Shown piece by piece: positions 1 through 50,720 of a stretch of 50,720 nt of DNA. Position 1 is the stretch's first letter; each line of letters begins with the position of its first letter. The position numbers were made by a program, and so were the translations under genes. The stretch is taken from assembly GCA_029213195.1 (NCBI GenBank), contig JARGNI010000041.1, positions 1-50,720 of the forward strand, written 5' to 3'. The stretch is from Verrucomicrobiales bacterium. Lineage in GTDB: Bacteria; Verrucomicrobiota; Verrucomicrobiia; Verrucomicrobiales; DEV007. Under the pieces are notes generated by a model, which made no database searches, had not been told where the DNA came from, and saw only the letters and a program-made list of their open reading frames with translations.

Positions 1-1
1 A

Positions 2-61
2 ACCTGGGACGGGGTCGATCAACTGAAAAAGGCAATGCCTGAGACCTATATTTTTAAGTAG
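2..61 (+). CDS. 3' end of a truncated gene, last 19 residues
   Basis: Frame 2 is open from the window edge to TAG at 59-61 and reads TWDGVDQLKKAMPETYIFK. The pattern 'GVxxLKxAMP' resembles the last repeat of leucine-rich-repeat proteins common in PVC bacteria, often attached to cytochrome-like domains. Only 19 residues are visible, so this is a weak resemblance. The following gene begins about 100 nt later on the same strand. Confidence 0.4.
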   Translation, partial: TWDGVDQLKKAMPETYIFK

Positions 62-161
62 AGGAATGGCCAAAACGCTCAAACACGCATCTTTCCAAAT
101 CTCAAAGAAGTTCCATAAGATAATTCAATCGCTGGCAGTCATTGTCCGGACAAACCAAACC

Positions 162-2891
162 ATGCTTCGACACTTTCCAGTTACTCTTTTCGCCGCCCTT
201 GTTTCGAGTTCCGGCCTCCGGGCGGAAACGCCCACGGTCACGATGCCGGCTGAGCATCGCGCCCTGCTCGAATCTCACTGCACCAAGTGCCACAATGCGG
301 ATAAACAAAAGGGCCGGGTCCGCCTCGACGACCTGCCATTCACCATCGACGGCATCGTAACGGCGGAACGCTGGCAGAAAATTCTCAATGCGCTGAACTC
401 GGGCGAAATGCCGCCGGAAGACGAGGAGCAACTCCCGGAGGCCGCAAAGGCGGATTTCCTCGATGATCTCGCCAACAACATGGTCGCGACGCGCAAACTG
501 CTTGCCGATCAAAAAGGTGCGATCACGATGCGGCGGTTGAATCGGCGCGAGTATCAGAACACGATTCGTGAGTTGTTGGGCGTGGAAATTCCGGTCGGCG
601 AATTGCCCTCCGACACCGGGTCGAGTAATTACGATACCGTCGGCGCGAATCTATTCATGTCGTCGAATCAGTTCGAGCAATACCTCAGCCTCGGCCGCAA
701 GGCCCTCGATGCCGCTTTCGCTCGAGAGCTGGCGGCGACGGAGGAGCGCTATTGGCGGTACGAAACGGAGGCGATCTCGGAAAAAGTGGCCAAAGTCGTA
801 GAGGCTCAGATCGACGCGAAGGCGCGTGCTGAAAAGTGGGTCCAAGAGGTCGAGGAAGCTGCCGCGCGGCCCGAGAACGCAGAGATCGTGGCCAAGCTTC
901 GCGCGGAGGTGGACAACAACGAAGGCAAGTTCCGCCGTTTGTGGAAACAGATCCCCGGCGCACCTGCTCCGGAATCGTTTGGCTTTCAGACGAAAGAGAA
1001 CAATGCCGACAAGGCCAATCGCGCACTCGCAGCTTACTGGCTGCCCTATCATCAATATTATCTCGAACAGCCTGCGATCGATACCGGGATGTATCTGGCG
1101 CTACCAACCGAGCATCCTTCTCAACTGGAGAACGGGGCGATCACCTTCCTGGTGGGCTGGAGCGCGCCCTCCTCGGGAGGCAAATGGCCGGCTGGCAATT
1201 ACGTCATTCGCGTTCGGGCGGCGCAGACCGGCCAGGGGACGCCGGACCGGCGCTTTATCGAATTTGGCGTGAACCCCCGTGGTAAGCAGGCGCTCAGCGT
1301 TCACGAAGTCACCGGAACGATGGAGTCGCCACAAACCATCGAAATCCCGTTCTACTTCGGCGATGCGGATGCCGAGCGTCACGATCGCAAGCTTTACATT
1401 CGCGAGAAAGGCACGCACGATCATTACCTGGTCACACGACTCCTGGCCAAGGAAGGAGCCAAACAAATGGAGATTGGCCAGGGCCGCCCGTATGCCCTGT
1501 GGGTCGACTGGCTGGAGATTGAGCGGATCCCGGATGCGGACCGTGTCCAACCGCCCGGGCTCGCGACGCTTGGAGACCTGCCATTGGACGATGAAACCAA
1601 GAAGCCGGCAGTTCCGGAACTGGAAACAGTGCGCGGTGTATTCGAGCGTTTTGCGCAGGAGACCTTTCGCGGGAGAGAGCCGGGAACGAAGTTCATCGAT
1701 GGCTTGGTTCGAAGATATGAAACGCGCCTGAGCGCGGGAGATCATCCGGTAGCGGCATTCAAAGAGAGCCTGGCGATCGTGCTTTCCTCCCCCATGTTTC
1801 TCTATCTCGCCGAACCCAATCTGGAAACGACGCCACGGCCCCTAACCAGCATCGAACTGGCAACCCGGCTTTCCTATTTTCTGTGGGGAACACAGCCCGA
1901 TCAAGAACTCCGTGAACTGGCGGCGAAGGGAGACCTCGCCCGACCGGAGGTGCTGAGCGCGCAGACCAAAAGGCTGCTCGACGACCCCCGGTCGCGGGGT
2001 TTCAGCGATGCCTTCACCTATCAATGGCTCGGGCTCGATCGGCTCGATTTCTTCCAGGTGGATCTGGTCAAGCATCGGCGATTCGACAACGCAACCAAGC
2101 TGGCGGCGCGGCATGAAATCTACGAAACCGTGGCTTATCTTCTGAGGGAAAACGAGAGTATCTCGAATTTGCTCAAATCCGATTTTGCCGTCATCAACAG
2201 TGTCCTCGCGGAGTATTATCATATCGAAGGCGTAACGGGAGATGAATTCCGCCCCGTCAAACTGCCGGATGGCTCGCCGCGTGGAGGTTTGTTAGGAATG
2301 GCGGCCGTCAGCCTGATGGGTGGGAACGGCGATGAGACCAGCCCGGTCGAGCGCGGTGCCTGGGTGCTGCGCAAACTCCTCAACGATCCGCCGCCGCCCG
2401 CACCCCCGAACATTCCCCAGATCGCGCGCCTCGCGGGCAAAGTGCTAACGACGCAGGAGCGCCTGCAACTTCACCAGGAAGAGGCGCAGTGCGCGAGCTG
2501 TCATCGCCGGATCGATCCGATCGGAATGGGCCTCGAGAATTTCGATGCGGTAGGCGCGTGGCGGATCGAGGACACCTACATCGTCAAGGATGACGAGGGC
2601 AAGCCGGTCGAGGGCAAAGAGAAAACATGGACGATCAATCCGTCCGGCAAACTCCACAAAGGTCCCGCCTTCAACGACTACTTTGAACTGCGGGATATTC
2701 TGGCGTCGAAAGAAGAGGACTTCGCGCGCGGCTTGACGGAGGGACTGGTCGAGTATGCGTTGGGGCGACCGGTTGGCTTTAGTGATGAAGAGCTTATTAC
2801 CGCGGTCGTCTCCCGGTCGAAGAGCGAGAACTACGCCTTTCGGGAGTTCATCCACTCCATCGTCAGCAGTAAAGAATTTCAAACCAAGTAA
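162..2891 (+). CDS. DUF1587/DUF1592/DUF1588/DUF1585 cytochrome-like protein (copy 1)
   Basis: Exported protein of 909 aa from ATG 162. This start gives a clean signal peptide (MLRHFPVTLFAALVSSSGLRA); the in-frame ATG at 66 would add 32 residues in front of it. A PSCyt-like haem motif CTKCH lies at residues 40-44. DUF1587 follows (RRLNRREYQNTIRELLGV), then a long central beta-rich region, DUF1592 (ELATRLSYFLWGT), DUF1588 (NGDETSPVERGAWVLRKLL) and DUF1585. A second motif, CASCH, is at residues 777-781. The family is typical of Planctomycetota and Verrucomicrobiota and has no established reaction. The two CxxCH motifs suggest covalent haem c and periplasmic electron transfer. It is followed after 5 nt by a DUF1552 gene, so the two are probably one operon. 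Copies 2 and 3 in this window have the same partner. Confidence 0.9.
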   Translation: MLRHFPVTLFAALVSSSGLRAETPTVTMPAEHRALLESHCTKCHNADKQKGRVRLDDLPFTIDGIVTAERWQKILNALNSGEMPPEDEEQLPEAAKADFLDDLANNMVATRKLLADQKGAITMRRLNRREYQNTIRELLGVEIPVGELPSDTGSSNYDTVGANLFMSSNQFEQYLSLGRKALDAAFARELAATEERYWRYETEAISEKVAKVVEAQIDAKARAEKWVQEVEEAAARPENAEIVAKLRAEVDNNEGKFRRLWKQIPGAPAPESFGFQTKENNADKANRALAAYWLPYHQYYLEQPAIDTGMYLALPTEHPSQLENGAITFLVGWSAPSSGGKWPAGNYVIRVRAAQTGQGTPDRRFIEFGVNPRGKQALSVHEVTGTMESPQTIEIPFYFGDADAERHDRKLYIREKGTHDHYLVTRLLAKEGAKQMEIGQGRPYALWVDWLEIERIPDADRVQPPGLATLGDLPLDDETKKPAVPELETVRGVFERFAQETFRGREPGTKFIDGLVRRYETRLSAGDHPVAAFKESLAIVLSSPMFLYLAEPNLETTPRPLTSIELATRLSYFLWGTQPDQELRELAAKGDLARPEVLSAQTKRLLDDPRSRGFSDAFTYQWLGLDRLDFFQVDLVKHRRFDNATKLAARHEIYETVAYLLRENESISNLLKSDFAVINSVLAEYYHIEGVTGDEFRPVKLPDGSPRGGLLGMAAVSLMGGNGDETSPVERGAWVLRKLLNDPPPPAPPNIPQIARLAGKVLTTQERLQLHQEEAQCASCHRRIDPIGMGLENFDAVGAWRIEDTYIVKDDEGKPVEGKEKTWTINPSGKLHKGPAFNDYFELRDILASKEEDFARGLTEGLVEYALGRPVGFSDEELITAVVSRSKSENYAFREFIHSIVSSKEFQTK

Positions 2892-2896
2892 CACGT

Positions 2897-4186
2897 ATGA
2901 GCCATCGCCGTCACTTTCTCAAATCCAGCACCGCCCTCATCGCGCTGCCCTTTCTCGAATCCCTCGGCTTTCGCCGATTCGCTTCCGCAGCCCAAACCGC
3001 GACACCTCCCAAACGCCTCGTCTTTCTCGGCTTCGGTTGGGGAGTCACCGAGGAAACGTGGTATCCTGACATCAAAACCCCTGGACCGGATTATCTTCTT
3101 CCCGAGGGCCTGAAGCCGCTCGAGCGGCACAAAAAAGATTTCTCGATCGTCCAGGGCCTCTGGAATCAATACTCCGTCGAAGGGCATGCCGGGAGTACCT
3201 GGTGGCTTTCCGGGGCCAACAAATTTGCTCAACCGGGGCAGAGCATGCACAACACGATCTCCGCTGATCAGGTCGCTGCCGGGCAACTTGGTCTGCACAC
3301 CCGTTTCTCCTCCCTTCAACTCAACACCGGCGAATCTGGAGGAGCAGCTGGTCATGGCCCCGGCCTGTCGATGGCCTGGGATCAAAACGGAAAGCCGGTC
3401 GCGGGCCTCGATGATCCCGTGCAGGTCTACCACCGTCTTTTTTCCAGCGATGACACTCCGATCGAGGAGCAGAAAGCCCGCCTTGTCGAACAGCGTAGCG
3501 TGCTCGATACCGTTTTGGAAAACGCGCGTTCGTTACAGCGCGGCCTCGGCAAAGACGACAACGAAAAGCTTGGCGAATATTTCCAGAGCATTCGCGATAT
3601 CGAAACCCGTCTCAGCAAGGAAGAAAGATGGATCGGTGTCGCCCGGCCTGAAGCTCCGATCGGCGAGCCGCGCGGCGCCGCCGAAGGCAAAGGGTCGGTC
3701 GCCCTGATGTATGACCTGCTCATCGCCGCCTTTCAGACCGACAGCACACGCGTCATCACCTATCGTCAGCCGGGTGGCCATGATTTTCTGAGCAGCATTG
3801 GCGTCGATGTCCATCCCCACGACATGAGCCACTACGCGACGACCAAAGGTGAAAAACTGGCCGCCTCACAAAAACGCGACCTGACCAACAACACCTTGCT
3901 CGCGGGCCTCATCGACAAGCTCAAGGCCACGAAAGAAGCAGACGGCAGCAGCCTCTTCGATCACATCGCGCTGGCCTACGGCAGTAACATTCGCTCAGGC
4001 CATCACCTGTCCAATTGCCCGACACTCCTCACCGGTGGTGGCGCGGGAGTTAAGCTCGGCGAAAACATCGTCACTCCGGAAAATACGCCGCTATGTAATG
4101 CGTGGCTGACCATGCTGCAGGGGGTCGGTGTGGAAGCCGAACGTCACGGTGACAGCACCGGGGTTTTGAAGCAGATTTTGGCCTGA
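2897..4186 (+). CDS. DUF1552 (HXXSHH) Tat-exported protein (copy 1)
   Basis: Protein of 429 aa with a twin-arginine-type leader (SHRRHFLKSSTALIALPFL). It belongs to DUF1552, whose diagnostic motif is HxxSHH; here it reads HDMSHY at residues 308-313, so the last histidine is replaced by tyrosine. The conserved FQTDSTRV segment and the late LAYGSNIRSGHHLSNCPTLL segment are present. Function is unknown; the fold is generally grouped with alkaline-phosphatase-like or DUF1501-like proteins. The gene starts 5 nt after the stop of the DUF1592 gene and has no obvious Shine-Dalgarno sequence, which fits translational coupling. A Tat leader implies folding, perhaps with a cofactor, before export. Confidence 0.88.
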   Translation: MSHRRHFLKSSTALIALPFLESLGFRRFASAAQTATPPKRLVFLGFGWGVTEETWYPDIKTPGPDYLLPEGLKPLERHKKDFSIVQGLWNQYSVEGHAGSTWWLSGANKFAQPGQSMHNTISADQVAAGQLGLHTRFSSLQLNTGESGGAAGHGPGLSMAWDQNGKPVAGLDDPVQVYHRLFSSDDTPIEEQKARLVEQRSVLDTVLENARSLQRGLGKDDNEKLGEYFQSIRDIETRLSKEERWIGVARPEAPIGEPRGAAEGKGSVALMYDLLIAAFQTDSTRVITYRQPGGHDFLSSIGVDVHPHDMSHYATTKGEKLAASQKRDLTNNTLLAGLIDKLKATKEADGSSLFDHIALAYGSNIRSGHHLSNCPTLLTGGGAGVKLGENIVTPENTPLCNAWLTMLQGVGVEAERHGDSTGVLKQILA

Positions 4187-4286
4187 GCAGCCTTCGGTGG
4201 AAGCGTTTACCTCAATTCAGCTGGTTGTGAGTGTGAATGAAAGTGAAGGACTGCTTGTGAGTGCTCGGGGTGATCTCATCAAGGAG

Positions 4287-4305
4287 GGGCGGTTTCCTAC
4301 CGCCC
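4287..4305 (+). terminator. GC-rich hairpin after DUF1592-DUF1552 pair 1
   Basis: GGGCGGT (4287-4293), loop TTCCT, ACCGCCC (4299-4305): a perfect 7-bp stem about 100 nt past the DUF1552 stop codon. No U-tract follows, so it may be a rho-independent-like stop, an mRNA 3' end stabiliser, or a copy of a dispersed palindrome. Confidence 0.4.
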
Positions 4306-4440
4306 TGTGATCGGGAAGAATCACGATGACCCCGCATAGGTTAAAGGCGAATCCCTGGCAACAAATTCAAAGGATTTGCTTTTGGCCCTCCTCCATTGAT
4401 TGCGGTGAAATAGCCTTGGAAAACCGAGTCGAATCAACAG

Positions 4441-6846
4441 ATGCTTTCCTCTGCTATGATTCGTTCCGCGCTGCTTCTACTCCTTCTTCTGGTTGGTTGC
4501 GTGAAAGCAGACGCTCAACCCTTCATCGTTGAAAATGGAGCCGCCCGGGCGGAGATCATTATTCCGGAAACTCCACCCCGAATGGTGAAACTCGCGGCGG
4601 AAGAGTTGCAGTTGCATCTCGAAAAGATCAGCGATGGCCGCCTGCCGATAGTGACCTCGCCGACGGATCGTACGCCGGTGAGAATCTATATCGGAAAGAG
4701 CGAAGGCACAGAAGAACTGGGGATCGATGACACAGGTCTGCGTTACGGAGCTTACCGAATCGTTTCCGGACCGAACTGGCTCGTGTTATTGGGACACGAT
4801 TTTGACTTCACTCCAGTGGAGCCCACCAGCCGCCAGCGGAACGATCAGGACCGTGCTCAAAAGGAATGGGACAAACTGACCGCTGACAAGACCGATGCCG
4901 CCTGGGGATTTCCAATGGCATCGACGTACCGCGGGTTCAACCGCGCCACCGAAACCTGGGCCAATGACGAAGGAGGCTCCCTTCAGGCCGTCTACGGATT
5001 TCTGCGAGAGCTCGGTGTCCGCTGGTATCTGCCGGGCAACCTGGGCGAGATCATTCCCAAACAAACCACGATTCCTTTGCCGCAAATGGACGAGGAGGTT
5101 CATCCTGATTTTGCGGTTCGCCAATACCTGGGGCCGATGTATGCCAATGCCCCAAAAGAAACTGTTCTATGGGGACGGCGCATCGGGCTCAACTATGGAT
5201 ATGAGTTGCTTGGTGTCGGCCCGAAAACGCACGGGCTCAGCCGTGTTCATGCCCGCGAGGAAATGAAGCAGGCCCATCCTGAATACTATGCCTTAATCGG
5301 GGAGAAAAGGAATACGACCACCAAGGGGACCGGGCACGCCTGCTGGTCGGAGGCGGGTCTGGAGAAAGAGGCGATCGCCTATGCCCGGACGCTTTTCAGT
5401 CACTACGGAGAGCCGACGTTACAACTGTCGCCCCAGGATGGATTGCAGATGTGCCGCTGCGACAAGTGCTCCGAACTAACGCCTTCGGATGCGGTCTGGG
5501 GCTTTCTCAATCGCGTCGCGGCCGGCACCCGGGAAACTCATCCCGACCGCTTTCTTGTCGGCGCTGCCTACTCGTCGTATCGCGAATTGCCCCCCAACAT
5601 CGATCAGCTCGAACCCAATATTATCGTGCGAATCAACAATGTGGGGCGGCCGAGATTCCGAGACGAAGAACACTGGCAATGGTATCAGGACCTGGTCGAT
5701 GGGTGGAAAAAGAAAGCTTCGTCCGGCAAAATCATCCGGGTGGAGAACAACTATTACGATACGGTCATTCACCCGCATGCGATCGCTCGCGATATTCAGG
5801 CCATGAAAGGCATCTCCCTCGGCGAAATGAATGAGGTCGCGAGGGAATACACCCCCGGGAGAAATGGTCAGACCTGGGGGAACCCCGGCACCAATCATCT
5901 CAACCTCTACATCAATGCCCGCTTTCTGTTCGACGCCGATCAGAATATCGAAAACGTGCTCTCCGAATACTATCGCCTTTTCTACGGGCCTGCCGCTGAG
6001 GGAATGCGGAAAGCCTTCGACTACGCGGAAAGCCACTACAATACCGAAGGAAAAGCCGAGCTGCGCCTCCCCGAACGGGTAGGCCTGCTCGAGTTACTCC
6101 ATAAAGCGCGGGAGAGCACCGCAGAAGGTTCCATTTATCGCAAACGAATCGATCTGATCGTCGAGGAATTCGATCCGCTGGCAGAACTGCAGGACAAGCT
6201 CACGTCCACCCGGAAACGTGGCGATGTTCCGCGGTTTGAATATTGGAATCGAGCCAATGGCAAATGGGACGCAGATCGCGCGACGGCCAAAGTCGATGGA
6301 AAACTGGACGAACGGTACTGGACGCTCCGAGGGAAACTGAGCGGTTCCGAAAAACCGGAACGTTTTCAGATCCTTCTCGGGGCTGACTCGCTCTGGATCG
6401 GCGTGCGATGTTTCGATGATCCGGAGAGCCCTGGAGCTGCCGGAGAAACCGACCTCGATGCCGACTCCATCCTGGATGGCGAGCGCATCGAGATCTTGCT
6501 TGAGACCGATGCTCATGCCTTCTACCAGATCGCGGTGACACCGCAGGGCGGAATCTATGATGCAGATGTAATCGGAGAGAACGGCAAACGTTGGAACTCG
6601 AACGCAGAAGTCGCTGTCGCCCGCGAACCGGGAGGGTGGACCCTCGAGGCGCGCATTCCGCTGATCCCTGAAATGGAAGGTGCCGGTGATCCATTGCATC
6701 ACATCCTCTACCGGAGACATCCGACCAAACTCTGGCCGTGGTATTTTAATATCGTTCGAATTCGCGGAGAGAAGACCTCAGCTTTCATCCCCGTTTCGAG
6801 AGAGGAAAGACTCGATCCGTTTACCTTCGGAAAACTGGCGCGCTGA
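4441..6846 (+). CDS. DUF4838 lipoprotein with C-terminal CBM9-like domain
   Basis: Protein of 801 aa. The N-terminus has a run of leucines ending in LVGC, a lipobox, so it is probably lipid-anchored; ATG 4456 is an alternative start five codons in. The N-terminal half has the alpha-glucuronidase-like N-domain style (AARAEIIIPE, AAEELQLHLEKISDGRLPI). The DUF4838 core follows, with the cysteine cluster C338-R-C340-DK-C343, a WGFLNRVA helix, and the NPGTNHLNLYINARFLFD and YYRLFYGPAAEGM segments. The last roughly 180 residues (VDGKLDERYWTLRGKL onward) resemble family 9 carbohydrate-binding modules. DUF4838 proteins are thought to act on polysaccharides but no reaction is proven. The gene stands between a terminator-like hairpin and a sulfatase, which fits a glycan-degradation role. 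Confidence 0.85.
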   Translation: MLSSAMIRSALLLLLLLVGCVKADAQPFIVENGAARAEIIIPETPPRMVKLAAEELQLHLEKISDGRLPIVTSPTDRTPVRIYIGKSEGTEELGIDDTGLRYGAYRIVSGPNWLVLLGHDFDFTPVEPTSRQRNDQDRAQKEWDKLTADKTDAAWGFPMASTYRGFNRATETWANDEGGSLQAVYGFLRELGVRWYLPGNLGEIIPKQTTIPLPQMDEEVHPDFAVRQYLGPMYANAPKETVLWGRRIGLNYGYELLGVGPKTHGLSRVHAREEMKQAHPEYYALIGEKRNTTTKGTGHACWSEAGLEKEAIAYARTLFSHYGEPTLQLSPQDGLQMCRCDKCSELTPSDAVWGFLNRVAAGTRETHPDRFLVGAAYSSYRELPPNIDQLEPNIIVRINNVGRPRFRDEEHWQWYQDLVDGWKKKASSGKIIRVENNYYDTVIHPHAIARDIQAMKGISLGEMNEVAREYTPGRNGQTWGNPGTNHLNLYINARFLFDADQNIENVLSEYYRLFYGPAAEGMRKAFDYAESHYNTEGKAELRLPERVGLLELLHKARESTAEGSIYRKRIDLIVEEFDPLAELQDKLTSTRKRGDVPRFEYWNRANGKWDADRATAKVDGKLDERYWTLRGKLSGSEKPERFQILLGADSLWIGVRCFDDPESPGAAGETDLDADSILDGERIEILLETDAHAFYQIAVTPQGGIYDADVIGENGKRWNSNAEVAVAREPGGWTLEARIPLIPEMEGAGDPLHHILYRRHPTKLWPWYFNIVRIRGEKTSAFIPVSREERLDPFTFGKLAR

Positions 6847-7083
6847 AGGCGCATCATTTCCGCAACCTCAACTGATCGCAGAGAGTTCGAAGCCCACAAG
6901 AAAGCGTTCAGATAACACTTGATCAGAGTTGGTTCTCTTGGTTTTTATCGACATGGAGGGCAATGACTCCCTCAACTGGCGAACTAGCTCCCTTCCTCCT
7001 TGTGTGCCCCCCTGCTGCTACGCCAATAGCTTGACGAATGGGATGAGTTTGCGCTCAATAGTCGCACCCCGCCCTTCTCTACC

Positions 7084-8451
7084 ATGCCGCGCACCCCTTT
7101 TCTCATCCTGTTCCTTCTTGTCCTCCTCGCTTCGGTACTGCCGACCCAGGCTCAAGTGGCCGACCGTCCCAACGTACTTTTCATTGCCATTGATGACTTG
7201 AATCACTGGCTCGGGCACCTCGGGCGCAACCCTCAGGCGAAGACGCCGAACATCGACCGGCTCGCTGGGATGGGCGTCTCGTTTACGAGTGCTTACTGCG
7301 CCGTTCCTGCCTGCGAACCGTCCCGCCTGGCCTTGATGGGAGGTCGTCGCCCCTGGACAACGGGCGCCTACATGAACGGCGACCGTTGGAAAACTTTCCA
7401 GAAACCTGGCGAGGGCTTGGCTGCCCAGTTCCTCAAGGCGGACTACTACGTCGCCGGCGCAGGCAAGATCTATCACGGGATCGGGGATCACCTCTCCGCG
7501 GAATGGACGGAGTACATGGATCCGAAAGGGCTTTCGGCCAACGGCCCCGGAGTGACCAAGTTCGACGGCTACTTCGAACCGCACGACCACGATCTCAAGG
7601 ATGAGGACCTCACCGACTGGCACTCTGCCGACTACTGCATCGAACGCCTCGGCAAGAAACATGACAAACCGTTCTTCCTCGCGTGCGGTTTGTACAAGCC
7701 CCACCTCGCCTTCGTAGCGCCGCGCAAGTATTACAAGGACTTTCCACTCGAAGACATTCAACTGCCTCCTCACCTCGAGAATGATCTCGACGATATCCCT
7801 GCGGCAGGCCGGAAGATGAATAACAAGGACCACGAGACGATGATCAAGAACGGCAGTTGGAAGCTGGCCATCCAGTCCTACCTCGCCACCTGTGCCTACA
7901 CCGACATGAACGTCGGTCGCCTCCTCGATGCGCTGGAAACGGGACCCAACAGGGAAAACACCATCATCGTTCTCTGGAGTGATCACGGCTGGTCGCTCGG
8001 TGAAAAGGAGCACTGGCGGAAGTTTGCCCTTTGGGAAGAACCGACTCGTACGGCTCTCATCTGGGCCGCGCCCGGTGTCACACCGAAGGGCGAGCGCTGC
8101 GATCGCCCGGTCGACCTGATGAGCATCTATCCAACCCTCTGCGATCTCGCCGGCCTCCCTAAACCGGATCATCTCGACGGAAAGAGCATCCTGCCCCTGC
8201 TCAAGGATCCCAAGGCCGAATGGTCGGAGCCCGCCATCACGACTCACGGCTATCGGAATCACGCCCTGCGTCTCGATCACTGGCGCCTCATCCAGTACCG
8301 GGATGGTTCACAGGAGCTTTACGATCATCGGGAGGATCCCTACGAATACGAAAATCTCGCCAAGGATTCCAAGCATGCTGAGACCTTGGCCGAGTTGGAA
8401 GCGCTGCTTCCGAAAAACAACGCCAAGCACCAAAAGGGCGGGGCGAAGTAG
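7084..8451 (+). CDS. Sulfatase, iduronate-2-sulfatase-like
   Basis: Secreted type I sulfatase of 455 aa with a clear signal peptide (FLILFLLVLLASVLPTQAQ). The metal-binding start DRPNVLFIAIDDLNHWLG is followed by the formylglycine motif C77-E-P-S-R, needing oxidation by formylglycine-generating enzyme. NTIIVLWSDHGWSLGEKEHW carries the second metal-binding Asp-His. The C-terminal strand with LYDHREDPYEYENLA is typical of iduronate-2-sulfatase-like enzymes. It should hydrolyse sulfate esters of a polysaccharide; the substrate cannot be read from the sequence. The length is normal. It lies upstream of a PQQ-propeller gene on the same strand, 163 bp away, and has a decayed relative 1.6 kb downstream. 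Confidence 0.92.
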   Translation: MPRTPFLILFLLVLLASVLPTQAQVADRPNVLFIAIDDLNHWLGHLGRNPQAKTPNIDRLAGMGVSFTSAYCAVPACEPSRLALMGGRRPWTTGAYMNGDRWKTFQKPGEGLAAQFLKADYYVAGAGKIYHGIGDHLSAEWTEYMDPKGLSANGPGVTKFDGYFEPHDHDLKDEDLTDWHSADYCIERLGKKHDKPFFLACGLYKPHLAFVAPRKYYKDFPLEDIQLPPHLENDLDDIPAAGRKMNNKDHETMIKNGSWKLAIQSYLATCAYTDMNVGRLLDALETGPNRENTIIVLWSDHGWSLGEKEHWRKFALWEEPTRTALIWAAPGVTPKGERCDRPVDLMSIYPTLCDLAGLPKPDHLDGKSILPLLKDPKAEWSEPAITTHGYRNHALRLDHWRLIQYRDGSQELYDHREDPYEYENLAKDSKHAETLAELEALLPKNNAKHQKGGAK

Positions 8452-8614
8452 AGGCAGGGAAAGTGGTCAGCAGTCCGATTTCAACATTCCTCAGTCTAGC
8501 TGGCTCACACTACATCTCCTGACATTTCACGATGCCTCCCGACCCAGCTTCCTCGCACACATCACACACGAACGCCCCTTGGCTCCCTTCCCACCTGTGC
8601 TAAACTCCCCCGTC

Positions 8615-9886
8615 ATGAGAATCTCCCCCACCCTCGCCGGAACGCTGACCGCCCTTTACCTGTCCCTGTTTTCCTCCACTCTGCCTGCCGACGACTGGCC
8701 CGGTTGGCGCGGCCCTTCTCACACGGGAAGTCTGTCCGGAGGAGACTACCCAACCGAATGGAGCGTCGATTCCGTGTCCTGGAAAGTCCCCCTGCCCGGC
8801 AAAGGCGCGGCCAGTCCCGCGGTCTGGAACGACCGGATTTTCGTGACCTCCCCGGAGAACGGAGTCGACACGGTGTTTGCCTTTGATCTCGATGGCAAAC
8901 AGGTCTGGAAGACGGCTTTCGGTCAGGAGACCCCGGGGAAGCACAAGACGCTCGGCACCAGCAGCAACGCCTCGCCGATCACGGATGGCAAGGCGGTCTA
9001 CGTCTACTTCAAGAGCGGAACCATCGCGGCCCTGGAGATGGATGGCTCGGTGCGATGGCAGCGGAACCTGGTCGAGGACTTCGGGCCACAGAAACTCTAT
9101 TGGGACCAGGGAAGCTCTCCTGTGATTGTGGGTGATCTGCTCATTCTCCCCCGCCTCCATGCGGGAAATTCCTGGGTTGCTGGCTTCAACCTTACCGACG
9201 GTGAGGTTCGCTGGAAAACGGAACGCAACTACAAGGTCCCGGCGGAGAACGACAACGGCTACACCACGCCGGTTCCGATTCGCCACGGCGATCGCGATGC
9301 GGTCCTGGTCTGGTGCTCCGACCACGTCACCACCTATGCGGTCGACAATGGAGAACTCCTCTGGTCGTGCGGTGGCTTCAATCCCAAGGCCATGAAGCTC
9401 TGGCCCCACATCGCGACCCCTGTCGTGGTCGACGACGTCGCCGTGATCCCCGTGGGACGAGACGATCGGAAACAGGCCTCCGTACATGCCGTCCGTCTCG
9501 GCGGAGAAGGCGATGTCACCGAAACCCACCGGATCTGGAACACCGACGATTTTGGTGTCTATGTCGCCAGTCCGGTCGCCTACGAGGGCCGAGTCTATCT
9601 GCTGCGCCACAAGGGTGGACTGGTCTGCATCGATCCCAAGACCGGCGAGCCTCACTGGGAAGCAGCCTTTCCCCGGGCCGCAGATGCCTACTACGCTTCT
9701 CCCGTGATTGCCGGAGGCATCCTTTACGCCGCCCGCGAGGACGGTGTTGTCTTCGCGGCAAAGGTGGGAGAGAAGTTCGAACTCCTGAGCGAGAACGCGA
9801 TGGGCGAACAGATCCTCGCGTCACCGGTGCCGTTTGATGGCAAGCTGCTGCTTCGCAGCGAAAAGCACCTCTTCTGTGTGGAGTAG
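8615..9886 (+). CDS. PQQ-binding-like beta-propeller repeat protein
   Basis: Exported protein of 423 aa. ATG 8615 is chosen because it gives a signal peptide (LAGTLTALYLSLFSSTLPA) directly before the family start DDWPGWRGPSHTGS; the open frame extends upstream into the sulfatase gene but without such a signal. Repeated blades read as AFDLDGKQVWKT, ALEMDGSVRWQRN, LTDGEVRWKT, TYAVDNGELLWSCGG and CIDPKTGEPHWEA, the outer-membrane YncE/BamB-like PQQ propeller pattern. Such proteins are abundant and uncharacterised in PVC bacteria and most do not carry the residues for PQQ catalysis. The neighbouring sulfatase may be co-expressed. Confidence 0.88.
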   Translation: MRISPTLAGTLTALYLSLFSSTLPADDWPGWRGPSHTGSLSGGDYPTEWSVDSVSWKVPLPGKGAASPAVWNDRIFVTSPENGVDTVFAFDLDGKQVWKTAFGQETPGKHKTLGTSSNASPITDGKAVYVYFKSGTIAALEMDGSVRWQRNLVEDFGPQKLYWDQGSSPVIVGDLLILPRLHAGNSWVAGFNLTDGEVRWKTERNYKVPAENDNGYTTPVPIRHGDRDAVLVWCSDHVTTYAVDNGELLWSCGGFNPKAMKLWPHIATPVVVDDVAVIPVGRDDRKQASVHAVRLGGEGDVTETHRIWNTDDFGVYVASPVAYEGRVYLLRHKGGLVCIDPKTGEPHWEAAFPRAADAYYASPVIAGGILYAAREDGVVFAAKVGEKFELLSENAMGEQILASPVPFDGKLLLRSEKHLFCVE

Positions 9887-10026
9887 GATTTCGTAAACAA
9901 AGCTGAACACCCTCGCTTCGCGGTTGGCAAAGGAATGATGGCGGACAGGTGTCCTTCGAGGATATCTCTCGAAATAGGCTTTCCAAGTCCCCGCCTGTTT
10001 CCTTTTCCTACATGGTTTAGAGAGCA

Positions 10027-10500
10027 CTGCATTTCTCCCAAAAGCTGGCAGTCGACCTGGCGGGCTTCCTGATCACGGATTCACCCGCCCGGGATCCGAA
10101 GAAACCGAATGCCCTCTTCTTCGCGGTCGACGATCTCAAAGACTGGGTCGGCTGCCTCCGCCTGCGTTCGCTGGACCGACGAACAACTCGGCCGGGTTCT
10201 CGACGCTCTCGATGCAGGGCCGAATGCCGACAACACGATTGTCGTACTTTTCGCGGACCACGGTTCTCATCTCGGCGAAAAGAAACGCTGGTCCAAGTTC
10301 TCGCTCTGGGAACAGAGCTACGCGCGTTCCCCTGATCATTTCTTCTCCCGGTAGTCCGACCGGTCGTTCGAAAAAGCCGGTGGAGTTCCTCAGTCTGTAT
10401 CCGACCCTCATCGATCTCTGCGGTCTGCCACCAAATCCGCAACAGGAAGGGGTCAGCCTGCTTCCGACTGGAAGGAGACATCCGCCGCGTTCAGATCGGT
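10027..10500 (+). pseudogene. Decayed sulfatase (iduronate-2-sulfatase-like)
   Basis: Sulfatase similarity is scattered over three frames. Frame 1 (about 10093-10164) reads [21 protein letters not shown], the N-terminal metal-binding start. Frame 2 (about 10165-10330) then reads [20 protein letters not shown] and the [17 protein letters not shown] block, which belongs about 250 residues further on, so the middle including the formylglycine site is deleted. Frame 3 (about 10330-10465) continues with [20 protein letters not shown] and LSLYPTLIDLCGLP. Frame 2 again gives DWKETSAAF from 10466. There is no plausible start codon. The remnant is closest in style to the intact sulfatase at 7084-8451. 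Its end runs under the 3' end of the esterase gene on the opposite strand. Confidence 0.82.
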
Positions 10501-11409
10501 CACTTCGGGAGCGAGACCGTCCGCAAATGTTTCCATCGGAATTCTAGGGGTGGAAGCGGAATTGCCCGACTTGGCTGAACGCTCTTGCGAGAACATCCAT
10601 TCAAAGAATTCGCCACTGCCAAACACCTGCCGACCGGCGCCATGACCCTCATCCGGATAAACGAGGATTCGCGCCTTTGTCCCGCCAGCCCTCTTGATGG
10701 CGGCGACCATGCGCTCCGATCGCTCCGCCGGGACGACCGTGTCCTGTGCGCCCGCGAACGCCCAAAGCGGAACCTTGGCCAGATTCGCGGCCCATTTGTC
10801 GACATCCGGAGTCACATCCTTGGGCCCGCCCCGACCGATTCCTCCGACGATGGGAGCAATCGCAGCAAAATGCTGGGGCGAATGACCTCCCCACACCCAG
10901 CAGCCGTAGCCACCCATGCTGTTGCCGGTCACGTAGACCCGATCGGGATCGATATCGTCGTAGCGTTCAAGGAGGTGTTCGAGGAACAAGTCGAGATCTC
11001 CCGGCTCCCAGGTTCCCCGCTCGTCGGACTTGTCGCTCTCCCGCTGACATTGAGGTGCCACGACGAAGCACGGCCCCTTTCCAAAACGATCGATGGCTTG
11101 AACCAGTCTCCGCGGTTGCCCGGCAATCCTTCGTATCTCCGACCCGAGGCCACCAGCCCCGTGGAGATAGATCACGAGTGGCAGCTTCTTTCCGGCCTCA
11201 ACTTTCACAGGGTGGTAGGCAAGGTATTCGGGATTGAGAAAAACGATCTTGGCCGCTCGTGCTTCGTCGATCGATTCGACCGCGGGTTCCAATCCTTGAG
11301 CCTGAAGAGCGGCAGGGAGCAGGAACATCGCGAAGAAAAGTTGTCGCAAGTGTTTCAAGGATTCTTTCCCGAGGGATTGAAGTGGTTGGGCTTCGTTACA
11401 CTGATCCAT
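10453..11409 (-). CDS. Secreted alpha/beta hydrolase (esterase, PHB-depolymerase/phospholipase-like)
   Basis: Protein of 318 aa with signal peptide (LRQLFFAMFLLPAALQAQ). LPLVIYLHGAGGLGSE provides the oxyanion region; the nucleophile elbow is GNS164MGG. Asp223 (AGAQDTVVP) and His256 (DEGHGAG) complete a catalytic triad. This layout matches the esterases of PVC bacteria related to family 1 carbohydrate esterases and poly(3-hydroxybutyrate) depolymerases; it likely removes acyl groups from a polysaccharide or polyester. The domain normally ends near FEWMFSQ (residue 274). The remaining 44 or so residues have low complexity and are encoded antisense to the sulfatase remnant, so the tail is probably an acquired extension. 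Confidence 0.85.
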   Translation of the reverse strand: MDQCNEAQPLQSLGKESLKHLRQLFFAMFLLPAALQAQGLEPAVESIDEARAAKIVFLNPEYLAYHPVKVEAGKKLPLVIYLHGAGGLGSEIRRIAGQPRRLVQAIDRFGKGPCFVVAPQCQRESDKSDERGTWEPGDLDLFLEHLLERYDDIDPDRVYVTGNSMGGYGCWVWGGHSPQHFAAIAPIVGGIGRGGPKDVTPDVDKWAANLAKVPLWAFAGAQDTVVPAERSERMVAAIKRAGGTKARILVYPDEGHGAGRQVFGSGEFFEWMFSQERSAKSGNSASTPRIPMETFADGLAPEVTDLNAADVSFQSEAG

Positions 11410-11459
11410 CTTGAACGATAACCTGGGACCTTACAGAAAGGCCCCAGAAAATGAAAGGC

Positions 11460-11503
11460 AAACGCCACACAACTGGGGAATGAATCCGCTATTGTTGGCG
11501 TTT
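11460..11503 (+). terminator. Possible rho-independent terminator
   Basis: AAACGCCACACAA (11460-11472) pairs with TTGTTGGCGTTT (11492-11503), a 12-bp stem with one bulged C, followed by TTT on the plus strand. It lies in the 214-bp gap between two minus-strand genes. On the minus strand an A-tract precedes the stem and only a broken T-tract follows, so it could still end transcription of the gene at 11624-12964. Confidence 0.4.
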
Positions 11504-11623
11504 TTTGTTGGTAACCTTGGGAACGGAAACCCGAAAATGAAACTACCCTCCCGATTCTCTTGCCCTGATCAGCGAAGAAGAGGCCGGTGATCCCGGGGTG
11601 GCAAGCCTCGCCATCCTCCGACT

Positions 11624-12964
11624 TCAGTACTTCGGGAAAATTTCCGATGTCGGGAAACGCTCTTCGTGGGTGGCTTTGTGATCTCGCAGGTATTCCTCTC
11701 GTGGGATATGGAGATCGGGCCAACTGCCCGGGCGAACACGAACCACTCTGCCGGAGCGAATCCCCTCGGTGATGAGGTCGGTCTCGAATCGGATCTGGAT
11801 TCCGCTGCTGCCCAGTGGCACGGCACCGTCTGTTTTCGTGACTTCGAGGAGGGGACCTTTCGAGGCCATCTGGGCAGTGCCCGCGGTTCCGCCGGCCCAA
11901 TGCTTCAAGGTGTTCTCGGATGCGGCCATCAGGGCGCGGCTTCCCTTTTTGAAATCGGCGTAGAGGGATTCATCCATCCCACCGAACAGAGTCGCGGTCA
12001 CAGTCGCACTGCCGAATTCGCCATACTCGACCGTGTCGACAAAGGCGGGCATCCAGCGGCTGCGCATAAAGCTCTTGTGTGTTTCCTTCTGGTGACGGGC
12101 GGCGCGCTGCATCGCTGCGTCATCCATCCAGATGTCCGAAATGTGAAAGCGGGTGAAGACTCCGCCGGGCGTGGGCTTCCAGGTAATCCCGAGCAGGACC
12201 TCCTGGTCTTCGAGAGATTTCTTTCCACTGGCAGGCCATTCCCCCTCGGCGATCAATTCCTGGACCCCGAGAAATTCGCGGCCCCGCCAGATGCGGGTGG
12301 CAGCATCGAAGGTCAGGGTCTCCTCCTCAGCCTGGGAGTCTTCGGCTTCCCTGGATTCGCGCCGGGCGGTGATCATCCCCTCGTTGTTTTTGATTTCCAC
12401 CTCCTTCAGTTTCCAGACTAACCCCTCCCGCAGGCAGTAGCTGGGCTCATCCTCCATGAGCAGGATGTGGTTCTCAGCGGGCGCCGAGCCGACACCGGCA
12501 TTGCCCTCTTTCCTGGTTCGGTTGTTGACCGGCAAAACAGGCACGGCCGAGAGTTTCGGATCCGGTGGAAGGAAGGCCCGAACATGCATCATCGTCCCCA
12601 GCGGTACATCCCGAAGATCCGCCGGCGCACCGTGATAGCGGACGATGCCATAGGGCAGCATCGCAAACGGGTTCGGGGGGATGAAACGGAATTTCCCATC
12701 GCTTTGCACGCGAATGCTGCCGCGGCGATTCGCATGATCCACAAAGGTCAGTTCGCCGCGGTAGGCATATGCCTTTTCGAGCGGGGGGAATTTTCCCGCT
12801 ATCGGGCGGAACGGCTCGGTTCCTGGTTCTTGGATCTTTGTGTCTAGTCTTTCTTCGGCGACGGTCGCTTGAACGAAGAACGCCCATACCAATACCAGCA
12901 TGTGCGTAGCCCGAAACCAAGAGCCAGGAACCCCGATCGCCGCGCGAAAGAACCAGGACCTCAT
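11624..12964 (-). CDS. Exported protein of unknown family, tandem paralogue B
   Basis: Protein of 446 aa, about 60% similar by eye to the gene directly upstream (12968-14266). Shared blocks include FPPLEKAYAYRGELTFVDHA, MLPYGIVRYHGAPADLRD, FLPPDPKLSAVPVLPV, LTFDAATRIWRGREFLGV, TRFHISDIWMDDAAM and TATLFGGMDESLYADFKKG. I recognise no catalytic motif and no named domain. The signal sequence is probably MLVLVWAFFVQATVA, with ATG at 12964 or 12901. The first 21 codons from 12964 and the KIQEPGT segment after the signal are encoded by the dispersed GGTTCTTGG-type repeat. It starts 3 nt after the stop of paralogue A, so the two form an operon. Proteins of this kind seem common near DUF1552 genes in PVC genomes, which is from memory only. 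Confidence 0.75.
   Translation of the reverse strand: MRSWFFRAAIGVPGSWFRATHMLVLVWAFFVQATVAEERLDTKIQEPGTEPFRPIAGKFPPLEKAYAYRGELTFVDHANRRGSIRVQSDGKFRFIPPNPFAMLPYGIVRYHGAPADLRDVPLGTMMHVRAFLPPDPKLSAVPVLPVNNRTRKEGNAGVGSAPAENHILLMEDEPSYCLREGLVWKLKEVEIKNNEGMITARRESREAEDSQAEEETLTFDAATRIWRGREFLGVQELIAEGEWPASGKKSLEDQEVLLGITWKPTPGGVFTRFHISDIWMDDAAMQRAARHQKETHKSFMRSRWMPAFVDTVEYGEFGSATVTATLFGGMDESLYADFKKGSRALMAASENTLKHWAGGTAGTAQMASKGPLLEVTKTDGAVPLGSSGIQIRFETDLITEGIRSGRVVRVRPGSWPDLHIPREEYLRDHKATHEERFPTSEIFPKY
12820..12844. repeat. GGTTCTTGG-type low-complexity repeat inside paralogue B
   Basis: TTCCTGGTTCTTGGATCTTT and following bases; encodes the KIQEPGTE segment just after the signal peptide. The same repeat type occurs at 12915-12932, 14155-14190 and 14947-14969. 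Confidence 0.6.
12915..12932. repeat. GGTTCTTGG-type repeat at 5' end of paralogue B
   Basis: AACCAAGAGCCAGGAACC on the plus strand, the reverse complement of the GGTTCTTGG unit; a further AGAACCAGGACC lies at 12950-12960. It encodes the VPGSWF part of the N-terminal extension. Confidence 0.55.
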
Positions 12965-12967
12965 TTG

Positions 12968-14266
12968 TCAGTATTTCGGGAAGATGGCCGGAGTCGGGAA
13001 GCGAGCATCAATGCTGTCTCCGACATATTCTTCGCGGGGCACCTGGACCTGGGGCCAGCTACTTGGACGGACGCGGACGACGCGACCGGGGCGGATGCCC
13101 TCGATGATCAGGTCGGTTTGGAATCGAATCTGGACGCCACTACTCCCGAGAGGCGCCTCGCCGTCTGTCTTGACAACATCAAGGATGGGGCCCCTGCAAG
13201 CCATGTGCGCCGGGCCATAGGCGCCATGGGTGTGCTTCAAAGTATTTTCTACCGCATTCATCAGGGCGGGAACCTCCTTCTTGAAATCCGCGTAGAGGGA
13301 TTCATCCATGCCACCGAAGAGAGTAGCCGTCACGATGGCATGACCAAACTCACCATACTCGACCGCGTCCACCCAGGCAGGCATCCAGCGGCTGCGAATG
13401 AAGGCCTTGTGCGTCTCGGTTTGCATTTGCGCGGCGCGCTCCATCGCCTTGTCGTCGAGCCAGATATCGGAAATATGGAAGCGGGTGAACACGCCGTCTG
13501 CCGTGGGTTTCCAAGTGACTCCCAGCAAGACGGCCTGACCATCGAGGGATTTCTTTCCGCTAGCGGGCCAGGTGCCTTCCTCGATGAGATCGCCCACTCC
13601 GAGGAGCTCGCGGCCGCGCCAGATGCGGGTGGCGGCGTCGAAGGTCATCGCTTCCTCTTCCGCTGAAGTTTCTCCGCCTACCTTGGGTTCGCGACTGGCG
13701 ACGATCGTCCCCTCCTTGTCTTTCAGCTCCAGTTGCTTCAGCTTCCAGACCTTGCCCTCGCGCAGGCAATGGCTGGGCTCGTCCTCGAGAAGGAAGATGT
13801 GATTCTCAGCCGGAAAAATTCCGGTGCCTCGGTAGTGGTTCGCATCCTCATCCTTGTTGTCGACCGGCAGAACGGGCACTGCCGAAATCTTCGGGTCCGG
13901 CGGGAGAAAGCCGCGGACGTGCAGCACCATACCAAGCGGAATATCCCGAAGATCGGCCGGAGCCCCGTGGTAACGAACCATGCCATAGGGCAGCATCGCA
14001 AAGGGGTGCGGATCGTTGCGAAAGAACTTCCCCTCTCCCTTCACGCGGATGCTACCGCGCCGATTGGCGTGATCCACAAAGACCAGTTCACCGCGATAGG
14101 CGTGCGCCTTCTCGAGAGGAGGGAACTCTCCCGCTTTGGGGCGGAATATTTCAGTTCCTGGTTCTTGGTTCTTCGTGCTTGGTTCTTCGGCGGTGATGGT
14201 TGATGCGCCAAGGAGGAAAACCGGCAAGAGAGTCGCGAAGCGACGCCAGCATCTAGCTGCGGGCAT
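12968..14266 (-). CDS. Exported protein of unknown family, tandem paralogue A
   Basis: Protein of 432 aa from ATG 14266, chosen because it gives an ordinary signal peptide: MPAARCWRRF, then hydrophobic ATLLPVFLLGASTITA. The frame stays open to a TTG at 14347, but that would overlap the transposase gene and put charged REP-encoded sequence in front. The body matches paralogue B block by block (FPPLEKAHAYRGELVFVDHA, MLPYGMVRYHGAPADLRD, TRFHISDIWLDDKAM, TATLFGGMDESLYADFKKE). Function is unknown and no catalytic residues are evident. The KNQEPGTE segment after the signal comes from the GGTTCTTGG-type repeat. The first 12 codons lie within the left inverted repeat of the transposase element, so the element supplies the start codon and the arginine-rich N-terminus of this gene. 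Confidence 0.75.
   Translation of the reverse strand: MPAARCWRRFATLLPVFLLGASTITAEEPSTKNQEPGTEIFRPKAGEFPPLEKAHAYRGELVFVDHANRRGSIRVKGEGKFFRNDPHPFAMLPYGMVRYHGAPADLRDIPLGMVLHVRGFLPPDPKISAVPVLPVDNKDEDANHYRGTGIFPAENHIFLLEDEPSHCLREGKVWKLKQLELKDKEGTIVASREPKVGGETSAEEEAMTFDAATRIWRGRELLGVGDLIEEGTWPASGKKSLDGQAVLLGVTWKPTADGVFTRFHISDIWLDDKAMERAAQMQTETHKAFIRSRWMPAWVDAVEYGEFGHAIVTATLFGGMDESLYADFKKEVPALMNAVENTLKHTHGAYGPAHMACRGPILDVVKTDGEAPLGSSGVQIRFQTDLIIEGIRPGRVVRVRPSSWPQVQVPREEYVGDSIDARFPTPAIFPKY
14155..14190. repeat. GGTTCTTGG-type low-complexity repeat inside paralogue A
   Basis: Three to four units of the form GGTTCTT(GG/CG) starting TTCCTGGTTCTTGGTTCTTC; it encodes EEPSTKNQEPGTE just after the predicted signal cleavage site. 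It also lies immediately outside the left end of the transposase element. Confidence 0.65.
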
Positions 14267-14315
14267 CAGCCAGCAGATTAAAGAAAAGATTTCCAAGCCG
14301 CGAAGCGGCGACAGC
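14231..14315. repeat. Left composite REP-like inverted repeat (units A and B)
   Basis: Unit A, 14231-14264, holds palindrome AGTCGCGAAGCGAC; unit B, 14296-14315, holds palindrome AGCCGCGAAGCGGC. They are 31 nt apart. Part of unit A is translated as the N-terminus of paralogue A. Confidence 0.75.
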
Positions 14316-14324
14316 AAATGCGAT

Positions 14325-14786
14325 CTACCCATGGTGTTCATCTTCAAACAAATAATCTAATCGAAACTCAACGTCGTGACGTTCCAGGAAATCGACGTAT
14401 TCTTCCTGAAACGTCTTCGTTCGGTGGTGTTCTTTTTGATTCCGAATATATTTCCGGATCACGTCGACTCGATCGTAACTGACCGTGAACGCACCGTATC
14501 CTTTTTGCCATTCGAAATCCCTCAGGTTCTGTTCGTCACGAAGCCATTTTGATGAGTTCGCTTTCACATCGCGTATCACATCCGACACAGCGCAAGCGGG
14601 TGAAAGGCCAGCAAGCAGGTGAACGTGATCTTCCACGCCGCCAATTTCGATCAGGTGTCCCTTCTTGCCGCGAAGAATGCCGCCGATGTATTCGTAAAGC
14701 CGCTCTTTCACGGTTTCTGTAATCGTTCGCTTCCGAAATTTTGTAGCGAAAACGATGTGATATGTCAGTCGTGTGAAACTGCCCAT
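14325..14786 (-). CDS. REP-associated tyrosine transposase (IS200/IS605 TnpA-like)
   Basis: Single-strand DNA transposase of 153 aa. Start ATG 14786 is chosen because the family begins at MGSFTRLTYHIVFATKFRKR; the open frame upstream is translated repeat sequence. The HUH metal-binding motif is H54-V-H56 (VEDHVHLLAGL). The catalytic tyrosine should be Y113 in IRKYIRNQKEHH, and the C-terminus (TFQEEYVDFLERHDVE, DYLF) matches complete family members, so the gene looks intact. Proteins of this group nick and join REP or IS200 ends as single strands. The REP-like repeats on both sides support a RAYT assignment over a classical IS200. No TnpB is present. Confidence 0.9.
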   Translation of the reverse strand: MGSFTRLTYHIVFATKFRKRTITETVKERLYEYIGGILRGKKGHLIEIGGVEDHVHLLAGLSPACAVSDVIRDVKANSSKWLRDEQNLRDFEWQKGYGAFTVSYDRVDVIRKYIRNQKEHHRTKTFQEEYVDFLERHDVEFRLDYLFEDEHHG

Positions 14787-14796
14787 TGGCTGGATT

Positions 14797-14883
14797 GCTG
14801 TCGCCGCTTCGCGGCTCGGTGTCTTTGGGTTCGGGGTCTGAGGGCTGGCGCCCACAGCTACATGCTGACGTCGCTTCGCGACT
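14797..14883. repeat. Right composite REP-like inverted repeat (units B' and A')
   Basis: Unit B' (14797-14816) is the exact reverse complement of unit B, and unit A' (14850-14883) the near-exact reverse complement of unit A. Spacing is 33 nt against 31 nt on the left. Between and beyond are G-rich degenerate repeats (GGGTTCGGGGTCT, GATTTGGGGTCTTCGGGG). Confidence 0.75.
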
Positions 14884-14946
14884 TGCTGGTTCGTTGGGAT
14901 TTGGGGTCTTCGGGGTTCCTCGGCGGCTGCCGCGCAATCAATCACG

Positions 14947-14969
14947 AACCAAGAACCAAGAGCCCAGAA
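14947..14969. repeat. GGTTCTTGG-type repeat outside the right end of the RAYT element
   Basis: AACCAAGAACCAAGAGCCCA and following bases, in inverted orientation to the copy at 14155-14190, so the low-complexity repeats also flank the transposase element symmetrically. Confidence 0.6.
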
Positions 14970-14974
14970 GTGTT

Positions 14975-16354
14975 TCACGATAAACTAAGAACCGAATTAC
15001 TATCCCCAAACTGATCGGTCTCCACGCCCATGCGCTGGGCCATGAGGAGGAGTAGGTTGCTCATGTGAGCGCCCGTGTTCACGGGGCGACCACAGATCTG
15101 GTAGTGCTTCGAGGTGAGGGCCCCTTCGGGGTCGAGAGCGTACCCTTCGAAGCCGGTAGCCGACTTGTTGAGGTCGAGATGGCTGCCGTGATTGAGACCA
15201 AGGTCCGAGCCACCGGCAAGCACGAGCGGCAGGTTGGCGTTGCCGTGACTGTGACCGTAGCACATGCCGCTGCCGAATAGCGCCATCGTCGATCCGAGAA
15301 GCGGTTTGTCATTGAGGTCCTTGGTCTCGGCGAGACGGGTGAGAAAGTAGCTGAACTGCTCGATGGCAAAAATGTCGTAGTTGGTGAGCTTTTCCATGTA
15401 GCCTGGATCTCCGCCGTGGTGGCTGAGCTGGTGGCGCGACTCGGTGATCCCGATCTCGGGAATGGAAAAGGCATCTCCTTCCCCGCCGAGGCTGAAGGTG
15501 GCCACGCGGGTCACATCCGTCTGGAAGGCGAGCACCATGAGATCATAGACGGTGCGGAAATACTCCCCCGCCTGCGTCTTGGGAATGTCGCGATCGGTGC
15601 GTTTACGATCAGCGTCGGAGATCTCGGGAAGCGGCGTATCCAGCCAGGTATCGGCCCGGCGTGTGCGGATCTCCGCCTCGCGCACGGAAGTGAGATACTG
15701 GTCGAGACGGCCTTTGTCTTCCGATCCCATTTTCTTTTCCAGCTGGCGCACTTCGGCGAGGTTGTCATCAAGCACGCTGGCCTTGCGGCGGAGAGCCTTC
15801 CGCTGGGCCTCGATACCGCCCTTCGGCTCCTCGAACATGGAAGAGAAGATTTCACTGCACCGACGCAGAGCGGGCAGCTGCACCCCGTCTGCAGTCCAGG
15901 CCAGTGAACCCTGGGTGAGGGCAATCTCCATCGAGGGATAACGGGTGAGTTGCCCGGTGACTTCTGCCATCTTCTGGTCCACAGAGATGGTGTTGCGATC
16001 CGAGGGGCCAAGCTTTCCGCCGGTCAGAAAGACATTGATGCAGTTGTGATGGTGACCGAGAGCTCCCGGGTGATGCAGTCCGCTGATGGGAGTAATGACA
16101 TCGCGATGTTTCTCCAAAGGCTTGAGCGACTGCGAGAACTCGTAGCCCTTCCCCTCCTGGAGGATTTGATAGTTCAGCAAGTGGACCCCGTTGGCGAGGT
16201 AGATGAAGGCACTGCGACGAGGCGATGCGGTCGTCTTCTCAGTCGCACGGAGCGGGACCATGCATTCCAGCATCGGCAGGGAAATGCAGGTGCCCATCGC
16301 ACGAAGGGCGTGGCGGCGGTCGATCCGCCAGGATTGGCTTAGAATATTGCTCAT
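14975..16354 (-). CDS. DUF1552 (HXXSHH) Tat-exported protein (copy 2)
   Basis: Protein of 459 aa with a twin-arginine-type leader ([20 protein letters not shown]). The family signature is canonical here: HQLSHH at residues 308-313. [20 protein letters not shown] and the late segment [20 protein letters not shown] match DUF1552 throughout. Function unknown. It is the second gene of a minus-strand operon after DUF1592 copy 2, separated by 117 bp that hold an imperfect hairpin. The last codons (NSVLSLS) run into a degenerate GGTTCTTAG stretch next to the RAYT element, so the C-terminus may have been altered by that insertion. Confidence 0.88.
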
Positions 16355-16370
16355 TGTGGTTTTCGGAAAT

Positions 16371-16458
16371 TCTTAATCTTATTCATACTCTTACTCCTCA
16401 TCTTCGGTAGCGGGCTTGCGCTTGGATTAAGAGTAAGACTAGGATCAGGATTAAGAGG
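16371..16458. repeat. Imperfect inverted repeat between DUF1592 and DUF1552 genes
   Basis: Left arm 16371-16404 (TCTTAATCTTATTCATACTC...) pairs imperfectly with right arm 16424-16458 (GGATTAAGAGTAAGACTAGG...), with about 20 nt between. The arms are built from degenerate TTAATC/TTACTC units, so this may be a folded simple repeat. In the operon transcript it would form a long weak hairpin. Confidence 0.5.
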
Positions 16459-16471
16459 TTTGGTGGAATTG

Positions 16472-18907
16472 TTAGCGTTTTTTAACTAAATCGGAAAGTG
16501 CTACGGCGCGGATGATATCTTTCACCCGATAGTCACTCTTTTCCGCCTCGGCCTGGATGGCGTCGAGCTTTTCCTCGTCGTCATAGGAAAGCACGCGACG
16601 GAGAGCATAGGTGCAGAAATGTTCGATGAAAGCCCGCGCGACTTTGTCGCGGTCTTCTAACAGGAGCTGCTTGAACTCATTGGCATCCTGGAACGGCCGG
16701 CCACCGGGCATGATACCCGAAGCGTCAACCACAGGATTCTCCCCTTTTCCCTTGGGAACCAGTTCCCGTTCGCGCCACTGCCCAATCGCATCGTAGTTGT
16801 CCCAGGCAAAGCCCAGCGGATCGATCGTCGCATGGCAGGACGCGCAGTTTGCGTCTGTGGCATGCACTTCCAGTCTCTGGCGGACGGTTACCTTGTCACC
16901 TTCCGGCGGAACCGGCTCGATCGGATCCACATTCGCCGGCGGGGGCGGGGGCGTCTTGTTGAGTATCACCTCGCTGAGCCAGACCCCGCGGTGAACGGGA
17001 CGATGGCGTGTGCCATCCGAGGTCAGCCCAAGTACTGCGCCCATTGTCAGGAGGCCGCCGCGTCGATCCTCGGGCCGAAGCGAAACACGCTGGAAGTCTC
17101 CGGTCTTCGGCTCCGGCAGTCCATAGAAATCACAGAGGCGCGCGTTGACCATGGTCCAGTCGGAATCGAGGAACTGATCGATCGGCAGGTTCTTCGTGAG
17201 CATCTCACGGAAAAACTCCACCGGCTCGGCCCGCATGCTGGTCTCGAGCCAGTCGTCGTATACCGGGTAGAGTTTTCTGTCCGGCGGGAACATGCCCACG
17301 CGGTGCAACTGCAGCCATTGCCGTGAGAAGTCGTCGATAAAGCGGTTGATCCGATCGTCAGTCAACATCCGGTCCACTTCCTTGCGCAATCCTTCGTCGT
17401 TCAGTGCGCCGCTTTGGGCCGCGGCGAAAAGCCCCTCGTCGGGCATCGAACTCCAGAGAAAATACGAAAGGCGCGAGGCGAGCTCCCAATCGGTGAGCTG
17501 CTCGCGAACCACGGGGTCGCCCTCTACGAGATAAATGAAGTGTCTCGAAGTCAACACTCGCAGGATCGCCCCGCGATACGCTTCAGCCATACTCAAACCC
17601 ACTTCGCGATCCACGCGGTAGGATTCCAGGTAGTTCTCCAGTTCCTCCCGCTTCACGGGTCGCCTCCAGGCGCGCTCCGCGAAGCGCTGCAGGTGCTCCG
17701 CGACTACCTCGGGCGTGGCGTCATCCGGCGGCAGCACGTCCTTTCGCCGGGACTGCTCTTCCTCCGACACGAGGGGGCCCTCCCACTCGATCCAATCGAG
17801 GATCACCGTCGAGAAGATGCCGTTTCCATTCTCATCGAACATCTGTGGAGCGTTCGGATTCAGGAGCAGGGTCTCGCTGCTGTGCGTGAAAAGGTAGCCC
17901 GCTCGGCTGGCGAGCGCGTTGCGAAACGCAGCGCCGCCCCTGCGGTCCACCACATCGGTTGCCACGACGGCAAAATCCAGGTTCGTCGGCATCTCGAGGA
18001 AAACCTCGAACTCATACACCTGAGGACCGTCCTCCGGCGCGGTGATGTCGAATTCGATGATACCCTCCACATTCTCCTCGCTCGTTTTCTTGCCGATACT
18101 CAGGTGGGCCGGCTGCCCGCCGGGAGGGCGAATTCCACTGGCCTGGATTCGAAGTTTATACAGTCCGCTGTGTTCCGGTCCTGTTTTCCCAAACCAGTTT
18201 GGCTGGAGCGCTGCATGGACTCGGCCGGGGAAAAGGAGATGTCGAAGCGGCCGCTCGATACCGAACCGGTCCAGCGCCTCCTGCTGTTTCTCTCCGCCAC
18301 CATAGCGCAGTTCTGCTGCTGTCTTGCGGACTTTGCGAGCCTCGCTGGAGGCGGCGGGGAATGCGCGATCGAGCACCAACTCAGCAGCGCGGTAGTAGCG
18401 ATCCATGTGAGAAGGCGAAAGCGACAGCTCAGAGCCGATGCGCTCAAACCCATGCCACAGGGTATCCTCGTTCAGCTGCCCCGGCTTGGTCGGATCGTAA
18501 CGAACGCCAAGCAGGTCATACACCGTATTCTGATACTCCTTCCGGCTCAGACGATAATGCGCCACCGCGGGCCGAGCCGCCATCCGCGCCGCCTTGCCTT
18601 CTTTGAGCTTCACGTCCAGTGCAGCGACGAACGCCGCGATCTCATCCTGCGTCGGTTGCGGCTCGTCCTCTGGAGGCATCTCGCCACTGTTGACCTTTTC
18701 AATGACCTCCGCCCACAGATGACTGTCTTCGCTCATCCGAAAATTGCGCGAGAGCAAATCGACGCGCAAGTCAGCCTTTTCCTTCTCCGGACCGTGGCAA
18801 CTGACGCAATGGGTTTCGAGAAAAGCTTCGAACGGTTCCCGCGCTGAAACCGCTGGAGTCACAGTGGTGATGACAAGAAGAATGAAACAAAAGCGGCTCA
18901 GGGTCAT
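16472..18907 (-). CDS. DUF1587/DUF1592/DUF1588/DUF1585 cytochrome-like protein (copy 2)
   Basis: Exported protein of 811 aa from ATG 18907, which gives the signal peptide [20 protein letters not shown]; the frame is open upstream but shows no further signal. PSCyt-type haem motif CVSCH is at residues 34-38, followed by DUF1587 ([20 protein letters not shown]), a beta-rich middle region, DUF1592 ([20 protein letters not shown]), DUF1588 ([19 protein letters not shown]) and DUF1585. The second motif CASCH is at 688-692 ([17 protein letters not shown]). Role in electron transfer is inferred from CxxCH motifs; no substrate is known. It is the first gene of an operon with DUF1552 copy 2. Confidence 0.9.
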
Positions 18908-19333
18908 GATGGAACAGTTCACTATTGGGCCAATTTCGCTTTCTTGCATGTCACGGAATCCAGCTATACACCAGGATATTCCCAGTGGACTTGCCAAGCT
19001 GGTGATTCTCGAAAGGCTTTCAATCGCGACAGAATTCTTCGCGTTTACCGGATCGCGAGCAGAGGAGCCCCTGAAGCCCGCTACACTTTCGAACGATCCG
19101 GTGATTCCCAGGGTCCACGGTTGGGACGGATGAGAAACTAGTCGGCTTCGTCGTCGAGCTTCATCCATTGGGTTTCCGGATTCCATTCGAGACCACGCCG
19201 CAGTTCCATCGAAGTATTCGCCAGGAAGCAACACGAACTCGAAAGACCTCGAAAAAGGTTTTTCCTATCCGAAGGTTCAATCCCTGGCTACTCTCCCCAC
19301 CGTCGCGATTCCTCTCAACTCCCCGAACGCTCC
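18908..19333. other. 426-bp intergenic region between divergent genes
   Basis: It lies between the divergent starts of DUF1592 copy 2 (minus) and the HAD-like gene (plus) and should hold both promoters. The minus frame is open to 19234, but the translation has no signal or family similarity. I see no RNA gene, repeat or convincing operator. Confidence 0.6.
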
Positions 19334-19993
19334 ATGGATACCACCAAGATCAAAAACATCTTCTGGGATGTCGACGGGGTCCTCGCCGATCTGAACTACG
19401 CCTACTATCATTTCCTGACCGAGCACCCCAATTATCGGGATACCTACCGAGAACTGAAATGGGAGCAACTCCCCGAGGTTCTGCCCATCGTTCCGGAATA
19501 CGGCGCGCTGGAGTTGAAAACCCATCCGGAACTTGGAACCGAGATGGACCGGGACTTTTGTGCCGACCAGAACTACTTCCGGAACCGCCCGCTCTATCCC
19601 AACGTCATCGAAGTCCTCAAGGACCTGAACGAGTTGGGCTACCGTCAGTTCACGATGTCCGCGACCTTCGATGTCGAGGCAAAGATGGCTTACCTCAACG
19701 ACATCCTTGCACCCGTCACCAACTTCCTCACGATCGAATGTGTCCAGCACGGTGAGTTCATGCACGACACCGCCAAGATCGATCGACTGCGAGACTGCTA
19801 TCAGAAGTATCAGCTGAACCCCGACGAAACCATCCTCGTGGACGACCGCATCTACAATCAGTATGCGGCGATCGAGTCGGGCGCGCACCCGGTGCGTCTG
19901 CGCTGCGAGTTCACGACCGACCTCCCGGAGGAGCTTGCGTGGATCCCGGAATTCGAGAACGTCGAGGCAGTAAAAGACTGGCTCCTGGCATAG
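19334..19993 (+). CDS. HAD-superfamily hydrolase
   Basis: Cytoplasmic protein of 219 aa with the four HAD motifs: D12-V-D14-GVLAD (nucleophile and acid/base), S109 in FTMSATFD, K148 in HDTAKIDR, and D170-D171 in ILVDDRIYN. A cap region of about 70 residues follows motif I, as in phosphoglycolate-phosphatase-like C1-cap members. The Thr/Ser-Ala-Thr context of motif II is slightly unusual. Phosphatase activity on a small phosphorylated metabolite is likely; the substrate is unknown. It stands alone, 216 bp ahead of the PSCyt1 operon on the same strand. Confidence 0.85.
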   Translation: MDTTKIKNIFWDVDGVLADLNYAYYHFLTEHPNYRDTYRELKWEQLPEVLPIVPEYGALELKTHPELGTEMDRDFCADQNYFRNRPLYPNVIEVLKDLNELGYRQFTMSATFDVEAKMAYLNDILAPVTNFLTIECVQHGEFMHDTAKIDRLRDCYQKYQLNPDETILVDDRIYNQYAAIESGAHPVRLRCEFTTDLPEELAWIPEFENVEAVKDWLLA

Positions 19994-20209
19994 TGATCCA
20001 CAGAAGGCCATTTCAAACAGCCATCCGAATTCGTTTCGCTCGGTGACCTCCACCTCCTCTCCTCCTCGGACTACGGCTGCCCCGATCGAGCGCGAGCATC
20101 CGCAGATTGGGAGCGACGAAAGGGAATCGAGTGGCAAGAAAGCATGGGTCATATGCGCCCCCCGATCCCCCTTGAATCCGCATTCCCCAAGGAGTACGCT
20201 GCGTGCCGC

Positions 20210-23104
20210 ATGAGACTCCTCCCCCTGCTCCTGATCATTTCTTTCTCCAGCTCCCAGTTGCTGGCTGAGGAGGAATTCTCTTTCGATCGTGATATTCGCC
20301 CGATTCTTTCTGATAAATGTTTTCACTGCCATGGACCCGACGAGAACGAGAGAAAGGCAGATCTGCGACTCGACACCTTCGAAGGAGCAACTCGGGATCT
20401 CGGTGGATATTCGGCTATTGTTCCGGGAGATCTGGATGAAAGTGAACTCATCTATCGCATTCTTTCCGACGACCCTACGGAGGTCATGCCGACTCCCAAG
20501 TCGCACCTCAAGCTGACTTCGAAAGAGAAGGAATTGCTCCAGGCATGGGTTAAGTCGGGCGGGGAATACGAGGGACACTGGGCATTCGAGCCAGTGAAGC
20601 AGCCGAAAGTGCCCACCGGGGCCCATCCCGTCGACCATTTCATTCAGAAGAGGCTAAAGTCCTCTGGTCTCACCATGAACGGGCCTGCTACGGCGCAAAC
20701 GCTCGCCCGCCGCATGGCACTCGACCTCACGGGGCTTCCCATTCCTGCGGTGAGAGCCAAGGAGTTCGAGAAAGCCTATCAAGATTCCCCCAGTGAAGCC
20801 GTCGACGCTTTACTCGACGATCTTTTCGCGAGCCCTCACTACGGCGAGAGGATGGCCTGGGACTGGCTCGATGTGAGTCGCTACGCTGATACCAACGGAT
20901 ACCAGGGCGATCGCGAGCGCACCATGTGGCCATGGAGGGACTGGGTCATCAAAGCTTTCCAGGCGAATATGCCCTGGGACCAGTTCACCCGATGGCAACT
21001 GGCCGGTGACCAGATGAAAAATCCATCCAGGGAGCAGATTCTCGCCACGGGTTTCAGCCGAAACCACCCCATCAACGGCGAAGGCGGGCGAATCCCCGAG
21101 GAGAACAGGGTTGAGTATGTCTTCGACATGACCGAAACGATGGGGACCACCTGGCTCGGCCTCACTCTTGAATGCAGTCGCTGTCACGATCACAAATTCG
21201 ACCCCATCTCTCAGCGCGACTATTTCGCACTGAACGCCTTTTTTAATCAGACTCCAGTTACCGGAAGTGGCGGCTCGGGGCAAACTGCCCCCGTTCTGGA
21301 GATGCCCACCGAGGCACAGTTGCAACGGAGAAAAGATCTGGAAAAAAAGCGAAGCGATGCCCAGAAGCAGCTCGATGAAGTAAAGGGAAACCTACGGCAG
21401 AATCAGCTGACAGATCGAACTATTCTCCAACCGACCGAAGCGAAAGCACGGAATCAGAAGTTGGTCATCGAGTCGACAGGATCGATCCTCGCCACCGGCA
21501 CAAACCCTGACAATGACACCTACAAGGTATCCTACCTCGCCCCGGAAGGTGCCACGACTTTGGGATCCTTCCGTCTCGACGCCTTGCAACATAGCTCCCA
21601 CACGCCGAAGCCGGAAGGACTCGCTCGATCCAATAGCGGCAACTTCGTTCTCACCGAGTTCGAAGTTCGAGTAGAGGGACAACCCGCAACCATCAAGACC
21701 GCCCTGGCTTCCTACGCCCAGAACAATTTCGCGATCGAGAAGGCCTTTGATGGCAACGCTGAAACCGGGTGGGCGGTCCATCGTGGCAAACCGGTGATCA
21801 ATCCCGAGCACGCGGTCTTTTACCTGGAGCAACCACTGAAACTCGATCCAGGTGACCGGATCGAGGTGACCCTGCGATTTGATTCGAGCCATGCTCACCA
21901 CAACATGGGGAGGTTCCAGCTTTCGATCAATGATGCGATCGAGCCCAAACCCGAGAAGCCACTCGGCATCGACAAGGAGAATCCCGATTACAAGAAAGCG
22001 CTCTCCCAGGTTGAAGCGATCAATGGCCAGATCAAGAAGCTGAACGAATCCGTCTCCAAAGTCATGGTCATGGAAGACATGGAGAAGCCTCGACAGACCT
22101 ACATCCTCAATGGCGGTCTCTACAATCAGCGAGGGGAACCAGTCGATCCGGAGATCCCTGCCATTTTCGGAACGCTGGACGACGTGGAAAAGAAAAATCG
22201 GCTGGCCCTGGCCAACTGGTTGGTCGACGGGCAGAACCCGCTCACGGCCAGAGTGACGGTGAATCGGTTCTGGCAAAAGCTCTTTGGGACTGGACTCGTG
22301 AAAACCAGCGAAGACTTCGGGGTCCAGGGAGAACGCCCCAGCCACCCAGAACTCCTCGACTGGCTCGCCGCGGAATTCGTCGCAAAGGGTTGGGATGTTC
22401 AACACATCATCCGTCTCATCATCACGAGCGAAACCTACCAGCAGTCTTCTCAAGTCACTCCCGAGCATCTTGCAAAGGATCCGGACAATCGATTTCTCGC
22501 ACGCAGTCCGCGCCATCGTCTTCCTTCCTGGATGATTCGCGATCAGGCTCTCGCCGCTTCGGGGCTACTGGTTCCCGCGATCGGAGGAGCTCCCGTGAAA
22601 CCCTATCAGCCCGATGGAATCTGGGCCGAAGCCACCTTCGGAAAGAAAAAGTATGCTCGTGATGAGGGCGACAAGCTCTACCGCCGGACGATCTACACCT
22701 TCTGGCGCCGGATCTCTCGCCCACCCATGCTTTTCGATTCTGCCAGCCGTCTCGTTTGCGATGTGACTCCCTCGAGGACGAATACCCCGCTGCAAGCCCT
22801 CACCACGATGAACGATGTCACCTACATCGAAGCCGCCCGGGTCGCGGCACAGAACGAGCCGTCCACGACGAGGCTTTTCCAGAAGATCACGAACCGGCTT
22901 CCCACGGAGGCAGAACTCGATCTCCTCGAAGGAAGGGTTCAATCCCTGACAAGCTACTATCAATCGCATCCCGAAGAAGCCCAGAAGCTCCTTTCCGAAG
23001 GCGAATTCCCGCCCCCTGAGGATGCCGATATCCCCACCCTCGCCGCTCGCACCGCCGTCGCGAATCTCATCTACAATCTTGACGAAGTACTCTGCCGACC
23101 ATGA
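20210..23104 (+). CDS. PSCyt1-DUF1549-DUF1553 cytochrome-like protein
   Basis: Exported protein of 964 aa. ATG 20210 is chosen because it starts a signal peptide (MRLLPLLLIISFSSSQLLA) right before FDRDIRPILSDKCFHCHGPD, the PSCyt1 start with haem motif C37-FHC-H41. DUF1549 follows (RRMALDLTGLP, WLDVSRYADTNGYQGDRERT) with a second CxxCH at residues 322-326 (CSRCHDHKFDPISQRDYF). A coiled stretch and a jelly-roll-like region occupy the middle (around 440-590). DUF1553 (NRLALANWLV, TVNRFWQKLFGTGLV, PLQALTTMNDV) ends the protein. Function unknown; two haem sites suggest electron transfer outside the cytoplasm. Its stop codon overlaps the DUF1501 start (ATGA), indicating translational coupling. Confidence 0.92.
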   Translation: MRLLPLLLIISFSSSQLLAEEEFSFDRDIRPILSDKCFHCHGPDENERKADLRLDTFEGATRDLGGYSAIVPGDLDESELIYRILSDDPTEVMPTPKSHLKLTSKEKELLQAWVKSGGEYEGHWAFEPVKQPKVPTGAHPVDHFIQKRLKSSGLTMNGPATAQTLARRMALDLTGLPIPAVRAKEFEKAYQDSPSEAVDALLDDLFASPHYGERMAWDWLDVSRYADTNGYQGDRERTMWPWRDWVIKAFQANMPWDQFTRWQLAGDQMKNPSREQILATGFSRNHPINGEGGRIPEENRVEYVFDMTETMGTTWLGLTLECSRCHDHKFDPISQRDYFALNAFFNQTPVTGSGGSGQTAPVLEMPTEAQLQRRKDLEKKRSDAQKQLDEVKGNLRQNQLTDRTILQPTEAKARNQKLVIESTGSILATGTNPDNDTYKVSYLAPEGATTLGSFRLDALQHSSHTPKPEGLARSNSGNFVLTEFEVRVEGQPATIKTALASYAQNNFAIEKAFDGNAETGWAVHRGKPVINPEHAVFYLEQPLKLDPGDRIEVTLRFDSSHAHHNMGRFQLSINDAIEPKPEKPLGIDKENPDYKKALSQVEAINGQIKKLNESVSKVMVMEDMEKPRQTYILNGGLYNQRGEPVDPEIPAIFGTLDDVEKKNRLALANWLVDGQNPLTARVTVNRFWQKLFGTGLVKTSEDFGVQGERPSHPELLDWLAAEFVAKGWDVQHIIRLIITSETYQQSSQVTPEHLAKDPDNRFLARSPRHRLPSWMIRDQALAASGLLVPAIGGAPVKPYQPDGIWAEATFGKKKYARDEGDKLYRRTIYTFWRRISRPPMLFDSASRLVCDVTPSRTNTPLQALTTMNDVTYIEAARVAAQNEPSTTRLFQKITNRLPTEAELDLLEGRVQSLTSYYQSHPEEAQKLLSEGEFPPPEDADIPTLAARTAVANLIYNLDEVLCRP

Positions 23105-24528
23105 ACCCAATCCTTGATTTTCGTCGCAGTCAAACTCGCCGCGAGGTATTCTCGGGTGCGACCTCCTGTCTTGGAGCTGCCGCACTTTCTCAGCTCCTTG
23201 GTGGAATGGCTTCCGCTGCGCCTGCTACCCCCGCACCCAAGGTTCGGAGGGTCATCTACCTGTTTCAGAATGGAGGCCCCTCTCACATCGAGATGTTCGA
23301 CCCGAAACCCAAGCTGACCGAGATGCACGGTCAACCATTTCCCGAAAGCGTCACCCAAGGTCTCCGATTTTCGACAATGACCCAGGACAAGAAGAAGCTC
23401 TGCCTCGGCCAGGTCACCGAGACAGCACCTGCCGGAAAATGCGGGATGGAGCTGTCCTCCAGCCATCTCCCCTACACCAGCGAGATCGCCGACAAGATCA
23501 CCCTGATCCGCTCGATGTATACCGAGCAGGTCAACCATGCACCCGCGATCACCTTTTTCCTCAGCGGTGGAGAACGTCCCGGTCGCCCTTCCATGGGAGC
23601 CTGGCTCAGCTATGGAATCGGAAGCGAAGCCGACAATCTGCCGGCCTTTGTCTGCATGACCTCCATTTCAAAGGGCACCAGTTGCGGCCAGATTTTCTAC
23701 GATCACTACTGGGGATCCGGCTTCCTTCCTTCCGTCCACCAAGGGGTCAAGTTCCGGGGCAACGGCAACCCTGTCCTCTACCTCGAAAACCCTGACGGAA
23801 TCAGCAAGACGGTACGACGGGGATTGCTCGACGATCTCGCGAAGTTGAATCAGAAGCAGTATGAGGCCCTTGGAGATCCCGAGATTCAGAGCCGGATTTC
23901 CCAATACGAGATGGCTTACAAGATGCAGACTTCCGTCCCGGAGCTCACCGATTTCTCCAAGGAGTCCAAGGCTACACTGGATATGTATGGCCCATCGGTG
24001 CACGAGAAGGGCACCTACGCCTACAACTGCCTCATGGCCCGTCGGCTCGTGGAGCGAGGCACCCGGTTCGTTCAGGTCATGCACGCGGGTTGGGACCAGC
24101 ACAATTCCATCACCACCGAGTTCAACAACCAGACTCGAGACACCGACCAACCCTCCGCAGCACTGATCAAGGATCTCGAGCAGCGGGGCCTTCTTGACGA
24201 CACTCTCGTGATTTTCGGAGGAGAGTTCGGACGGACTCCTTTCCTCCAGAATGATATCAAGGATCGCAAGCGATGGGGTCGCGATCATCACCCCTACGGC
24301 TTCTCGATGTGGATGGCCGGCGGGGGGATGAAACAAGGCTATGTCCACGGTGCGACGGATGAATTCGGCTTTCACGCGGTCGAAGACCGCATGCATGTCC
24401 ACGATTTCCAGGCAACGGTCCTGCACCAGTTGGGGATCGACCACGAGAAACTAACCTACAAGTTTCAGGGGCGTCGATTCCGCCTGACCGATGTCCACGG
24501 TCACGTCGTGAAAGACATCCTTGCCTGA
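23101..24528 (+). CDS. DUF1501 Tat-exported protein
   Basis: Protein of 475 aa with a Tat-type leader (QTRREVFSGATSCLGAAALS). DUF1501 features are present through the whole length: RVIYLFQNGGPSHIEMFDPK near the N-terminus, YTEQVNHAPAITFFLSG, RGTRFVQVMHAGWDQH, DDTLVIFGGEFGRTPFLQ and GRDHHPYGFSMWMAGGGMKQ. The family belongs to the alkaline-phosphatase/sulfatase-like superfamily; the Asp, His and GGEFGR motifs resemble metal-binding positions. It is the standard partner of PSCyt1-DUF1549-DUF1553 proteins in PVC genomes, here overlapping it by 4 nt. No reaction has been established. Confidence 0.92.
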   Translation: MNPILDFRRSQTRREVFSGATSCLGAAALSQLLGGMASAAPATPAPKVRRVIYLFQNGGPSHIEMFDPKPKLTEMHGQPFPESVTQGLRFSTMTQDKKKLCLGQVTETAPAGKCGMELSSSHLPYTSEIADKITLIRSMYTEQVNHAPAITFFLSGGERPGRPSMGAWLSYGIGSEADNLPAFVCMTSISKGTSCGQIFYDHYWGSGFLPSVHQGVKFRGNGNPVLYLENPDGISKTVRRGLLDDLAKLNQKQYEALGDPEIQSRISQYEMAYKMQTSVPELTDFSKESKATLDMYGPSVHEKGTYAYNCLMARRLVERGTRFVQVMHAGWDQHNSITTEFNNQTRDTDQPSAALIKDLEQRGLLDDTLVIFGGEFGRTPFLQNDIKDRKRWGRDHHPYGFSMWMAGGGMKQGYVHGATDEFGFHAVEDRMHVHDFQATVLHQLGIDHEKLTYKFQGRRFRLTDVHGHVVKDILA

Positions 24529-24704
24529 TCCCGCGGTCAGCGCTGTCTTGACTTGGGCCTGCTTTTTTGGCGAAGTTCGCAAAGCAAGGATCCCGACTGG
24601 CACACCGGATCGCGTCTCGCTCCGGGGGTTCGTTTCTCCAATCGAGAGCGCAACCAGGATCGCCCGTTGACGGACTCTTCCTGTTGCCAAGCTCACCAAT
24701 CCCC

Positions 24705-25640
24705 ATGAAACGCCTGTTCTTGATTCCCCTCGCCCTTTGCCTCGGTGCCTGCACCTCCGAAGAGGAAGCTTCCTCATCCCAACCGGTCAAACACCTGATC
24801 GACACCCACATTCACCTCTACGACACCACCCGCGAGCTCAAAGTCAGTTGGCCTCCCGAAAGTGACAAGGTCCTGTACCGCCCTCACTTGCCCGAGGAGT
24901 ATTCGACCGTGGCCAAGGCAGCCGGAGTGACTGGAGTCGTTATCGTGGAAGCAAGCAAGGAACTCGAGGACAATGAGTGGGTCCTTGACCTCGTCCAGGG
25001 TGATGATTTTTATATCGGCTTGGTCGGAAACGTTGATGTCTACCGCGAAGACTTTGCAGAGCAAATCGCACAACTGAAACAGGATTCGCGCTTCGTGGGC
25101 ATTCGCCCCCGTGGTGACAAGCCCATCGACTACACGGACGAAGCCATCCTCGGCAGTTTGAAGGTCCTGGCGGACTACGAACTGACCATGGACTACCTGA
25201 CCAATGGAGGGGGAATCTCTGGGATCGAAATTATCGAGGCCGTGGCCGCAAAGATTCCTGGGCTCACCATCGTCGTGAATCACTGCCTCGGATATGACTT
25301 CGATGGTGCTCCGCCATCGGAAGATTGGGTCGCAGCCGTGAAGAAACTCGCCGCCCACGAGAATGTCTATTGCAAGATCTCAGGCCTCTTTCAGCGATCC
25401 GTTCCCCAACCTGCTCCACTCGATCCGAAACACTACGAGTCGGTTCTCGAAGTATTGTGGGAAGGATTCGGACAAGATCGGCTCGTCTACGGTAGCAACT
25501 GGCCAGTCACTCGAAAAACGGGAGACTATGAGAGTTACCTGAACCTCGTTGAGCAGTTCATCAGTAAAAAAGGTCAGGAGGCCCGCGAGGCCTACTACTG
25601 GAAGAACGCGGCTGCGGCCTATCGACTTCCGCTCAAGTAG
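24705..25640 (+). CDS. Lipoprotein amidohydrolase (amidohydrolase_2, lactonase-like)
   Basis: Protein of 311 aa. ATG 24705 gives a lipoprotein signal (KRLFLIPLALCLGAC, cleavage before Cys15), so the enzyme should be anchored in the periplasm, which is uncommon for this family. The TIM-barrel metal motif is LIDTHIHLYDTT; later metal or active-site positions include VVNHCLGYDF and RLVYGSNWPVT. The last motif carries Asn where many relatives have Asp (GSDWPV). Closest in style to COG3618 sugar-lactone hydrolases such as fucono- or rhamnono-lactonases. It follows the DUF1501 gene by 176 bp. Confidence 0.82.
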   Translation: MKRLFLIPLALCLGACTSEEEASSSQPVKHLIDTHIHLYDTTRELKVSWPPESDKVLYRPHLPEEYSTVAKAAGVTGVVIVEASKELEDNEWVLDLVQGDDFYIGLVGNVDVYREDFAEQIAQLKQDSRFVGIRPRGDKPIDYTDEAILGSLKVLADYELTMDYLTNGGGISGIEIIEAVAAKIPGLTIVVNHCLGYDFDGAPPSEDWVAAVKKLAAHENVYCKISGLFQRSVPQPAPLDPKHYESVLEVLWEGFGQDRLVYGSNWPVTRKTGDYESYLNLVEQFISKKGQEAREAYYWKNAAAAYRLPLK

Positions 25641-25671
25641 GGCAGGAGGGCGCCCCGCAGAGATTTGGATC

Positions 25672-25929
25672 TCACTTGATCCCGTGTTCTTCCTGGAATC
25701 GGAGAATTTCTCCCCAAGCCGCCTCGGAAACGGTTTCCTTGGAGACCCGGCTGAAGAGCATAGAGAGCACGCGTCGCTCCTCCTCGTCCACTTCCCCATC
25801 TTCGAGGGCGATCTTCTCGAGCAATCTCAACTCGCCCTCGTCGATGGTTCCATCATTCGCGAAGACCACGAGATACGAGTAAGCAGTCAGCCGACGGGCC
25901 GCAGAAGATTGAGGGATTTCTAGACTCAT
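25672..25929 (-). CDS. Small TerB-like acidic protein
   Basis: Protein of 85 aa from ATG 25929; longer starts up to 26046 have no family features. The sequence is helical and acidic, with the repeat FANDGTIDEGELRLLEKIAL and DGEVDEEERRVLSMLFSRV, a pattern seen in TerB-like helical domains, which have pairs of acidic 'DGxIDxxE' elements. A role cannot be assigned. It is 31 bp from the convergent amidohydrolase stop and 144 bp downstream of the PFOR gene on the same strand. Confidence 0.6.
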   Translation of the reverse strand: MSLEIPQSSAARRLTAYSYLVVFANDGTIDEGELRLLEKIALEDGEVDEEERRVLSMLFSRVSKETVSEAAWGEILRFQEEHGIK

Positions 25930-26073
25930 AAGGTATTGTTGGTAGGAGCAACACAAGAGAAGATCAATGAGAACAAGGTGACGCAATCTTCGCACAGAAA
26001 CTTCGAAGATACTCGAATCCCGTTCCTCAAGTCGCGCGAGCCCCACGATGCCTGAAGGAAAACCAGAACGGAC

Positions 26074-29000
26074 TCAACCAACCGCCTGCAACTCCGCAAG
26101 GTAGAGTTCTCCGATCCGGGTCCGCAACTCCTCGGCACTGATCTCGCCAGCCTCGATTTTCGCGAGGATCGCTCTTTGAGCCTCGTAATCCTTGTTCCGC
26201 TGCCCGGCCTTGGACTGCAACATTCGCCATGCCTTGCGTCGTTCGATGCAGAAGAGAACAGTCTGGCGGGAAATGAGAAAACACTTCATCCGGTCTCCCA
26301 CTTCCGCCTCGATGAAGACACCGAAATCGGGGATGAAACTGCGGTGCGTTTCATCGAAGATCCGACGGTGGACCACATCATCCTGGGTGATGAGAGGGAG
26401 AATGTCGTCGAGAGGAATGAACTCAGAGGTCTGTTCTTCCGAGATCGGTTTCAGGTGCTTCCGAAACCGGGCTTCCGTCGTCGCCCAGTGAGCGACCGTG
26501 TAATTGTATTTGGTTTTGTCAGGACGTGTTGCCTGATACCAGTCCCGATCCAGATTTGGATTTCCCTTCAGAGCAAAACACTCCTGCGCCATTTCTCCGC
26601 CCTGGGGATCGAAGACGAACTCTGGCATTCCACGTGAATCCCGCGCCAACCTCGCCTGGTGAGCCGACATATCATCGGCAACGCCGTGCTCGGGCTGACA
26701 CGTGGTGTAGCTCTGAAAAAAGGCGGTTCCACGATACTCGAGCCCCTCGACGAGACTCTGGTAAAGCTTCGCCGAATTCGCCATCGAGACCTGGGCAATG
26801 TAGGGACTTCCGTGTCCTCCGGTCAGGATCTCGGCCACATTCTTCTTCTCGTTCAACTTACCCTGGGAGGCTTTGCCGAACTGGTTCATGTCGTAGCCTC
26901 CCATCATATTGGAACTGTCCGAGTTCTGCCCACCGGTATTCGAGTAGACCTGGGTATCGAGCATGATCCCTTTTACATTGGGGCGATTCTGGAGGATTAC
27001 CTTGCTCAGGTTCTGGAACCCGATATCTCCAAGCGCACCGTCTCCACCCACGAGCCAGACCTTGGGAAGCTCTCGAATTTCCTGATCCGTCATCTCCACT
27101 TCGGTGAGATGGGTGAGCGTCCAGTACCCCTGCTCATCGATCACACCGGACCCGGACCCGGCAGCGCTTCTCTCCCCCAGGAGCGCCTTGGCCAGTCGCT
27201 CCGGTGCGACACTACGTCGAGCATGTTGAAGCATGAGACTTTCCCCGAAAAGCCAGGAAATGGTCGGCCCATCCTGGAAGAGAGAATTCATCCAGGGATA
27301 GGGATGTGGATTCGCGGGCGGGGTGGAGCCATAGACCGTGTTGCAACCCGTGGAGGCCCCCATGAACATCGTGCTCATCCCGTTACCAAGACGACCATCG
27401 GTTGACTGGAGGTGCTTGTGATTGAAGGCATCAACCCTCAGGACAGAAACAATCGCAGCAATGAGGTCTTCATCGGAAATCGGTCCATTGCCGGAAATCC
27501 GCTTGCGGGTATCGGCCTCGTCCTCTCCCCCGAGACCCATCAGGATGTGGGCAACGGCCTGCCGGAACAGTTGATACTCCATCTCGTCCTGTAGCTTCAA
27601 CTCCGCCAACCGGGTTCTTCCATCGGCCTCGAGTCGGTCGGCAAACGCAAGAACGCGCTCTGCCTTTCGGTGATACATCGGACGCATATAGGCTTCCGTA
27701 ATCGATGTGATGGCGCGGAGAATCGATTTCTCCCCGCAACCGGCACAAGCTCCATCCCCGGACACCAGTGCCTCGTAGTTTCGGCGCACCATGAGATGAT
27801 TCCGCAAGGCCGCCGGACGAGAGTCCTCGGGAGCTTCGTTGTCATACAGGCCCAGGTATTTCTGGGGAGTATCGGGAAGAAGGCGTGAGAAAATCTGCGC
27901 GCTGGTGAGGCGATAATTCAGTTCCTCGGTATCGGGAACCATCACCAGTGCCCCATGATCTCCGCATTGCTCGACACACTCGCCACAGCCCTTGCAGAGA
28001 TCGCTGACAAAGATCGAGAAAACGCCCCCGTTGCCGGGCTTCTTTTTCTCCACCGACTTGAAGATAGCCGGAGTCTTCGTGTAGGCGACGGGGACGAGGT
28101 CGAGAATCCCGATCAGCTCTTCTTTCGCTTTTTCTGAAATTCCACCGTTGAGGGAGGAGACCTCCGCCTTGACGATCTCCTTGAAAGGTATCGCTTCCTT
28201 CGCCTCGATCGCAGCGCTCATCTTCTCCCGGGATCGATTCTCGATCGTGGGAATCTGCTCGATCAAAAGCCCCCGCTGCTCCTCATCGCTGACATAGTTT
28301 CGGACCGCCGTCGCCAGGACCGAATCGATTTCCTGTGCCGTGTTGGGCAGCGCAGTGTCAGGACATGCGGTGATACACTCCATGCACTGCGTGCAGTTCT
28401 CCGGAATGTAGAGAGGGGTCATTCGGCGTGCGACGTACTTCGAAGCCGTCGCTCCGGTCCCGGAAGCCATCACTCCGACCGAAGCGAGGGCACTGGAAGG
28501 CTGGTGATATCCCAACCCACATCGGAACTCGCTGTCGAACTTCGCAATCTTCTGCACCGGGTGCTTGAAATGCTGATCCTCGGGAATCTTCGGCGTATCG
28601 AGATTCTCATCCATCGGAACCCCGGCGGTCGGAAGAATCGTGCATTCTCCCTGGGGCATGAACGGATGGAGACGCATGTCGGAGCGATCCTCCTCGTCGA
28701 TTTCTCCATAGCGGATCTCCTCGACTCGATGGAAGCCAGCCTCCATCACATCCATATTCGACTCCACGACAGCTTCCCCGAATCGCCCGAACTTTCGTTC
28801 ATACTGGGCTCGGACGACCTCGTCGAACTTTCTCTCGTCGATGCCAAACACATCGAAGAACGGCGAAACCTTGAAGAAGGCTCCGAGAAAAGAGTTTCCC
28901 TGCATCCGAAGCTGAAGATCAGGACGGTCCGTGGCATCTCTCGCAATCTCAAACCCGGGCAGGATGAAGACACGGATCTGGTTCTCTTTCACAAACTCGC

Positions 29001-30762
29001 GATACTTCTTTGGAATTCGGGTCCACGCCGTTTCCGGTGTCTCCGCCGACTCCCAAACAAGTGCTCCCCCCGGTTTCAATCCCGCCAGCGGATTCGTGTG
29101 GGTAAAGGCCTTCGGATCACAGCAGAGCACGATGTCGACATGATTGAGCTCGCAATTGACCCGCACCGGCTTGGGGGCTGCGACGAGATAGTAGTTGGTC
29201 GGCGCGCCCTTTTTCTCCGATCCATACTTGGGATTCGCGTTGACGAAGAGCGAGGCCTCCCCCGTCTCCTGCTCGAGAAGGTGTCCAAACTCTCCCACGA
29301 TCTCACCGAGGTTCTTGCCTGTCGTGATCATTCCCCATCCCCCGATGGAGTGGAACCGAGCCGCAATCGCTCCCTCCGGAAGAAGCGAAGGAGTGTCACG
29401 AGAAATCACCGCATAAGGATGGTCGACCCCGAGGATGAAATAGTTCACTCCATCGGCAGCGGTCTTGCCATCCTTCCGGGCCGCCGTACCCGTCGCAAAC
29501 TCATAGGCGCCAAGGATGTGTTCGGGCCGAAAATCCCGTGATCCAATCCCGTAGGATCCATTGAAGAGCCGAGGCATCTCGTCCGGGGAAATCGCCCCGA
29601 CCATTCCAACACCTTCCCGGTGGGCTTCAGCGGCCTTGGTCAAAGCGACGCGAATGTCCCGTCCGAGAGGATTATCGCCCGCCATCCCTTCATCGGTCCG
29701 CTCGAGGATGATGACATTCTTCTTCCCCCGCAGAGCTTCGACGATCGCTGTTTCCGGAAAAGGACGAATCACGTTGACGTGAATCGAGCCCGCCCGGGCA
29801 CCCCGCTGTTCCCGCAAATAATCGCAGGCCTCCTCGATATTCTCCGCTGAACATCCTAACGAAACAAAAACGGTATCCGCATCCTCACAATCATACTGAT
29901 CGATGAGCCCGTAGGAGCGTCCCGTCAGTTCTGCAAACTCCGCATAGGTCTCTTCGAGAAACTGCAGGATGGGTTCGTTCCAGTTATTTCGCCGTGCCAC
30001 CACTCCATTCATGTGATGCTCCTGGTTTTGCACTGGACCGATCAGGAGCGGATTCTTCAGATCCATCATCGCAGGAACGCGGCGTCTCACCGGACCAAAC
30101 AGCTCCTTCTGCGCCTCCGTCGGACACTCGATCTCTTCGCGAGGGTCTCCGAGAAACTCCCGGAGAAACTCGGACTCGGGCATCGCCCAGGCTCGCTCCG
30201 AGTGCGTCGTCAACATACCGTCCTGCACATTCATTCCCGGGTTGAGCGCCAGCTCGTTGACCTTCCGGAGAATGATCGCCTGGTCAGCAGCCTGCTGGGC
30301 ATCCTTGGCGAAGAGAATCGTCCATCCCGTGTCGAGCGCGGCGTAGATATCGTCGTGACCGCAGTGCACGTTGAGAGCGTGCTTGGTGAGAGCCCGTGCC
30401 CCGACCTCGAGAACCATGGTCGAACACTTTCCGGGAGCATGATAGTACTGCTCCATCGCATAGGCCAACCCCTGGCCCGAAGTAAAATTCACGACCCGTC
30501 GTCCTGTCACGGCAAGTGCCGTTGCCCCCCCCTGCGCGGCATGCTCCCCTTCCGTTTCGATCGCGATCTTCTGGTTTCCCCACACATCCAGCTCCCCCTG
30601 GGCAAAAGACTGCTGATACAACTCGCCGCCTTCCGTCGATGGGGTGATCGGGTAAAAGACTCCGCCCTCAGTGATGCGAGACTCGACATGCTTGGCGACA
30701 AGAGTGTTCCCGTTGCAGGTCACTCGGACTCCGGGATATTTGGGACTGGATGGCTTCATCAT
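26074..30762 (-). CDS. nifJ: Pyruvate:ferredoxin (flavodoxin) oxidoreductase, extended form
   Basis: Single-chain PFOR of 1562 aa, catalysing pyruvate + CoA to acetyl-CoA + CO2 with reduction of ferredoxin or flavodoxin in the cytoplasm. Domain I begins FYPITPSTEGGELY and has the substrate arginine context GARALTKHALNVHCGHDDIY. Two 4Fe-4S motifs are at C790/793/796/800 and C923/926/929/933. The TPP domain has CAGCGE (C1006, C1009), ASTGCNTVYGSTPP, GGDGALGDIGF (D1241) and DTQVYSNTGGQ. Usual length is about 1170-1230 aa. The excess lies mainly in a roughly 120-residue gap between the Fe-S motifs, a roughly 100-residue insertion after CAGCGE, and a C-terminal tail. All catalytic landmarks are intact, so it should be active; other 2-oxoacid substrates are possible. 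Confidence 0.93.
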   Translation of the reverse strand: MMKPSSPKYPGVRVTCNGNTLVAKHVESRITEGGVFYPITPSTEGGELYQQSFAQGELDVWGNQKIAIETEGEHAAQGGATALAVTGRRVVNFTSGQGLAYAMEQYYHAPGKCSTMVLEVGARALTKHALNVHCGHDDIYAALDTGWTILFAKDAQQAADQAIILRKVNELALNPGMNVQDGMLTTHSERAWAMPESEFLREFLGDPREEIECPTEAQKELFGPVRRRVPAMMDLKNPLLIGPVQNQEHHMNGVVARRNNWNEPILQFLEETYAEFAELTGRSYGLIDQYDCEDADTVFVSLGCSAENIEEACDYLREQRGARAGSIHVNVIRPFPETAIVEALRGKKNVIILERTDEGMAGDNPLGRDIRVALTKAAEAHREGVGMVGAISPDEMPRLFNGSYGIGSRDFRPEHILGAYEFATGTAARKDGKTAADGVNYFILGVDHPYAVISRDTPSLLPEGAIAARFHSIGGWGMITTGKNLGEIVGEFGHLLEQETGEASLFVNANPKYGSEKKGAPTNYYLVAAPKPVRVNCELNHVDIVLCCDPKAFTHTNPLAGLKPGGALVWESAETPETAWTRIPKKYREFVKENQIRVFILPGFEIARDATDRPDLQLRMQGNSFLGAFFKVSPFFDVFGIDERKFDEVVRAQYERKFGRFGEAVVESNMDVMEAGFHRVEEIRYGEIDEEDRSDMRLHPFMPQGECTILPTAGVPMDENLDTPKIPEDQHFKHPVQKIAKFDSEFRCGLGYHQPSSALASVGVMASGTGATASKYVARRMTPLYIPENCTQCMECITACPDTALPNTAQEIDSVLATAVRNYVSDEEQRGLLIEQIPTIENRSREKMSAAIEAKEAIPFKEIVKAEVSSLNGGISEKAKEELIGILDLVPVAYTKTPAIFKSVEKKKPGNGGVFSIFVSDLCKGCGECVEQCGDHGALVMVPDTEELNYRLTSAQIFSRLLPDTPQKYLGLYDNEAPEDSRPAALRNHLMVRRNYEALVSGDGACAGCGEKSILRAITSITEAYMRPMYHRKAERVLAFADRLEADGRTRLAELKLQDEMEYQLFRQAVAHILMGLGGEDEADTRKRISGNGPISDEDLIAAIVSVLRVDAFNHKHLQSTDGRLGNGMSTMFMGASTGCNTVYGSTPPANPHPYPWMNSLFQDGPTISWLFGESLMLQHARRSVAPERLAKALLGERSAAGSGSGVIDEQGYWTLTHLTEVEMTDQEIRELPKVWLVGGDGALGDIGFQNLSKVILQNRPNVKGIMLDTQVYSNTGGQNSDSSNMMGGYDMNQFGKASQGKLNEKKNVAEILTGGHGSPYIAQVSMANSAKLYQSLVEGLEYRGTAFFQSYTTCQPEHGVADDMSAHQARLARDSRGMPEFVFDPQGGEMAQECFALKGNPNLDRDWYQATRPDKTKYNYTVAHWATTEARFRKHLKPISEEQTSEFIPLDDILPLITQDDVVHRRIFDETHRSFIPDFGVFIEAEVGDRMKCFLISRQTVLFCIERRKAWRMLQSKAGQRNKDYEAQRAILAKIEAGEISAEELRTRIGELYLAELQAVG

Positions 30763-30914
30763 TTCGGATCAGTTCAACAAGGAGAAATCACGGGGAGTGA
30801 ACTCATTGTTTCCCTTTTCCCTCGACCATGGCAATCCACAGATCGATTCTCATGCGAGAACGGATCAATTGGCGCGGGACAATCGCCATTTTTCGCGAAG
30901 GCGCCGAGTTCCGC

Positions 30915-32027
30915 TCATTCGCGCGCCTTTCCAGCCGCTTTCAGCTTGGCGATGAGAAACGCTTCGAGAGAACCGTAGGAGTCTTCCACTTCGGTTTCGA
31001 GTGAAGGTGCCGTGACAACACACTCAAGTCCCTTCTTCTTCATCGCTTCCTGAAGCTTCAATCCCATCACGACATGATGCACCCAGACCGACGACTCGGT
31101 CGTCTTGTCCACCGGGACGTTGGGCCGACTGTAGAGCATGTAGACGGCTGCAGTGTCGTCATCGCAGAGATGCTCGATCGGCGAGGCATCCTTCATTTGC
31201 TCCCGAAGCGCCTCGTCATGGAGGTCATCTTCGGGATCGATTCCATAGAACGCCGGGAGCGCAGGCCCCATCTGGAGATCGGGAACATTGAACCATTCCC
31301 GGAAAGTATGAATGTCGTAACTCGACTGACCGTTCATCGAACCTGCGGCGAGGATCCGGGTCGACTGCCGGGCGATCGGGTCTTCGCTGTCCGGATCGGC
31401 GAGGTCATCGTGAAAGGCGAGCCACAAACTGATCCCTGCCCCTGCCGAGCCGCCATAGCATACAATGCGCTCCGGATCGATGTTCCACTCGGCAGCCCGA
31501 TGTCGGATCGTCTGCAAACCACGCGCGGCGTCGTGCATCATCATCGGATAGGTCCCCTCGTCGGAGAGGCGATAGTTCATCGAGGCAAACGCAATCCCCT
31601 CGGCATGATATTTCTCCGGTGTTCCCGGACGAACCAGTGATTTGTCGCCGCTCCGAAATCCACCTCCATGGATAAAAAGCACCAGTGGGGTCGGCTCGCT
31701 TGCGTCTGGAACCGTCCAGAGATCGAATCGCTGTTTCTCGTGCTCACCGTAGGGAACATCGGCGTGGGCCGGAGGGGAAACCTTGGGACGACTGGTGGGT
31801 CGTTCCGGCCTCACTGGTGTGTCCGTCTCTCGACGCTTCGCGACAAACGCACGAAACTCTTCGCGACTGAGAACACCATCCTGATCAGCGTCCGCCTCCG
31901 GGAAACGTTTCAGCATCATTGCGGAACGCTCTTTCAACTTCTCGGCAAGATCGCTTCGGTCCGGAGCCTGAGCATGGAGGCAACTGCAGAGGAGCAAGAG
32001 CGAGAGCAGAAAGATCGAGATTTTCAT
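30915..32027 (-). CDS. EF-hand alpha/beta hydrolase (esterase/lipase-like)
   Basis: Exported protein of 370 aa from ATG 32027 (signal MKISIFLLSLLLLCSCLHA; a lipoprotein is possible through LCSC or CSC). An EF-hand loop, DADQDGVLSREE, is at residues 46-57. The hydrolase domain has the oxyanion motif H120-GGG and nucleophile elbow GGS194AGAG. The usual Asp (…D-P-x-V-P) is replaced by SRPNVPV, and no clear catalytic His follows near the C-terminus; a conserved-looking WVHHVVMGLKLQEAMKKKG segment stands there instead. It resembles BD-FAE-like carbohydrate or feruloyl esterases, but activity is uncertain. It is upstream of PFOR on the same strand, 152 bp apart. Confidence 0.8.
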   Translation of the reverse strand: MKISIFLLSLLLLCSCLHAQAPDRSDLAEKLKERSAMMLKRFPEADADQDGVLSREEFRAFVAKRRETDTPVRPERPTSRPKVSPPAHADVPYGEHEKQRFDLWTVPDASEPTPLVLFIHGGGFRSGDKSLVRPGTPEKYHAEGIAFASMNYRLSDEGTYPMMMHDAARGLQTIRHRAAEWNIDPERIVCYGGSAGAGISLWLAFHDDLADPDSEDPIARQSTRILAAGSMNGQSSYDIHTFREWFNVPDLQMGPALPAFYGIDPEDDLHDEALREQMKDASPIEHLCDDDTAAVYMLYSRPNVPVDKTTESSVWVHHVVMGLKLQEAMKKKGLECVVTAPSLETEVEDSYGSLEAFLIAKLKAAGKARE

Positions 32028-32143
32028 GAATGGAGAAACACCGGCGAGTGCGGTCTGGTTGCAATTTTCTTCAACTCCTCTTCCATCGCCAAAAGGAATC
32101 GAGTATTGAGGTTGTGACCCGTTCTGCGGGAACACTTCCGCCT

Positions 32144-34801
32144 CTATCGATTCGGATTCTCAAACCAGACTATGTTCCGGCTCGCGTGCCCCGCGATGAG
32201 AACGTCGAGGTCACCATCGCCATCCATGTCGACCGCCCGGGTGTCATAGGACCCTTGATCGATCCCGATGAGATACCTGGTGAAATTCGCCTTCCCATCG
32301 TTCTCATACCAGGCGGCGATTCCGTCCTGCTCCTTGCCGCAGGAAACCGCATCCACATCGCCGTCCCCATCCAGATCGGCGAGAGCGAGGGAATGCGGAA
32401 ACGCGAGCGTCGAGTCGATCTCGATCTGGTCGAATTCAGGCCCACGATACCACAACGCGCCATGCCCATGTCCCCGGGTGGCAAAGAGATCCATTACTCC
32501 GTTTCCATCAAGATCGGCCGGGAGAATGTTCGAGGCCCCGGGTTCCTTGTCCGAGAGCAGGCGCTTCGTCCAGGTCGAGGTGGGATCCTCTGGTTGCTCC
32601 CACCAGGCAAACCACTCTCCCCCATCGAACCCTTTTCCTCCCTTGGCACCGCAGGCGATATCGGGTCGACCGTCGCCATTCAAATCTCCAATCCCAGTGT
32701 AGTGAGAACCTCCAGGAGCATCGCGATCGGCGAAGATGTGACGAATCCAGGATTTCGCCGTGTGCGGGTCTTTGGGAACCGCGAGCCAGGCCAACGAATG
32801 AGGAAACGAAGTCGAGCGTTCGTCACGTCCAGAATTCGCAATGAGATCGAGCTTCCCATCCTGATCCACATCTCCCGTGATGAGACAATGTGTGCCGAGA
32901 ATTTCATCATCTACCGTTCGGTACGTCCACGGCTTCCCAGAGAAAGGATCGTCGGGACACTCGAGCCAGAACACGGTGTTGTTGGATCCGATGAAATCCT
33001 GGTCCCCGTCTCCATCCACGTCCATGAGACAACTGTGGATGCAACCCGCACGTGGCTTGTTGCGGGATTGCCCCGAGAGAAAGCGGTGAACGATGACAGG
33101 TTCCCAATCTGGCCCTCGATACAGCGTCACACTGCCCGAGTGGGACGAGATCACATCGATCGCTCCATCGGCATCCCAGTCGTTCGCGACGGCGGAATTG
33201 ATTCCCCCTTGAACCGGCTCCTGGATGGTGTGTTTCTTCCAGGCAACCTCTGCATTCGCAACCGGTTGAGTGGCCGGGAGGTTACCGGCAAACCCAGCCC
33301 CGGTCCGTTCGAGTTCGGCGACGGTTTCTTCACGCATCCGCAAGAGGCGCTCCCGATACTCAGGGAGGTGAGCCAGATTCGTCAGTTCCCCCGGGTCTTC
33401 CCCGAGATGATAGAGTTCCTCGGTCTCTCCTTCGATGAGGGTGCGAATGTACTTGTAGGAGCCATCTGCCAGCATCACATACCACGGCACCCCCGGGCCG
33501 TGGAGAAGCGCCGGATCATCTGCGTCGGGAACGATATTGGTTTCCGAACCATAAAGCTTGGCGGTGTGCACCAGCATGGCGGGTTTTGTCTCTTTCGCCC
33601 CTCTTTCGGAAAACCACGGACTGAGATCATGACCGTGCATCTCCCAGGGCAATTCGAGCCCGGCCTGGGCAAAGAATGTCGGGGGAAGATCGACTCCGCT
33701 GACCGGTTGCTCGACGACACGTCCCGGAGCCTGGTTTCGTTCGGCTGGGGGACGAATGATCAGGGGAGCTGCCACCGTGGCATGATAGGGTGCAACCTTG
33801 GATTTGAACCCATGCTGCCCCCAGGCGAATCCCTGGTCGGAAGTGAAAACGACGAGCGTGTTTTCGTCCTGCCCCGATTCCTTGAGCGCCTCGAGGACTT
33901 TTCCCACCCCTTCGTCGATGGCGAGCACGCCCTGGTGATACTGCCGCACCCAGTCTTTCAGGGTTCTACCCGGCATGTCCTTCATTCCCACCGGGCTCGT
34001 CTTCCGCACCTGACGCTCCACCGGCTCTCCATTTGGCCCTGGTTCCCAGAACTCCATATCCTGGATGTATTTCGGCTTCCCGGGACGGGGAGGAAACACA
34101 TCAGCAGGAGCGGGAACTTCTGCGTCTTCATAGTCGTCGAGATGTCGATCCGCCGGGGTAAAGGGACCATGAACCGCTCCATAGCAAAGCCAGAGATACC
34201 ACGGTTTCTCCTCGGCTCGCCCTTCTCCCCGAATGTAATCCACTGCCCACTCGGTGTAGTTGTCGGTCGAGTATCCCTTCGTCATCACCGGTTCTCCCCC
34301 ATTCGTCTCGATGAGCTGGTCGTAATAGTAGAAGGGAGCGTTCTCGACGAACTTGGGTCGGTTCCAGATCTTCTGGAAATCCCAGTCCCGTCCGAATCCC
34401 CCATCGACCCCGGTGTGCCACTTCCCAATGTGGGCGGTCGTGTAGCCCTGTTCTCGGAACACCGAAGGCCAGAAAGGGCATTGACCCGGATCGTAGACAC
34501 TTCCGGGATAAGTCCCCTCCATGCGCATCGACTCGATTCCATGCTGGTGATGTCCGGTCAACATCGTCGCTCGCGAAGGCATGCACCAGGAGCCGATATA
34601 GGCATGAGAAAACCGGACTCCACTCTCAGCGAGGGCATCAATGTTAGGCGTATCCACCCAGGGATAAGCATCGGGATAACAGCTCACCGTGCGGGTCGAC
34701 TGGTCGTCCGTGTAGATGAAGAGAATATTGGGCCGGTCCGGCTCCGCCTGAAGCGACAGCGTCCCAGCGAGCAGTAGCGAGAAAAGAGAGATTCGGATCA
34801 T
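32144..34801 (-). CDS. Sulfatase fused to C-terminal VCBS/FG-GAP repeats
   Basis: Exported protein of 885 aa. ATG 34801 gives the signal MIRISLFSLLLAGTLSLQA before DRPNILFIYTDDQ, the metal-binding start. The formylglycine motif is C73-MPSRATMLTG. TLVVFTSDQGFAWGQHGFKS holds the second metal site (Asp, His). The sulfatase domain ends near residue 500 (LYHLGEDPGELTNLA). Seven repeats with DxDxDGxxD calcium loops follow to the C-terminus, for example DVDGDGDQDF, DVDQDGKLDL, DLNGDGRPDI, DLDGNGVMDL, DLDGDGDVDA and DMDGDGDLDV, which should fold as an integrin-like beta-propeller. The propeller may bind polysaccharide or cell surface. Substrate unknown. Confidence 0.92.
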   Translation of the reverse strand: MIRISLFSLLLAGTLSLQAEPDRPNILFIYTDDQSTRTVSCYPDAYPWVDTPNIDALAESGVRFSHAYIGSWCMPSRATMLTGHHQHGIESMRMEGTYPGSVYDPGQCPFWPSVFREQGYTTAHIGKWHTGVDGGFGRDWDFQKIWNRPKFVENAPFYYYDQLIETNGGEPVMTKGYSTDNYTEWAVDYIRGEGRAEEKPWYLWLCYGAVHGPFTPADRHLDDYEDAEVPAPADVFPPRPGKPKYIQDMEFWEPGPNGEPVERQVRKTSPVGMKDMPGRTLKDWVRQYHQGVLAIDEGVGKVLEALKESGQDENTLVVFTSDQGFAWGQHGFKSKVAPYHATVAAPLIIRPPAERNQAPGRVVEQPVSGVDLPPTFFAQAGLELPWEMHGHDLSPWFSERGAKETKPAMLVHTAKLYGSETNIVPDADDPALLHGPGVPWYVMLADGSYKYIRTLIEGETEELYHLGEDPGELTNLAHLPEYRERLLRMREETVAELERTGAGFAGNLPATQPVANAEVAWKKHTIQEPVQGGINSAVANDWDADGAIDVISSHSGSVTLYRGPDWEPVIVHRFLSGQSRNKPRAGCIHSCLMDVDGDGDQDFIGSNNTVFWLECPDDPFSGKPWTYRTVDDEILGTHCLITGDVDQDGKLDLIANSGRDERSTSFPHSLAWLAVPKDPHTAKSWIRHIFADRDAPGGSHYTGIGDLNGDGRPDIACGAKGGKGFDGGEWFAWWEQPEDPTSTWTKRLLSDKEPGASNILPADLDGNGVMDLFATRGHGHGALWYRGPEFDQIEIDSTLAFPHSLALADLDGDGDVDAVSCGKEQDGIAAWYENDGKANFTRYLIGIDQGSYDTRAVDMDGDGDLDVLIAGHASRNIVWFENPNR

Positions 34802-34983
34802 GAAAAGCAAGAGTGATTGAGAAAGGGCGCAGATTTCGACCTCGGTCCCGGTATACTCGCCCGCCCCTTCCATGGCCAGCTTTTGATGCCCGAAATCGTG
34901 TCGAGATTTCACCCCCAAAACGCAGCAAGGGCCGTCCGCATCGCGCCCAGACCTCTGTGGGGCTTCCCTGTGCGCTTACCGAG

Positions 34984-35019
34984 AACCCAACAGGGTTGAG
35001 TGGTCGGGCAAACAGGGTT
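34984..35019. promoter_or_regulatory. Repeated AACAGGGTT motif upstream of 35031 gene
   Basis: AACAGGGTT occurs at 34989-34997 and 35011-35019, 22 bp apart (two helical turns), just before the start codon; the first copy is also part of an inverted repeat AACCC-AACA-GGGTT. It lies in the divergent region between the sulfatase-VCBS and beta-propeller genes and could be an operator. Confidence 0.2.
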
Positions 35020-35030
35020 AGGTCACGGAT

Positions 35031-35972
35031 ATGAAACGTCCTCCGATCTCATTGATCGCTCGTCTTTCCTTCCTGCTCCTCGTCCAATGGGCGGACGCAG
35101 GAGATTTTCAGCCTGCCGTGACCCTGGGCATCGTGGAAAATCCTGAGCTGATCGAACTGTCCGGGGTTGTCGAAGGAGGCGTGAATCGCGATGTCCTCTG
35201 GGTGCACAACGACCGGCACAATCTGCCGAGGCTCTATGCTCTCAATCTCAAGGGAGAAACGATCGCGACAGGTCTGCTCGATGCCTTCAATGAGGAAGGG
35301 ACCATGGAAGGAGACTGGGAAGATCTCGCCAAATTGCCAGGGAAGAGAAAGGGAAGCTACGATCTCTACCTCGCCGACTTTGGGAACAACCCGATGAAAA
35401 AGCGAGAGCATCGCCTTCTCGTTGTCGAAGAACCTCAGTTGGATTCGCAGAAGTCCTCGCAGCAGGTGGAAGTCGACTACCGCGAGATCCGGTTTGAATA
35501 TCCCGGGGACTTCATCTGCAACTCCGAATGCCTGCTCGCCCACCCGATTTCCGGCGAATTATGGATTGTCTCGAAAGCGGTCAAAGAAGGGAAGAAGTCT
35601 CGCCCCGGCAGTGCCGTCTGGTCTCTGTCCAACCTCGAGGCAGGCGAATCCGTTCACACCGCGACCCTCGTCATGGAATCCATCCCAGCCGTGGAGGGTG
35701 TGGTTACCGGCGGAGACATCTCTCCGGATGGGCGACGGGTGATCATTCGGACGACTGCTTCGACCGCCTACCTCTGGGAACTCAGAGAAGGCAAGACGCT
35801 CAAGGAAACTTTCCTGAGCGCCCCCACCGAAGTCGAACTGGCCGATGAGAAAGGCGGCGAGGCCATCTGTTTTTCAAAGGATGGATCAAAGCTCTATACC
35901 GTCTACGATGGCAAAAAGCCCAACCGTCCCCTGCACGTCTACGAAAAGAATCAGTTAGGGCCGGGCGAGTAA
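35031..35972 (+). CDS. Exported beta-propeller-like protein of unknown function
   Basis: Protein of 313 aa with signal peptide (LIARLSFLLLVQWADAG). The sequence has blade-like segments: ELIELSGVVEGGVNRDVLWV, LYALNLKGETIATGLL, GDWEDLAKLPGKRKGSYDLY, LADFGNNPMKKREHRLLVVE, GGDISPDGRRVIIRTTASTA and CFSKDGSKLYTVYDG. This matches the style of SdiA-regulated or phytase-like propellers in which secreted proteins compare 'ELSGV' and 'DIGDN'-type blades. No catalytic assignment can be made. Its stop lies 18 nt inside the convergent serine hydrolase gene. Confidence 0.7.
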   Translation: MKRPPISLIARLSFLLLVQWADAGDFQPAVTLGIVENPELIELSGVVEGGVNRDVLWVHNDRHNLPRLYALNLKGETIATGLLDAFNEEGTMEGDWEDLAKLPGKRKGSYDLYLADFGNNPMKKREHRLLVVEEPQLDSQKSSQQVEVDYREIRFEYPGDFICNSECLLAHPISGELWIVSKAVKEGKKSRPGSAVWSLSNLEAGESVHTATLVMESIPAVEGVVTGGDISPDGRRVIIRTTASTAYLWELREGKTLKETFLSAPTEVELADEKGGEAICFSKDGSKLYTVYDGKKPNRPLHVYEKNQLGPGE

Positions 35973-37370
35973 CGCCGGTCGAGGAAGTTCTTTCGCGGTG
36001 ACTTTCCCCTCGCCGTCACGATCGAATCTATCGGCGAGGGAAGACGTTTGGGCTGGGCCCGGGCGGGGAACGAGGCCGAGATCGGCGTCGGGCGGAGCGG
36101 GCTTTCCGAGAATCCTCCGAAGGAACTCGCTGTCGTCGAAATTGGTGGTGTCCTTCGGCGTCTGCCGCGCCACGACGAGGTTTTTTGACGGGATGATATA
36201 GAGCCGGTTCTTGCCCGCGCCGAGAGCAGCGTAGAGATCCGGTTCGCCTTCCGGGTAGAGAAAGCCACCGGCGGCATCGGGGTCGGGTTCGAAGCGCTGG
36301 CGGGCGGGCGGAAAGCCTCCGGGCCGGTTGAGCCAGAGCGCGAGGCCGTGGCCGGGGTTCGCTTCGCTTGGCTCGCGCAGTTCCCGCATCAGGGCGGCGG
36401 GGACGATTTCCTCATCCTCCCAGGTTCCCTCCTGGAGGAGAAACTGGCCGAAGCGGACCCAGTCGCGAGCGGTGAGCCAGGCGCCGTTGGGGATGTGGGG
36501 ATTGCCTGAATCGTCGTGGACCCACTTCCCATGTTCCACCCCAATCGGTTCGAGGATGCGCTCCTTCAAATAGCCGAGCGGGGTCTGCTTGCGATCCGCC
36601 AGCTTGCGCTCGAGGACGGCTCCCAACGCATAGTAGCAACTCGGACCGTAGGCGAAACGCTCGCCGGGAGGAAACCAGCAGGCCAGACCCACCGCATGTT
36701 CGTAAAGATCGTCAGCGAGGGTGGGCCGGTCGTGGCCCTGAAGGTTGACGAGGTCCTGCGCGAGGCCGGCATTGAGTTGGAGCAACTGCCGCAGGGTGAT
36801 CGTTTTCTTGCGGGGATGTTCCTGCCATTCGGTCAGAGTGTCGGCGGCGAGTTCGTCGAAGGAGCTGATGAGACCGTCCTCGATCATCGCCGCGACGACC
36901 GGGCCCCAGAAGCCTTTTGTCCCGCTTTGGAGATGATGGGGCGTCTCGGCATCGGCCTCGCCCGCGTAGCGCTCGAAGACGCGTTCACCATCTTGCAGGA
37001 CCAGCACCGCAGTGCCGCCGTGGGACTCCGAGTAGGTCGCGGCACTGGCTGCCCGTGCGGCGAGAGGGGCGGTCGCTGGGAGAGTTCGACTACCGGTCTC
37101 CTCCGCCTCGTTCGCCCCCTCACGCTGGCGCGCCTGGATGCGATCGACCAGCTCCCGGAAGGTGACGAAGCCATCTTCGTCACGGTCGGAGGCAGTGAAG
37201 AACGGAAGATTCCCGGCTTCGGACTGAGCAAGCTTGCCATCGCCATTGGTGTCCAGTTCGCGAAAGCGTTCGTTGAGGCGATTCTGCTGGGCCGGCGAAG
37301 ACGTGGCCATGAGGAGCAAAACACAACCTGAAAAGGCGAGCCAATTAGCAAAGAAACACGGGGATCTCAT
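35955..37370 (-). CDS. Serine hydrolase (class C beta-lactamase fold) with EF-hands at both ends
   Basis: Exported protein of 471 aa from ATG 37370 (signal NWLAFSGCVLLLMATSSPA). Two EF-hand loops follow, DTNGDGKLAQSE (about 40-51) and DRDEDGFVTFRE (about 62-73). The catalytic domain has S149-GTK152, the SxxK motif of class C beta-lactamase/esterase-type enzymes. The second motif, usually YxN, reads Y241-GPS. The C-terminus carries another EF-hand-like loop (DRDGEGKVTAKE). It is probably an esterase or peptidase acting outside the cytoplasm, not a true beta-lactamase. It overlaps the convergent beta-propeller gene by 18 bp at the 3' ends. Confidence 0.82.
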   Translation of the reverse strand: MRSPCFFANWLAFSGCVLLLMATSSPAQQNRLNERFRELDTNGDGKLAQSEAGNLPFFTASDRDEDGFVTFRELVDRIQARQREGANEAEETGSRTLPATAPLAARAASAATYSESHGGTAVLVLQDGERVFERYAGEADAETPHHLQSGTKGFWGPVVAAMIEDGLISSFDELAADTLTEWQEHPRKKTITLRQLLQLNAGLAQDLVNLQGHDRPTLADDLYEHAVGLACWFPPGERFAYGPSCYYALGAVLERKLADRKQTPLGYLKERILEPIGVEHGKWVHDDSGNPHIPNGAWLTARDWVRFGQFLLQEGTWEDEEIVPAALMRELREPSEANPGHGLALWLNRPGGFPPARQRFEPDPDAAGGFLYPEGEPDLYAALGAGKNRLYIIPSKNLVVARQTPKDTTNFDDSEFLRRILGKPAPPDADLGLVPRPGPAQTSSLADRFDRDGEGKVTAKELPRPALLARP

Positions 37371-37551
37371 CTGCAACGATCAAACCGCGACATCGACGAG
37401 AAGTTTCACGTCTTCCCAAGTTTCTCCGCTCCACTGTTGTGGTGGGTTGTGGGGTACGGGCATCGGTGAAACACCGCCTGGACCGCGACGCAGCCTTCGG
37501 CCACGCAAGAGAAAGGAAGATCGCTCCGGGCCAGTAGGCTCCCGTTCACGA

Positions 37552-39117
37552 TCAAGCCACTTCCGCCACCGACTCCCGCGCATCCGCAAGAGCCTCTGCG
37601 GCGCGTTCGAGATCAGCCGGGCCGGGGCGTGGAAGCAAGCCCTCAATGCCGAAGGTTTCCTCGATGGAGGCACCTCCGAGCTGTCCGTCGAGGATCTCGA
37701 AGTGATCCGGCGTCACCAGGGAAGGATGACCGACGCCGCAAGTGTGAGCCAGTTTTTCGATTTCGTAGCGCAAGGTCACGAGGTAGTTGGCGAGACGGGC
37801 CGACTTCAGGTCGGGGTCGAGTCCGGCCATGAGCCAGCGATTGTGCGTCGCAATCCCGGCCGGACAAATGCCGGTGTGACAGCGCTGCGCCTGGATGCAG
37901 CCGATCGAGAGCATGGCCTCCCGACCGACCGCGATCATGTCGCAGCCCATGGAAAAAGCGAAGAGCGCCTCCACCGGGAATCCGAGTTTTCCGGAACCGA
38001 CAAAGACGATCCGGTCGTTGATCGACTGCTTCGCAAACTCGGAGTAGACACGGGCGAAACCCATCTTGAAGGGAAGAGCGACATGATCTGTGAAGGCCAG
38101 GGGCCCGGCACCGGTGCCGCCCTCGCCTCCGTCGATCGCAATGTAGTCGGGTGCCCGACCCGTCTCCGCACAGAGACCGGCCAAATCCTCCCAGAAATCG
38201 ATCTGTCCCACCGCCGACTTCACGCCCACGGGCAGCCCGGTCGCATCGGCCAGTTTCTCAATAAAATCGAGCATGCTGTCGGCGTCGTGAAATTCGCTGT
38301 GGGCCGCAGGGCTCGCGCAAGTCTGCCCCACCGGAATTCCACGCGCCTCGGCGATTTCCGGGGTCACTTTCTCGCCCGGAAGAAGTCCGCCGATTCCCGG
38401 CTTGCCTCCCTGGCTCAGCTTGATCTCCAAGGCCCGAATCTGCGGATTCCGCTCGCAAGTCTCGATCAATTTCGGAAGCGAAAAACTCCCCTTCTCGTCG
38501 CGTGCCGCAAAGTAGGCGGTCCCAATCTGGAGAATCAGATCGGCCCCGTGCTGGTGGTGTTTCGAAAGGCCGCCCTCTCCCGTGTTGTGGAGAGCCCCGG
38601 CGATCTCGCAACCGCGGTTGATTGCCTCGACCGCGGCAGCCCCAAGAGATCCGAAGCTCATGCCGGATACGTTCACCACCGATCGGGGACGAAAGGCCTT
38701 CTTCCGCTCCCGATCCCCCCCGAGCACCTTCGCGCAGGGAAGAGTGTGGAGGGGATCATACTCCGGCGTCCCCGGCAGCGGGGCCGGAACCGGAAACGGG
38801 CTGTGCTTGACGATCAGGTAGTTCGCCGTCTTCTCGAGATCGTTGTCCGTCCCGAAACCGAAGTAGTTGTTCTCGTTTTTCGAAGAGGCATAGACCCAGG
38901 TTCGCTGGTCACGGGAAAAGGGACGCTCCTCGTCGTTGTCGGTCACGATATACTGTCGCAGTTCGGGACCGATCGATTCGAGCAGGAAACGGAAGTGACC
39001 GAGGATCGGAAAATTGTGGAGGATAGCGTGTTTTCGCTGCGTCACGTCGTAGACAGCCAGGAGAAGAAAGAGGAACAGGGTCGCGCCGAGAATTCCGAAT
39101 ATCCAATACCAGATCAT
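37552..39117 (-). CDS. Membrane-anchored glutamate-synthase-like FMN/Fe-S protein
   Basis: Protein of 521 aa with one N-terminal membrane helix (MIWYWIFGILGATLFLFLLL). The remainder is the FMN-binding central domain of glutamate synthase: NVSGMSFGSLGAAAVEAINR, HNTGEGGLSKHH, EIKLSQGGKPGIGG, AIDGGEGGTGAGP, and FVGSGKLGFPVEAL. The 3Fe-4S cysteines are present with GltB spacing: C407-x5-C413-x4-C418 (CIQAQRCHTGICPAG). The glutaminase domain, the GXGXG domain and a small subunit are absent, as in the stand-alone 'FMN-binding glutamate synthase family' proteins. Substrate and electron partner are unknown; the membrane anchor suggests a quinone-linked or membrane redox role. Confidence 0.88.
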   Translation of the reverse strand: MIWYWIFGILGATLFLFLLLAVYDVTQRKHAILHNFPILGHFRFLLESIGPELRQYIVTDNDEERPFSRDQRTWVYASSKNENNYFGFGTDNDLEKTANYLIVKHSPFPVPAPLPGTPEYDPLHTLPCAKVLGGDRERKKAFRPRSVVNVSGMSFGSLGAAAVEAINRGCEIAGALHNTGEGGLSKHHQHGADLILQIGTAYFAARDEKGSFSLPKLIETCERNPQIRALEIKLSQGGKPGIGGLLPGEKVTPEIAEARGIPVGQTCASPAAHSEFHDADSMLDFIEKLADATGLPVGVKSAVGQIDFWEDLAGLCAETGRAPDYIAIDGGEGGTGAGPLAFTDHVALPFKMGFARVYSEFAKQSINDRIVFVGSGKLGFPVEALFAFSMGCDMIAVGREAMLSIGCIQAQRCHTGICPAGIATHNRWLMAGLDPDLKSARLANYLVTLRYEIEKLAHTCGVGHPSLVTPDHFEILDGQLGGASIEETFGIEGLLPRPGPADLERAAEALADARESVAEVA

Positions 39118-39208
39118 CCTCTCATGTTAACAAAACCGCGCCACCAAGGACATCGAAAACGACTCCGCAATTCAAGCTGGATACCGCTGGCAGAGGCCCC
39201 TTTCTTCC

Positions 39209-40165
39209 CTACATCAGAAATCGCAGTTTATCGTAGGCGGCCTTCTCCTTCGCCTCCTCGTCAACCGTTGCCGCCAGTTCATCGAAGCCGAACAGCGTCT
39301 TGACGCGATGAGTGAGCAAAGCGCGGTCGTAGGGAATCGTTCCGGAAGTCCAGTAAGCCGCAGTGTGAGCGGTAAACCGCGAAACCTGCATGGGGCCTTT
39401 TTCGTCGGCGACATTCGGAAGACTTCGCCACAAGCGAAGATGGTGACGATGCGACCGAACGGCTCTCGGCACCAACTCGGGGTAGCCGAATTCGCCGAGA
39501 TCCGCGATGGCCGCCGCATGATTGATCACGTGGACGAGGCCTCCGTAGCCGATCCGATGGGTCTCCGGCTTCAGGGCGATCGCCTCGTCGAAAATCGCGA
39601 TGGCCATCCCCTCGATGTCGTCATACTCGGCCGTTCCGTCCTCTTCGGGCAGGGTGATTTTGCTTCCTTGAATTCGCCCCCGGTCCTTTCCGTAATATCC
39701 GCTACCCGGAGTCGCGTCGACGAAGAGAGCCATCAACTTCAAGATCCCATCGACCACGGCCGGCGTCGCAAATTCGGGGTGTTCCCGGAGGGCGCGAATC
39801 GCGAGCGAAGCAAAGATCACATTGTGCCCCGACTGCCGGGGTTGGGCGATGCTCTTTTCGAGTTCCTCGGCGATGCCATCGACCAGGGTTTCATCCGGCT
39901 TCTGTTTTGGAAAAGGCTCGAACATTTCCGGGTCGGCCAGTTTCGAGTTCTTCGACATTTTCTTGCCGAATACCGATTCACCGCGCATGACCCGTTCGAG
40001 ATCATCTTCGATTCCCCGGTAGACTTCCGGCTCGAGGTCGGGGCGCTGCTCTCCCACAAAGTAACCGGCGATCAGGGACGCCCCGAGGTGGCCGGCCATG
40101 GAACTCATGCGGTGGGCACGTGCCAGTGCGTTAAGCCCCTTGGAGAGATAGTCGAAGTCGATCAT
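39209..40165 (-). CDS. Conserved protein of unknown function, linalool-dehydratase/six-hairpin-like fold not excluded
   Basis: Protein of 318 aa from ATG 40165; the open frame upstream to 40267 shows no relatives-like sequence. No signal peptide or membrane helix. The sequence is alpha-helical with LSKGLNALARAHRMSSMAGH, HLGASLIAGYF, SGHNVIFASLAIRALREHPE and AGYGGLVHVINHAAAIADL-like segments rich in His. I do not recognise a domain; repeated helical pairs hint at an alpha/alpha toroid but this is only an impression. It is 91 bp downstream of nothing related and 308 bp from a divergent sulfatase. Confidence 0.6.
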   Translation of the reverse strand: MIDFDYLSKGLNALARAHRMSSMAGHLGASLIAGYFVGEQRPDLEPEVYRGIEDDLERVMRGESVFGKKMSKNSKLADPEMFEPFPKQKPDETLVDGIAEELEKSIAQPRQSGHNVIFASLAIRALREHPEFATPAVVDGILKLMALFVDATPGSGYYGKDRGRIQGSKITLPEEDGTAEYDDIEGMAIAIFDEAIALKPETHRIGYGGLVHVINHAAAIADLGEFGYPELVPRAVRSHRHHLRLWRSLPNVADEKGPMQVSRFTAHTAAYWTSGTIPYDRALLTHRVKTLFGFDELAATVDEEAKEKAAYDKLRFLM

Positions 40166-40473
40166 GATGGTTTTGTTTCCATACAGTGTATCACAGTGAT
40201 CCAGCGTGATTTTTCGGAGCAGCTGCAGCAAAGCGCGGCCAGGATGACTGCTGCGAACGAGAAGCAATCGGTGGCGAGTTTTGTTCTATGCGGAGAACAT
40301 GATAACCACGATATCAGGTCGAGCCAAGAGGAAGAAGAACGACTTCGTTCTGCGAAAACGAAAACATTGTCGGAATCGACCGGCACATCGACATCAGGCA
40401 ACGGCTACAACGCACCCTCCCTCCCCCGCGGAGGGATTGACGAAGAGGGTATTTCTTGAGAAGGATGGACACC
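40166..40473. other. 308-bp intergenic region between divergent genes
   Basis: It lies between the starts of the 39209-40165 gene and the sulfatase at 40474. It contains a perfect 11-nt palindrome, ATCACAGTGAT (40190-40200), 25 bp before the minus-strand start codon, a possible operator. I see no gene or RNA in the rest. Confidence 0.4.
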
Positions 40474-41904
40474 ATGAGGATTTTTTCGAAACAACCAGCG
40501 CGTACCGATTCCAGAATCTGGATTCATAGCCTCATTCTTTTTATCGGACTGGCGATCGCGCTACCGGGGCCTCTCACCGCATCCGAGAAGCCTGACATTC
40601 TTCTCATCCTGACCGACGACATGGGATGGATGGACCTGCGAGTGCAGGGAAACCAGAAACTGCACACCCCCGCGATCGACCGCCTCGCGGCGGAAGGCGT
40701 TCGGTTCCCCAACGCCTACTCCGCATCGCCTGTGTGTTCGCCGACTCGGGGCGCCCTCATGACGGGCCTCGCGCCGGCGCGATTGCAGATCACCCAGCAC
40801 GGACCAGACCAGAAGCAATTCTGGCCTGAAAGTCGAAAGGTGCAGCCTCCGAAGACTTCGCCTCGACTACCCGAGGGATCTGTCACCATTGCCGAGAGAC
40901 TCCGTGAGGCCGGCTACGCCACGGGATTCTTTGGGAAGTGGCACCTCGGTTCGGAAGAAAGTGACTGGCCTCTGTCTCACGGTTTCGAGATCAATATCGG
41001 CGGGTGCGGTTTCGGAGGTCCCCCGACCTACTGGGATCCCTACCGCATCCCTACGCTCGAACCGCGAAATAAAGGAGAATACCTCACGGATCGTCTCGCC
41101 GATGAGTTCATCGACTGGCTCGGGAAGAAGGAGGAAAATGGGGACCGCCCCTGGTTTGCCTGCCTCTGGACCTACAACCCCCATTACCCGTTCGAGGCCC
41201 CTGCTGATCTCGTCGCAAAGTACGAGGGCAAGGAGGGTCCGGGATTGAAAAATCCGATCTACGGCGGGCAAATCGAGGCGACCGACCGTGCGATCGGGCG
41301 GGTAATGAAAGAACTGGAGCAACAGGGGCAGCTCGAGGATACCCTCGTCATTTTCACGAGTGACAACGGGGGATGGTCGGGAGCCACCGACAATCGCCCT
41401 TTGCGCAAAGGGAAGGGCTACATCTACGAGGGCGGGCTTCGCGTCCCCTTGATCGTACGCTGGCCCAAGGTCGCGGGATCCGGAAAAATCGAACGGGCTC
41501 CCGTGATTTCGATGGACCTCGCCGCGACGGTTCTCGATGCCGCAGGACTTGTGGTCGAGCAGGACAGCCTCGACGGGCAATCCCTCCGCCCCCTCCTCGC
41601 CGGAGAAGCCTGGGATCGGGAGGCTCTCTATTTTCACTACCCTCACTTCGCCTTCCACAAGGCGAACCGCCCGGCATCAGCCATTCGTTCCGGCCCCTAC
41701 AAGCTGATCTATTTTTACGACGACGAGTCCGTCGAACTGTATCACCTCGAGGAGGATCTCAGCGAGTCCATCGACCTCGCACCGAAGCAACCCGAGCGGG
41801 CCGCCGCAATGAAGGCCCAACTTCTTCAGTGGCTGGAAAACGTGGGAGCTGGACTGCCGACCCGAATCGCAGCGGAAAAGAAGACCTCGGAGCCGCAGGA
41901 GTAG
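40474..41904 (+). CDS. Sulfatase (arylsulfatase A-like)
   Basis: Exported type I sulfatase of 476 aa. ATG 40474 is preceded by AAGGA at about 8 nt; ATG 40465 is an alternative. The signal is SLILFIGLAIALPGPLTA. The metal-binding start is KPDILLILTDDMGWMDL; the formylglycine motif is C88-SPTRGALMTG; GKWHLG and LVIFTSDNGGWSG follow in their usual places, and the protein closes with LYHLEEDLSESIDLA. The full catalytic set is present (two Asp, Cys, Lys-His, Asp-Asn). Substrate is unknown but likely a sulfated glycan. It converges with DUF1552 copy 3 across a 48-bp gap. Confidence 0.92.
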   Translation: MRIFSKQPARTDSRIWIHSLILFIGLAIALPGPLTASEKPDILLILTDDMGWMDLRVQGNQKLHTPAIDRLAAEGVRFPNAYSASPVCSPTRGALMTGLAPARLQITQHGPDQKQFWPESRKVQPPKTSPRLPEGSVTIAERLREAGYATGFFGKWHLGSEESDWPLSHGFEINIGGCGFGGPPTYWDPYRIPTLEPRNKGEYLTDRLADEFIDWLGKKEENGDRPWFACLWTYNPHYPFEAPADLVAKYEGKEGPGLKNPIYGGQIEATDRAIGRVMKELEQQGQLEDTLVIFTSDNGGWSGATDNRPLRKGKGYIYEGGLRVPLIVRWPKVAGSGKIERAPVISMDLAATVLDAAGLVVEQDSLDGQSLRPLLAGEAWDREALYFHYPHFAFHKANRPASAIRSGPYKLIYFYDDESVELYHLEEDLSESIDLAPKQPERAAAMKAQLLQWLENVGAGLPTRIAAEKKTSEPQE

Positions 41905-41913
41905 AACGCGGCT

Positions 41914-41941
41914 CAGCGAACTCCAGCAGAAAGTTCGGCTG
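41914..41941. terminator. Hairpin between convergent genes
   Basis: CAGCGAACT (41914-41922) pairs with AGTTCGGCTG (41932-41941), 9 bp with one bulge. It sits in the 48-bp gap between the convergent sulfatase and DUF1552 genes and could terminate both. There is no U-tract. Confidence 0.35.
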
Positions 41942-41952
41942 AAATCACCAGA

Positions 41953-43332
41953 TCAGGCCTTCATTTCCTCAATCTCTTTCGTCGCAATCCCGACCGGGCG
42001 GTCCAGCGGGACGCCGGCGCAAGAAAGCAAGGTCGAGAGGAGGTCGCCTTGATTGCCCTTCGTATCGGCGAGGAAGCGACCGGTATGGAGGGAGCCACCG
42101 CCTTTGCCAGCGAGAATGAAAGGGAGATTTTCGCGGGAGTGCCGATTGCCGTCCTCGAGCCCTGAGCCCCACATCATGATGCAATTGTCGAGAAGAGTGC
42201 CGTCGCCTTCGCGCAGACTCGCCATCTTCTTCACCATGTAGGCATATTGATCGATGTTGAATTTGGTGATCGCCGCCACTTTACCGACTTTCTCTTCGCC
42301 GTTGTTGTGGTGGGTGGTGGAGTGGTGCGTATCGGTAAAACCAAGCTCGGGATAGGACACCCCGTTCGGCGTCGAGCCAATGTAGGTGCTCACTCGAGTC
42401 GTATCGGTCTGGAAAGCGAGGATGTTGAGATCGCACATGACCTGCATGTATTCACTCCTCTTGTCGCCCTCGGGAATCTTGATCTCGATCGGTGGTGAAT
42501 CGGCGGCATGACGCTTCTTCGTACTGACTCCCGCCTTTTCCAACGATGCCTCTGCCTGTCGGGATTCGATCGCTGCGATACGCCGCTCCACCGAGCGAAC
42601 GCTGTCGAGATATTCGTCGAGCTTCTGCTGGTCGTCACTGGCGAGCGTTTTTCGCAAATCCTTTGCTCCACCGATGACGTGGTCGAGCATCTGCCTGTCG
42701 AGTGGCGAAGCCTTGGTGACCCGCGCGTCCTTGCCTCGCTTGCCGAAGAGCCGGTTCAGAACGTTCCTCGGATCGATCTCCGCAGGAACAGGCTGAGTGG
42801 GCGAGCGATAGCTGCAGTGAGAATAGTAGGCCTCATGGAGACCTTCCTGGTTTTCCTTGTGAGTCTGCGGCATCGTCGCCAGTTCGAGGGAGGGAAGCAG
42901 AGTCTGAGCTCCGACATAGTTCGCCATGACCTGGTCCGCCGAGATGGCGATGTTGACCCGACTGCGAGTTTCCGAGTCGGGGAGTCTCGCAGTGAGCCAC
43001 GTGGAGAGTTCCAGGGCATGAGGTGCTCCATTGAACGGGGAGATGGGCACGCCGGAAATCCCTTTCATCATGAGACACTGATCGAGGACTGGCCGCAACG
43101 CTTCGAGGGCGGGAGGAGGCGTATCGAGGAAGCTCTCGGGCGACTTCGGCCAGAACTGGTCCATGATCACACCATGCGGCATATACATGAACCCGAGGCG
43201 AACGGGGGGCTTGACCGGGCTGGCACCAACGGTCCGCACAATAGAGTCCAGGAAGGGAAGTGCCAGGGAAACCCCCGCTCCCCGGAGAAAGTTGCGACGA
43301 TCCAGAAATGAGTGGGCGGATGGAGTTTTCAT
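41953..43332 (-). CDS. DUF1552 (HXXSHH) Tat-exported protein (copy 3)
   Basis: Protein of 459 aa from ATG 43332, with twin-arginine leader ([20 protein letters not shown]). [13 protein letters not shown] and the family motif, here HSTTHH at residues 337-342 (Thr for Ser), identify DUF1552. The late segment [20 protein letters not shown] and the [10 protein letters not shown] stretch match other members. Function unknown. It follows DUF1592 copy 3 by 29 bp on the same strand, so the pair is an operon. All three copies in this window differ at one position of the HxxSHH motif or match it exactly only in copy 2. Confidence 0.88.
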
Positions 43333-43361
43333 AGATTCTCTCTGCGATGGTATCATGGAAA

Positions 43362-45296
43362 TTATCCTTCGATTTTCCGATGGGTAAACAAATAACTGGT
43401 AATGACCTCGGTGATGATTGTCCGCACTCGGAAGTCGTCCTCGGCAATCCGTCTCATCAACCGGTCGATCACGATTTCATCGTAGCCTTCGAGTTGTCGA
43501 CCGAGAGCGTGGGCCATCAATCGCTCCGTCAGATTCCGGGCGAGGTCGGATTCCCGATCGGCAAGCAGGCCCTTCAATTCTGCTGGAGTCGCAAAGCCTT
43601 TTCCGGAGGGAAGCTTTCCTTTTGAATCGATCGCAACCCCCGCGGAGTCCCGATCCCGCCAACGTCCGATCGCGTCGAAGTTTTCGAGACCGAATCCAAT
43701 CGGGTCAAGAACCTGGTGACAGTTGGCACAGGTAGCCTCCGACTGATGCAACTCGGTGAGCTGGCGCAGCGTCAATCCCTCGAGATCTTCTCCTTTGAGC
43801 TCTTCCAGTTCAGGAACGTCTGGCGGAGGGGGAGGAACTCTCTCTCCGAGGACCTGTTCGAGCACCCACACCCCACGCCGAACGGGACTGGTTCGCCCGG
43901 GGAACGACGTCGAAGCCAGGGTCACCGGCATTCCGAGGATCCCACCGCGGTTCGGATTTGCCAACTCGACCCGTCGCATCTCCTTTCCCTGAATCGTTTG
44001 CTCAAGTCCATACAACTCCGCGAGCGGCTCATTCACGAAGGTGTAATCGCTGTCCACAAAACGCACCACGCTCTCGTTTTCTCGCACTACGCTTCCAAAA
44101 AACAGTCGTGCCTCGTCCATCATCGCCTTGCGCAAGTCCGGCGTCACCTCGGGAAACAGGTCTGGATCGAAGACCTGTTGTTCGAGTCCATTCACTCGCC
44201 ACCACTGCGCACCAAAGCTATCGAAGAGAGCCCGGGAGCGGGGATGCGCGAGAAGCCTTTCCACCTGGGACCGCAAAACTTCGGTTTTCCGCAGGTCACC
44301 CTTCTCGGCCAGCGCAATGAGTTCGTCATCCGGTGGTGCCGACCAGAGCAGATACGAAAGCCGTGAGGCCAATTGATAATCGTCGAGGCGCACGATGGAT
44401 TCATCCGAGTCCACCTCCTCCGCGGGAGTGATGAAGAGGAACTGGGGAGAGACGAGGACAGCCTTCCACATCAGCGTGAGAGATGCGGTGTAATCCAGTT
44501 GGTTCTCCCGCGCGAGATCGAAGACACCGACGAGAACATCGAGTTCCGAATCGCTGGGTGGACGACGAAAGGCATCGCGAGCCAGCGATTGTGCCACCCT
44601 GCGAGCCTCCTCCCGGAGATCGGCGCCATCGGATGGTGTTTCGCCAAAGAGCCGCTTCTGAACCGCGGCCGGATCCTCGCCTTTCGCGGCCAGGACCTCT
44701 TCGACTACGCGATTGGCGATCTCCAGATACAACTCGGATTGCAAGGGAGAGATCGAGTTGAGAAATCCCTCCCCCACGACCTCATCGGGCAGGACTCCGA
44801 CAATGCCTGGATCCACTCCGTAGAGATCCTGCAGCGTGTTCCCATACTCCACCTTGCTGAGACGACGAATCACAAAAGGCCCCGGGTCGCGTGGGGCGAG
44901 ATACTTCAGCTTATCGATCCACTCGGCGAACTGGCGACGTTCCTCGTCCGTCGGAATCTTGCTCACGTCCTCCTCCGGGGGCATGTCGTGGACCTTGACG
45001 TTCGCAACCGCCTTTTTCCAATGAAGGAACGAGGAGGCACTGCCAGGACTCTTGAGCGCCGACTTGAGATTGACTCCGCCTTTCGGCCGAGGCCCGTGGC
45101 ATCGAATGCAATAATTCTCGACAAAGGGCGCTACGTCTTCCTTGAACGTTTTTCGAGCATCGGCCCGAAGCGCTGCCTCGTCGCTCGCCTCCTCCTTGGT
45201 TTCAGCCAGGCAAGGAAGCTCGACTAACGAACCCACAAACAAGCCCAAGACCAGAGCGGTCTTCGAAAAAAAGGGGGAGTGGCAAGATCGGTGCAT
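43362..45296 (-). CDS. DUF1587/DUF1592/DUF1588/DUF1585 cytochrome-like protein (copy 3)
   Basis: Exported protein of 644 aa, the shortest of the three copies. ATG 45296 gives the signal [21 protein letters not shown]. Haem motif CIRCH is at residues 63-67; DUF1587 follows ([20 protein letters not shown]), then DUF1592 ([20 protein letters not shown]), DUF1588 ([18 protein letters not shown]) and DUF1585. The second motif, CANCH, is at 523-527. The beta-rich middle region present in copies 1 and 2 is missing here, which accounts for the shorter length. The role is inferred to be extracytoplasmic electron transfer. It is the first gene of an operon with DUF1552 copy 3. Confidence 0.9.
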
Positions 45297-45453
45297 ACAG
45301 ATTTTTAATACAGTATTGCCGTGGAACCTGGATGGGCAATCCCCTGCTCGCGCCATTTCCCCTGTCCGAAAAGGAACACCCTTGCCCTCTCAACGCAGAC
45401 GAGAAGGTCAAATCGTAGAGCAGATTCGGATTTCGGAAGAGTTTTCCTCGGGA

Positions 45454-47298
45454 CTACGGCTTCTCCATCCGGAAAGAGTCAAAGAGCTGCCCCTCGAGGT
45501 CGTAGGCTTTGAATTCGAGCGTTTTTCCGTTGATCCATACCATCGAGTAGTGGTGCCCCCGGCGCACGATCAATTCGAAGGGAGTCCGAAACGGCCCCGG
45601 AGTTTCGAGATGACCACCCCCACCACCTGTAATCATGTAGATCGGTGCCTCTTTCTCCGCAGGCATGCCATTTCGTATCGGCCAGGTCCGCTCGTAGGAA
45701 TGGATATGCCCGTTCCAAACGATGTCGACGCCATACTTGTCATAGAGAGGCGCTAGTTTCCTCGCATTGATATCGCCGCGCGAACTGACATTCTTCTTCC
45801 AGAGATCGCCATAGTCATTCTCGTCCGAGGAATAGACTGGGTGATGATGACTGACAAATTTCCAAATCGCGTCGCACTCGCTGAGTTCTTTCTCGAGCCA
45901 CTCATACTGCTCCGATCCGGGTCCGCATTTCTTGTTGGTGTCCAACATGAAAAAGCGGGCATCCCCGTGTTGAAAGGTGTAATAATATTCCGGATCCGGA
46001 AGCGACATATAATGATAGTAGTGAGAGGCATTCTGCTCGTGATTTCCGAGAACTGGAAATAGAGCGACACGTGAAGTCAGCGGTTTCATGCTTGCAAAAA
46101 ACTGCTCCACCCACTGTTTCTTGATTTTGCCGGTCGAAACCAAGTCACCGGGGTGAAGGAGAAAATTCGGGCGCTGATTCCAGGCTTGCTTGGCGAGATT
46201 TCCTGATACCTCCGGATTCCCCTGGGTATCGCTGATCACGGCAAAGGCAAAGGGCACCCCAGGCCCCGCATCGGTTTGAAACGTGAAAACCTCCGAATCG
46301 ACTGTGTTCCCCCCATGAGTGGAAGAAGTTCGATAAAAATACTGGGTGCCAGGTTTCAAGCCCGTGAGAGGAATTTCATGGATGCCTTTCCTGGAAGCAA
46401 TGGCAGAAGTCTGATTTTTGCACTCAGCATCTTCGCCGTAATGAACAACACCTTCCGAAGGAAGACTGGTTTCCCACATGACCGTAATTCCCGTCTGAGT
46501 CACCCATTGCAAATATGGGTCGACGACAGAGGTGAACGGAAGCTGGATCGACTCGGGCACCTCCGCTTCTATCCAGTCGGCATTGTGATCGAATTCCTGC
46601 TGAATCCATTCGGCTTTCGCAGCTTGTTGATAGACGTGAGCAGAAATGAGTTGTCCCTGGTGAGGAAAATTCTCATTGCTGTCAAAATAGCCGCCGAGAC
46701 TGAGATGCGTTTTCTCCGAATAGACGATATCACTTCCGGGACTCGCGTCCGTGCCTTCCTCTTTCCCGTTCACATAGAGCTTCAGCTCGGAACCGTCGTA
46801 GGTAGCTGCCACGTGATAGAGCTTTCCCAATTCATAGGAGGTCTTTGACCTGAGGGTGATCAGCTTCCCATCTCCATCATTCGTTTCTTCAGTTGAGAGA
46901 CTGACGCAAAATTTTTCCTCATCATAGCCCAGCACCCAACCTTTTTCGTAGCCCCCATTGTCTTCCTGGGAACCGATCAGCCCACCATATCGTTGAGGAG
47001 AGTGAACGCTGCACCAGACTGCGAGCGTAAAGCCTTTCTTCGGCAAGTCCTCGGGCGCTGATACGTGGGGCGTAATCCCCGTCCCCTTCAAAAAGAGACC
47101 TCGCTCTGTTTTGAGAAACTGATCCGATGAGAGAGGGAGATCAGGCCCCTGCTGCGCGGTGAGCCGACCATTCTCAAGAAATGTAGCCTTTAAGGACCAA
47201 TGGAAGACAGGATCTGGACCGTCGTGCCCGAGTGCCAGCGTTGCAACAGCCAACGAGAAAACGACAAGGACTTGCGAGACACGAGCATCAATCGACAT
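45454..47298 (-). CDS. Secreted LamG / purple-acid-phosphatase-like metallophosphoesterase
   Basis: Protein of 614 aa from ATG 47298 (signal VSQVLVVFSLAVATLALG). Residues about 30-230 form a LamG-type jelly roll (FTLAVWCSVHS, ATYDGSELKLYVNGKEEGTD, LSLGGYFDSNENFPHQGQL). A fibronectin-III-like purple-acid-phosphatase N-domain follows (ITVMWETSLPSEGVVHYGED, LTGLKPGTQYFYRTSS). The dimetal catalytic domain has FAVISDTQGN, LHPGDLVSTG, VLGNHEQN, FVSHHHPVYS and WNGHIHSYERTWP, the complete metallophosphoesterase set. It should hydrolyse phosphate esters outside the cytoplasm. The lectin-like domain suggests anchoring to glycans. It is divergent from the selenoprotein gene, with about 100 bp between start codons. 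Confidence 0.9.
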   Translation of the reverse strand: MSIDARVSQVLVVFSLAVATLALGHDGPDPVFHWSLKATFLENGRLTAQQGPDLPLSSDQFLKTERGLFLKGTGITPHVSAPEDLPKKGFTLAVWCSVHSPQRYGGLIGSQEDNGGYEKGWVLGYDEEKFCVSLSTEETNDGDGKLITLRSKTSYELGKLYHVAATYDGSELKLYVNGKEEGTDASPGSDIVYSEKTHLSLGGYFDSNENFPHQGQLISAHVYQQAAKAEWIQQEFDHNADWIEAEVPESIQLPFTSVVDPYLQWVTQTGITVMWETSLPSEGVVHYGEDAECKNQTSAIASRKGIHEIPLTGLKPGTQYFYRTSSTHGGNTVDSEVFTFQTDAGPGVPFAFAVISDTQGNPEVSGNLAKQAWNQRPNFLLHPGDLVSTGKIKKQWVEQFFASMKPLTSRVALFPVLGNHEQNASHYYHYMSLPDPEYYYTFQHGDARFFMLDTNKKCGPGSEQYEWLEKELSECDAIWKFVSHHHPVYSSDENDYGDLWKKNVSSRGDINARKLAPLYDKYGVDIVWNGHIHSYERTWPIRNGMPAEKEAPIYMITGGGGGHLETPGPFRTPFELIVRRGHHYSMVWINGKTLEFKAYDLEGQLFDSFRMEKP

Positions 47299-47402
47299 GA
47301 TCAAGAGTTAGCAAGATTCTCTCGATTCACAATACAGAAACATTTCGTCGATTTCGCTGCTTCCTCACGAAACCCAGACGGCATCCTGGAGTTTAATGAG
47401 GC

Positions 47403-48821
47403 ATGATCGCAAAACTCTTTTTCGCTTCGGCTTTGTCGCTTGGACTGACCCTCATGCCTGCGTTCTCTCAGAGAGGCGGCAAAGGCAGCGGAAGTCCTCT
47501 GCCTTTACAGGGAAAACCACTCCCCGAGGTGATCGCCTACGATGAATCCGGAGCTGAGTTCCCCCTTCTCCAGAAGACCAGGGATCGGTATACCGTCATT
47601 GTCTTCGGCTGCCTGACGTGACCCCCATTCATGCGTAATGTCCCCGGTCTGGAGACAGTCTATCTTGATTACAAGGAAAAGGGCGTTGATTTTTTCTATG
47701 TCTACAAGAGCCTGGCCCACCCGGAGAAAAGCGGCTTTGTTCAACCCGTCACCCTTGAGGAACGCCTCTCACACATCGAAGCAGCCAAGAGGCAACTAGG
47801 TACCGAAATACCCTGGTTGGCGGACTCGATGACCAATCAACTGAAGCACGCCTTCGGCGATCGTAACAACTCGGAGTTCGTCATCTCTCCGGAAGGAAAA
47901 GTGATCATCGCACGAAGTTGGAGCAGCCCTTCCCAACTCCGTTCCGATCTGGTGGAACTGGTAGGAAAGTCGGAGACGACGACGGCGATTTCCGATCTCG
48001 AACTCAAGATTTCCACGGCAATCCCTCAGAAGCCTGAAAAAGTTGCGACAGGAGTCATCCCACGAGTCGAACGTCCTTCAGGAGCCATTGCCCTGATCAG
48101 CAAGAGCATTCCCTCTTCCGATTTGAGAGAAGCCCCCCGATCTTCGAAAGAAACCGATTCGCCTTCTCATCCGCTCTACGCCAAACTGCGTGTCGAAGCC
48201 ACCCCCACCACGTTCAGCGCTGGAAGCACCGGCACCCTGTATCTCGGCTTTCACCTAGACCCGATCTATCCCGTTCACTGGAATAATCTCGCGGCTCCCC
48301 TGACTTTCACGATCGCCCTCCCGAGTGGAGTTACCCTTTCCAAAGCCAGCGGCACAGCTGACATTCCTGAAAACACACCTGCCGACTCGGATCCTCGAGA
48401 GTTTCTTCTCGACTTCGAAATCGGAGAAGAAGTTGATCTCAACGAACCCCTGAATCTCACAGTAAACTACTTCGCCTGTGACGACGACGATCAATGGTGC
48501 AAGGCAGTGACCCAAGTCTACGAAATCTTTTTGAAGACAGATCGCGATGCAGGTCGAGTCCAAGCCGGAGGAAAGCGGACCGGGAACGATCGAGGCAAGG
48601 GTCGTGGCCAAGCCCCCCAGGGCGGAAGCCCCCAGATGCCAAGCATCGCCGAAATGATGGAACGAATGGATCAAGACGGGAATGGAATCGTGAGCAAGCA
48701 GGAAGCGCGGGGCCCCTTTCAAATGCACTTCGACCGACTCGACACGAATGAAGACGGAGGACTGGATGAAACTGAGCTGAAGACGATGCAGGAGCGAAGG
48801 CAGCAGATGCGCCGCCGATGA
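47403..48821 (+). CDS. Deiodinase-like selenoprotein (Sec73) fused to DsbD-alpha-like and EF-hand domains
   Basis: One gene of 472 aa if TGA 47619-47621 is read as selenocysteine. ORF 47403-47621 and the open frame up to 48821 are in the same frame and joined only by this TGA. Signal peptide: MIAKLFFASALSLGLTLMPAF. The thioredoxin fold (about 45-190) has FGC70LTU73PPFMRNVPGL; vertebrate iodothyronine deiodinases read FGSCTUPPFM at their active site and EAHP about 30 residues later, here LAHPEKSGF (H106). C70 and U73 make a CxxU motif. Residues about 257-377 resemble the DsbD N-terminal (alpha) domain, with C359-x6-C366 (YFACDDDDQWCKAV). Two EF-hand loops end the protein (about 423-434, 447-458). 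A SECIS-like hairpin follows the TGA. The start ATG 47631 of an ordinary gene call would lose signal and active site. Function is inferred: an exported thiol or selenol redox enzyme, not proven deiodinase. Confidence 0.85.
47619..47621 (+). other. In-frame TGA read as selenocysteine (Sec73)
   Basis: The TGA falls exactly where deiodinase-like relatives have Sec or Cys (FGxxT-U/C-PPF). It is followed by C, as in known bacterial Sec codons, and there is no other stop in the frame from 47403 to 48819. Confidence 0.85.
47639..47657 (+). promoter_or_regulatory. Bacterial SECIS-like hairpin
   Basis: TGTCCCCGGTCTGGAGACA folds with TGTC(47639-47642)/GACA(47654-47657), a bulged A47653, CC/GG, and a loop CGGTCT. 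The loop GGUC (47646-47649) matches the GGUC of the E. coli fdhF SECIS loop. The loop G lies 24 nt after the TGA, inside the 16-37 nt range typical of bacterial SECIS elements. SelB would bind it and deliver Sec-tRNA. Confidence 0.7.
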
Positions 48822-49156
48822 TCTCGACGGGAAGCCCCCGGGATGACAATTAAGGCAAAGGATGGGATCGATCTCGTACTGGCAACCGCAAATAGTTCCA
48901 ACAGAACCCAACAGGCAGGGCGGCATCTATCGAGGGTGCCAAGTCGAGGTTGGTTGGCTCAGTTATCGGACAACAATGGCTTTTTCGCCGAGGAGAGTGA
49001 GAATCCTTGCCGCACTCAAAAACCATTTCGCCTTGAGTCTCGACTGAGTTTGAGATAAGAAATATTTAGCTTTGTTAGTAGATCAGAGACCCTCTGTGCT
49101 CCTGAACCCAGGCGCAGAAAATCCCTCCCGAGGACGCCACAATATTCTCCCTCTCC
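48822..49156. other. 335-bp intergenic region, no gene seen
   Basis: It lies between the selenoprotein gene and the SHD1-LamG gene on the same strand. A 71-codon frame at 48843-49058 has no signal, motif or ribosome binding site and is probably chance. An A/T-rich stretch around 49056-49080 could include a promoter for the next gene. Confidence 0.5.
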
Positions 49157-50479
49157 ATGATTCAAGTGCCCCTCGAGAGAAAACCGATCTTTTGGCGCCT
49201 CTTCGGGATTTGTCTCGTCTCCCTTGTTTCATGCCCCGACTCGAGCTGGTCGCAAGCTGGGATAGACGATGACTTCCGCACCTTCACCGACAAACAGGGA
49301 CGTGAGGTGACAGCTCGGGTAATCTCGATTTCCGATGACCGAAAAGTGCTGACCATGGCCGGCGAGGCCGGGGAGAGTTACGATCTCACGATCGTAAAGT
49401 TGTGTCTGGACGATCAACAGTATCTGAAGGAGTGGCTGAGCGATCGGCCAACGATGTCGAATTTTCGAATTGGAGTCGAGATCGAGAAAGTTCGAGGAAA
49501 GACCACGGAGCGCTCAAGGTCGGGAGATGATCGTTTTGAAACCGAGTTCCCCGCCTTCAAGATTCAGATAGGAAATCTTTCCCGTAGCACCCTGAAATCC
49601 CCTGTCGTGGAATATTTAATCGCGAAACGAGACCTGGTCGAAATGTATCGTGTGGGCGGACGTCTTTTTTCGCGGAACACCTTTGTGCAGGATTCTCCGC
49701 CAGAAGTGATCTGGAAAGAAAAGAAATTGGAAGATCTCGCTTTCAACCGCGAAGTCGAGTTTGTCACCGATTATGTGGAAATCGATCAAGTCTACAATAA
49801 GGGATCGAAACCGGATGCAGAAGATATCCTCATCGGTTTGATCCTCCGCGTACGTGACAGCTGGGGAAACCTAATCGGAGAATACACCAGCTCGAATCCC
49901 AGGATTGCGGACAAAGAATGGACCGCCTTTATCCCCGACGAAGGATCTCGGGTCATCAAGACTCGAAATTTGTTGGAGATGCCCAATTTACTTCAACAAG
50001 GAGACGTCTTGGCATCAGACTTGGCTCCCTCGTTTGCCGGCAAGTCAGTAAAGATCTCGGCGTCGGTGACCCTCAACGAGGATGAACCTTCTGGAGTTCT
50101 CTTTCAGATGGGCGGTCACTTCCGAGGCGTTGCCATAGAAATCCAGAGAGGACGTCTCAGTTGGTGGGTACGTCGGCTCGAAAATGAGACCAACACCAGG
50201 GTGTTTTCGGTCAATATGCCGATCTCAGATCTGCCCGATGATGAATTCCTCCTCGAGGTCACTCTCGATAATGAAGAAATGACTCTTTCGATCGACGGGC
50301 AAGAACAGGGCACCCGTCCATCTCCAGGACTATTGAACCTGCAGCCAAGAGGTTCGTTTTCGGTAGGCCACCAGGTCAGCAACCCGGTGGCACCTCAGTC
50401 CTCTGGCAGCAACTTCACGGGAGAAATCCGTGATGTCCGCATCGAGGTCGGCGAATCGCAAGCGCCCCCCGCTTTCTGA
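49157..50479 (+). CDS. Secreted SHD1-like / LamG-like domain protein
   Basis: Protein of 440 aa with signal peptide (WRLFGICLVSLVSCPDSSWS). Residues about 38-95 form an SHD1/SLA1-like module, FRTFTDKQGREVTARVISIS followed by LCLDDQQYLKEWL, a repeat common in exported PVC proteins and of unknown binding role. The middle (about 100-290) is beta-rich with no recognised family. The C-terminal about 150 residues look like a concanavalin/LamG fold (KISASVTLNEDEPSGVLFQM, FLLEVTLDNEEMTLSIDGQE, GEIRDVRIEVG). No catalytic motif. It is the last complete gene in the window; the 241 bp after it hold a small palindrome (TCGAAGTGAACTTCGA, 50486-50501) but no other feature. Confidence 0.72.
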   Translation: MIQVPLERKPIFWRLFGICLVSLVSCPDSSWSQAGIDDDFRTFTDKQGREVTARVISISDDRKVLTMAGEAGESYDLTIVKLCLDDQQYLKEWLSDRPTMSNFRIGVEIEKVRGKTTERSRSGDDRFETEFPAFKIQIGNLSRSTLKSPVVEYLIAKRDLVEMYRVGGRLFSRNTFVQDSPPEVIWKEKKLEDLAFNREVEFVTDYVEIDQVYNKGSKPDAEDILIGLILRVRDSWGNLIGEYTSSNPRIADKEWTAFIPDEGSRVIKTRNLLEMPNLLQQGDVLASDLAPSFAGKSVKISASVTLNEDEPSGVLFQMGGHFRGVAIEIQRGRLSWWVRRLENETNTRVFSVNMPISDLPDDEFLLEVTLDNEEMTLSIDGQEQGTRPSPGLLNLQPRGSFSVGHQVSNPVAPQSSGSNFTGEIRDVRIEVGESQAPPAF

Positions 50480-50720
50480 CCTAATCGAAGTGAACTTCGA
50501 GGGGGGCTCCTGTTCGACTCGAAAAAGCGGGGAGAGAATGCTCCTGCAATCTCACAACCATGTTTCCGCTCCACTGATGCCTCTTCAGAAGATCCTCTGC
50601 AGCAATCGTCTCGACCAGATTCGACATTAGCCGAAGAAGGCCGTGGGAGTATGTGCCTCAGCAATCTGACCTGATCCCGGAGGTGGGACACTTCAAAACT
50701 AAGGTCCTGCCGGTGTTATG

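Follow-up and report, generated by a model that had tools for sequence, protein, structure and literature searches.

The window, that is, the whole stretch of 50,720 nucleotides analyzed here from a Verrucomicrobiales bacterium (the host), contains a reading frame on its forward strand that starts with an ATG at 47403 and ends with a TGA stop codon at 48819 to 48821. Apart from a TGA at codon 73, this frame is open over 472 residues. It appears as two ORFs in one frame (47403 to 47621 and 47631 to 48821), which the original prediction had joined into one gene split by the TGA. Direct reading of the frame confirmed a single gene whose TGA at codon 73 is read through. The product across the TGA is ...VIVFGCLT-U-PPFMRN..., and the AHP motif, predicted about 30 residues further on, starts at residue 105, 32 residues past U73. 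As had also been anticipated, plain gene finding called 47631 to 48821, a product that lacks both the active site and the signal for export. The positions of all features are given in the table below.

Features of the selenoprotein gene in the window (positions are those of the window)
Feature	Position	Strand	Basis
Whole selenoprotein gene, 472 residues with Sec73	47403..48821	+	Frame read directly; full-length relatives with internal TGA
Apparent signal peptide, residues 1-22 (AFS/Q)	47403..47468	+	Judged by eye from the sequence
Deiodinase/thioredoxin-like domain, residues 31-189	47493..47969	+	AF2 model; VIA-align with Dio2 9h48 and Dio3 4tr3; Pfam
Cys70 (probable C-x-x-U partner)	47610..47612	+	Cys in 82/82 aligned sequences (required by the gene-picking pattern); also in the 18 sequences of alignment A1
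TGA read as selenocysteine, Sec73 (nearly certain)	47619..47621	+	TGA in 79/80 loci; Cys in paralogues
Bacterial SECIS hairpin (predicted), loop GGTCT at 47646-47650, 24 nt past the TGA	47639..47657	+	Covariation; RNAalifold; synonymous codons; bSECIS criteria
His106, aligned with Dio2 His162 and Dio3 His202	47718..47720	+	Profile alignment; His in 82/82 (gene picking required AHP)
DsbD_N-like beta-sandwich domain, residues 222-384	48066..48554	+	AF2 pLDDT 90.4; Pfam in relatives; hhalign
Cys359, putative second redox pair	48477..48479	+	82/82 aligned sequences
Cys366, putative second redox pair	48498..48500	+	82/82 aligned sequences
EF-hand pair, about residues 415-470	48645..48812	+	Pfam EF-hand_1, 27.6 bits (cut-off 25.4); 17/18 members

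A TGA-split frame by itself proves nothing, because a mechanical scan with lax limits found 12 such frames in the window, this one included. Nine of the other 11 were inspected by eye, and none had a comparable motif. The evidence that this frame is not a chance product comes from a Pfam deiodinase match spanning the TGA, from the best PDB sequence match of the product, which was Dio3 (E 9e-6), and from the conservation of the TGA. The protein is probably exported or secreted, judging from its N-terminal sequence. A promoter scan gave no match. No convincing conserved gene neighbors were found, the largest non-self cluster being present in 14 of 80 loci, with a start that looked sulfatase-like by eye. 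On the opposite strand upstream (41953 to 47304, minus strand), the window encodes a DUF1552 protein, a DUF1592-type protein and a LamG/purple-acid-phosphatase protein.

Two sets of relatives were used to examine how far the TGA is conserved. Among the 74 genomes of the host family, 17, the host counted, encoded a full-length relative whose FGCLT-U-PPF motif contains the TGA, and the 16 relatives from outside the host were 46 to 57% identical to the window protein. In a scan of genome contigs, 134 stretches were matched, 123 of which encoded a relative, and the best 80 of these 123 were kept as loci. Since the 80 loci overlap the 17 family genomes (e.g., L109 and L031), the two counts were not summed. 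The L031 protein, from a genome (G020) of the host genus, shares its active-site stretch with L109, a named Verrucomicrobiales MAG, and from this the host was placed in Verrucomicrobiales. The scan was not biased toward TGA, because one of its two patterns spelled Cys at the site and was unable to find TGA. The site was found by its motif in 75 of the 80 loci and was always TGA (76 genes, with two in L167); of the five loci missed by the motif, four had TGA and one, L187, had Cys. TGA was thus present at exactly the position of codon 73 in 79 of the best 80 loci. The products of the loci sharing the TGA were 40 to 54% identical. The named sources of the 80 loci were Verrucomicrobiota, Planctomycetota, Acidobacteriota and Kiritimatiellia, with two labeled just "bacterium."

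This conservation bears on whether the locus might instead be a sequencing error, a pseudogene or a pair of separate genes. Standard gene finding does yield two ORFs, as such a reading would have it, but the same TGA recurs in genes whose products have diverged this far, and the base composition by codon position was similar on either side of the TGA. We consider the probability of this explanation negligible. The one Cys-containing locus, L187, grouped with support of 100/99 inside a clade that also holds the Sec-encoding genes from L167 and L176, which fits a Sec-to-Cys change. The in-frame UGA aligned with Cys of homologues (L187 and the CxxC relatives), which is one criterion for a bacterial selenoprotein; aligning Cys homologues to codon 73 had been proposed as a check from the outset. 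Near-fixation of Sec holds for the CLTUPP clade and not for the wider family, and the earlier statement that deiodinase-like proteins of PVC bacteria usually carry Cys was wrong for this subfamily. A phylum-wide claim was dropped, with the domain profile matching 9 of 288 genomes of the phylum at E <= 1e-15 and TGA being found in the host match only.

We then analyzed the hairpin located downstream of the TGA. A gapless alignment of 54 bases starting at codon 72 was made from 75 distinct sequences: that of the window and those of 74 motif-found genes (76 less two identical copies). L134, L151, L157 and L175 were left out. The hairpin corresponds to columns 24 to 30 pairing with columns 36 to 42. 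Paired cells accounted for 88.4%, compared with 83.3 +/- 0.6% after shuffling, a percentage favored by the fact that the hairpin was chosen from these same sequences. Two-sided (compensatory) cells numbered 33, compared with 9.4 +/- 3.1, and the covariation was 0.259, compared with 0.158 +/- 0.010, a value also inflated by the relatedness of the sequences. None of the 500 shuffles reached any of these three values. Two-sided changes occurred in three pairs, a number equaled in 3 of 500 shuffles; further pair types did not exceed those of the shuffles (104 of 500 as high). When the register was slid, each of six alternatives paired less and covaried less than the hairpin; the register at +1 equaled it in the number of pairs with two-sided changes (3) and had more pair types (9 versus 8). 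Nearly the same helix was recovered by RNAalifold, unprompted.

Synonymous codon usage, a test independent of covariation, pointed to the same place. After correction for the codon use of each pair, with 80 of the 82 sequences kept, the excess of synonymous-codon identity at residues 80 to 84 was 0.41, 0.71, 0.75, 0.26 and 0.28, whereas the 188 usable columns averaged 0.04. Among 100 usable column windows, the best-scoring one began in this stretch, on the hairpin. Of the seven hairpin pairs, five to seven were formed in Sec sequences (75/75), versus two to three in four Cys copies. A fifth Cys copy, L107 (G052:C114), retained a SECIS-like hairpin, as judged by eye, and its frame looked broken right after the site; this copy is either a recent Sec-to-Cys change or a sequence error.

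The published model of the bacterial SECIS (bSECIS) has an apical loop of 3 to 9 nt, a stem of 4 to 16 bp, a G in loop positions 1 to 2, a distance of 16 to 37 nt from the UGA and an energy of <= -7.5 kcal/mol. The hairpin has this geometry, with a loop of GGUCU and a stem of six pairs plus one mismatch, 24 nt from the UGA. Its energy of -5.8 kcal/mol misses the limit of -7.5 kcal/mol, which is a prediction threshold and was reached by four of eight sequences folded (the window and seven relatives). Folding energy alone gave no signal for the window versus shuffled sequences (z of -0.54 over 26 nt and +0.51 over 71 nt). The comparative data support the view that the hairpin is under selection as a SECIS element, despite its weak energy. 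Predictors that apply an energy limit may miss SECIS elements of this kind, which combine a weak energy with strong covariation.

Next, the selenium machinery was searched for in the host genome, a draft of 5.9 Mb in 115 contigs that is 95.4% complete. Matches for selD (379.6 bits), selA (521.1 bits) and selB (301.3 bits), each over its cut-off, were clustered at C21:12202-20420. The host selD has one internal TGA, read as CAG-U-AS (L024; about 4185 to 5246 of L019), and probably encodes a selenoprotein itself. Between selA and selB lies a phosphonate-type ABC importer (L019:6890-10465, host contig C21) with a binding protein (PF12974), an ATPase and two permeases; it is possibly a selenium-oxyanion importer. 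In the host family, a selA match (E <= 1e-3) was found in 17/17 genomes carrying the selenoprotein gene versus 33/57 other genomes (Fisher p 7e-4, with relatedness and incompleteness ignored). A selA above the family cut-off was found in 15/17 carriers (G035 and G065 having fragments) versus 32/57 others.

The search for sel genes suggested by the original prediction thus returned selA, selB and selD; none of three methods (covariance model, pattern and BLAST) located selC, the gene of tRNA-Sec, in the assembly of the host. The RF01852 searches scored 150 of 929 candidates in the host and 49 per genome in the family. Nine host matches of RF01852 were ordinary tRNAs, and matches of 47 to 50 bits in genomes lacking selA are probably not tRNA-Sec. 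The tRNA-Sec pattern had two matches in the host, one overlapping the tRNA-Leu of L009 and the other not a tRNA-Sec by eye. BLAST of the host with the selC of a relative gave nothing better than E 0.27. Inspection by eye found the pattern in all 14 tRNA-Sec genes printed from relatives, which indicates that a similar gene is really absent from the host assembly. Genomes of the same genus carry tRNA-Sec with the anticodon TCA, and at least a partial tRNA-Sec was found in 15/17 carriers (by RF01852, or by BLAST, run on 8 genomes), the host and G036 having none. BLAST with the same selC gave split or edge copies in two relatives. The match in G029 ran exactly to the end of its contig, and an additional piece lay close to the beginning of a different one; in G057, a contig start was where the match began. 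We took the missing host selC as an assembly gap. Absence of the sel genes from a complete host genome had been named as evidence that would speak against Sec; the absence of selC does not amount to this, because the draft is at 95.4% completeness and selC itself is interrupted by assembly breaks in two relatives. These tRNA-Sec genes broken at contig ends (L093, L094, L100 and L101), with extra partial matches in G057, perhaps mark selC as an integration site in G029 and G057.

The missing selC is what could favor a reading of the TGA as something other than Sec, i.e., as another residue or as Cys at low selenium. However, the host has selA, selB and a selD with its own TGA, the hairpin appears to be selected for, and tRNA-Sec with the anticodon TCA is present in the same genus. 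We therefore regard such a reading as very improbable. With TGA in 79 of the best 80 loci, a covarying SECIS hairpin and the host selA, selB and selD, Sec at codon 73, as first proposed, is close to certain.

The N-terminal domain was compared with known families and structures. Pfam T4_deiodinase (PF00837) scored 27.7 bits, barely over its gathering cut-off of 27, and was matched by 17/18 members at E <= 0.1, with Redoxin and AhpC-TSA below their cut-offs. The NCBIfam model NF038285 (deiodinase_rel) matched the domain at 63.7 bits, far under its cut-off of 250, so that the protein is not a member, and no NCBIfam model takes in the window protein. An AF2 model with a mean pLDDT of 82.6 was aligned by VIA-align with mouse Dio2 (9h48; Z 19.6, 2.6 A, 157 residues) and Dio3 (4tr3; Z 18.6, 3.0 A, 158 residues). 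The next matches were SdbA (Z 18.0) and ResA (16.8), with rows within 1 Z counting as tied, and TlpA, CcmG and peroxiredoxins were also among the close folds. In Foldseek with the whole model, the top rows were C-terminal domains of mycobacterial DipZ with low TM-scores, and they were not built upon.

In profile alignments with Dio3 and Dio2, Thr72, Sec73, Tyr101 and His106 aligned with Dio2 Thr129, Sec130, Tyr157 and His162. The position of Dio2 Glu160 was occupied by Leu104 (Leu in 82/82), and Dio2 His182 had no counterpart. Genes had been picked by a pattern requiring Cys70, Cys or Sec at 73, the prolines and LAHP. Passages of PMC11592359 describe Thr129, Tyr157 and His162 as active-site residues of Dio2 and Glu160 and His182 as residues of its proton relay. 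For DIO1, a section of PMC9141512 reports that H174A stayed active and H174Q was inactive. One explanation is that the protein really is a reductive dehalogenase, with halogenated aromatics as the substrates of a bacterial deiodinase that works via a selenenyl-halide. Dio2 and Dio3 as top fold matches and the aligned T-U-P-P-F, Thr, Tyr and His residues favor it. However, deiodinase activity is not implied, because the two residues assigned to the proton relay in passages of two papers, Glu160 and His182 of Dio2, are absent; a dehalogenase would also leave the Cys pair of the fused DsbD_N-like domain unexplained. We regard this explanation as improbable. The description of the protein as deiodinase-like holds for fold and motif and does not extend to these two counterparts.

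Position -3 relative to Sec73 is Cys70 in the window protein and Ser in Dio. In human DIO1, according to a passage of PMC9141512, a proximal Cys at -2 makes a selenenyl-sulfide, and Cys70 may be the resolving residue here. In an HMM alignment with ResA, Sec73 fell on the first Cys of CxxC and Phe76 on the second. These positions matter for another explanation, in which the protein resembles ResA, TlpA or CcmG and works as a thioredoxin-type reductase on protein disulfides or metal sites, not as a peroxidase, the DsbD_N-like domain being a client adaptor. This would agree with the presence of ResA, TlpA, CcmG and SdbA among the close folds and with the CxxU/CxxC motif, but with Phe76 at the second Cys of ResA, the usual resolving Cys is missing, and the possible partner lies at -3. 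A reductase of this type seems to us unlikely.

The second domain has a conserved Cys pair that played no part in gene picking. Pfam DsbD_N (PF11412) was found in 30/55 members at E <= 1. When ten members were scanned singly, L160 was over the cut-off of 25 (27.5 bits), seven were below and two had no match; the window's own domain had no Pfam DsbD_N match. The domain was aligned by hhalign with eight DsbD_N domains from genomes of the host genus (E 1e-4, probability 58), and this alignment put Cys359 and Cys366 on the Cys pair of DsbD_N, near the C-terminal end of the domain. In Foldseek, the DsbD_N entries 1l6p, 6dps and 6dnv were weak matches (E 0.02 to 0.06) amid other Ig-like folds, and a second structural search gave no DsbD_N among the 50 matches listed, most of them being Ig-like folds such as those of adaptin-ear and transglutaminase domains.

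The two redox pairs were also compared across distant relatives. In L189 to L192, L046, L104 and L105, CxxC was present and the second Cys pair was kept; both Cys/Sec pairs thus occurred together in these 7 CxxC relatives, as in 6 main-clade sequences. In L193 to L197, GDLTD replaced CxxU, and both Cys of the second pair were gone too (5/5). All five come from one genus, and their joint loss of both pairs is probably one event. Joint retention and loss of the pairs fit a shared function. L193 to L197 are large relatives, with a beta-helix at the front of L193. In the host, a long ORF (an open frame of 784 residues) combines a DsbD_N domain with a hydrophobic middle and a thioredoxin-like FVDFTAEWCVTCK stretch; judged by eye from these features, it seems to encode a DsbD.

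We consider, with moderate confidence, that the best explanation is a periplasmic selenol/thiol redox enzyme to which a DsbD-like electron relay of its own has been fused. That the protein is a thiol/selenol redox enzyme is very probable; the case for an intramolecular electron relay is evenly balanced. The gene, its conserved Sec codon, the hairpin, the three host sel genes, the predicted folds and the conservation were shown above; from these, we infer that the protein is exported and does redox chemistry, and that a relay runs in the direction proposed here. The protein would be a three-part exported selenoprotein, consisting of a thioredoxin fold of the peroxiredoxin/deiodinase type with the active site Cys70-Leu-Thr-Sec73-Pro-Pro-Phe, a DsbD_N-like domain with Cys359/Cys366 and a C-terminal EF-hand pair. 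The UGA would be decoded as Sec by SelA, SelB and tRNA-Sec, guided by the hairpin 24 nt downstream. Sec73 would attack an oxidized substrate (a peroxide, a sulfenic acid, a disulfide or a related oxidant), and the oxidized selenium would be resolved by Cys70 as a selenenyl-sulfide. Electrons would be handed on by Cys359/Cys366 of the same polypeptide, their source possibly being the apparent membrane DsbD of the host. There is an even chance that this constitutes a new architecture, i.e., an exported single-chain relay in which a Sec domain of the peroxiredoxin/deiodinase type has a DsbD_N-like domain as its own reductant and is joined to a calcium-binding EF-hand module. In such an architecture, Sec would be close to fixation over four phyla, and the two redox pairs would be retained or lost together. 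If the relay is real, a self-contained selenium/sulfur electron chain would operate within one exported protein, and this structural cousin of the vertebrate deiodinases could be used for studying the origin of deiodination.

Bacterial deiodinase-like proteins with Sec have been known since 2005. In the Sargasso Sea survey of that year (PMC1088965), a table row gives 4 and 6, which we take as the Sec and Cys forms, and the GOS survey of 2008 (PMC2398784) reported them again, with 22 sequences in the first column of its table. As far as these tables and the accompanying passages go, those proteins (PF00837) resemble the window protein in having Sec at the deiodinase position, a bacterial SECIS and Cys homologues; a redox role was suggested for them as well. 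Passages of two reviews (PMC9312934 and PMC13188914) give the bacterial form as UxxC, and by this published description, the window protein is set apart by CxxU-PPF, the lack of a Cys at +3 and its DsbD_N-like and EF-hand parts. With vertebrate Dio1 to Dio3, it shares the fold, TUPPF and the active-site Thr, Tyr and His, whereas its proximal Cys is at -3 (-2 in DIO1), Glu160 and His182 of Dio2 have no equivalents, and an apparent signal peptide and extra domains are present. Like DsbD (DsbD_N, PF11412), it has a DsbD_N-like domain with a Cys pair and a thioredoxin fold on one chain; unlike DsbD, it has no membrane domain, the thioredoxin fold comes first, Sec is at the attacking position, and the Cys spacing is wider (C-x6-C). 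NF038285 matches its N-terminal domain, well under the membership score. TsoB, a selenoprotein resembling a rhodanese/DsbD fusion according to a table row of PMC13188914, is also a DsbD-like fusion but is rhodanese-like with UxxxxU. No published report of the CxxU/DsbD_N/EF-hand form with nearly fixed Sec was found in the literature searched, which included passages of PMC1088965, PMC2398784, PMC9312934, PMC13188914, PMC4807772, PMC5029168 and PMC12013277, and the form with CxxU and a DsbD_N-like domain looks new. Because gene finding cuts the gene at its active site, a putative cell-envelope selenium enzyme found in members of at least four phyla is easily overlooked.

Two further deiodinase-like forms were observed. 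A second Sec-containing group with FGS[YH]T-U-GPF is present in genomes of the same family (L048 to L053 and L055), and L048 has EF-hands in front. In addition, the host encodes a 577-residue protein (L106; C20:71704-72783) with two T4_deiodinase stretches and no TGA, the first stretch having FGSATCSF.
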